Origin: a virus
Direction: 5' to 3' (one strand)
IMG/VR virus record: IMGVR_UViG_3300033153_010576
Location: 1-35,865 of that record
Length of the DNA stretch: 35,865 bases
The position numbers were made by a program, and so were the translations under genes. The notes beneath the pieces are model-generated. The model was given only the letters and a program-made list of their open reading frames with translations. It was not told the origin of the DNA and searched no databases. Positions 1-35,865 of the stretch are shown in pieces; position 1 is the first letter of the stretch; every line of letters begins with the position of its first letter.

Positions 1-35
1 GTGAGTAAGCTTTTTTTTGCATTTTAAGGTCCTTA

Positions 36-83
36 AGGTTTAAGATTGCCCCCTTATACAAGAGGGCTTTGAGGTTTAAGATT
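36..83. repeat. Direct repeats flanking a hairpin in the leftward intercistronic gap
   Basis: The 12-mer AGGTTTAAGATT occurs at 36-47 and again at 72-83. Between them lies an imperfect hairpin: GCCCCCTT (48-55) pairs with AAGAGGGC (60-67), with one mismatch and a four-base loop. Neither strand has a T-run next to the stem, so it is not a classical intrinsic terminator. If the molecule is circular, it sits between the stop at 76 and the presumed start of the zinc-finger/MazG gene near 22, so an RNA-processing or attenuation role is possible. Function unknown. Confidence 0.5.
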
Positions 84-621
84 CTTTGTTAATTTTTATG
101 CCTGTCATTAAGAAAAGAACTCCTGAAGCGAAGTCTAGTTGTACTTTGTAGTCGTTGTGGGAAAGTTTGAACTCCTCTTTACCTTTGATAAGGTTAAGAA
201 ATTCTAGGTTGATGGGGAACTCTAGAAATTTAAAAAGATCAAAAATGAGGAAGGCAAAAGATGTTTTGTCTTTTGGAATAGTTAGAAGGTCTCCATTTTT
301 GTAAGGAATTAGGGTTTTTAGGTCTGGGAGAATTTTTTCAATGTTTGGTGGAGTCTCTGGGAACTTTATAGGGATTAGATAAAAGTACTTTTTTTCCTTG
401 TGGAGATTAAAGTAAAGAGTTTCTGGGGGTAAAGGTTTTGTAAGTTCTTCTGTAAGGGTTAGGATATTTCCGCTGGCTGCACATATTTTATTGAGGCTTT
501 TGACGTAGAAAGGTTTTGAGATATATGCACGATTTTCCTCTTTGCAAGTGCTTGCATTTAAGAGGGTGTAAAGTTCTTTGGTGATTTGTATTTGGTGGTC
601 TTCGATTTTAATTAGTTTCAT
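76..621 (-). CDS. Hypothetical protein, 181 aa
   Basis: The product is not recognised. It is a soluble, lysine- and leucine-rich protein with no signal peptide, membrane segment or metal-binding cysteine pattern. The middle is proline-rich (PLPPETLYF near residue 65). The ATG start is supported by AAGGAG seven bases upstream. It is the last gene of the left-hand leftward block before the edge and overlaps the small gene upstream by 14 bases, so the two are probably translated together. Position and small size suggest an accessory early gene. Confidence 0.75.
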   Translation of the reverse strand: MKLIKIEDHQIQITKELYTLLNASTCKEENRAYISKPFYVKSLNKICAASGNILTLTEELTKPLPPETLYFNLHKEKKYFYLIPIKFPETPPNIEKILPDLKTLIPYKNGDLLTIPKDKTSFAFLIFDLFKFLEFPINLEFLNLIKGKEEFKLSHNDYKVQLDFASGVLFLMTGIKINKES

Positions 622-775
622 TGGGGAACTCCTTATAAATTTTAATTATGTTTGTTTGAAAAGTTGTAAGTGCAAGTTCTAGTAGGTTTAGCTTAGTTTT
701 AAGGTTTGCATTCTCTTTTGCATTCTTTTTGTTTGTTTCTAAGATTAGTTTAAGAAACTTAGCTTCGTTTGTCAT
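608..775 (-). CDS. Small coiled-coil protein, 55 aa
   Basis: A short gene filling what would otherwise be a 154-base gap. It starts with ATG directly next to the stop of the upstream gene (776-778), behind an AAGGT ribosome binding site, and ends inside the downstream gene. The product begins MTNEAKFLKL and is rich in Lys, Asn and Leu. Leu/Ile spacing across residues 8-45 looks like a helical coiled coil. Tight packing on both sides, the same strand and a ribosome binding site support it as real. Function unknown. Confidence 0.65.
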   Translation of the reverse strand: MTNEAKFLKLILETNKKNAKENANLKTKLNLLELALTTFQTNIIKIYKEFPNETN

Positions 776-1087
776 TTAATTACCTTCTTCGTTTAGGTTA
801 GTTAGGGTTATTGAGCCATTTTTGATGGCTTCTTTTGTTTCGGCGGTTGTTAAGTTTAGAAAGATGTTTCTGTACTTACTGGTTGTGCTTGAGTAGTTCC
901 ATTTTTCCCTGTCTAGTTCAATTTTTGTTTCCTCTTTCCAGACTGTTCTTTTTGCGATGATTGTTGAGTAAGATTGAAAGATTTCTTTTTTTATAGAGTT
1001 TCCTAATGTGTCATAACCTGCATCGGTTATGATGAATTGATTTGGGATTGCGTTTCCGGTTGAGTTTTTCATGTTTGATACTTTCAT
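776..1087 (-). CDS. Small phage protein, resembles DUF8033
   Basis: 103 aa. The central stretch FQSYSTIIAK, then LDREKWNYS, then TTSKYRNIFL, followed by an ET.EAI..G helix and a C-terminal LTNLN, matches my memory of the small DUF8033 family found in many phages and mobile elements of low-GC bacteria. No activity is known for that family. The start is ATG behind AAGGAG. It overlaps its upstream neighbour by four bases (ATGA type), so it is co-translated. Family membership is from memory; the coding call is firm. Confidence 0.8.
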   Translation of the reverse strand: MKVSNMKNSTGNAIPNQFIITDAGYDTLGNSIKKEIFQSYSTIIAKRTVWKEETKIELDREKWNYSSTTSKYRNIFLNLTTAETKEAIKNGSITLTNLNEEGN

Positions 1088-1272
1088 TGTATGGTTCTCC
1101 TTAAGAGTTCTAGGGTTTGATTATCTTTTAAATAAAAGATGAAAGATAACTTTGATTTGTAGGTCATTGTTTTTAGTTTTTGCTCTACAAAGTTGAAGTT
1201 GTTGTTTAGTAAGTGGGTTTCAAGAGTTTTATAAAATGCTTCTTGTGGGTAGGTGGGGGTTTTATTGTTCAC
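1084..1272 (-). CDS. Hypothetical protein, 62 aa, GTG start
   Basis: A small basic, helical protein ending LELLRRTIQ. The frame is open from a GTG at 1284, but the GTG at 1272 has an AAGGTGG ribosome binding site about eight bases upstream and lies just past the stop of the preceding gene, so I prefer it. No family recognised. It sits between two genes of the same leftward block with almost no spacing. Confidence 0.6.
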   Translation of the reverse strand: MNNKTPTYPQEAFYKTLETHLLNNNFNFVEQKLKTMTYKSKLSFIFYLKDNQTLELLRRTIQ

Positions 1273-1274
1273 TT

Positions 1275-1598
1275 TTAATACCACCTTTTGAGTTGTTTTT
1301 TTGAGGTTACTGTTGAGGACGTGTGAAGAATTTTTACATTATAGTACATGGTTAATTCAAAAATGAAAACTTCATGAGGTGGGAGTAAATATTTTTCTGT
1401 TAGATAGTCAAAAGCTGTTTTTAGGTATTGGTCGGAACCTCCATAGGTGATGGGTAGTAGAATGAATGGTTCATTGTTAATGCTTAGAAGTGCTGAGTGG
1501 TATGTGTTGTTATTTTTGTCCATCCATTCACGTCCGATGATTGTCAGGGATTTTAAAGAGTTTAGAAAGTTTAAGAGATTTGTTTCTTTTTTGTCCAT
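1275..1598 (-). CDS. Small phage protein with YHSA and YGG motifs, 107 aa
   Basis: The sequence WMDKNNNTYHSALLSI, then a short beta stretch, then ITYGGSDQYLKTAFDYL, resembles a recurring type of small phage protein (WxDKxxNTYHS ... YGxxxQYLxTA) whose function I do not know. No signal peptide or membrane segment. The ATG follows GGAGACAACTAA, a good ribosome binding site. The stop of the 278-aa gene upstream is immediately adjacent. Probably an accessory early protein. Confidence 0.75.
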   Translation of the reverse strand: MDKKETNLLNFLNSLKSLTIIGREWMDKNNNTYHSALLSINNEPFILLPITYGGSDQYLKTAFDYLTEKYLLPPHEVFIFELTMYYNVKILHTSSTVTSKKQLKRWY

Positions 1599-2435
1599 TT
1601 AGTTGTCTCCTATTTGTTTTGCTTTATTCAGATGATAAGCAAATAATGTTTTTATAATTAAATATGTTTTTTTTGATGGTGACAGGATTTCTAGAATTCT
1701 TAAAATTACTTTTGGAATCATTATTGTTATTAATTTTTTATAAAAAGTTTTTTGACTTCCATGTTTAATAGTTGTTGAAGATATATTACATCCAGGGTTT
1801 TGGTTATTAGAAAAATCCGCCATTTGTTTTAACAAGTAGAATTGAGCAAATAGTTCCGATAATTCCCAACCTTCCTCTTTTGAAAAAGTTGTTTCTTTTA
1901 ATTTTGGAGAATCATAGAGATTATGAATATATTCTGTTTGTTGCCAAGTGTTCGTTTCATAATCGTAATAATCTTGTTTACCAGTGAAGGAACTATTTAT
2001 GTGCAAGTGACATTCAAAATTTTCTACATAACCAAATCCCCAAAAACAAGAACAATTAAATGTAGGTAAACGTAAAAAATAAGGTTCCTTAGTGTCTCTA
2101 CCTAAAAGTAAACCAGAATTCTCATAAAATTTTTTTTTATTTTTTTGTTTACCTATGGTAGTATTTATAAGATCTTTTTTGGTGTCATAGATACAATAAT
2201 CTGAAGTGATAAAGAGTTCTTTTTTCTGCTCTTTATTATGTAAATAGTAGAAAGGCAGTTCTATGTTAAAAAAGGTTCGTTGACTTATATATGTTTCTGG
2301 TGATAAGACTATTTCTGAATGTTTGTTAGAAATATTTGATTTATAATGTTTTTTAAGATTACTTATTATTTCTTTTAATAGTGAGTCTGTTGAGTGTTCA
2401 TGGGTTGGATTTAGGTAAGTTGGTTTATTGTTCAT
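1599..2435 (-). CDS. Conserved-looking phage protein, 278 aa, function unknown
   Basis: The core contains SDYCIYDTKKD (about residues 78-88), SGLLLGRDTKEPYFLRLP (107-124) and NCSCFWGFGYVENF (127-140), followed by a helical C-terminal half with a WELSELFAQFYLLKQMADF segment. I recall proteins with this motif order (DTKKD, RDTKEPY, WGFGY) among phage and prophage hypotheticals, but no biochemical role. Asp and Cys/His residues in the core could bind metal; this is not shown. It is the longest gene of the left block, abuts the gene upstream without a gap, and is more AT-rich than its neighbours. Confidence 0.8.
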   Translation of the reverse strand: MNNKPTYLNPTHEHSTDSLLKEIISNLKKHYKSNISNKHSEIVLSPETYISQRTFFNIELPFYYLHNKEQKKELFITSDYCIYDTKKDLINTTIGKQKNKKKFYENSGLLLGRDTKEPYFLRLPTFNCSCFWGFGYVENFECHLHINSSFTGKQDYYDYETNTWQQTEYIHNLYDSPKLKETTFSKEEGWELSELFAQFYLLKQMADFSNNQNPGCNISSTTIKHGSQKTFYKKLITIMIPKVILRILEILSPSKKTYLIIKTLFAYHLNKAKQIGDN

Positions 2436-2774
2436 TTAGTTATTCTCCTTTAGGTATTGGTAGATTTCGTGGGTTATAGTTTCGCAAGCAAATTCTGCAA
2501 GCCAATTGAGATTTGAGATTTGATCACTTCTATACGCTTCGCCTGTCTTATCCTGATAGTTTTCGAGAGCTTTCAGGATCAGAAAGATATTTTTTCTTGT
2601 GAACTTGTCTGTGTCTTCAGAGTAGATAAATCCGGAGATTCCTTTGGATGCGTTCAGGTAATCTTCTGGATAAGTTTTGATTGATTTCCAGTCGTTTATT
2701 TGGTTTAGCACTTTTTTTGCTAGTTCTGGGTAATTAGTGAAGTTTTTTAGGTAATCTTGTTTGGTTTTGTTCAT
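2436..2774 (-). CDS. Small phage protein, resembles DUF7222
   Basis: 112 aa. The pattern YPELAKKVLNQI, YPEDYLNASKGISGFIYSEDT, then a lone-helix segment and NLNWLAEFACETI resembles the small DUF7222-type phage family, whose function is unknown. The start is ATG behind AAGGAG. It is the first gene of the left-hand block, directly downstream of the candidate promoter at 2848-2876, so it is likely the most highly expressed gene of that transcript. Confidence 0.75.
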   Translation of the reverse strand: MNKTKQDYLKNFTNYPELAKKVLNQINDWKSIKTYPEDYLNASKGISGFIYSEDTDKFTRKNIFLILKALENYQDKTGEAYRSDQISNLNWLAEFACETITHEIYQYLKENN

Positions 2775-2815
2775 TTAAGAACTCCTTTTTAAGTTTCTCC
2801 CTCTAGGAGGGGGCG

Positions 2816-2893
2816 AAAGTAATGTGTTTCGTGGTACTTTCAAAGTTATTCTGAATTATTTTGCGGGAAAAGTCAAGTGTTTTATAGTACTTT
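2816..2893. repeat. Two copies of a 25-base operator-like repeat around a promoter
   Basis: Copy A (2816-2840) and copy B (2869-2893) have the same orientation. Both begin AAAGT, carry a GTGTTTYRTRGTACT core and end TACTTT, so AAAGTA/TACTTT form weak dyad ends. Copy B contains GTGTTTTATAGTACT, which recurs exactly at 3435-3449 in a third copy. Read on the minus strand, copy B overlaps the -35 of the candidate promoter and copy A covers its start region. This is the arrangement expected of binding sites for a phage regulator; no regulator is identified. Confidence 0.6.
2848..2876 (-). promoter_or_regulatory. Candidate sigma70-like promoter for the 2774-76 leftward block
   Basis: On the minus strand TTGACT (2876-2871) is followed after 17 bases by CAGAAT (2853-2848). 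That is five of six and four of six matches to the consensus. It lies about 75 bases before the ATG at 2774, between two copies of the 25-base repeat. Confidence 0.5.
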
Positions 2894-3026
2894 TCGGGGT
2901 TTTTTGAAGTTTTTTTTGAGGGTTGAACGGGTATTTTTGGGAGGGGGAGGGTGAGTTTTTAGAAATTTGGTGTTTTTTGGGGTAGGAAAATTTTGGCTTA
3001 GATGGGGGTAGAGGGTAGTTTAAGGT

Positions 3027-3067
3027 AAAGTGTAGTACTACTGTAGGATGGTTTGATACTACACTTT
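3027..3067. repeat. Perfect 11-base inverted repeat
   Basis: AAAGTGTAGTA (3027-3037) and its exact complement TACTACACTTT (3057-3067) are separated by 19 bases that contain CTACTGTAG (3038-3046). The same words, AAAGTGTAGTA and CTACTGTAG, recur at 3311-3321 and 3342-3350, so this is part of a repeat set and not a chance hairpin. No T-run follows. A protein-binding site is more likely than a terminator. Confidence 0.6.
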
Positions 3068-3148
3068 TTGGAGAGTTAAATTGTTATGCTGTAAGGAGTT
3101 AATTTTTGAAAATAGGTGAATTTGCACATTAATAGACAAATAGACATA

Positions 3149-3314
3149 CCCTCTTCCTTTTCTTCTTCTTTTCTTTAATTACTTTTCCCTTTTTCCCTTT
3201 TGCTAAGCCTCCTTACTATTTATACTATTTATATATATATATATATATAATATATATAATAATATAATATAAAGAAACATAGAGGTAGTAGAGAGAGAAA
3301 AAAGAGAAAAAAAG
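3149..3314. other. AT-rich unwinding-element-like tract, candidate replication origin
   Basis: A pyrimidine-rich run (3149-3201, interrupted) is followed by an almost pure A/T tract (3216-3273, many TA steps) and then a purine-only run (3290-3314). Short repeats lie on both sides (3027-3067 and 3311-3356). A low-melting tract next to iterated binding sites is the usual layout of a replication origin, but no cognate initiator site is known here, so this is inference. Confidence 0.35.
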
Positions 3315-3356
3315 TGTAGTATGAAAATATACTAATGCTATCTACTGTAGTATGAA
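3311..3356. repeat. Tandem copies of a TGTAGTATGAA word
   Basis: GTGTAGTATGAA (3314-3325) and CTGTAGTATGAA (3345-3356) differ only at the first base and lie 31 bases apart. The block starts AAAGTGTAGTA and contains CTACTGTAG, the same words found at 3027-3046. Together these look like a dispersed set of binding sites. Confidence 0.5.
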
Positions 3357-3384
3357 TTTTAAGGTATTTTTGGGGTTTGGGCAT

Positions 3385-3408
3385 AAAAAAACCTCCAATT
3401 AAGGAGGT
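3385..3408 (-). terminator. Intrinsic terminator of the 4271-3498 operon
   Basis: A stem ACCTCC (3391-3396) / GGAGGT (3403-3408) with loop AATTAA is followed on the minus strand by seven T (3391-3385). It lies about 90 bases past the stop of the gene at 3498, the right place to end the leftward early transcript. On the plus strand the stem is followed only by AATTTTT, so action in that direction would be weak. Confidence 0.8.
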
Positions 3409-3426
3409 AATTTTTGGAAAAGTCCA

Positions 3427-3465
3427 AAAGTAACGTGTTTTATAGTACTGGATATCATAAAACAC
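3427..3465. repeat. Third copy of the 25-base repeat, with a 9-base inverted repeat
   Basis: 3427-3451 is the third copy of the operator-like repeat and shares GTGTTTTATAGTACT with 2877-2891. Part of it, GTGTTTTAT (3435-3443), pairs perfectly with ATAAAACAC (3457-3465) across a 13-base spacer. It lies between the terminator and the end of the gene at 3498. Confidence 0.55.
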
Positions 3466-3497
3466 TTTACCATTGGTTATATGGCGTCTAAAGGTAA

Positions 3498-3797
3498 TTA
3501 AAAATCTGAGTTTAGATAGATAGTTCCGGTGATACAATCATTAACACCAACTGTTATAGGGCTACGTCTACAAATTTGTCCTTGTCCTTTTATATCACTA
3601 CCGCTACCCATAAAATATGTTCCCTGTCCGTACATTTTGGCTACTGCTCTCATTTCAAGCGCGTCAAATAAATCATTTTCATTATCAAATTCAGGATCAT
3701 AAGAAATAGATTTTTTAGCACTACTGATGCTAACTCGTGTAGTTTTAGGATACTGCCCATCAACTGTGAATGTAACTAATTTTTGATTACTGTTCAT
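3498..3797 (-). CDS. Hypothetical early protein, 99 aa
   Basis: The product begins MNSNQKLVTFTVDG. It has a beta-rich N-terminal half, an acidic segment (DPEFDNENDLFDALE) and a glycine-rich stretch (YGQGTYFMGSGSDIKGQGQ). No family recognised and no membrane segment. The open frame extends four codons upstream, but the ATG at 3797 has GGAGGT at the right distance, so I use it. It is the last gene of the early leftward trio and is followed by a terminator. Confidence 0.75.
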   Translation of the reverse strand: MNSNQKLVTFTVDGQYPKTTRVSISSAKKSISYDPEFDNENDLFDALEMRAVAKMYGQGTYFMGSGSDIKGQGQICRRSPITVGVNDCITGTIYLNSDF

Positions 3798-3816
3798 TTT
3801 GACCTCCAAAGTCTTC

Positions 3817-4044
3817 TTAAAGTACGTGTTCTAGTTTTAATTCAAGCATTTTGTCGACAAGCCGTTGTAATCGATTTTGTTCCCTTCTTATATAGTCTTT
3901 CATGCTTATGCGTTCAAGAGACGTGTGATAAGCATCCTCAAGGTTCCTACTCAAGTTAGCCGTGACTTTCCGTAGGTGTTTATAATCTTTAATGGCTTCT
4001 GCTCTAGTTAAACCTCGTAAAGTGTCCTTTGCATACTTATCCAT
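3817..4044 (-). CDS. Small basic helical early protein, 75 aa
   Basis: A highly charged, mostly helical protein (Arg/Lys/Glu-rich, ending MLELKLEHVL) with no cysteines, signal peptide or membrane segment. Its ATG overlaps the stop of the upstream gene (TAATG) and is preceded by GGGAG, so the two are translationally coupled. Not recognised. As second gene behind a strong early promoter it is a candidate host-takeover or DNA-binding protein, but that is inferred from position only. Confidence 0.7.
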   Translation of the reverse strand: MDKYAKDTLRGLTRAEAIKDYKHLRKVTANLSRNLEDAYHTSLERISMKDYIRREQNRLQRLVDKMLELKLEHVL

Positions 4045-4271
4045 TAGTTACTCCCTTTAAGTAATTTCTGTTCTTGTTTGATTTCAAAGCTTAAGACAAA
4101 GCTCTCTTGAGCTAACCTATAATAACTTGGGTTGATTATTCTCTTAAGCTCTAATCTCTCAAGTTCCTTCCGCACGTACTCATGTCTCTTGCTGAGTGTT
4201 TCAATTAAGTTTTTGGTTATCTGACTCCATTCTGCTGAGGTTTTTAAAACCCTTTCTTCCCTTGTCAACAT
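4044..4271 (-). CDS. Small charged helical early protein, 75 aa
   Basis: First gene behind the leftward promoter at 4302-4329. The product (MLTREERVLKTSAEWSQITK...) is almost entirely helix-forming and charged, with a heptad-like run near residues 22-45, so a coiled-coil dimer is plausible. It has the same length as its neighbour; both are charged helical proteins, so an old duplication is possible, though I see no clear sequence identity. The ATG follows AGGAGAGTCAC, a good ribosome binding site. Function unknown. Confidence 0.7.
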   Translation of the reverse strand: MLTREERVLKTSAEWSQITKNLIETLSKRHEYVRKELERLELKRIINPSYYRLAQESFVLSFEIKQEQKLLKGSN

Positions 4272-4301
4272 GTGACTCTCCTGTTATTTGGTATATCTTA
4301 G

Positions 4302-4329
4302 ATAATATAGTATTTAGATAACCTGTCAA
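4302..4329 (-). promoter_or_regulatory. Strong sigma70-like leftward early promoter
   Basis: On the minus strand a perfect -35 TTGACA (4329-4324) is separated by 16 bases from TATTAT (4307-4302), five of six to the -10 consensus. Transcription would start near 4295, about 25 bases before the ATG at 4271. The -35 lies in one arm of the 15-base inverted repeat shared with the rightward promoter. Confidence 0.75.
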
Positions 4330-4443
4330 CTTCAAAGACCCCTACCCCCTCTCTGGAGAATGGTTGTGAGTGAGTGGTGTATGTCTCTGAAATTTGCGCA
4401 CACTATTTTCAAAAGTCTTCCCCACGTTGTTGACAGGTTATCT
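4316..4443. repeat. 15-base perfect inverted repeat covering two divergent -35 boxes
   Basis: AGATAACCTGTCAAC (4316-4330) and its exact reverse complement GTTGACAGGTTATCT (4429-4443) are 98 bases apart. Each includes a TTGACA hexamer plus the GGTTATCT that follows it. Identity beyond the hexamer argues for a shared operator as well as a shared -35. A further small palindrome, TATCTTAGATA, lies at 4295-4305 over the leftward -10. Confidence 0.8.
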
Positions 4444-4458
4444 TAACTATGTTACCGT
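4430..4458 (+). promoter_or_regulatory. Candidate rightward promoter for the packaging/structural operon
   Basis: A perfect -35 TTGACA (4430-4435) is followed after 17 bases by TACCGT (4453-4458), which keeps the key T, A and final T of the -10 but is otherwise poor. It may therefore need an activator or be used late. It is the only promoter-like site I found ahead of the 25-kb rightward gene run. Confidence 0.5.
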
Positions 4459-4491
4459 TACCTAAGAAATTTAGGCAGGAGAATTTGAAAG

Positions 4492-4524
4492 ATGAAAAGA
4501 AAGAAACATAGGAGAATATTATGA
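4492..4524 (+). CDS. Possible 10-residue basic leader peptide
   Basis: An ATG with CAGGAG about 11 bases upstream opens a frame encoding MKRKKHRRIL. Its TGA overlaps the ATG of the next gene (ATGA at 4521-4524). Seven of the ten residues are Lys, Arg or His. It could be a leader for translational coupling, or simply the unused 5' region of the 4521 gene, which has its own AGGAG. Confidence 0.3.
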   Translation: MKRKKHRRIL

Positions 4525-4730
4525 ACTTAGAAACATTACTTACGCAAAGCAATAAACTTTTACAAGTACAAGGGCTGCCGGGAACTTGGAATTACGACGC
4601 TTATATGCAGGGTCTTTATAATGGAATGGAGCTGATCATTGCAATTTTTGAGGACAGAACTCCTTGTTACAAAGAAACTCCAGAACAATGGGGAAGTGAT
4701 ATCAACAAAAAGATTAAATATGACACTTAA
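4521..4730 (+). CDS. Small phage protein with YMQGLYNGMELIIA motif, 69 aa
   Basis: First real gene of the rightward operon. The central WNYDAYMQGLYNGMELIIAIFEDRTP resembles a widespread small phage protein type (YDxYMxGMANGLxLAxAI), often followed by a short C-terminal tail. I know of no assigned function. The hydrophobic helix is short and probably not a membrane anchor. The start is ATG behind AGGAG. Confidence 0.7.
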   Translation: MNLETLLTQSNKLLQVQGLPGTWNYDAYMQGLYNGMELIIAIFEDRTPCYKETPEQWGSDINKKIKYDT

Positions 4731-4749
4731 TAATAAAGGAGTTAGTGGT

Positions 4750-5043
4750 ATGCAATATATACCTGTTATTTGTAAAGATGGTTCAATATCATTAGTGAGG
4801 AATAAACTAGAATTGCCAACAGAGAATGCTTTAACAACACATGAAAAAATAATATCAGAACTCCATAGTGAAAATAACAAATTAAGCCAGGGATATATAG
4901 AACTAATTAAAGAAATTATAAATATCCGGGCTACTGGAATTTACTCTGTGGAAGATTTAGAAATTATGTACAAAGAGGATATAAAAATAGTAGAAGAGGT
5001 AACTGGTAAAGCGTGGAAGGAACTTAGAAATGCCGAAACGTAA
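4750..5043 (+). CDS. Hypothetical protein, 97 aa
   Basis: The frame is open from 4639, but that part overlaps the previous gene. The ATG at 4750 is preceded by AAAGGAG (4734-4740) and gives a product starting MQYIPVICKDGSISLVRNK. The rest is helical and charged, with a possible coiled coil (ELHSENNKLSQGYIELIKEI). Not recognised. It overlaps the next gene by 14 bases. Confidence 0.7.
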   Translation: MQYIPVICKDGSISLVRNKLELPTENALTTHEKIISELHSENNKLSQGYIELIKEIINIRATGIYSVEDLEIMYKEDIKIVEEVTGKAWKELRNAET

Positions 5044-5458
5044 ATCCCTTAATGAGTCAGAACTTAGAATCCAACAGGAAGTACGGAAAAACATAGTTCC
5101 TGACCTTATACAACGACTTAAAGATGCTTTAAAGGAATCTATGAAATATGAAGATCTTTCCAGGCTAGCAAAGGTAATAATCTCCTTAAGTGGTCTTGAT
5201 AAGCAAAATAACAATATAAACCTTGGAAACACAGTCAATTTCAATATGAATGAAGGAACCTTAAAAACTGCTTTTGGACTAATAGGTAAGATGGCAAACA
5301 TCCCTCAGGAGGATATGCAAAAAATAGTAAATGAGGTAGATACAATAAAGTTAGATAAGCCTAACAAAATTACACCAACTAACATTAAGAAGGTTGGTAA
5401 AACAAAAAAAGAGCTTCCAAACTTAAGTCAGGAAGCCTACGAATTTTTGGAGGATTAA
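5030..5458 (+). CDS. Hypothetical protein, 142 aa; possible terminase small subunit
   Basis: A charged, helical N-terminal region (residues 1-55), an Asn-rich linker (NNNINLGNTVNFNMNEG) and a basic C-terminal tail. The start is an ATG with AAGGAA about nine bases upstream. It precedes the large terminase with only three tiny genes between, the usual neighbourhood and size for a small terminase subunit that recognises phage DNA. I see no clear helix-turn-helix, so the assignment is positional. A small DNA-binding accessory protein is the alternative. Confidence 0.45.
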   Translation: MPKRKSLNESELRIQQEVRKNIVPDLIQRLKDALKESMKYEDLSRLAKVIISLSGLDKQNNNINLGNTVNFNMNEGTLKTAFGLIGKMANIPQEDMQKIVNEVDTIKLDKPNKITPTNIKKVGKTKKELPNLSQEAYEFLED

Positions 5459-5665
5459 ATGAAAAAATGTAAATACATTTATGCTTCTACAAACCAGGAT
5501 GATGTAGATATTATTTTTCCAGAATGTAAACTTATTAAAGAAGAATCTACATCTACAAGTAAAAGTCTTAAGTTAAGCACAAATAACCATTATGGCAAGC
5601 CTGATGATCCGCACTGGTGGACATATTGTCCTTACTGTGGAAAGAAAATAAGGAGTGTACTATGA
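5459..5665 (+). CDS. Small zinc-ribbon-like protein, 68 aa
   Basis: The C-terminus WWTYCPYCGKKI carries a typical CPxCG zinc knuckle. Two more cysteines (C4 in KKCKY and C23 in PECK) could complete a four-Cys site. Small CPYCGKKI proteins are common in phages and usually uncharacterised. The ATG directly follows the previous stop, with GGAGG upstream. It overlaps the next gene by four bases (ATGA). Confidence 0.7.
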   Translation: MKKCKYIYASTNQDDVDIIFPECKLIKEESTSTSKSLKLSTNNHYGKPDDPHWWTYCPYCGKKIRSVL

Positions 5666-5868
5666 AAAAAACAAATGATTCTGATGAACAATGTAAAAAA
5701 TATCTTAGAAAATATTTACCTGAATTTTATAACTCATTAACAGAAGCTCAAAAATTACAATTATGGGCATTTTGGGATAATGGTTATTTATCTGATTTCA
5801 TATTTGAAAATATTGTAGATGCAATAATAATAGATCCTAGAGATAAAGAAGATAAGGAAGTAAAATGA
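5662..5868 (+). CDS. Hypothetical protein, 68 aa
   Basis: The frame opens earlier, but the ATG at 5662 has AGGAG at 5651-5655 and overlaps the preceding stop as ATGA, so it is the chosen start. The product MKKTNDSDEQCKKYLRKYLP... is acidic at its end and helical, with an aromatic patch LQLWAFWDNGYLSDFIF. No family recognised. Translationally coupled on both sides. Confidence 0.65.
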   Translation: MKKTNDSDEQCKKYLRKYLPEFYNSLTEAQKLQLWAFWDNGYLSDFIFENIVDAIIIDPRDKEDKEVK

Positions 5869-6008
5869 AAAAAACTGATGAGGAACTTTTAGAGAATAGC
5901 AAGGTATTCTCTTCTGATCTTATGGTTGAGATCGGGGATGATGGAAAACAATTCACCCTCAAGGGTGATGTTGAGTTTGATAGAACTAAGGTTGTTACGG
6001 AAGATTAG
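5865..6008 (+). CDS. Small acidic protein, 47 aa
   Basis: Begins MKKTDEELLENSKVF and ends TKVVTED. Its ATG overlaps the upstream stop as ATGA, it fills the gap before the terminase exactly, and it is followed within two bases by the terminase ATG. The first residues MKKT are like those of the preceding protein. The product is acidic with a beta-prone middle. Real by context (coupling and tight packing); function unknown. An AAGGAAG motif lies six bases before the ATG. Confidence 0.6.
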   Translation: MKKTDEELLENSKVFSSDLMVEIGDDGKQFTLKGDVEFDRTKVVTED

Positions 6009-6010
6009 GT

Positions 6011-7765
6011 ATGATTGAAACTTTGGAGACTCCTAAAATTATTACTCACACTGAGGGAACGATTCTTTATCGTAGTCCCAGGTGGTATGCAATTACTCCT
6101 CATAAGGATGCTCCAATTTTTTCAGCAGACGGTAATCCTCAACTTGTACTTAAGCAGCTTATACAGGAGATTGCTTCTGGAAATTCTTCTACTTCTGAGA
6201 CTATTATGGATATGTTCAGACAGGCAAGTCTGGTTAATTTGTATTTTTACCTTACTGTTGTAGCAGGATTCTCAGGGCCATACAATGAACTTAATGATCA
6301 TCTTCATCTTGATATGGCCAATTTCCGGCAGAGTCCTGCTTGTATGGACCCGGGAGCAAGGGCAGCTATGTTCCTTGGGCGTAGTCATTATAAGTCCACT
6401 GTTGGCACTCATGGTGCTTTAGGTTGGGAAGTTATCAGGAATCCAAACATTAGAATTGGTCTTTATAATGCAGTTATTGATAAAGCTTATCAGTTTCTTG
6501 GTGTTACTATGGATACGTTTAAGAATAATATGCTTTTTAAGGAGCTTTTTCCTGAGTTTATTATTCCTAAAAATCAGGCTGCTTTTTTAGTGCCTGCAAG
6601 GACAAGGACTTTTCCAGAACCTACAATTAAGGTTGGAGGTGTTGGAGGGAGTTCCGCTGGTGATCACTTTGACTTAGCGGATCTTGATGATATTGTTAGT
6701 GAACAGCACTTGACCGGTATGAGAGAGGCATCTGCTGAGATGGGAAAGATTAGTAATTGGTATTCCGGGGTTAAGAATTCTATTTTGCAGAATCAAAAAA
6801 CTTCAAGATTGATTGTTAAAGGCACTAGATATGGTATTGATGATCCTTACGGAATACATATCTTTAATAATTGTAAGAAGTATGTTGGTTTTTTACATTC
6901 AGATTTCAAAGTTAAAGAAGAGGGAGAGTACATAGTTTACTATAGGCGTTCTATCGAAAATGGTCAGGTAATTTTTCCGGAAGCTTTTACTCTTAAGAAG
7001 TTTGAGATGATGGCAGAAGAAGATTGGTGGCAATATCAGACTCAATATATGAATGATCCGCATAATACTGGAATGAGTGAACTTAGAGATCTTGAAACTA
7101 AAAAGGCAGCACTAATTGAAGAAGGTGGAGAGTTTATTATTAGGCAGCTGGAGAATCCTGCTTTTCATGATAATGTTGATATTTTGCTTAAGGATTGTGA
7201 TGTTGTGATTGCAATTGATCCTGCAGCAACTAAGAAAGGTGTTAGAGCTAAGAATTGTAGATCAGCAATTGTTACGTGGGCTATGGATTGTAATGAGAAT
7301 AAATATTTAATTAAGAATGTTACTAAGAAGTTAAGTATTACTGAAATGTTTGATGAGATGTTTAATAGTTATGAGTTTTTTAAAGGTCATGTGAGAAAAA
7401 CTTATTATGAGAATAATGCTTTTCAGAAGATTCTGGAGGATCTTATTCCCCAGGAAGAGTTACGAAGAAAGATTTGGATCAACAGTGAGCCTATAAGTGC
7501 TAAAGGTGACAAGAATGCGAGGATTAGAAGTAATGTTGGAAAGGAACTTAGGCTTGGTAAGGTCTGGCTTTGTGAAGGCGAAGGTCTTGCTTTTACTGAA
7601 GAGAAGAATATTTTTCCGCAAAGTGATACCTTAAAGGATTGTCTTGATGCAAGTGATATGGCTTTTGTAAAGCTTATTAGACCTTTGGATTCTACTGAGA
7701 GGTTTGAACAGGAAGAACAGGAAGAGGAAGATAAATATGAAAGATGCGAAGTAACAGGTTACTAA
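6011..7765 (+). CDS. terL: Terminase large subunit (packaging ATPase-nuclease)
   Basis: 584 aa. The ATP-driven motor that threads DNA through the portal and cuts it at the end of packaging. The N-terminal ATPase has a Walker A-like GRSHYKST (residues 123-130) and a Walker B DLADLDD (221-227), followed by KGTRYGIDDPYG (270-281), which looks like the coupling motif. The C-terminal RNase H-like nuclease keeps its acidic residues: D403 in VVIAIDPA, E467 in YYENNAF and D546/D549 in CLDASDM. Length and domain order are normal. The portal gene follows after 17 bases. The nuclease type does not by itself tell cos from headful packaging. Confidence 0.93.
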   Translation: MIETLETPKIITHTEGTILYRSPRWYAITPHKDAPIFSADGNPQLVLKQLIQEIASGNSSTSETIMDMFRQASLVNLYFYLTVVAGFSGPYNELNDHLHLDMANFRQSPACMDPGARAAMFLGRSHYKSTVGTHGALGWEVIRNPNIRIGLYNAVIDKAYQFLGVTMDTFKNNMLFKELFPEFIIPKNQAAFLVPARTRTFPEPTIKVGGVGGSSAGDHFDLADLDDIVSEQHLTGMREASAEMGKISNWYSGVKNSILQNQKTSRLIVKGTRYGIDDPYGIHIFNNCKKYVGFLHSDFKVKEEGEYIVYYRRSIENGQVIFPEAFTLKKFEMMAEEDWWQYQTQYMNDPHNTGMSELRDLETKKAALIEEGGEFIIRQLENPAFHDNVDILLKDCDVVIAIDPAATKKGVRAKNCRSAIVTWAMDCNENKYLIKNVTKKLSITEMFDEMFNSYEFFKGHVRKTYYENNAFQKILEDLIPQEELRRKIWINSEPISAKGDKNARIRSNVGKELRLGKVWLCEGEGLAFTEEKNIFPQSDTLKDCLDASDMAFVKLIRPLDSTERFEQEEQEEEDKYERCEVTGY

Positions 7766-7782
7766 TTTTGAAGGAGGTAAGT

Positions 7783-9834
7783 ATGTCTGATATTAAGAGT
7801 GATAGTGAAATTGAAGTTCCGGAAGATATCAAAATTGAAGAGAGGGGTATTGGAATTTTTCCTACAGTTAAAAAGGAGAAAGAGTTTAAGCATTGGATTG
7901 ATAATAGGATTTCTGCTGCTTTTTCTGACAGAGGGGAACGAGAAGAGAAGTGGAAGGATTGGAGAAAGTTAAGGATTAATACTCCGGAAGAGGGAGTTAA
8001 GAAACGTCCTTATCCGGTAAGTGCTAAAATGACAATCCCAATTACGGAAATAAATGTTAATGGTATTGCAGGTAAGATTAGAAGTGCAATGATGATTGAT
8101 CCTCCATGGACTGTAAAAAGTCTCAAGCTTGATGATGAAGCAGAAGATAATGCAAAGATTATAAATAAGTATTTAACAATCCTTGCTAAGAGTCCTGATG
8201 ATCTTAATTTTCGTAGTCTCCAGCATGAGATTATTTACGAAGCTGTAAGTATGGGTACTGAGTTTGTTAAAATTCCCTGGAAACATGAAGAGAAGACTTA
8301 CAGGAAGAGTGCTTCAGATATTGAAGGACAGGAGAATGAAGAGTTTTCTGTTATTAAGAATGGTGCTGAAATAGTCCCTATACCGCTTGAGGATTTCGTG
8401 TATGAGCTTGAAGGCGGTATTGAGATAGATAGACTCACTTGGTGTGCACATAGGTTTTACGTGACAAAGACAGAATTGCTTAATTTGAATAAGAATGCTG
8501 TTTATGAAAATGTTGAAAAGGTTTTGGAAAGAGGGGGTAAGAATGTTGCTCCTGATAGTATTGTTGAGCAGGAAGATTTTCTTGGATACTCTGAGAGTAA
8601 TCATGAGACTTTTGAATTGTTTGAAATTTGGGCTTACTACGATATTGATGATACTAAAGCTCCTTATGACTTGGTTGTTACGTATAGTAGGGAAGCTGAT
8701 GTTGTGCTTAAAGCTGATTATAATAGCCTGGGAATGAGACCTTTTGTAAATGTTATTTATGGCTTGTATCCTGGTTTAATTGAAGGTAGGGGTGTTTGTG
8801 AAACTTTAAGTGTTATTGGAAAAAGTATTAACACTTTGAATAGAATGCGGTTTGACAATATTAACATTAATACCACTGCTCTATTTGCAACTACCAGAGG
8901 GAGTGGAATTAGTCAGAAAGAACAGATTTATCCAGGTAAGATTTTTAAGTTGGATAATATTGCTAACTTTCAGAGGGTTCCTGGAGGTAGTCCGTATTCG
9001 TCTACGCTACAGGAAGAGCAAATGCTTGTTCAGTATGCACAGAAAGCTAGTGGGTTTTCAGATGCTATGGGGGGATTTGCGGACGCAACCATGAAAAGTA
9101 GAGATACTTTTTCTGCTCAAAGTCAAAGACTTGCTATGGGTGAAGGACAGTTAAGTGCTGCTTCAGAAGGGATGGAAATGGCTTTTGGTAAGATTGGTAT
9201 GGCCGTATTTTATCAGTTGGTCAGTCATAAAACTGCTGTTATTGAAAATGAGAGAGCTTTAGGAAGAATGACTGATGTAGATATTAACGCTCTTGAGGGT
9301 GCTTTAAGTTTGGAAGTTGAAGACATTCCAAGGCAGTTAAGTTTTACAGTTACCACTACTGATCCTGAACAAAGTTTTGCAGCTAAGAGACAGACCTTGC
9401 TTATGACTTCACAGTTGGTGGATGGGTATTACGATAAGATTATTCAGATGAAAATGATGATGTTAGATCCAATGATTGCACAGAACCCTGAGATGCAGGA
9501 AATTGTCATGAAAGCTTGTATTGCAAAGACTAAGCTTACAGAAGAAATTATAAAGCTTAATGAAATTGATGATACAGATAGCTATGTTTATAATACTAAA
9601 GTTCAGGAACAACAAATGAGGGTTATGGATTTTATGAAAGATATTATGGCTCAAGAGAAAGCCAAGGAGTTTGAATATGAGAAAGGACGACTACGAGATG
9701 CAGGACAAGCAGGAATCCCCACTGATGGTGTACAACAAGGCGAAGAAGTGGTTAATGGAAATGTCGGACCAGGCCAAGAACTTGCGGGAAATGTTCCAAA
9801 CCAGGGGTTGGGAGGTAGTCCGGGACAACCTTAA
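7783..9834 (+). CDS. Portal protein (head-tail connector ring)
   Basis: 683 aa. Forms the twelve-fold ring at the capsid vertex through which DNA enters and leaves. The call rests on size, position directly after the terminase, and features such as the N-terminal W..WRKLR segment, MTIPITEINVNGIAGKIRSA (residues near 85), an HEIIYEAVSMGTEFVKIPW region and a long helical clip/stem stretch. The frame extends upstream to 7744, but the ATG at 7783 has AAGGAGG at 7771-7777. The Gly/Pro/Gln-rich C-terminal tail (from about residue 632) is read in a second frame by the next gene. Confidence 0.9.
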   Translation: MSDIKSDSEIEVPEDIKIEERGIGIFPTVKKEKEFKHWIDNRISAAFSDRGEREEKWKDWRKLRINTPEEGVKKRPYPVSAKMTIPITEINVNGIAGKIRSAMMIDPPWTVKSLKLDDEAEDNAKIINKYLTILAKSPDDLNFRSLQHEIIYEAVSMGTEFVKIPWKHEEKTYRKSASDIEGQENEEFSVIKNGAEIVPIPLEDFVYELEGGIEIDRLTWCAHRFYVTKTELLNLNKNAVYENVEKVLERGGKNVAPDSIVEQEDFLGYSESNHETFELFEIWAYYDIDDTKAPYDLVVTYSREADVVLKADYNSLGMRPFVNVIYGLYPGLIEGRGVCETLSVIGKSINTLNRMRFDNININTTALFATTRGSGISQKEQIYPGKIFKLDNIANFQRVPGGSPYSSTLQEEQMLVQYAQKASGFSDAMGGFADATMKSRDTFSAQSQRLAMGEGQLSAASEGMEMAFGKIGMAVFYQLVSHKTAVIENERALGRMTDVDINALEGALSLEVEDIPRQLSFTVTTTDPEQSFAAKRQTLLMTSQLVDGYYDKIIQMKMMMLDPMIAQNPEMQEIVMKACIAKTKLTEEIIKLNEIDDTDSYVYNTKVQEQQMRVMDFMKDIMAQEKAKEFEYEKGRLRDAGQAGIPTDGVQQGEEVVNGNVGPGQELAGNVPNQGLGGSPGQP

Positions 9835-10027
9835 AGAGCTTGAGGATAATAGCTTATTAAGTTTGAGGACTGCAAGTTTAGAGCATGTTGTTTTTTATCA
9901 AGGTAATTTGAATATTATTGAGAGTTTAAATGAACAACTTAAAGATGTTCTTAAGTATCAAGAAAGTGAACAGTATACAGAAAATATGGAGATTGTTAAT
10001 GAATTTGAAAACAATATTCCAGAATGA
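9677..10027 (+). CDS. Small protein overlapping the portal gene, 116 aa
   Basis: Starts with an ATG (9677) inside the portal gene, behind AAGGAG (9664-9669, seven-base spacing), and shares 158 bases with it in another frame. The product is charged and helical: KAKKWLMEMSDQAKNLREMF, then RGWEVVRDNLKE, then a coiled-coil-like C-terminus. Small proteins with an RGWEVV-type segment after the portal gene are familiar in podovirus-like genomes, but I know of no function. An assembly chaperone or head-completion role is a guess. Confidence 0.75.
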   Translation: MRKDDYEMQDKQESPLMVYNKAKKWLMEMSDQAKNLREMFQTRGWEVVRDNLKELEDNSLLSLRTASLEHVVFYQGNLNIIESLNEQLKDVLKYQESEQYTENMEIVNEFENNIPE

Positions 10028-10039
10028 TTGGAGGATTAA

Positions 10040-10918
10040 ATGTTTGTAGATGATTTTGAAAAGAGTCTTTTCTTTTCTCCTGATGATGATGGTGGAGAAG
10101 CTACTGAAAGACCTATGGGAGTTTTTGAAGATGATGATGAAGAAGAAATTGTTATTGTGGATAGTGAAGATGATATTCCGATTGAAGAAACTGATGAAGA
10201 TGATCTTCCGGAAGAAGTAAAGAGTAAGAGTAAAAAGGATCTTTATTCTCAGTTGATTAGTCAGAAAAATTCTAATGAAAGTATGGCTGAGACTCTTAAA
10301 GAGGGATTTACAAGTTTAAGTCAAACTCTTAAACCTGCAGCTATTGTTGAGAAACCTGTTGAAGTTGATATGGATGCTGCAAGAAAGAATTTTGAGAAAG
10401 CTATTTTTGAACAAGATCCTGCGGGGGCAACTGAAAAATTTATAAAGCTTGTAAGTAAACCTATGGAAGATAAACTTGCAGAAAATGAGATGAAAACTTT
10501 TAATGTGGCTGTTGATATTTATAAGAATGATGATAAGTATAAAGAAATTTTTGAGAATGATGAGGCTGAAATTGTTAGTGTTCTTGGTACTTATGATCCT
10601 AAATTTCAGAGAGATCCAAGGGTTTTAAAGCAGGTTATTGATGGTATTAAACAGAGAAAGTTGATTGAGAATCCTTTGAGTGATGTAGATTTGAAAGAGA
10701 AACTTAAGGCAGAGATTATGCAGGAACTTATTGCAGACGGTAAGATTCCTGATCCTTCTAAGAGTTCTAAAGCTACATATACTGCATCTTCAAGAAGAAC
10801 AACTCCTAATGCAGGTGGGAAGAAAAAAGTTTACTACACTCAAGCACAGATGGATGGTGCAGCAAGACAGGGTGTTAAGATTGAACATTATGTTAGAAAT
10901 ATGGGAGGTAAACGATAA
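10040..10918 (+). CDS. Putative capsid scaffolding protein
   Basis: 292 aa. A strongly acidic N-terminal third (runs of Asp/Glu over residues 10-60), a long charged helical middle and a basic, flexible C-terminus (KKKVYYTQAQ...VRNMGGKR). This charge pattern and the position between portal and capsid genes fit a scaffolding protein, which organises coat subunits and is then expelled or cleaved. No protease motif seen. Good ribosome binding site (GGAGG). The stop overlaps the next ATG by one base (TAATG). Confidence 0.75.
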   Translation: MFVDDFEKSLFFSPDDDGGEATERPMGVFEDDDEEEIVIVDSEDDIPIEETDEDDLPEEVKSKSKKDLYSQLISQKNSNESMAETLKEGFTSLSQTLKPAAIVEKPVEVDMDAARKNFEKAIFEQDPAGATEKFIKLVSKPMEDKLAENEMKTFNVAVDIYKNDDKYKEIFENDEAEIVSVLGTYDPKFQRDPRVLKQVIDGIKQRKLIENPLSDVDLKEKLKAEIMQELIADGKIPDPSKSSKATYTASSRRTTPNAGGKKKVYYTQAQMDGAARQGVKIEHYVRNMGGKR

Positions 10919-11709
10919 TGGAAAAGAAAAAAACAATTCCAGTAATGACGTCTAAAGGAGTTAAAAATAAAGTTGTAGATGATACTTCTAATCCTCATGT
11001 TATGAAAGCAAATCCAGAGGTTAAGAAGTCTTCTTCTTCTTCTTCTTCTCCTATTCCTGAACTTAATGGGAGTAATTTGGATTCTCCAATTGAGAGTATG
11101 GGGAATAAAGAGAAGCTTGTAAATGTTGACAAAAAAGTAATAGTGCTGGATAATAAAGTTAGTCCTGCCGAACTTAATGAGTTTTTAAAAAGGGATGATG
11201 TTATTTTCAAGTTTGATGAAAGTCATCCAGTTGTTTTAAATATGGAACAACAAAATTTGTTAAGGATTGACGAAAGGCGTGCATACAAGATTGCTTGGGA
11301 CGTCTTTAATGTAGAGAAGGGGCCTAATAAGAAGAGGCAGGTTAAGTTTGTTGATATTGCAGGTGATGGTGCAACAACTAGATTGAAACCAAAGGTTACA
11401 GTTCCTAGAGGAAAGATTCATGTATGGGCTGATCCTAATCTTGTAGAACAGTATGTTATTGCAGGGTATACAAAAACTGGTGAGATCTTAAAGAGTACTA
11501 ATAATAAAGAACACGTTAATAGAGCCGAGCTTGTTGGTATGCTTGTTGATATTGGACTTTATAATGCAATTCGTGAAGGCGATGCCCTTAAAAGTCAGAA
11601 TAGACTTAGTAATGTTAATAAAAATGCTGAAAGTGAGATTGGTCAGATTGCCGGAGATTATAGTAAGAATGTTTCTATCTATGAGAAAGGCAAATTAGTT
11701 AAGGATTAA
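10918..11709 (+). CDS. Hypothetical head-region protein, 263 aa
   Basis: A low-complexity N-terminal region that includes a run of eight or more serines from a TCT repeat at 11029-11049, then a more ordered domain from about residue 70 (KKVIVLDNKVSPAELNEFLKRDDVIFKFDE) with a beta-rich section around KFVDIAGDGATTRLKPKVTV. Not recognised. Coupled by TAATG to the scaffold gene, so it probably acts in the head, for example as a minor head or internal protein. The following 61 bases carry only the ribosome binding site of the next gene. Confidence 0.65.
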   Translation: MEKKKTIPVMTSKGVKNKVVDDTSNPHVMKANPEVKKSSSSSSSPIPELNGSNLDSPIESMGNKEKLVNVDKKVIVLDNKVSPAELNEFLKRDDVIFKFDESHPVVLNMEQQNLLRIDERRAYKIAWDVFNVEKGPNKKRQVKFVDIAGDGATTRLKPKVTVPRGKIHVWADPNLVEQYVIAGYTKTGEILKSTNNKEHVNRAELVGMLVDIGLYNAIREGDALKSQNRLSNVNKNAESEIGQIAGDYSKNVSIYEKGKLVKD

Positions 11710-11770
11710 GCTAGGAGTTATAGAGGAGTTTCTTCTACCTGGTTTATATAAAAATTTTGGAGGATTGCTA

Positions 11771-12253
11771 ATGGCAAATAATAATAATCCTAATGGATTT
11801 AGTTTCCGAAAAAATGGACAGGGTGGAACGACTCCTTTGATTTTAACAGGGATAGTTGCTACAAGTCAGACAATTGCAAAAGGTGATGCGATTATATTAG
11901 CGTCTGGTTTAATTCAGATTGCAGTTGCGACTTCGGGACAACTTTATGGTATTGCAAATGAGAGTATTGTAAGTTCCGCTGCTGGAGCAACAATGACTTT
12001 TATTCCTGCTGCTCCCGGGTATATTTTTTCAGGACAATGTGAAGGTACTGCTACTCAAGCAATGTTGGGAACTGCTGTTGATATTGAAGGTGCAACTGGA
12101 ATTATGGAGATTAATGAGAATGCAGTTGTTGAGAAAGTTATTCAACTTGTTGGAGTTGATCCGGATGTAGAGAATGCTCTTGGTGCAAATGCCAGAATGT
12201 TGTTTACAGTTGCACGTAGCCAGTATACTGGTCGTGAAGATGCAGAAGCGTAG
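11771..12253 (+). CDS. Putative capsid decoration/stabilisation protein
   Basis: 160 aa, starting MANNNNPNGFSFRKNGQGG. The body is a beta-rich, Gly/Ala/Thr-rich fold: VATSQTIAKGDAIILASGLIQIA, then QLYGIANESI, GATMTFIPAAPGYIFSG and a C-terminal MLFTVARSQYT. This is the layout of head decoration proteins that sit on the capsid surface, and the gene lies directly before the major capsid gene. The ATG at 11771 has GGAGGA upstream; an in-frame TTG at 11765 is too close to that site. Confidence 0.75.
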   Translation: MANNNNPNGFSFRKNGQGGTTPLILTGIVATSQTIAKGDAIILASGLIQIAVATSGQLYGIANESIVSSAAGATMTFIPAAPGYIFSGQCEGTATQAMLGTAVDIEGATGIMEINENAVVEKVIQLVGVDPDVENALGANARMLFTVARSQYTGREDAEA

Positions 12254-12266
12254 GAGGCTTTAAGTT

Positions 12267-13205
12267 ATGGGTATAAATACTACAGGTAATATGAGTAGTG
12301 CGTTTGCTAAGGATCTTGATAAGCTTTCTAATGACGAGTATATGGGAGTTAGAAAAGTTGGACTTTCCTATATGGATATCAAGAATATGTCAATGCACTC
12401 TTATAAAGAAGCAGAAATTGCAGGTTTAAGAGGGTTTTCTAAACGTGATGAAGGGGATGCGTTAACTTATGATTCCTTGAAAGAGGGTTTAGAAAAAGAG
12501 ATTTTCTTTTCAGAATATGCTTTGGGTGTTCAGCATTCACATATTTTGCAGGAAGATGATAAACAAGGTGTTATTAAAAGTATGGCAGGGCATCTAGGTA
12601 ATGCAGGTGCATACACTGTTGAGTTTTTGGCAGCAGATTTGTTAAATACTGCTTTTGTAACAACTTACAGAACTGGTATTGATGGTGTTGCTTTAAGTTC
12701 TGCAAGTCATCCTTATATTGATTACACTGGTGTACAGTCTAATACTGCTACAACTGCACTTAGCTATGCTGGGTTACAGGCTGCAATAACACATTTTAAA
12801 AGTTTGAAGGATAAACGTGGTCTTGTTATGGCTACTATGAGACCTACTCTTTTAGTTATTCCACAGGCTTTGGAATGGATGGCAAAAGAACTTTTAATTA
12901 ATGAGTATAAACCACTTCTTGAACTTGGTACTGCTACAAGTGGGAATTCAGAAAATGTTAATCAAAAGAATCTCTTGCAGATGGATGGTAATATTAAATA
13001 TGTTGTTAATCCTTATTTAACTGCTGCAGGTGCATGGTTCTTGATGGATGAGTCTCAGAAAGTTCTTAAATGGTATTGGAGACGTAATTACACTTTTGAA
13101 AGTAATTATTCTGATTTTGAAACTGATGATCATAAAATGAAAGCTTCATTTAGAGCCGCTGCAGATTTTATTAACTGGAGAGGATTTTACGCATCGGTAG
13201 TTTAA
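12267..13205 (+). CDS. Major capsid protein
   Basis: 312 aa, the expected size for an HK97-fold coat protein without its own delta domain. Visible features are an N-terminal arm (residues 1-45), a long spine-helix region around LKEGLEKEIFFSEYALGVQHSH, a central stretch with FKSLKDKRGLVMATMRPTLLVIP (the familiar peptidase-like register of many coat proteins) and a C-terminal FINWRGFYASVV. It follows scaffold and decoration genes and is followed by a terminator, as is usual for the most abundant virion protein. The ribosome binding site TAGGAGG is strong. Confidence 0.9.
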   Translation: MGINTTGNMSSAFAKDLDKLSNDEYMGVRKVGLSYMDIKNMSMHSYKEAEIAGLRGFSKRDEGDALTYDSLKEGLEKEIFFSEYALGVQHSHILQEDDKQGVIKSMAGHLGNAGAYTVEFLAADLLNTAFVTTYRTGIDGVALSSASHPYIDYTGVQSNTATTALSYAGLQAAITHFKSLKDKRGLVMATMRPTLLVIPQALEWMAKELLINEYKPLLELGTATSGNSENVNQKNLLQMDGNIKYVVNPYLTAAGAWFLMDESQKVLKWYWRRNYTFESNYSDFETDDHKMKASFRAAADFINWRGFYASVV

Positions 13206-13231
13206 GAGTAATGAATATTTTGAAAGGAGGA

Positions 13232-13263
13232 GGGGGAACTTATTTTGTTAGGTTCCCTTTTTT
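13232..13263 (+). terminator. Intrinsic terminator after the major capsid gene
   Basis: GGGAAC (13234-13239) pairs with GTTCCC (13252-13257) across a 12-base loop and is followed by six T. It starts 27 bases after the capsid stop. Because the same-strand genes continue directly afterwards, it probably acts partially and keeps capsid expression above that of the tail genes. Confidence 0.8.
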
Positions 13264-13266
13264 ATT

Positions 13267-13446
13267 ATGAGCGGATCAATGACAGAAGATGGTGTTAGGA
13301 AAGGCGGTAAAGGGCCTTATGAAAGGTGCTGGCAATGTGGGCACGCTTATCCGAAAAGTGAGATGGTTAAGTATAAAGGTACATATTATTGCCGTAAGAA
13401 TGGATGTTATAAAGATATATCCGATAAGATTCGGAAAGGAAGATAA
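13267..13446 (+). CDS. Small zinc-ribbon protein, 59 aa
   Basis: The frame runs from ATG at 13267 to TAA at 13444-13446. The product contains CWQCGHAYPK (residues 21-30) and YCRKNGCYKD (41-50), a Cx2C...Cx4C metal site typical of small zinc ribbons, plus a basic C-terminus. The start lies directly behind the terminator and has no clear ribosome binding site of its own. The AAGGAGG at 13223-13229 is upstream of the hairpin, and folding of the stem would bring it closer to the ATG. Function unknown. Confidence 0.7.
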   Translation: MSGSMTEDGVRKGGKGPYERCWQCGHAYPKSEMVKYKGTYYCRKNGCYKDISDKIRKGR

Positions 13447-13448
13447 GA

Positions 13449-13730
13449 ATGATGGGAATGATGGGATTGATACAAAGACTTCAGGTGTTAGAGTTTTTTT
13501 CAGGGACTGTAACTGCGGTTAAGGTTCTTGCAGTAAGGGCTAGGGCAATAGCTGTAAAGAACACTCATGCTACTGTTGCTATTACTTTGACAATTAATAT
13601 TGATGGTACTAGAACTTTAGGACCATTCACCCTTAAAGCGAATGAAGAGTTTTCAGAAGTTTTTGAACCTTTTATTGGGTTTACAATTACTACTACTACT
13701 TCTGCTTGGGAAGCCTATACTTTAGGCTAG
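13449..13730 (+). CDS. Small beta-rich structural-region protein, 93 aa
   Basis: Starts MMGMMGLIQRL, then an almost all-beta domain: VLAVRARAIAVKNTHATVAITLTINIDG, GPFTLKANEEFSEVF and a C-terminal GFTITTTTSAWEAYTLG. It follows the zinc-ribbon gene after two bases. The beta-sandwich character suggests a minor virion protein such as a second decoration or head-tail joining protein, but there is no motif that settles it. The upstream AAGGAAG is an acceptable ribosome binding site. Confidence 0.65.
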   Translation: MMGMMGLIQRLQVLEFFSGTVTAVKVLAVRARAIAVKNTHATVAITLTINIDGTRTLGPFTLKANEEFSEVFEPFIGFTITTTTSAWEAYTLG

Positions 13731-13739
13731 GAGGCTTTT

Positions 13740-14915
13740 ATGGGAGGATGGAAACCAGGGTCCTTGGTGGATTGGTTAGCAAAGTTTTTTACAGAAGAAA
13801 CAGGTAGTGGCGATGAAGGTATTAACTGTTTAGGAGAGCTTCATATTGGAAGTCCTGGAAATGGTAAAGAATTGTGTGGAGGTGAAGGAGATAGTCATAC
13901 AATAGGTATGGTAGTCTTTTCTACCGAGGATGATATTACTTTTGTTGATTACACGGAAGAAGCTGCTAGTGGATCAGGAAGTACTTATCCTACTTTTGGA
14001 GGATTTTTAACTGTTGGTGCTGCTGATTATTTTGGAAGTGATGATCCTATTTGTGGAATTAAATTAAAAACTGCCTCTTTGGTTAATCCCGGTAGTGGAA
14101 GTGTTGCAAGGGAATATTGGAACGGCTCTGCCTGGGTTAGTTTTACATCCTTGGCTACAAATTCTGATGCCCCCTACCAACAAAGAGCAGATAACATGGG
14201 AACTGTTGTAGGAAGTGAGCAAGTAAGATTTGGTAATTGTGATGACCAGGTTAAGATTAGTGTTAATGGTGTTGAAAAATATTGGATAAGATTGAGAATT
14301 ACAGGTGCTTTAACTTCTTCCGGTACTATTGAACAGATTAAGTTACATACAAATAGGTTTGAAATAAATGCTGATGGTTTTAGTGAGTATTTTGGTAATG
14401 GAATTTATAGAAAAGATTTAGTCATGCACTGGAATTTGACTGAACAATTAGTTGGGTTTAGTCCTGCTAATGAGAATATTGTTTTTGCTAATGGGCTTAC
14501 TCTGGCTTACACTGATAATGAGTTTACTGCTAATGCTATTGATGGTAGAGGTGGTTATTTAATAATTCCAATTGGAATGGATACATCTAAGAGTTTGGAA
14601 TTAGAGTTTATTTGGATACCTCTAACTAATGCTGCAGGTGATGTTGTTTATAAAGTTGATACTTATCAGACTAAAATTGGTGAAGTAATTGACTCTGGTA
14701 ATACAGTAGAGAGTGTCCAGGGAACTGTAGCTGTTGCTTTAAATAGTGATAACTTATTGATACAAACTACTATTCCGATAAATGTTCAACATCTGTTACC
14801 GGGTGAGATCCTGGCTATTGGGTTTAAGAGAGTTGGTAATGATGTAGGTGATACTTTTACTGGTAGTATTGCTATGATAAATGTAAGAGCTATTGGCTCA
14901 TTTTGGCATCCTTAA
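13740..14915 (+). CDS. Putative virion protein, beta-rich, 391 aa
   Basis: Gly/Ser/Thr-rich, beta-strand-dominated protein with no membrane segment. An EYWNGSAWVSF motif (near residues 122-132) is typical of phage surface and fibre-like structural proteins, and the C-terminal half forms a second beta domain ending INVRAIGSFWHP. It has the same TAGGAGGCTTT leader as the capsid gene, which suggests high expression. A head fibre, capsid surface protein or tail spike-like component are all possible. Confidence 0.6.
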   Translation: MGGWKPGSLVDWLAKFFTEETGSGDEGINCLGELHIGSPGNGKELCGGEGDSHTIGMVVFSTEDDITFVDYTEEAASGSGSTYPTFGGFLTVGAADYFGSDDPICGIKLKTASLVNPGSGSVAREYWNGSAWVSFTSLATNSDAPYQQRADNMGTVVGSEQVRFGNCDDQVKISVNGVEKYWIRLRITGALTSSGTIEQIKLHTNRFEINADGFSEYFGNGIYRKDLVMHWNLTEQLVGFSPANENIVFANGLTLAYTDNEFTANAIDGRGGYLIIPIGMDTSKSLELEFIWIPLTNAAGDVVYKVDTYQTKIGEVIDSGNTVESVQGTVAVALNSDNLLIQTTIPINVQHLLPGEILAIGFKRVGNDVGDTFTGSIAMINVRAIGSFWHP

Positions 14916-14926
14916 AGGAGATGATT

Positions 14927-15433
14927 ATGTTAGAAAATTATAGAGTTATTGTTGAGAAAGTTAGTAAACTTTTAAAGTTAAATTTAATTCAGAGTACTGA
15001 ATTACTTAATATGCCTGTTGCAAGATTAGTTGGACTATCTCCATTTATTTGTGAGTGTTCTGATCCTTGGAGATATGCAGTAGCTAATGTAGTTTTGTTC
15101 TGGATTGGAAGTCATGATGAGGTTTTTAAGGCCTTACCTGATGATTATGACGATTATGAGCATTTAGATAGGAGATTTTGGTTATTAGTTAATTTTCCGG
15201 ATGGAGATAAAGAAAAAGAAGTACATATTAGAAAATTGCTTGCTTTAACTAGTTTATGTGACATGGAACATGATGTAGATATTGATGAAGGTTTTAATCC
15301 TTATAAAGAGACTATAAGTAAAGTTGAAGGGTTTAAAGATAGGTTGATGACTGAAGTACTTAGTAAGGATCATGTTGATATTGAGAAAATTTATCCAGTT
15401 AAAGAAGCTTTAAGAGGATTTTGGAGAGGATGA
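14927..15433 (+). CDS. Hypothetical protein, 168 aa
   Basis: The ATG at 14927 lies six bases after AAAGGAG (14914-14920). The product MLENYRVIVEKVSKLLKL... is a soluble, acidic helical protein with no recognised motif. The composition (DDYDDYEHLDRRFW) does not suggest a catalytic domain. Its stop overlaps the next ATG (ATGA), so it is coupled to the membrane-protein gene. Confidence 0.65.
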   Translation: MLENYRVIVEKVSKLLKLNLIQSTELLNMPVARLVGLSPFICECSDPWRYAVANVVLFWIGSHDEVFKALPDDYDDYEHLDRRFWLLVNFPDGDKEKEVHIRKLLALTSLCDMEHDVDIDEGFNPYKETISKVEGFKDRLMTEVLSKDHVDIEKIYPVKEALRGFWRG

Positions 15434-15909
15434 AATTTTATAAGATTGTTGGTTGGTTTCTAACGTTGGTTTCTCCTGTTGGATTTACATCTTATATTAT
15501 AGGGCAGTTAGATAAAGAGGTGATAAATTATTGGTCAATGAGTATTATTGTTTTAGGTATTTTATTTTTTGTAAGTACTTGTGTTGCAGAAAAGGTAGGG
15601 CAATGGATGCAATTTATATTGTTGTATTTGATTTGTTTTATGGCTTTGTTGGCTGATAAATCCTTTGGAGATGTAGCTATTATTTTAGGGATTGGGATTT
15701 TGATAGGACAATTTTATATGTTAGTTGTAAAACATATTGAAGTGTTTTATGGGATTTTAATTTTTGTTTTATATGGGGTTGGATATTTCCTAATTGATGG
15801 TAGCAAGTTTTATAGGTTTTCTGAAAGTTGTACAAGAGCTTTGTTGAGTATAATTTTTATGGTGATACTTTCATTAGGTATAACTAAGTTGAGGGAGAAT
15901 TATAGATGA
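15430..15909 (+). CDS. Polytopic membrane protein, 159 aa
   Basis: About six hydrophobic segments can be read (near residues 7-26, 35-53, 58-75, 82-100, 105-122 and 135-152), joined by short loops, with a basic C-terminus ITKLRENYR. No signal peptide or family recognised. The coupling to neighbours and the adjacent small one-helix membrane protein could mean a membrane-remodelling, lysis or superinfection-exclusion function. The better holin candidate is at 19416. Confidence 0.65.
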   Translation: MKFYKIVGWFLTLVSPVGFTSYIIGQLDKEVINYWSMSIIVLGILFFVSTCVAEKVGQWMQFILLYLICFMALLADKSFGDVAIILGIGILIGQFYMLVVKHIEVFYGILIFVLYGVGYFLIDGSKFYRFSESCTRALLSIIFMVILSLGITKLRENYR

Positions 15910-16172
15910 ATATTGAAATTTCTTTGGTGGTATCTAGTTCTGTTTTGATAACTGCTGTTATTAGTATTGTTAGTTTTGCAGTTAGATTAACTAAGATGCA
16001 GAATAGTATTTCTTCCAATATACAGAGTTTAATTTGTATTAATAGTAAGATTGATGTTTTAGAAACTTCTGATGTAAATAATAGAATTGCTTTAGGGGAA
16101 ATTAAAACAGAGCTTGCAAATATTTCTGAAATGCAGGTTAGGATATTGGATAAGTTGGAGGATAAAAAATAA
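15906..16172 (+). CDS. One-helix membrane protein with a coiled coil, 88 aa
   Basis: An N-terminal hydrophobic helix (SLVVSSSVLITAVISIVSFAV, residues 6-26) is followed by a charged helical domain with heptad-like Ile/Leu spacing to the C-terminus. This topology resembles small lysis-accessory proteins (inner-membrane spanins, XhlA-like proteins), but also anchors of other kinds. ATGA overlap with the upstream gene and TAATG overlap with the next tie it into the structural operon. Confidence 0.65.
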   Translation: MNIEISLVVSSSVLITAVISIVSFAVRLTKMQNSISSNIQSLICINSKIDVLETSDVNNRIALGEIKTELANISEMQVRILDKLEDKK

Positions 16173-17131
16173 TGAATATACAAGAAATGATTGTTGATGT
16201 TTATGAAGGAACTGGAGAAAAGAGTTTCCTTCTTCCTTATACTGATATTAGTGATGCTTCTACTTTTGATATTACAACTGCAGGGGCAATTAAAATTTTA
16301 AAGTACTTAAATCTTGGTTATCAGAAAGTTTGCACTTATGAACATTCCGGGAGCAGAGAGATTGTACAATTCCCTTCAATGAAAAAGACAGTTAATTTTA
16401 AAAATACTGTTGAGACTGGAACTTGTCAGGCAGGATCTACAGCTAGTACTGTTGTGATGCCAAGTGGCTTTAGTACTGTTGATGATTATTATAATGATTG
16501 GGTTTTGAAAGTTACTGCAGGTACAGGAATAGGGCAGAAAGCATATATTGTTGATTACGTTGGGAGTACAAGAATTGCTACTGTTGTTAAGGATTTTACA
16601 ACTACTTTGGATGATACTAGTGTTGTTCTTTTATGTAAGAACTTTGTTAAGTTTTTGGCGAGTGATCATGCTTTTGTAGGGGCTAATTTAAGTTTAGATC
16701 CCAGGGATCAAATAATTACTATGCAAAAACTAACTGATTTGAGTAACGAGAGAGAGCTTTTAGATGGTGGAAGATCCGTTGATTATAGTTCTATTATTTT
16801 AGATATTGGAGATCCAAGTGAATATTACTTCAGAGGGGATGCAATTTATTTTAATAGATGCCCGGATGAAGAACTTTGGTTTAGACTTGAATATTTGGCT
16901 TTTCCTGAACCTTTAAGTGTTGCAAATCAGGAACCAAATATTCCTGCGTATTTTCATATGGGAATTGTTCTTTGGTCCATATGGTATGTGCTGAAGAAAG
17001 GTCAGGAGGCTAATATTGCCTGGGCTGCAAAAAGGGATTTTGAGGATTATATGAAAACCGTAATGGTTCCACAGGATTTGCAGGATGATAGATCAGACGG
17101 AAGAGTTGAATTTCCTGCTGGAAATTACTAA
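16172..17131 (+). CDS. Putative head-tail adaptor with an inserted beta module
   Basis: 319 aa. The N-terminal helical part (AGAIKILKYLNLGYQKVCTYE) and the C-terminal helical part (IPAYFHMGIVLWSIWYVLKKG, then a FEDYMKTVM helix) resemble podovirus adaptor proteins that bind beneath the portal. Between them, residues about 81-155 carry an extra beta module: ETGTCQAGSTASTVVM, VTAGTGIGQKAYIVDYVGST, then TTTLDDTSVVL. This closely follows a Gly/Thr-rich module common in phage tail and fibre proteins (GTGAGQ.R.I..Y.GST). The assignment is by architecture and position. Confidence 0.7.
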   Translation: MNIQEMIVDVYEGTGEKSFLLPYTDISDASTFDITTAGAIKILKYLNLGYQKVCTYEHSGSREIVQFPSMKKTVNFKNTVETGTCQAGSTASTVVMPSGFSTVDDYYNDWVLKVTAGTGIGQKAYIVDYVGSTRIATVVKDFTTTLDDTSVVLLCKNFVKFLASDHAFVGANLSLDPRDQIITMQKLTDLSNERELLDGGRSVDYSSIILDIGDPSEYYFRGDAIYFNRCPDEELWFRLEYLAFPEPLSVANQEPNIPAYFHMGIVLWSIWYVLKKGQEANIAWAAKRDFEDYMKTVMVPQDLQDDRSDGRVEFPAGNY

Positions 17132-17146
17132 GAATAGGAGATTAAA

Positions 17147-17821
17147 ATGAGTGTAACAGTTGATTGGGATGCAACCTTTGAAGCAAGTCCTAATGGAAGC
17201 GAAAGTTTAGGTAATGGTGATAATAGGGTACTTGCTTTAAAGACTGCTCTTAGGGAAAGACTTATAAAGGAACATAAATTTGATCCTGCAGGTACTCAGG
17301 CAGACCATGGACAGCATTTAAGTGGTAGTGCAATTAGTTACTATCAGAGTGCAGCTCCAACTAAAAGACCAGATGGTACAACTGCCTTGAGTGCAGAGGA
17401 TAATGGAAGGATTTGGGTAGATAGTGATGATGGATATATTTATTATTATGCACATTCAAGTTGGGTTTTATTGAATGGTCCTGCAGATAGCGTTGTGGAT
17501 CAGAATGGTGGAGATACTATTAAGTTTCATATTGAAGATATTGGTAACTGGGATATGGATACTACTGGAACAGTGTTACTCACACATGGAATTGATTATA
17601 CAAAAATAGTAAGTGTTGACGTTTTTATTAGAAACGATACTGGTTTGATAATAAAGAATTTATCCCATACTGATCTTAGTGGAGCAATTGGAGGACATTT
17701 TGAAATTTTAGCTAGCTACCAGATAACGTTGGTTAGAAATATTGGAGGACCCTTTGATAATATTGATTATGATACAGCGGTATATAATAGAGGTTGGATA
17801 ACAATCAGGTATCGAGAATAA
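17147..17821 (+). CDS. Putative tail-associated protein, 224 aa
   Basis: The N-terminal part ends in a beta hairpin repeat region (GRIWVDSDDGYIYYYAHSSWVLL, residues about 86-107), and the C-terminal beta-sandwich contains DYTKIVSVDVFIRNDTG and NRGWITIRYRE. Both halves look like phage tail-fibre or collar components. The segment AAPTKRPDGTTALSAEDNG resembles fibre attachment linkers. It sits between the adaptor and the fibre gene. A fibre connector or second receptor-binding protein is likely. Confidence 0.65.
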   Translation: MSVTVDWDATFEASPNGSESLGNGDNRVLALKTALRERLIKEHKFDPAGTQADHGQHLSGSAISYYQSAAPTKRPDGTTALSAEDNGRIWVDSDDGYIYYYAHSSWVLLNGPADSVVDQNGGDTIKFHIEDIGNWDMDTTGTVLLTHGIDYTKIVSVDVFIRNDTGLIIKNLSHTDLSGAIGGHFEILASYQITLVRNIGGPFDNIDYDTAVYNRGWITIRYRE

Positions 17822-17824
17822 ATT

Positions 17825-18775
17825 ATGAGTGATTTTGAAAATGATGGCTTTAGAGGCCAGGGTAGACCACAAGTTTTAGATCTTTTAAATCTTGATCAAG
17901 GGGTGTTTCCTAATGAAGCTTTTGAGACTTCTTTGGTTGATGGAAATGAAAGTCCGGTTTTGACTTTGAAAGATCCTTGGGCTATGACTGCTTTTTTAAA
18001 AGATAATAGGATTCCTTTTAAGAATGTTACTGATGATTTAACAATTGATAAAGAGGATTATTATATTTATTATCCTGTTACTTTAACTACTGTTGATAAA
18101 ACTATTACTCTTCCTAGTCCTGCTGATTATGAAGGTAGAATGCTTGAGGTTATTTTAGTTAGTACTACAACTGCTAAGTTGAGTTTTAGTTATAGTGGGA
18201 ATTTCTTATGGAAAGGGTATAGCAATGTTAATCCTACTCTTAGGGAAAGTGGAGAGAAGATTAAGTTTTTTAGTAATGGGACTAATTGGATTATTTTAAA
18301 GTTTACTTTTAACAGAGCTGTTTATGTTGAAGACCAGAGATCTAGTGGAGATCCAGGGGGAAACCCTACAATAGGAGCTTGGACAATTAGGCCATTAAGT
18401 AATTTTGTTAATACTCCATTGTGGGGTGCTAGTATTGCTGCAAATACAGTAACAGTAGTACCTGGTATTTATAACATAATAGGGTATAGTCCCTTATACA
18501 AAAGTGGAGCGCATAAATGTAAAATATGCGATTCCACAGCTTTAACAGATATAAAATTTGGAAGTTCTGAATATTCTGGAGCAGTAACTAATGACCCACA
18601 AACAACTAGTTTTGTAAGAATTCTAGAGCATGTTTTTACAGTCAGTTCTGGGATACAGTTATTTTATTATGCCACGTTAAGTGGTGGTGGAAGTGCTTTG
18701 GGAATTCCTACAGTTACTGGAGATATAGAAATATTTGGAAGATTGAGAATTAAGCAAGTGATACCACTATTATAA
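17825..18775 (+). CDS. Tail fibre/receptor-binding protein
   Basis: 316 aa. Residues 1-160 form attachment and shaft-like beta regions. Residues about 165-315 form a terminal domain with landmarks VEDQRSSGDPGG, GAWTIRPLSNFVNT, SPLYKSGAHKCKI and FGSSEYSGAV, ending GDIEIFGRLRIKQV. That order (DQ...GG...GAW..R.LN..., H+ ...GTSEYS..., EI..RI) is a familiar phage fibre tip domain with a jelly-roll-like fold, so this is probably the host receptor binder. It has only a weak ribosome binding site and starts three bases after the preceding stop, so translation is probably coupled. Confidence 0.8.
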   Translation: MSDFENDGFRGQGRPQVLDLLNLDQGVFPNEAFETSLVDGNESPVLTLKDPWAMTAFLKDNRIPFKNVTDDLTIDKEDYYIYYPVTLTTVDKTITLPSPADYEGRMLEVILVSTTTAKLSFSYSGNFLWKGYSNVNPTLRESGEKIKFFSNGTNWIILKFTFNRAVYVEDQRSSGDPGGNPTIGAWTIRPLSNFVNTPLWGASIAANTVTVVPGIYNIIGYSPLYKSGAHKCKICDSTALTDIKFGSSEYSGAVTNDPQTTSFVRILEHVFTVSSGIQLFYYATLSGGGSALGIPTVTGDIEIFGRLRIKQVIPLL

Positions 18776-18784
18776 GGAGAATTT

Positions 18785-19426
18785 ATGAAAAATTATATGT
18801 TACCTTTTTGGGAAGATAAAGATACTTTTTATACTCAAGAAAATAATCCTACGGAGACTTTGTTAGGTAAAATTTTGGGTAAGGGTTATCTTGAGAGTTG
18901 TGGTCCAACTGCTGCTGCTAATTTAGTGCAGAGTATAAATAAGCAAATAAGAGTTATTGTTGCTTTAGATGAACAACTTAATAGTTATGAGATTCCTCTT
19001 GATGAAGTTATTATGGATTATTTTAATAACCCAGGAAACTTTAAAAGGTTTAATCAGGTAAGAAAATATAGAGAATTTAAGAAAATTCCTTTTAATGAAA
19101 TCCCCCAGTATTATCCTCTAATGTTTGAGGAACTTTTTAGATTAAGAAGTGAATTTAAGTGGGGTGTTACTTTTGATAAAGTTAAAAGTATTTTAAGTAA
19201 TAAGTATGGAGTTATTCTTTGTTTTAAAAAGCCTGGACATTATATAGCTGTTGGGAAAGTTTATTCAGAGAGTGAAGAAATTGAATATCGAGATAGTTGG
19301 AAAGGAAATTACTTTCCAAAACGTTTGAAAGGTACTTCTGGTTTTAATAGACGAGTTAAGTGGAGTGAGATTGAAAAGAATCTCAAGAATTTTTATATAA
19401 CTGTAGGAGTTAAGGATGAAGATTAA
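18785..19426 (+). CDS. C39-like cysteine peptidase, probable endolysin
   Basis: 213 aa. The motif ESCGPTAAANL (Cys39, with Glu37 as candidate oxyanion residue), KPGHYIAV (His152) and YRDSW (Asp170) give a complete papain-like Cys-His-Asp triad in the order used by peptidase C39 proteins. There is no signal peptide or ABC-transporter domain. The holin-like gene overlaps its 3' end by 11 bases, so the best reading is a peptidoglycan-cleaving endolysin. A virion maturation or host-modifying protease is less likely. No cell-wall binding repeat is seen. Confidence 0.7.
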   Translation: MKNYMLPFWEDKDTFYTQENNPTETLLGKILGKGYLESCGPTAAANLVQSINKQIRVIVALDEQLNSYEIPLDEVIMDYFNNPGNFKRFNQVRKYREFKKIPFNEIPQYYPLMFEELFRLRSEFKWGVTFDKVKSILSNKYGVILCFKKPGHYIAVGKVYSESEEIEYRDSWKGNYFPKRLKGTSGFNRRVKWSEIEKNLKNFYITVGVKDED

Positions 19427-19634
19427 ATCAAGAAAGTTGTGGGTAACTGTTGTTGGAACGTTTATATTGGTTTTGTTACTTTTTTTACAGGAAGGTTTTA
19501 AAGACGCTGAAGTTATTAAAGATACTACAAGCAAGTTGCTTATACTTTGGATTGTTTATATTGGTGGAAATGTTTTAAATAAGGCTGTTGTTTTGGTTAC
19601 ATTATTTTTGAAAGGTAGGGGAAAAGATGAGTAA
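19416..19634 (+). CDS. Putative holin, 72 aa
   Basis: A short basic N-terminus (MKIKSRKLW), two hydrophobic helices (about residues 10-24 and 41-61) with a polar hairpin between them, and a charged tail (KGRGKDE). This is class II holin topology. Holins form pores that let the endolysin reach the wall. It overlaps the C39-like peptidase gene by 11 bases and the next gene by 8. The residues SRKLWVTVVGT are like those of other short phage holins. Confidence 0.75.
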   Translation: MKIKSRKLWVTVVGTFILVLLLFLQEGFKDAEVIKDTTSKLLILWIVYIGGNVLNKAVVLVTLFLKGRGKDE

Positions 19635-21429
19635 TTTTCAGGGAGAGGATTCTAAGATTATTGCAATTAGACCTTTAAATAAAGGAATTATTAAGAATGT
19701 TTCTGAAAATTCTCTTCCAGTGGGGGGACTTCTAGATGCACAAAATTGTGTTGTAGATGAAAAAGGTATACGAAAAAGAAGAGGATTTACTTATTTCCCT
19801 AATTCTTCGAGTGTTGTTGCCTATCCTCCTATTATGGGATTAGCAACATTTTGGAAACCTGATGGTACACAGATTTCAGTTGTTTGGGATAGTAAGTTTA
19901 TTTATAGGATTTTACCTACAAGTTTCCTGGCAGTTTATGATACTTATGCAATTGGTACTTGTTCAAGTTCAGGAACTACTGTTACAGGTGTTGGAAGTCT
20001 TTGGGTAACTGCTGCGTCTGATGTACAGGCAGGAGATATTTTTGTACTTGATGCAGATGGTTCAGGAGATGGGCCAGAAGAAATTGAAATATCCTCTATT
20101 ACAAATGATACTGAACTTGAACTTGTTTCAACTCCTGTAGGAACTTTTGGAGTAGGATCAGATTATGAGATTAGAAGGGCATTTAAAGTTAAGAATAATA
20201 AACAAATTGATTTTGTAACTTTGACTGACAAGATTGTTTTTACTGATGGTACAAGAACTTTACGTAGTTATGATGGAACTACTTTTGGAGAATTTTCCAG
20301 TGATATTGTAGAGATCGGTGATTGTCTTGCATATCATAGAGATCGACTTTGGATGGGAAGAATAACTTCAAGTAGTATTGTTTATAGAACTAGAATGATT
20401 TGGACTTCTACTGTTGATTTAGGGGACTTTACTCCTAGTGCTTCTGATTTAAGTATTGATAGACCTTATCAGGTAGGTGAGATTATTGCTCTCAAACCTT
20501 TAGGAGATTTCTTAGCTGTTTATTATAGTGATAGGATTGATTTATTTAGGCCAACTAATGTTTCAGGAAATTTTCTTCCCCTGGCTCCTGTTAAATTGGA
20601 GACTGGTAATGTAGGACTTGTAGGACTTAAAGCTGTTACTTCCTATTTGGATGGACATTTTTTTATAGGACAAGATGATATTTATTATCTTGGAGTATCT
20701 AAGGGACTTATTCCTATGCAAAGTCCAGTTAGAGATGATTTATATACAAATAGAGATGAGCTTTGGAATGCCTGGGCTATTACAGATCCAATTAATGAAG
20801 TAATTAGATTTGGTATTCCTAATGTTTCAGGCTTAACTTATAAGATTTGGAATTATAATTATAAAAGTAAGGCTTGGAGTTATTCAATTTTTTCAACTAA
20901 TTTTTTATCTTTTACTAATATTATTCAGGATATTACCTGGGATGAAGCTGTTGGTACTTGGGATACAAATACTTATGGTAGTTGGGATGATACTAAGTTA
21001 GATTCAGGTGGTGGAACTGTTTATGTTAGTAAGAGTAATAATCTTTTAAGATTAAGTAGTAGTGATTTACTTGATTACTCCACGGATGATGTTGCTTTTG
21101 TTGTTGAAACAGGGGATATGGATTTTGAAATAATTGATACAGATAAGACTTTTGTAAGGCTGTCTTTGAAACTTTCAAAAGTTCCTGTAGCTTCTTTCCC
21201 TTCTTTTGTAGTGTATGGTTCAGTTGACGAAGGAACTACTTATAAAACTTTGGGAACTTTGATTGTTCCTTCCAGTAGGTCTGAAGGTTATATTGATTTT
21301 AGAATAACTGGCAGTACTTGTAGATTTAAAATTACAAACTCCATTAATGCAGCTTCTTTTGTTATTGTTGAAATTGGACTCAAGGTTATTCTTAGAGGTC
21401 AGGAGGTTCGTGGTGCAGTTAGTTCATAA
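19627..21429 (+). CDS. Putative tail nozzle/hub protein
   Basis: 600 aa, all-beta. The opening GGLLDAQNCVVDEKGIRKRRGF (about residues 33-54) is the signature start of podovirus nozzle or tubular protein B-type beta-propellers, and repeated W/Y-rich blades follow (FWKPDGTQISVVWDSKF, DFLAVYYSDRIDLF, DGHFFIGQDDIYYLG). Residues about 106-187 look like an inserted module: SSSGTTVTGVGSLW, VQAGDIFVLDADG, then TNDTELELVSTPVG. Its 3' end overlaps the acetyltransferase gene by 17 bases. Confidence 0.75.
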   Translation: MSNFQGEDSKIIAIRPLNKGIIKNVSENSLPVGGLLDAQNCVVDEKGIRKRRGFTYFPNSSSVVAYPPIMGLATFWKPDGTQISVVWDSKFIYRILPTSFLAVYDTYAIGTCSSSGTTVTGVGSLWVTAASDVQAGDIFVLDADGSGDGPEEIEISSITNDTELELVSTPVGTFGVGSDYEIRRAFKVKNNKQIDFVTLTDKIVFTDGTRTLRSYDGTTFGEFSSDIVEIGDCLAYHRDRLWMGRITSSSIVYRTRMIWTSTVDLGDFTPSASDLSIDRPYQVGEIIALKPLGDFLAVYYSDRIDLFRPTNVSGNFLPLAPVKLETGNVGLVGLKAVTSYLDGHFFIGQDDIYYLGVSKGLIPMQSPVRDDLYTNRDELWNAWAITDPINEVIRFGIPNVSGLTYKIWNYNYKSKAWSYSIFSTNFLSFTNIIQDITWDEAVGTWDTNTYGSWDDTKLDSGGGTVYVSKSNNLLRLSSSDLLDYSTDDVAFVVETGDMDFEIIDTDKTFVRLSLKLSKVPVASFPSFVVYGSVDEGTTYKTLGTLIVPSSRSEGYIDFRITGSTCRFKITNSINAASFVIVEIGLKVILRGQEVRGAVSS

Positions 21430-21880
21430 AATTGATTTTGATTTAGAACTTTGTACCTCTTGGTACAGGAAGTTAGATGGCTGTAAGAATGAATTTAAGA
21501 ATCTTGATCTTTATAGTTTAGATTATTTTTTAGCTGTTTGTGGTAAAAGTGATGTACTTTTAGAAGTTAAGGATTATGGATACGCAAGATTAACTCATCT
21601 TCAAATTGAAAGATCCGCAAGGCTTCATGGGGCTTTTTGGTCTTCAAAAGTGATTAAGGATTTTACGAGTATTAAGAAAGGTATTTTAGATCTTATGTAT
21701 AGATATGACTTACAGAGACTTGAAGTAGTTATTCCTACTTCTTGTAAGGGATTAAGCAGATTCCTAAGTAAATTAGGCTTCATTAAGGAAGGTACATTGC
21801 GAAAAACCGGAATGACAGGTAAACTATTATTTGATCAAGATATTTTTTCAATTATAAAAGACGGAGGAAATTATGAGTAA
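21413..21880 (+). CDS. GNAT-family N-acetyltransferase-like protein, GTG start
   Basis: 155 aa. The helix-strand pattern RSARLHGAFW, then SIKKGILDLMYRYDLQRLEVVIP, then LSRFLSKLGFIKEGTLRK fits the C-terminal half of a GNAT acetyltransferase: acetyl-CoA-site helix, strand 5 and the LGF turn. The usual Q/RxxGxG/A acetyl-CoA loop is not obvious, which leaves some doubt. The start is GTG at 21413, six bases after AGGAGG (21401-21406), inside the nozzle gene. It overlaps the next gene by 8 bases, so it is a built-in part of the virion operon. The target is unknown. Confidence 0.7.
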   Translation: MQLVHKIDFDLELCTSWYRKLDGCKNEFKNLDLYSLDYFLAVCGKSDVLLEVKDYGYARLTHLQIERSARLHGAFWSSKVIKDFTSIKKGILDLMYRYDLQRLEVVIPTSCKGLSRFLSKLGFIKEGTLRKTGMTGKLLFDQDIFSIIKDGGNYE

Positions 21881-22478
21881 TGAAAGAAAATATGATGAAA
21901 TACCCGGAACTGCAGGGGCAGATTATACTTCAATTGATCCAGAAGGGTATTCTGCTTTAGCGAGTGGGGGAATTCAGGATGTATATAATACTGCACAAGC
22001 AGGGCTTGGTGCAAATTCAGATCCTTTTGCAAGTTTTTTAGGACAAACCCCACAGATACAAGATTTAGTTCTCGGGTCTTCTTCAGATTTAGGAAGAATG
22101 CTGCAGAATCAAACAAGGCAATTCACCCAACAGGCAGTTCAGGATGTTGGTCAGGAGTTTTCAGGCCTTGGATCTTTATATAGTGGTGCTGCAAGGGATG
22201 CAGCAGGGCAGAGAGCAACACAAGCTGCAGGTCAGGCTGCTACTCAACTTGGACAGCAACAACTTGGAATGGCAGGTAATTTATATAATCAGGCTTTTGG
22301 AAATACTCAAAGACAACAAGGTATGTTTGCAAATATGTTGGGACAAAATACTGGAATACAAGCACAGTTTGGTAATCCTGCTTATGCAGCTCAGCAATAT
22401 AGTGCAAGACCTACTTTTTGGGAAAATACAGCTAATATAGTTGGAGCTGCAGCACCGATTGCGGGTGCGTTTCTCTAA
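21873..22478 (+). CDS. Putative internal virion/ejection protein, 201 aa
   Basis: A Gln/Ala/Gly-rich helical protein with the landmarks QTRQFTQQAVQDVGQEFSGL, AGQRATQAAGQAATQLG and a hydrophobic C-terminal segment NIVGAAAPIAGAFL. This resembles the smallest of the three internal proteins that podoviruses inject with their DNA. It is the first of three such genes in a row here. The TAA stop at 22476-22478 is followed in frame by 27 more sense codons (listed separately). Good ribosome binding site (GGAGG). Confidence 0.7.
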   Translation: MSNERKYDEIPGTAGADYTSIDPEGYSALASGGIQDVYNTAQAGLGANSDPFASFLGQTPQIQDLVLGSSSDLGRMLQNQTRQFTQQAVQDVGQEFSGLGSLYSGAARDAAGQRATQAAGQAATQLGQQQLGMAGNLYNQAFGNTQRQQGMFANMLGQNTGIQAQFGNPAYAAQQYSARPTFWENTANIVGAAAPIAGAFL

Positions 22479-22562
22479 AACTTCGGTGGCAGAGCTAGGC
22501 AACCTAGGCAACCTACTCCAGGAACTGGAATTAATTTTAATATGGCAGAGCATAGATTATAA
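22479..22562 (+). other. In-frame 27-codon extension past the stop of the 201-aa protein
   Basis: After the TAA at 22476-22478 the same frame continues NFGGRARQPRQP..., then PTPGTGINFNMAEHRL, and stops at 22560-22562, immediately before the GGAAGGAG of the next gene. It includes a tandem AGGCAACCT duplication at 22498-22515. Neighbouring genes in this operon have almost no spacing, so the later stop fits the packing better. Possible explanations are stop-codon readthrough, a recent nonsense mutation or a sequencing error. Confidence 0.4.
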
Positions 22563-22577
22563 GGAAGGAGTTTAAAA

Positions 22578-24626
22578 ATGGCAACAGTTATACAAGGTGG
22601 ATTAGAAGGACCTACAGGCGCACAACTTGGACAAAATGCTTTTAGAAATTTACAACAAGGTGTCACCGCTGGTGTTCAGATTGGTGAAAATAAAAGACAA
22701 TTTAATGTCCAACAGAAGATGGCTGCTTTAGATAAACTTGCTGCTCAAACTGCAGGCGGTTATATGACACTTTTGCAGGGTAAAAATGGTAGTACTTTTG
22801 TTGATGAAATGTTTGGTGGACTTGGAGTTAGTAGTGCAACAAGGGAGAGGTTTAAGGAAACCTTTCTAAATGCGCCTCCTACTCCTCAAGCAATATATGA
22901 AAGGGATCTTTCACTTTTTATGCTTAGTCTTCAGAAAGGCTCTGGTGAAGCTGCTGCTCAAGAAGCTTTAGACTCTATAGAGCAGGCAAGAAGCAATGCT
23001 CAAAGTGATGCTACTCAGCCTGTTGAGGCTTCTCCTGGAGGAACTCCAGTAGGTAATGAGGTTAATTTACCCAGTGAGGTACAACAAAGCGTAGTACCGA
23101 CTGAAGAAATACAGCCAATTAGAAATCAACTTATAAGAACTATATCTGATGGAATTAGAAATGATCCAGCATTACAAGGAATTACAGATTTAGCATCGTT
23201 AGAATTTACTCCGGAACTTAAAAATAAAGTTCAAACTATTATAAATACTACCCTGCAGACCTATTTAAAAGGTGAAAATTTAAGTGATGCGGACAGAAAA
23301 ATAATTACTGATATGCAAGGTTCTATAGATGTAACACAAGCGTACAAATGGTCACAAGGAATTGATTTACCTGGAATAGAGCAACCTCCTGATACTCATA
23401 TAACTAAAACTACAACTACTAATCCTATTTCAGTTCTAGCAGGACAATTAGATATTACTAATGTTCCTATAAAAAATGAAGGAGAAAGTGATGTAGATTT
23501 TGGAAACAGAGTAGGTGATTATGTCAATTCAATAATTCCAAGAAGTGCAGAATTTGGTCGTGGAGATGAAGGAGTTACTCTTCCTAATGGAACAAAACTT
23601 ACTCCACAGCAAGCAACAACAACAAGACAACAGATTATTTGGAATTTAGAAAATGGTAAAGATCCAGGATATATTCCAACCCCTAAAGAAAAAGAAGACC
23701 TTCCTTTTTGGAAAGAAGGTTATGTTTATGGTCAACAAGACTCTGGAACTTATTCAAGTACTGTTCCAGAAAAGAAAGTTGATGCGCTTTCAAGTGAATA
23801 CACAGCTGTTGTTAATGATGTTAATTCAGAACTTGCAGCTAATGGAGTTGTATCTGCTCAAACTGCACAAAGAACTAAAGTTAAAGTAAATAAGATTTTA
23901 AAGTTTAGAGATTATGATCTTGCAGAGGAAAATACTCCGGAAGGTAATGCACAAAGAGAAGAAATTCTTACTAGATTTAATGCAATGATTAATGATCCGA
24001 ATGCCTTGAGAGCTATGGCAATTGGTATGCCTGAATCTGCTGCAGCACTCTTAACAGTCGCAGATCAAGTAAGGCAGGAAAAACAACTTGCAGATCCAGA
24101 CTCAATGCTCAATCAAAACTTAGCTTTAGAGCAGGCAAAGCTTCAATTACAATTTCAAAAACTTGGTCTTGATATGCAAAAAGCTCAAGCAGATTTTATT
24201 GCACAGTCTATAAAGCTTGGAATTAACTTAACGGATATGGATCAAAATACTTTTCAAAAAGCTGTTCTTTGGTCAATGAGAGGGGAACCAATGCTTTCCC
24301 ATGAAGATAGACTTCTTCTTGAAGATGCTAAAGTTAATATGGATGCTCTAATAAAAGATGTAGGTCCTAATGTAGTTAATAGAAAGGATTTTTTAGCCTG
24401 GCTTGATATTATGAATGGACTTATGAATAAAGCTACAGGTACAGATGGACTTAAATATGTTAGTGAAAAAAATTATGGTTGGTTTGGAGCATTTGATATC
24501 TTTGTAAAAGATACAACTCCTTTTAATGTACTTGGAACAAATGAAGTAGACCCAGCAGCAACAGTAACAGAAGAAGTACCAATTTCAGAAGATGAAAGAG
24601 CTTTAGAAGCAGAGATACCACAATAA
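22578..24626 (+). CDS. Putative internal virion/ejection protein, 682 aa
   Basis: A large, mostly helical, Gln/Ala-rich protein. The N-terminus (MATVIQGGLEGPTGAQLGQN) is flexible, residues about 450-560 form a long coiled-coil-like region (LEQAKLQLQFQKLGLDMQKA), and the C-terminus is acidic. It has no signal peptide or recognised enzymatic motif. Position between the 201-aa and 1677-aa proteins matches the second injected protein of the podovirus internal core, which helps build the DNA channel across the cell envelope. The function is inferred from order and composition. Confidence 0.7.
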   Translation: MATVIQGGLEGPTGAQLGQNAFRNLQQGVTAGVQIGENKRQFNVQQKMAALDKLAAQTAGGYMTLLQGKNGSTFVDEMFGGLGVSSATRERFKETFLNAPPTPQAIYERDLSLFMLSLQKGSGEAAAQEALDSIEQARSNAQSDATQPVEASPGGTPVGNEVNLPSEVQQSVVPTEEIQPIRNQLIRTISDGIRNDPALQGITDLASLEFTPELKNKVQTIINTTLQTYLKGENLSDADRKIITDMQGSIDVTQAYKWSQGIDLPGIEQPPDTHITKTTTTNPISVLAGQLDITNVPIKNEGESDVDFGNRVGDYVNSIIPRSAEFGRGDEGVTLPNGTKLTPQQATTTRQQIIWNLENGKDPGYIPTPKEKEDLPFWKEGYVYGQQDSGTYSSTVPEKKVDALSSEYTAVVNDVNSELAANGVVSAQTAQRTKVKVNKILKFRDYDLAEENTPEGNAQREEILTRFNAMINDPNALRAMAIGMPESAAALLTVADQVRQEKQLADPDSMLNQNLALEQAKLQLQFQKLGLDMQKAQADFIAQSIKLGINLTDMDQNTFQKAVLWSMRGEPMLSHEDRLLLEDAKVNMDALIKDVGPNVVNRKDFLAWLDIMNGLMNKATGTDGLKYVSEKNYGWFGAFDIFVKDTTPFNVLGTNEVDPAATVTEEVPISEDERALEAEIPQ

Positions 24627-24640
24627 AAAAGGAGTAAAAA

Positions 24641-27600
24641 ATGAATTTACAAACTTTTGCAGATCTTAAACTATTAGAGAATGATCCAAGATTTACAAAC
24701 TTAACTTATAGTGCACAAGTAAGATTAAGAACTAAAGCTTTCACTAAAATTGCAAGAACAGATCCAAGATTTTTAAACTTACAAACTCAAGCTAAAGATC
24801 GTCTTATGCGAAAGTATATTTTTCAACCTCCAAAGTTTGAAGATCCTAATGTTCAAGAGTATGCAAGTACACTCTATAAACAAGCTACAAGTAAAAATCC
24901 TGCAGAGAAAGAATTTTTTAATAATATTCTTGAGTCTACAGCGTTTGAAAAAGGGATGGCACAGAACTTAATTCCTAAATTATTATATAAATTAGATGAA
25001 GGTTTACAAAAGTTAAAATATAACTTAACCGGAGAAGGACCCACATACAATGCTCCACTAGCTCATGCAGCATATGGAGCTGAGAAAAATAAATTTATGA
25101 CGTTTGTAGAATACTTAATTTCGCCTAGTAAACAACAAACAAAAACTTTTAATCAAATGCAAGCTGCTGGAAACACTGCAGGATTTATAACTGATCTTCT
25201 TGTAATGTATGGAAATCCTGGGAATATGGCTATAACTACTGCGCTTAAAGGTGCAGGTAAATGGGCTGCAAGTAAATGGGCTACAACAAGAGCTGCCAAT
25301 TGGGCTTTAAAAAAATTAGCTCCAATGATCCTAGAAACTACTTTTGAAGGTTTTCAAGGTGTTTGGAGAGATAATGCAATTCGTATGTTCGATGGAGAAA
25401 CTCTTTCAGAAATTCAGGCAGATGCAGTTAATACACAACTTAAAAGTTTTGGTGAATGGGCTGCAATGGATTACCTTATTAATTTAAGTATTATGCAGGC
25501 AGTTCCTCTTTTTAGACTTGCAAAGCAAGCTCTTTTTAATTCAAAAGCTGTAAAGAAAGTTTTCAAACTTGATCCAAAACAGTTAACAAAAGCAATTGAT
25601 GATTTTACTTCTGGTAAAATGCCAAAAGCACTCTATGATCAATTACCTGAAGTTACAAAGGATCACTTAAAAGCAATTAAAAATTCTCAAACTGCTGCAA
25701 CACTTGGCTTGGAGGCAGGACCATTCCATAGAACAGTCTTAGCAGGAGATAGAGGGTACTTAAATGTTTTAGAAAATGCAGATGGTACTTATAGGACAAG
25801 GATTAAAAATTCTAATGATGCTCCCAAAATGTATGGAAGCTTAAGAGAAGTTCAGGATGCAGTCTCAATAGAAGTAAATAAAGTTGCAAAGTCCTTAACA
25901 GGCGATGCAGCAGATGCTTTTAAACAAGAATATGGTTGGATAATGAACTATGAGAATCTTGGAACTAAACTTGATGATACTCTTGATATGTTTACAGAGG
26001 GTAAAAGACCAAAAGAATTTGTTTCTCAAACAAAAAGAAGTGCAATCTCATTTAGTGAAATGCAACAAGATATCCAGAGAGTTACAAACTCTGGAGGATT
26101 TGCAAAAGAATTTCCAATTATTCTTGATGATGTAGGAAGAAAAGTTGTACAGAATAATGGAACTCTTTTTTCAGATATATCCCATAAAGGCCTAAGTGTT
26201 GGAGATTTTGGAACAGACAAAGCCTATATAAGTATTTTAAATCCTGCGGATCAACAAACTTATTTAAGGGCAACACAAAAAGCAGAAGGTCTCATAAAGC
26301 AGGGAACGAAGGGAACAGTTCCGGAAGTAAGAGCCTCACTTTTGGTTGGAGAAGGCTTTGATGGCGCAATTCTGGATAATATTGGAAATGCAGTTGAAAC
26401 CTTTTATCCGAATAGAATAAAAATACTAAGTGAAAATATAAATCCGGTTACTGGAAAAAATACTACAGGTCCAGTAGTGAAGAAAACTAATGTTAAAAAT
26501 GTTGCACAAGTTTCAGAAACATTCTCAACTTCCCTACCCCTGGACAAGGTTGTAAAAGATCCTCAAAGTTTAGGGTTACTCCTTTCTAAACTTGGAAATA
26601 ACTTAGACTCTACAAGTATTAAAAATCTTGGGGATGCCTACATTAAGAATCTTGGTGGAGCTTCTGATTTAAAAATTAAAGTTTCTAATAACCTTGATGG
26701 TTTTGTTTTTAGAAAAGGTGATGAACTTATAATTCCTAACCAACTCTTAACTCCAAAAGCTAAGAGTACTTTCATTAAAACTTTTACAAAAAATCTTGAT
26801 GAAATTGCAGGAACAGTAGGAAACTCAAAGAGAATTTCAAAACTTGCAGATAAACTTGAAGCTAAAGGAAAACTTGGAACTTACACACCGCCACTCGGAA
26901 AATTAAGTGAACAGTTAAAATGGGTAAGTGATATAGTTAAAAGTGGTGATGGAGTTTTAACAAGTAAAGGAGCAGAGTACATAATGACTCTCCCGGGAAA
27001 AGATCCAATGATCTTTAATACTCTCCAGGAAGTTACAGATCGTTTTATAAAAGAAACTATTACTCCTGCACAATTAAAAAGTTCTCTTTCTTTTGATGGG
27101 CAAAAACTTATAAAAGTTGGAGACAAGTTTCAAATACGAGAAGGTTCAAAGGTAATTGCAGAAAGTAATTCAATAGCAGACTTACTAAGTAAAGCAAATA
27201 TACAGCCAAAATTAGATATAAGATTCTCCCCGGATATAATCTCAATCAGTCCAACCTCTGCAAATATGACCTACTCCAATGTAGGAGCTACCGGAAGTAA
27301 TGGAGCAATAAGGAGATTCCTAAGTAAATATGCTGACTACTCAATTATGGACAGACTAACTAAAGTAGGGGAAACTAAACTTGGTAGTCTTTACAAAGAT
27401 GTAGATTCAACATTCAGAGTTACTATGCCAGGATACGGAATAGACGAAGTTTTTGGAACTGCACAAGAAGCAAGAAAGTTTATGAACTCTTGGGATTCAA
27501 CAACCAACTTAAAGAAACTCTCACAGAAAAAAGGACTTGTCTTTAATTATGAGGATGGTCAGTACGTTGTTAGAGAGGCTGGAAAGACTTTTAAGTTCAA

Positions 27601-29674
27601 TAGTAAAGAAGACCTCGGAAAATTTTTTAAAGACTCCTATCCTGATCCTCAGGGACTTAAAGATATTTTAGGCGCAACTGATGATGAAGTTTTGGCAGCC
27701 CAGGCATATCTTAAAGGAAAAAAATATGTAGATTTTATGGAAGCGGAAAAACCCTGGACTTTGGTTGATCCAGATGGTAATCGAACTTTAGAACCTTTAA
27801 GTATGTGGAGAGGAATAGCTCAGGCATGGCAACCATTTGGTGACTGGTTTTATAAAACTGCAAGACAAATCGGACTCCCTGAAATAATGCCTCTATATAG
27901 AGGAATTGAAACCGGACAAAGAGCTACAAAAGCTGCAGTAAATGAAGGTAATAAAATTATTTCATCCCTTCTTTCAGATGGTAATGGAAAACTTTTTTCA
28001 GCAGAAGCCAGAAGGAACATATATTATGCTCTTGCTAATGAAGATCCAGGAAAATATAATAAAGTCCTTAAAGATTTTAAACTCAACTCTGAACATACAG
28101 ATGCTATTGAAAAAATCAGAAACTTTTTAGGTAAAGATTCACAATCAGGGCTTTTCAAAAAGTTTGGTATTGACCCAAAACTATGGATAGAAAAATACGC
28201 TCCACGAATTAAAAAATGGACAGCAAATAATACACATAGAGTTAATTCCATAACTCAAGGAGATTTACTTAGGGAAGTTTTTGGAGATGGTGGAATACCT
28301 AAAGGAGTAGGATTTTGGGCTGATAATGAAAGAGCTTCAGAATTAATTAGAATGACAATTGATGATGATATACTTTCAGTTCTTACTCGATACAATACTC
28401 AAGGACATAAGAAACTTTTTTTAGACCCTCATTGGAAAAATCTTGACAATTACCTTACTGCAAATAAAGGAAAAATCCCTGATGCTATGCAGATAAGACT
28501 TAATGTGTATCGGGAACAAGTAATGGGAATTCACTATTCTAATGGGGAATTAATGGTAAGAGAGTTTGGAAAAAAACTTATGACAAGTTTAGCTAAAGGA
28601 GATTTAAAAGCTGTTGCAGCAGGGCAAGATATGATTTCTCAGATGTATGCTCTAAACTATATGACGACAATGGGATGGAGACCTTACTTGGCAATAAGAA
28701 ATATGCTTCAACCTTATACAACTCTTGCACCTCGTTTTGGAATTCCAGTAGTAAATGATGCAGTCAAATACGTTGCAGAACATACCGCAGAAGCTATAGA
28801 AAATTTACATCGTGTTGGTTTAATTGGAAATGCAGCACCAACTATGCACTTAGGAGAAGTGGCAGATACACTTGTAAAGGAACTTACTCATAAATCTCTT
28901 AAAATGTTTGGAAGATCAGATTCTATAACAAGAGCAATATCTTTTCAGACAGCTAAAATACAGCTTACTGATGCAATTACAAAATGGGATAAAGGAATTT
29001 TAAAAAATACAGATCAATTTATTAATTACTCCGGGCTTAATCTAATTGATGAGGACTTAATACCAGAAGTTATGAAACATATAGAGGCAAAACAATATGA
29101 TGCAGCAATTGATATTTACGGAAAAACAATCACAGAAGATACTATGTTTGCTTACCGTGCAGCACAAAGTCCAATGATGTTCAAGGGACTTGTGGGTAAA
29201 CTTTTTGGTCAATATGGAACTTACTCAGCCGGATGGCGAGGAAATATGTGGAAAGGACTTTCCAGGGGGACTAAAGGTCAGAGAATTGCCTACATAGGTA
29301 GGTATCTTGCAAACACTTTAGCAATTGGAGGGGCTTTAAGTTTAGTTGGAGTAAATGGAAGAAACTTCTTACCTTTTGCACCAGCCGTCTTCACAGGTGG
29401 TCCCATGTTTGATGCAGCAATTACAGCTATAAAGGCAACAGACTTTCAATCTTATAAAGGAAAACAAGCAAGAGCAGAACTGGATCGTTACATACCCTTA
29501 CTTTCTCCAAAAAGTGCTTCACAGGGGAAGCTAAAGCTACAGACAGGAGTTTTTACTCCTTTCTCATACCAGGTAAAAGCAATCCAAAACTTCTTAGATT
29601 ATTCTAAAAAAAATCAACATTACCAGGCATGGTTAAGTCTAACTTCCGCACCTATTAGTCCTGATTGGGACTAA
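24641..29674 (+). CDS. Giant internal/ejected virion protein with possible ADP-ribosyltransferase-like domain
   Basis: 1677 aa, the largest gene. Residues 1-340 are helical, with a hydrophobic helix near 180-215. Residues about 500-593 have the shape of polyvalent-protein ADP-ribosyltransferase-like domains: AYISILNPAD, then EGFDGAILDN, then ETFYPNRIKIL. Five degenerate beta-beta-alpha units of about 30 residues follow the plan F/Y-x-V..G....F-x-S/T-x-x-E-hydrophobic, near 369-410, 776-802, 819-854, 920-952 and 969-1001. Residues 1050-1677 are a long helical conserved-looking region ending in a hydrophobic stretch (about 1560-1610). The protein is probably injected with the DNA. Its stop overlaps the opposing gene by four bases. 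Confidence 0.7.
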   Translation: MNLQTFADLKLLENDPRFTNLTYSAQVRLRTKAFTKIARTDPRFLNLQTQAKDRLMRKYIFQPPKFEDPNVQEYASTLYKQATSKNPAEKEFFNNILESTAFEKGMAQNLIPKLLYKLDEGLQKLKYNLTGEGPTYNAPLAHAAYGAEKNKFMTFVEYLISPSKQQTKTFNQMQAAGNTAGFITDLLVMYGNPGNMAITTALKGAGKWAASKWATTRAANWALKKLAPMILETTFEGFQGVWRDNAIRMFDGETLSEIQADAVNTQLKSFGEWAAMDYLINLSIMQAVPLFRLAKQALFNSKAVKKVFKLDPKQLTKAIDDFTSGKMPKALYDQLPEVTKDHLKAIKNSQTAATLGLEAGPFHRTVLAGDRGYLNVLENADGTYRTRIKNSNDAPKMYGSLREVQDAVSIEVNKVAKSLTGDAADAFKQEYGWIMNYENLGTKLDDTLDMFTEGKRPKEFVSQTKRSAISFSEMQQDIQRVTNSGGFAKEFPIILDDVGRKVVQNNGTLFSDISHKGLSVGDFGTDKAYISILNPADQQTYLRATQKAEGLIKQGTKGTVPEVRASLLVGEGFDGAILDNIGNAVETFYPNRIKILSENINPVTGKNTTGPVVKKTNVKNVAQVSETFSTSLPLDKVVKDPQSLGLLLSKLGNNLDSTSIKNLGDAYIKNLGGASDLKIKVSNNLDGFVFRKGDELIIPNQLLTPKAKSTFIKTFTKNLDEIAGTVGNSKRISKLADKLEAKGKLGTYTPPLGKLSEQLKWVSDIVKSGDGVLTSKGAEYIMTLPGKDPMIFNTLQEVTDRFIKETITPAQLKSSLSFDGQKLIKVGDKFQIREGSKVIAESNSIADLLSKANIQPKLDIRFSPDIISISPTSANMTYSNVGATGSNGAIRRFLSKYADYSIMDRLTKVGETKLGSLYKDVDSTFRVTMPGYGIDEVFGTAQEARKFMNSWDSTTNLKKLSQKKGLVFNYEDGQYVVREAGKTFKFNSKEDLGKFFKDSYPDPQGLKDILGATDDEVLAAQAYLKGKKYVDFMEAEKPWTLVDPDGNRTLEPLSMWRGIAQAWQPFGDWFYKTARQIGLPEIMPLYRGIETGQRATKAAVNEGNKIISSLLSDGNGKLFSAEARRNIYYALANEDPGKYNKVLKDFKLNSEHTDAIEKIRNFLGKDSQSGLFKKFGIDPKLWIEKYAPRIKKWTANNTHRVNSITQGDLLREVFGDGGIPKGVGFWADNERASELIRMTIDDDILSVLTRYNTQGHKKLFLDPHWKNLDNYLTANKGKIPDAMQIRLNVYREQVMGIHYSNGELMVREFGKKLMTSLAKGDLKAVAAGQDMISQMYALNYMTTMGWRPYLAIRNMLQPYTTLAPRFGIPVVNDAVKYVAEHTAEAIENLHRVGLIGNAAPTMHLGEVADTLVKELTHKSLKMFGRSDSITRAISFQTAKIQLTDAITKWDKGILKNTDQFINYSGLNLIDEDLIPEVMKHIEAKQYDAAIDIYGKTITEDTMFAYRAAQSPMMFKGLVGKLFGQYGTYSAGWRGNMWKGLSRGTKGQRIAYIGRYLANTLAIGGALSLVGVNGRNFLPFAPAVFTGGPMFDAAITAIKATDFQSYKGKQARAELDRYIPLLSPKSASQGKLKLQTGVFTPFSYQVKAIQNFLDYSKKNQHYQAWLSLTSAPISPDWD

Positions 29675-29847
29675 TGGGGGACTTTTATGGAAGTATAAAT
29701 GGTCAGAAATGTGTAGTAAAGCGTAACTATAAACCATCCAACACATCCTAAGTAAAATCTCCATTTTGTGATATGTTTAAAATCATTTTTTAAAATGATT
29801 GCAAAACAAAGGCCAACAAATAAATAAATAAAAATACATAATATCAT
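29671..29847 (-). CDS. Small two-helix membrane protein, 58 aa
   Basis: Begins MILCIFIYLFVGLCFAIIL, a hydrophobic helix, then a short basic loop (KNDFKHITKWR) and a second hydrophobic helix, ending YTSIKVPH. The ATG overlaps the last base of the upstream stop (TAATG) and has AGGAGG seven bases upstream, so it is a well-formed gene although short. It is the last gene of the right-hand leftward operon and overlaps the end of the giant virion gene tail to tail. A second holin or an envelope-acting early protein is possible. Confidence 0.75.
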   Translation of the reverse strand: MILCIFIYLFVGLCFAIILKNDFKHITKWRFYLGCVGWFIVTLYYTFLTIYTSIKVPH

Positions 29848-30770
29848 TAACTATCCTCCTTGAACTTTTTAATTAAAGCTCTAACTGGTACATTTGAAAT
29901 TATAACTCTTTTCTTTTTTATAAAACCAAGTAAATCTACTCTTCCAAACAGACCGTCTGTTTCAAAAGTATACGAGTCCAAACTACTGGTATTAAAGTTT
30001 TTCTTCCCCTTTCTTAAAATAACTGAATGCTCCCTTAAGTCTGGAAGTTCTTCAATGTAAGCTCTCATTTCAGCCTTTAACTGCTTATTATACATCATAA
30101 CAGTTCCTGGAGTTACTCCAATAAGTTTTGCAATCTCAACTTGTTTTCCTGGAAGTTTAATTTCTGGATTATCCCTTAACCACTGTGCTACTCTACCAAA
30201 CTTTTTTCTAGGTCCAAACTTTTTACCTTTCATAAAAGCACCAGATTGTGCAACATTCATTTCACTTTCACGACCTAAAACTTTCATAGCTTTACTTACA
30301 GTTTTATGATCAATCCCAAGTGCTCTTCCTGCTGCTCTGCAGGAGCCAAACCTTTTATGGGCTGCAGCAATTTTACCAATACTTAAACTATTTTTAACAG
30401 ACTCCTGAATTGCATAATTAACATCGGCCTTAATGTATTGTCTAAACTCCTGAAAGATCCTATATAAAAGATCTTCATTTACTTCTTTTTCATAATCAAA
30501 ACCTCCATTATCTTCTTCCTCCGTACTCTTGATAGTTTCTCTAAATCTTCCGGAATTACACTTAGCAATTTTTATTAATGGATTAAATAAATCCGACCAG
30601 GCATCCTCAAGAGTATAAGGAAATTCACTTGTAAGTTTAATATTAAGCTTCTTGTCCAGTAAAACCGGAGCAGGTGTGTTTTTAGGAAAAATATCTAAAA
30701 TATCTTTCATCATATTTAGAGAATTTCCAACTTTGTGAAAACGCTTTTTAAACTCTGTCCAACTAATCAT
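29847..30770 (-). CDS. Putative DNA-binding protein with two helix-turn-helix segments
   Basis: 307 aa from the ATG at 30770, which overlaps the upstream stop by eight bases; the open frame extends further but inside the neighbouring gene. Residues about 131-165 (IAAAHKRFGSCRAAGRALGIDHKTVSKAMKVLG) and 207-235 (EIAKLIGVTPGTVMMYNKQL) each read as a helix-turn-helix with the G-ID/G-VT turn. Residues 83-100 are acidic. It follows the DUF3987-like ATPase and the polymerase, so a role in origin binding, replication control or late-gene activation is plausible. No recombinase or nuclease motif seen. Confidence 0.7.
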   Translation of the reverse strand: MISWTEFKKRFHKVGNSLNMMKDILDIFPKNTPAPVLLDKKLNIKLTSEFPYTLEDAWSDLFNPLIKIAKCNSGRFRETIKSTEEEDNGGFDYEKEVNEDLLYRIFQEFRQYIKADVNYAIQESVKNSLSIGKIAAAHKRFGSCRAAGRALGIDHKTVSKAMKVLGRESEMNVAQSGAFMKGKKFGPRKKFGRVAQWLRDNPEIKLPGKQVEIAKLIGVTPGTVMMYNKQLKAEMRAYIEELPDLREHSVILRKGKKNFNTSSLDSYTFETDGLFGRVDLLGFIKKKRVIISNVPVRALIKKFKEDS

Positions 30771-32148
30771 CTTTAGATTCCTTCTCCTCTTTGTTATGTT
30801 GCCATTTGTACTCTTCATCACCTTTACCAAGAGATCTTCTTTGATACTCTCCATGGTAATAAATGATTATTTTTCCTTCTTGTCGTAACTGTTCAATTGC
30901 AATATCAAGTTCTTTAACTAAGACCTTACGGTTTTGCATAACAACTCTTCTACAAACAAAACCTTTTGCCTCTATGTAGTCGCTAATTTTGTTTATAATC
31001 TTTTGAAAATCAGAAGCTACAAACTCATGAATAAGACTAACAGAAACACTGTAAGTTCTCTTCAAAAGATATTCAGCACTCTTAAGATCCTGCAATGAAA
31101 TTTCTTTAGTTGTATTATATCGTTGTGCAGAAAAAAGAAAAGCCAACTGACGAAGCTTAATGTCATACCTTGCCTTAAATCCTGCTTCACTTACATTATC
31201 TTCAAGTTCTTTAATATATCCGGCATACCATTTATCAAAATACTTATCTGCTTCGTCACTAAAATCATAGCCACCTTTAATATTTTCTGCTATCCATGCA
31301 AGTCCTTGCTGCAAGTGCTTTTTCCCTGGGCCATTCTTAACTTCAATTGGCTTCGAATATCGTCTTTCATTAACTGGACAGTAAACAATATTTGTTCTAC
31401 TTAAAAAACCATCATTTGAAGCACCAATTGGAATGCTCTCATGAAATTGTTGTGGGGTACAAGCTGCAAGAAGAGTGGTGTGCATATTTTTAAGAACTGT
31501 TTTTTCTCTTGCAAAAGTATCCGTACTCCACTCTTCATCACAATCATAAAGCTTAAGTAAATTAGTTATCATTCCTTCATTATAGGAAGCTTTACTCAAA
31601 AGTGAAGCAAGCTCACTAGCAATAATTAAAACCTCAGAAGTATACTTGTAAGTTAAGGGAGTTCCATTCTTTTTTTTCAATGGCTTACCTTTTTCATTAA
31701 CTAAAGGATAAGATCCAGGTTTAGGTTGTAATGTATCAAGAAGTTTTTCTGGAGTTACCTTACCTGCTATGACATGAAGTTTTTTAATTTCTTTCATGTT
31801 GGGGTCTGTAATAAAAGCAGAAAGGTTCTTTAAAAGTTTTGCAGTAATATTAACAGACGTACTTTTAAAAGCTCTCCCAGGTGGACCAACAAGAATGGTA
31901 TATAAATTGATATAAAGTTTATTAGGATCATACCATCGAAACCAGGCTTCCCTCTTAATCAGGGCACTCATAACTGTGAAACATCCCCAAAGATGAAAGA
32001 TTGTAGGCACACCAGTTCCCCTGGTTGCCAAGATAAAATCTGTAATAAACCCTTTCTCTTTAGGAATACAAAGATCAAAAGGTTCAGGTTCCCAAAATTG
32101 TTCCTCCTTTGGAATCTCTTCAAAAGGAACAGGTGGTTTTTGTTTCAT
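30763..32148 (-). CDS. DUF3987-type P-loop ATPase, probable replication helicase/primase-like protein
   Basis: 461 aa. Walker A GPPGRAFKST (residues 88-97) follows the LYINLYTILV strand, a candidate Walker B VLIIASELASL lies at 173-183, a sensor-like TTLLAACTP at 224-232, and a likely arginine finger in GFLSRTNIVY (R251). This is the plan of DUF3987 proteins, found in many phage replication modules and related to RecA/DnaB-like ATPases. The C-terminal region (residues 380-461) is a winged-helix-like domain with a basic tail. The ATG at 32148 has AAGGA upstream and lies ten bases after the polymerase stop. It is the only helicase candidate in the window. Confidence 0.75.
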   Translation of the reverse strand: MKQKPPVPFEEIPKEEQFWEPEPFDLCIPKEKGFITDFILATRGTGVPTIFHLWGCFTVMSALIKREAWFRWYDPNKLYINLYTILVGPPGRAFKSTSVNITAKLLKNLSAFITDPNMKEIKKLHVIAGKVTPEKLLDTLQPKPGSYPLVNEKGKPLKKKNGTPLTYKYTSEVLIIASELASLLSKASYNEGMITNLLKLYDCDEEWSTDTFAREKTVLKNMHTTLLAACTPQQFHESIPIGASNDGFLSRTNIVYCPVNERRYSKPIEVKNGPGKKHLQQGLAWIAENIKGGYDFSDEADKYFDKWYAGYIKELEDNVSEAGFKARYDIKLRQLAFLFSAQRYNTTKEISLQDLKSAEYLLKRTYSVSVSLIHEFVASDFQKIINKISDYIEAKGFVCRRVVMQNRKVLVKELDIAIEQLRQEGKIIIYYHGEYQRRSLGKGDEEYKWQHNKEEKESKDD

Positions 32149-32158
32149 AATTTTTCCT

Positions 32159-34822
32159 TCAAATTTTATATTCTTCAAGCTCTCCCCAGCTAGGGCCAAT
32201 CTCAAAGTCAACTTTAAACGATCTTTCAACTCCAAAGATCTTCCTTGGCTTTGTCATAACTTTCTTAACTATAGTAGCAACTTGCTTAAGTTCAGTCTTT
32301 GGAATCTCTAACATCATGGAGTCATGGACACTACCAATTAACTTAGCTACGTAGCCTTTCTTTTCAAGCTCTTTTTGCACATCAATAAGTGCCAAGCTCA
32401 TAAGATCTCCAGCAGTACTTTGAATAGGGAAGTTAAGGCCTTCTCGTAAAATATTATTTTCATCACCTAAGAAATATCGTTTCCTCCCAAAACCATTTAC
32501 AAGACTTTTTTCCTTAGTAAGAGTTTGCTTAGTTTGTTCATACCACTTTCTGTATGCAGGATGCTCATTAAAATATTTAGTATCCATTATCTTAAACTCT
32601 TCATAAGTAACAGTAATTGTAGGATCTTTAGTTAGTAGTCTTTTATACATACCTCTAAGACCACCACCATAGTTACGACCAAAAATATAAGTCTTCATAC
32701 AGGATCTTTTAGATTGCCAATCAGGAGCATCTTTTGTAATTTTAAAGATCCTTTTAGTGTTTTCATCATGAGGGTTAAGATCATTTTTAATCATATCAAT
32801 TATCACATTATCATTAGAAGCATAAGCAATGATTGCAAGTTCCAGTCCAGAAAAATCTGCATTAAAAAATATATTACCCTCATTAACTACAAAGATATGC
32901 TTTGCAACAGAAGGTATATTCTGACCGTTGGGATCATTTGAACTTAATCTTCCAGTACTTGTTCCATGAATTTTATATTTTGGATGTACTCTAGAATTAG
33001 CATCAAGATCAAATTTAGTATAAGTTGTAAGAAGTTTATTAGTTTTTCGAAATTTCATTATGATTATTAAAGCATCTTTAACTCTCACTAATTCATGATG
33101 TTCACAAGTATGTTTATATTGAGGACGTTTAAGATTATCTATAGTATCCATGCGATCCTTAACTCTTATAAAATATTCTGTAAATGCTGCTTCGTCCGTA
33201 GATATATCTCCACCATCAGTTTTTGCAAAGGAACTACCTACAACTCTTAAAGGTTTAAGCTCAGTAATTAAAGTATGTTTCCTCGTAAGCTCTGCAAATT
33301 TCTTGGTATCCTTTCTTTTCTTACACCCTTCAACAAAATATTCTGCATACTCTTTTTTAACTTTCTCACTGCTCTTTGGAGGAACTCCAAAAAATAAAAA
33401 CCTTAAATGTTCAATAGAAGTAATCTTAAAAACTTCTGGAAGTTCCGTAAACTCACTCATACCTCTACTTAAAAAAGCAACTTCTACAATTAATTCTTTT
33501 TGCCACTTACTAAGTTTCTTTTGGTCAATCTTAATTCCGTTCATTATCATTGCAACAACAGGTTTAATTAAAGGAATGGAAATATTTCTATAAATATGGT
33601 AAGTATCATCTTCTTTAAGTTCTTTAAGAAGAGGTTTTAAAATTTGTGGAATTACAACACAGTCTCTTGCATTATACTTACGAGCATCCTCTTCTTCCAT
33701 ATCAGTTATTTTGCATTCCCTAGCTTTAAAAATATTTTTCCAATAAGGAGTTTTTCCATAAACAGAAGTGATATACCCTAGGGTATGAGGAAGTTCTGCA
33801 TTTCTTACATGGTGTGCAAGAAAAGTATCTTCAGTAACATTCTTTACTGGATAACCTTTTTCAAGTAAAAATGGAACATCAAACAAAGCATTCTGCCAGG
33901 CAGTAGGACACTTTGCTAAAATATCCTTTAAAGCTTTCTTAACTAATTTAGATTCACCATTCACAAATTGTTGATAACCTCCCTTTAAAAGTCTTGCAAC
34001 AACAATACAATCACTCTCACTTGTAGCCATTCCAATACAGTAAACTTCTCCTTTACTTGCAGAAAGACCAGTAGTTTCAATGTCACAACTTACAAGTTGT
34101 TTATCCTTAACAACCTTATCTCGAAATTCTAAAATCTCCTTTACAGTGGGAAACAGATTAAAATTTTCTTTAATTTTTTTATATCCTTTTATAACAATTT
34201 CTTTACATTTAATAAAATCACTTACCCATGTAGGTTCCTGATGTCGATTACCTTTAAAAATAAATTTAGGATTAAACGTGGGAACAATTACAAGATCTTT
34301 AATTATTTTTTTAAACTTACTCTTATCCGGTTGCTGTTCTTCTTCATCCCGAATCTTCCAATTAGTCTTACTTCTCCAAAGATCTCTAAGTACAACAGAT
34401 CCTCTCATTTGCAAAAGGGCAACATTAATTCTTAACATCTTCATTGCAGAATCCCCAAGAGGAATAAAAATTTTAACACCTTTTTCTTTCTTGAGAAACT
34501 CAAGCTCAGCTAAGAAACCTTTCCGACAACACTTAACAGCTTGGTCAATATCATCTCTCCACATTCCGGGTGGGACTTTACAGACAAGTGCATTTGTTTT
34601 CCATACCCTGCTTTTCCTAATATTTGCTTGACCTAGAGCATAGTAAAGATACCCGGAGTATTCATTTACAAAAGGCTCATTTCCTGCAACATCTTTAAAT
34701 AAAGGGTAGTCACCAATAAGAGCATAACTACAAGGTTCATCCGGACCTTTACCAAAAATTTTAACTTCTCCATTTAAAGGACATTCTTTACATTTAGATA
34801 TCCCTCGACGACTGAATCTCAT
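32159..34822 (-). CDS. Family A DNA polymerase with N-terminal UDG-like Fe-S domain
   Basis: 887 aa. Residues 1-205 match family 4 uracil-DNA glycosylases: four Fe-S cysteines C11, C14, C81, C98 (CKECPL, TNALVCK, KCCRKG), GDYPLFKDVAGNEPFV in the place of GExPG..E..G.PFVG, and PTFNPKFIF in the place of PTxHPS. The catalytic His is Asn184 here. Proofreading motifs are intact: DIETTG (D247/E249), N311..D315, Y383..D387. Polymerase motifs A (ADFSGLELAI, D656), B (KRSCMKTYIFGRNYGG, 705-720) and C (VHDS, D834) are present. The start has AAGGAG seven bases upstream. The main replicative polymerase. Confidence 0.93.
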   Translation of the reverse strand: MRFSRRGISKCKECPLNGEVKIFGKGPDEPCSYALIGDYPLFKDVAGNEPFVNEYSGYLYYALGQANIRKSRVWKTNALVCKVPPGMWRDDIDQAVKCCRKGFLAELEFLKKEKGVKIFIPLGDSAMKMLRINVALLQMRGSVVLRDLWRSKTNWKIRDEEEQQPDKSKFKKIIKDLVIVPTFNPKFIFKGNRHQEPTWVSDFIKCKEIVIKGYKKIKENFNLFPTVKEILEFRDKVVKDKQLVSCDIETTGLSASKGEVYCIGMATSESDCIVVARLLKGGYQQFVNGESKLVKKALKDILAKCPTAWQNALFDVPFLLEKGYPVKNVTEDTFLAHHVRNAELPHTLGYITSVYGKTPYWKNIFKARECKITDMEEEDARKYNARDCVVIPQILKPLLKELKEDDTYHIYRNISIPLIKPVVAMIMNGIKIDQKKLSKWQKELIVEVAFLSRGMSEFTELPEVFKITSIEHLRFLFFGVPPKSSEKVKKEYAEYFVEGCKKRKDTKKFAELTRKHTLITELKPLRVVGSSFAKTDGGDISTDEAAFTEYFIRVKDRMDTIDNLKRPQYKHTCEHHELVRVKDALIIIMKFRKTNKLLTTYTKFDLDANSRVHPKYKIHGTSTGRLSSNDPNGQNIPSVAKHIFVVNEGNIFFNADFSGLELAIIAYASNDNVIIDMIKNDLNPHDENTKRIFKITKDAPDWQSKRSCMKTYIFGRNYGGGLRGMYKRLLTKDPTITVTYEEFKIMDTKYFNEHPAYRKWYEQTKQTLTKEKSLVNGFGRKRYFLGDENNILREGLNFPIQSTAGDLMSLALIDVQKELEKKGYVAKLIGSVHDSMMLEIPKTELKQVATIVKKVMTKPRKIFGVERSFKVDFEIGPSWGELEEYKI

Positions 34823-35033
34823 TCTTTAACTCCTTACGGTTTTTTGCTTCAATTTTCATTCTCTTTAAATTCCATTTTGATTGTGCGTCAAAAAAATTAA
34901 TGCCTGTAAGCCTTTTCCCAAAATTATATGTTATTTCAATAAACAGAATTAGTACTTCTAATTGATACTTTGTGATTTTAATACATACACCTAGTTTTTT
35001 TCTAGTAAATATAGTTATTTTACAAGGTTCCAT
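34794..35033 (-). CDS. Hypothetical protein, 79 aa
   Basis: Starts MEPCKITIFTRKKLGVCIKI at the ATG 35033, six bases after AAGGAG. An in-frame TTG one codon earlier is too close to that site. Beta-prone N-terminus with a hydrophobic middle (LEVLILFIEITYNFG) and a very basic C-terminus (KWNLKRMKIEAKNRKELK). It overlaps the polymerase start by 29 bases, so it is translated from the same mRNA. No family recognised; its basic tail would allow nucleic-acid binding. Confidence 0.65.
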   Translation of the reverse strand: MEPCKITIFTRKKLGVCIKITKYQLEVLILFIEITYNFGKRLTGINFFDAQSKWNLKRMKIEAKNRKELKNEIQSSRDI

Positions 35034-35055
35034 CAATCACTCCTTAACTCATTAT

Positions 35056-35244
35056 TTAACATGGGTAGCCCTCATGAATATCATCCGGCTTTGATCTATG
35101 AACATGGAAAGATTCTTGATACATTTCACAAGCCTCATTCATACAAACATAAATATCACCCTCTATATGTCCGTCTTGATGTTGTGCAATTCTTCCCCAA
35201 TAATCATGATAATCTAATTCTTTTTCACAATATAGACATTCCAT
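35056..35244 (-). CDS. Small zinc-ribbon protein, 62 aa
   Basis: The product starts MECLYCEKELDYHDYWG and continues YVCMNEACEMYQESFHVH. The Cx2C at residues 3-6 and the Cx4C at about 34-39 form a zinc ribbon, with extra His/Asp residues nearby. Short proteins of this type recur in phage early regions. The start follows GGGAGG. It lies between the MazG-like gene, which it directly follows, and the 79-aa gene. Confidence 0.75.
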   Translation of the reverse strand: MECLYCEKELDYHDYWGRIAQHQDGHIEGDIYVCMNEACEMYQESFHVHRSKPDDIHEGYPC

Positions 35245-35865
35245 TTAATCCTCCCTTAACTCATTATATTTCATCTTTAATTCTATGTGTTTTTCTATGT
35301 CTATATTTTCTTGTTTGCATAAACATAATAATTCACTAAGACTAATTGATAGATATTCTATTCCTAAAGGGTGACAATCTTCTACAGAGTAATTAAAATT
35401 AAGCAATCCTAATGACACGCTAATCAATGTTTCATCAACAGTTTGTGCCAAACACTCACTAAAGTATATTAGTTTTTCACCAATCCCATAATACCCACAG
35501 ATAGAAAGTATAGTTATTATGATGTCGGCTAGCTCAAAAGGAAATTTATTTTTTAAATTCTCTTCAAATATTTGTATAAATTGTTTGTTATATCTATTAG
35601 TCATAGCGCTACTAGCATACCCGACAAATCTATTATAAATTTCACGGCTATTTATATTTTCCAAGGTTATTCTATAGATTTTAAATGCTTTTCTAGCCTC
35701 TGCCACCTCTTCAATAACATCCATTATTAGTTTTGATGGTGGGATATCTTGATCTATTCTTGAGCCTTTACAATCGGGGCATGGAGTGTCATATCTAGGA
35801 TATCCAAAATTAAGCCTCTCCCCATCACATCTATGACACTTAGGAAAAAACCCTCTCTTAATTGC
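35245..35865 (-). CDS. Zinc-finger/MazG-like protein, 5' end outside the window
   Basis: The frame is open to the right edge, giving 206 residues without a start. The first 47 visible residues carry a DnaJ-like zinc finger: CHRC (10-13) and CPDCKGSR (29-36). From about residue 48 it resembles MazG nucleotide pyrophosphohydrolases: EEVAE (EExxE), ELAD (ExxD) and a C-terminal EKHIELKMKYNELR. The gap between EExxE and ExxD is about 56 residues, longer than usual. An internal ATG (35724) has no ribosome binding site, so the finger is part of the gene. MazG proteins hydrolyse NTPs, dNTPs or (p)ppGpp-like nucleotides. Confidence 0.75.
   Translation of the reverse strand, partial: AIKRGFFPKCHRCDGERLNFGYPRYDTPCPDCKGSRIDQDIPPSKLIMDVIEEVAEARKAFKIYRITLENINSREIYNRFVGYASSAMTNRYNKQFIQIFEENLKNKFPFELADIIITILSICGYYGIGEKLIYFSECLAQTVDETLISVSLGLLNFNYSVEDCHPLGIEYLSISLSELLCLCKQENIDIEKHIELKMKYNELRED

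Follow-up and report, generated by a model that had tools for sequence, protein, structure and literature searches.

The window, a linear virus record of 35,865 bases that was analyzed over its whole length, encodes a family-A DNA polymerase whose N-terminal uracil-DNA glycosylase (UDG)-like domain has Asn at the position of the catalytic His and is the most constrained domain of the protein in the one genome pair compared. We consider that there is about an even chance that this domain is a UDG pseudoenzyme, which would have lost efficient excision and be kept as a DNA-holding tether or processivity arm, or as a permanent structural component of the holoenzyme. The genes and domains concerned are the following.

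32159..34822, minus strand: family-A DNA polymerase, 887 aa, with UDG-like, 3'-5' exonuclease and polymerase domains (ORF, Pfam, AF2 model)
34208..34822, minus strand: N-terminal family-4-type UDG-like domain, aa 1-205 (Pfam, phmmer, profile, structure match)
33533..34102, minus strand: 3'-5' exonuclease domain, aa 241-430 (invariant alignment columns; RNase_H_2)
32180..33076, minus strand: family-A polymerase domain, aa 583-881 (Pfam DNA_pol_A; invariant alignment columns)
30763..32235, minus strand: DUF3987 primase/helicase-like replication protein, neighbor of the polymerase gene (phrog_14296, E 1e-30)
35245-35865, minus strand: pyrophosphatase (MazG-type, phrog_9236) with N-terminal CxxC pairs, upstream of the polymerase and open at the window end

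The polymerase shows the UDG-PolA fusion architecture, with the UDG domain at the N-terminus followed by the 3'-5' exonuclease and the family-A polymerase. The interval 34208-34822 that the first-pass annotation gave for the UDG-like domain is exact, as it encodes aa 1-205 of the 887-aa ORF 32159-34822 on the minus strand. Pfam matches were obtained for DNA_pol_A at aa 583-881 (E 6e-56) and for an RNase-H-like exonuclease (RNase_H_2) at aa 247-349. The AF2 model of the full-length polymerase has a pLDDT of 92 and a pTM of 0.88, and many predicted phage polymerases are similar to it; structure comparison shows that its residues 216-887 resemble Klenow-type and Pol theta polymerases (Z about 30). 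The exonuclease residues D247, E249, D315 and D387 and the polymerase-domain residues D656, K710, Y718 and D834 fall in invariant alignment columns and are intact. They correspond to residues that are catalytic in family-A polymerases. A 28-nt sequence occurs as an imperfect direct repeat (79%) at 35035-35062 and 35247-35274, close to gene starts on the upstream side of the polymerase, and the two copies are possibly regulatory.

Several lines of evidence confirm, at the level of sequence and predicted fold, that aa 1-205 form a family-4-type UDG domain. Pfam UDG (PF03167) matches aa 32-200 with an E of 2e-4 and 21.8 bits, slightly below the 24.3 cut-off, and the same site reaches 25.3 bits, above this cut-off, in the genome-wide search. 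The domain matches the Thermus UDG 1ui0 in phmmer (E 2.7e-5), and a profile built from 31 domains of the window family matches the T. maritima UDG at E 4e-47. The domain model has a mean pLDDT of 94.4 and superimposes on 1vk2 (Z 21.7) and 1ui0 (Z 21.6) with an rmsd of 2.4-2.6 Å over 176-177 residues. Because phmmer, the family profile and the fold agree, a chance resemblance is excluded, and the translation likewise rules out a wrong reading frame. The proposal that a viral PolA carries a family-4-like UDG domain of the Fe-S type is therefore upheld by profiles, fold and aligned cysteines, the cluster itself being putative. The residues on which its interpretation depends are listed below.

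34781..34792, minus strand: C11-X2-C14, the first two putative [4Fe-4S] ligands, aligned with the family-4 UDG cluster cysteines
34700..34714, minus strand: motif I GDYPL, aa 37-41, where GE(A/G)PG is expected (translation and alignment)
34670..34672, minus strand: F51, conserved at the position of F54, a uracil-pocket residue of Thermus UDGa (alignment; role from PMC5387724)
34592..34594, minus strand: N77, equivalent to the uracil-recognizing N80 of Thermus UDGa, kept (alignment; role from PMC5387724)
34580..34582, minus strand: C81, third putative cluster ligand (alignment)
34526..34528, minus strand: C99, fourth putative cluster ligand, adjoining C98 (alignment)
34265..34273, minus strand: motif II N184-P185-K186 where HPS is expected, with Asn at the catalytic H155 position (translation and alignment; identical in L002, the closest relative)

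C11, C14, C81 and C99 all align with the four family-4 cysteines, an alignment of residues from which we infer that the domain may bind a [4Fe-4S] cluster. The annotated family-4 spacing holds less well than the cysteines themselves, with C81-X17-C99 against X15 in the Thermus UDG, and by its position C98 could serve as an alternative ligand to C99. The two motif changes that had been noted, HPS to NPK at Asn184 and GExPG to GDYPL, are both read directly in the translation and the alignment. H194 is the sole His within the first 215 residues, and thus no other His is present in the active-site motifs. Thermus UDGa was mapped onto the window domain by hand, position by position, on the phmmer alignment, with residue roles taken from PMC5387724. 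In motif I and its vicinity E41 corresponds to D38, G42 to Y39, G44 to L41 and E47 to D44; in motif II and beyond H155 corresponds to N184, S157 to K186 and R161 to K190. F54 and N80 are conserved as F51 and N77, and the equivalent of N89 is missing (G86 or M87).

These replacements make efficient family-4-type excision by the window domain very unlikely, judging from published mutants of Thermus UDGa. The H155S mutation lowers k2 by more than 3 orders of magnitude and reduces Km only slightly, E41Q and G42D leave no binding affinity to U-DNA, and N89A lowers k2 almost six-fold (PMC5387724). The mutants studied differ from the changes in the window, which are H to N, E to D and G to Y, and the domain may even be completely inactive.

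UDG families 2 and 6 are active glycosylases. Both naturally lack the motif-II His (PMC5387724), and therefore the loss of this residue alone is no proof of lost excision; the probable loss of excision proposed by the first-pass annotation is supported, by the replaced His together with the H155S kinetics, for efficient excision. That the domain is still active as a glycosylase, its mechanism or substrate being altered in a way comparable to families 2 and 6, seems to us quite improbable. The motif-II Asn does recur in other fusions (NPN in L046, NPA in L076 and L077), F51 and N77 are kept, and selective constraint is strong. However, the water-positioning motif-I Asn of family 2 (GINPG) is absent from GDYPL, the N89 equivalent is G86/M87, and three of the five motif-I positions are altered along with motif II. 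A second, compensating UDG was not found, as each of 29 records, those of the window and L002 included, yielded one UDG match.

We then consider the distribution of these changes among relatives. Phage records searched with the window UDG domain alone gave no matches, and relatives were therefore gathered with the whole polymerase and from alignments. Alignment-led scans of viral contigs yielded dozens of UDG-PolA fusions, and a further fusion, in a bacterial metagenome bin (L120), has canonical motifs. The polymerase of L002 is 90% identical to that of the window and has the same motifs, including N-P-K. In a motif table of the fusions, for which the ends of L049, L073 and L075 were read from separate alignments, the His is replaced by N in the window, L002, L046, L076 and L077, by D in L030, L041 and L042, by Q in L024, by A in L033, and by S in L073, L078, L100 and L110. 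A maximum-likelihood tree was built for 40 fusions from their exonuclease-polymerase part, with the UDG columns excluded. On this tree at least nine changes between His and non-His are required, an approximate count since several deep branches are long and poorly placed. The window belongs to a well-supported clade of 25 rows, within which five separate replacements stand among neighbors that have His; these five are firmer than the nine. They occur in the window pair, L024, L033, L030 and L041/L042, to N, Q, A or D, and the domain is retained each time. That His was probably lost and not gained is concluded from standalone family-4 enzymes, in which His is canonical, since the counts of changes alone do not give the direction.

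The converse of the window state is found in L026:4001-4600 and L040:4001-4645, where all four cluster cysteines are gone and GEAPG and HPS are canonical; parts of the enzyme can thus disappear one without the other, with the fold preserved. At the polymerase N-terminus of L041 and L042 (from about 4001) the UDG domain is reduced to a still detectable fold, in which the motifs are GDYPS and DQR and the cluster cysteines are missing. In the polymerase of a Desulfofustis phage (L046:2177-2700) the UDG domain lacks most cluster cysteines and carries NPN, apparently an independent Asn replacement. Other observations concern the polymerase genes themselves. L011:6760-7620 (same contig as L021) encodes a vir526-type polymerase with an in-frame, intein-like insert of ~280 residues in the polymerase domain, and the 1,297 aa ORF of L020 may carry another intein. 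In L025:3830-8325 (658 + 281 aa) and L028:3950-6623 (619 + 278 aa) two ORFs share the polymerase between them, a pattern suggesting that an intron or a mobile insertion interrupts the polymerase domain. Finally, the canonical UDG-PolA of phage ctfzr933 (L050:1-2600) adjoins an annotated pyrimidine hydroxymethylase and a thymidylate synthase, neighbors hinting at modified-base DNA.

Selection was estimated from one genome pair, the window and L002. The dN/dS is 0.066 for the UDG domain (bootstrap 95% 0.028-0.129), 0.146 for the exonuclease and 0.182 for the polymerase domain. The UDG dN/dS equals or exceeds that of the polymerase domain in 0.75% of the bootstrap resamples, and that of the exonuclease in 4.9%. 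With the lowest dN/dS in the protein, the degenerate domain is not decaying. Selective erosion of the active site relative to other conserved positions of the domain was not significant (Fisher P 0.16). These values bear on whether the domain is a passive structural remnant that serves polymerase folding or solubility and has no role with DNA. Active-site and cluster residues do disappear independently in relatives, and 27 of the 84 phage PolA ORFs of the set, some of them truncated, have no detectable UDG domain, as might be expected of a remnant. We nevertheless hold this explanation to be improbable, given the lowest dN/dS of the protein, the strong basic charge, and the retention of cluster cysteines and pocket residues beyond what a spacer would need.

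The retained pocket also bears on the suggestion that the domain became a uracil or DNA reader, perhaps letting the polymerase sense template uracil. Such a reader of uracil or modified bases would bind flipped uracil without excision and signal template damage to the polymerase, as an analog of the uracil pocket found in archaeal family-B polymerases. It would fit with the conservation of F51 and N77 in both the window and L002, with the strong purifying selection on the domain, and with the Km of Thermus UDGa, which a His-to-Ser change leaves almost unchanged (PMC5387724). On the other hand, the E41 and G42 sites, where the tested substitutions abolished U-DNA binding, are now D38 and Y39, a bulky Tyr replacing Gly, and N89 is lost. 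Of 10 lineages without His, 5 retain the N77 equivalent, compared with 25 of the 26 rows that have His, although rows are not independent. A trimeric-type dUTPase (PF00692) was not found in the window or the L002 record, both possibly incomplete, and no second UDG was found in either. MazG was also searched. The MazG-type pyrophosphatase upstream of the polymerase was rejected as a marker of dUTP metabolism, as it was not found in the L002 record or in most relatives, and there is thus no conserved link.

Uracil sensing thus has thin support, from F51 and N77, and is opposed by Y39/D38, by the loss of N77 in half of the His-less lineages and by the fact that no PF00692 dUTPase was found in the window or L002. 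We give this reading a small but real chance. In the comparative data, a non-catalytic domain that engages DNA in general fares better than a uracil sensor, a reader being possible and less likely. More specifically, a silenced Fe-S UDG might act as an on-board base reader that pauses or redirects synthesis at template uracil or a modified base, possibly gated by cluster redox, a proposal to which we assign little probability. If true, this viral base reader would parallel the uracil pocket of archaeal PolB, with an unrelated fold as its basis.

The repeated loss of the catalytic residue, the kept fold, the highest constraint in the protein and a charge that is the most basic of 40 domains make a non-catalytic DNA-engaging or structural arm the best explanation. 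The net charge of the window UDG domain is +14, the highest among the 40 domains compared, a value that partly mirrors an AT-rich, lysine-rich genome (34% GC). The intact catalytic residues of polymerase and exonuclease beside the altered UDG domain also speak for a tether, whereas the kept uracil-pocket residues F51 and N77 speak against a pure one, which would not need them. In the proposed scenario, an ancestral family-4 uracil-DNA glycosylase would have been fused to a phage family-A replicative polymerase and the fused domain would have lost efficient base excision, the cluster-type scaffold and strongly basic character staying in place. The domain may then hold DNA beside the polymerase. 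Vaccinia D4 is a precedent that is direct in kind, with an analogy of role only; it is a separate subunit, a family 1 UNG, and still catalytically active. D4 has no Fe-S cluster. With A20 and E9, this UDG-fold protein takes part in viral replication as part of the processivity factor, and processive synthesis is independent of its glycosylase activity (PMC4450493).

Comparison with known systems places the window domain with family-4-type UDGs, while separating it from each of its relatives. It resembles Thermus thermophilus UDGa (1ui0) and Thermotoga maritima TM0511 (1vk2) in its fold (Z 21.6-21.7), its four cysteines and its F54 and N80 equivalents. It differs from them in GDYPL, the missing N89 equivalent, Asn for H155, Lys for S157, and its fusion to a polymerase. 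UdgX is a family-4-like UDG relative with a similar fold (Z about 21), but the window lacks the KRRIH loop with its nucleophilic, cross-linking His and has GDYPL in place of GEQPG. PDB entries of family-4-like UDGs still bear the name 'phage SPO1 DNA polymerase-related protein'. SPO1-type family-A polymerases (phage phi18, Okubovirus) have the same order of UDG, exonuclease and polymerase domains, with a phi18 UDG match at E 4e-21. Unlike the window domain, the SPO1-type domain lacks the cluster cysteines, keeps the His (HPN) and has Ser for the uracil-recognizing Asn. The SPO1 type, cited in the first-pass annotation as a precedent, is thus one for the architecture and not for the His-less, cluster-keeping state of the window.

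Two polymerases are closer in other respects. The structure of the phiLo family-A polymerase (9qhs, released 2026), a phage PolA, has been solved and shows a UDG-like fold close to the N-terminus. The window domain superimposes on this fold with a Z of 15.9 and an rmsd of 2.4 Å over 154 residues, and the profile gives a match to residues 13-174 (E 2e-14); the phiLo polymerase has 1,142 residues, unlike the 887-aa window polymerase. The vir526 DNA polymerase (Methanomicrobiales virus, BK063670) shares the architecture and the gene order beside a phrog_14296 primase, with about 33% identity in an alignment over 99% of the protein. Unlike the window, vir526 has canonical GEAPG and HPS motifs, and its domain is therefore probably an active glycosylase.

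UDG-PolA fusions in SPO1-type phages are already known, as is a solved phage family-A polymerase with a UDG-like fold (9qhs). In open-access full text we found no paper treating the UDG domain of phage UDG-PolA fusions, no phiLo polymerase paper, and no description of the cluster-keeping, His-less state, of its recurrence or of its strong constraint. Among viral polymerases with a fused UDG domain, the catalytic residue of that domain has been lost repeatedly, and the window lineage keeps the domain under strong selection. The unexplained SPO1-type UDG-PolA architecture thus becomes testable, in terms of what use a UDG fold is to a replicative polymerase once excision is unneeded. For a direct comparison, nature offers a canonical form in vir526 and an altered one in the window, both of the same architecture. 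In this virus of microbes, the domain has probably been given a new use within the replication machinery, that of holding DNA.
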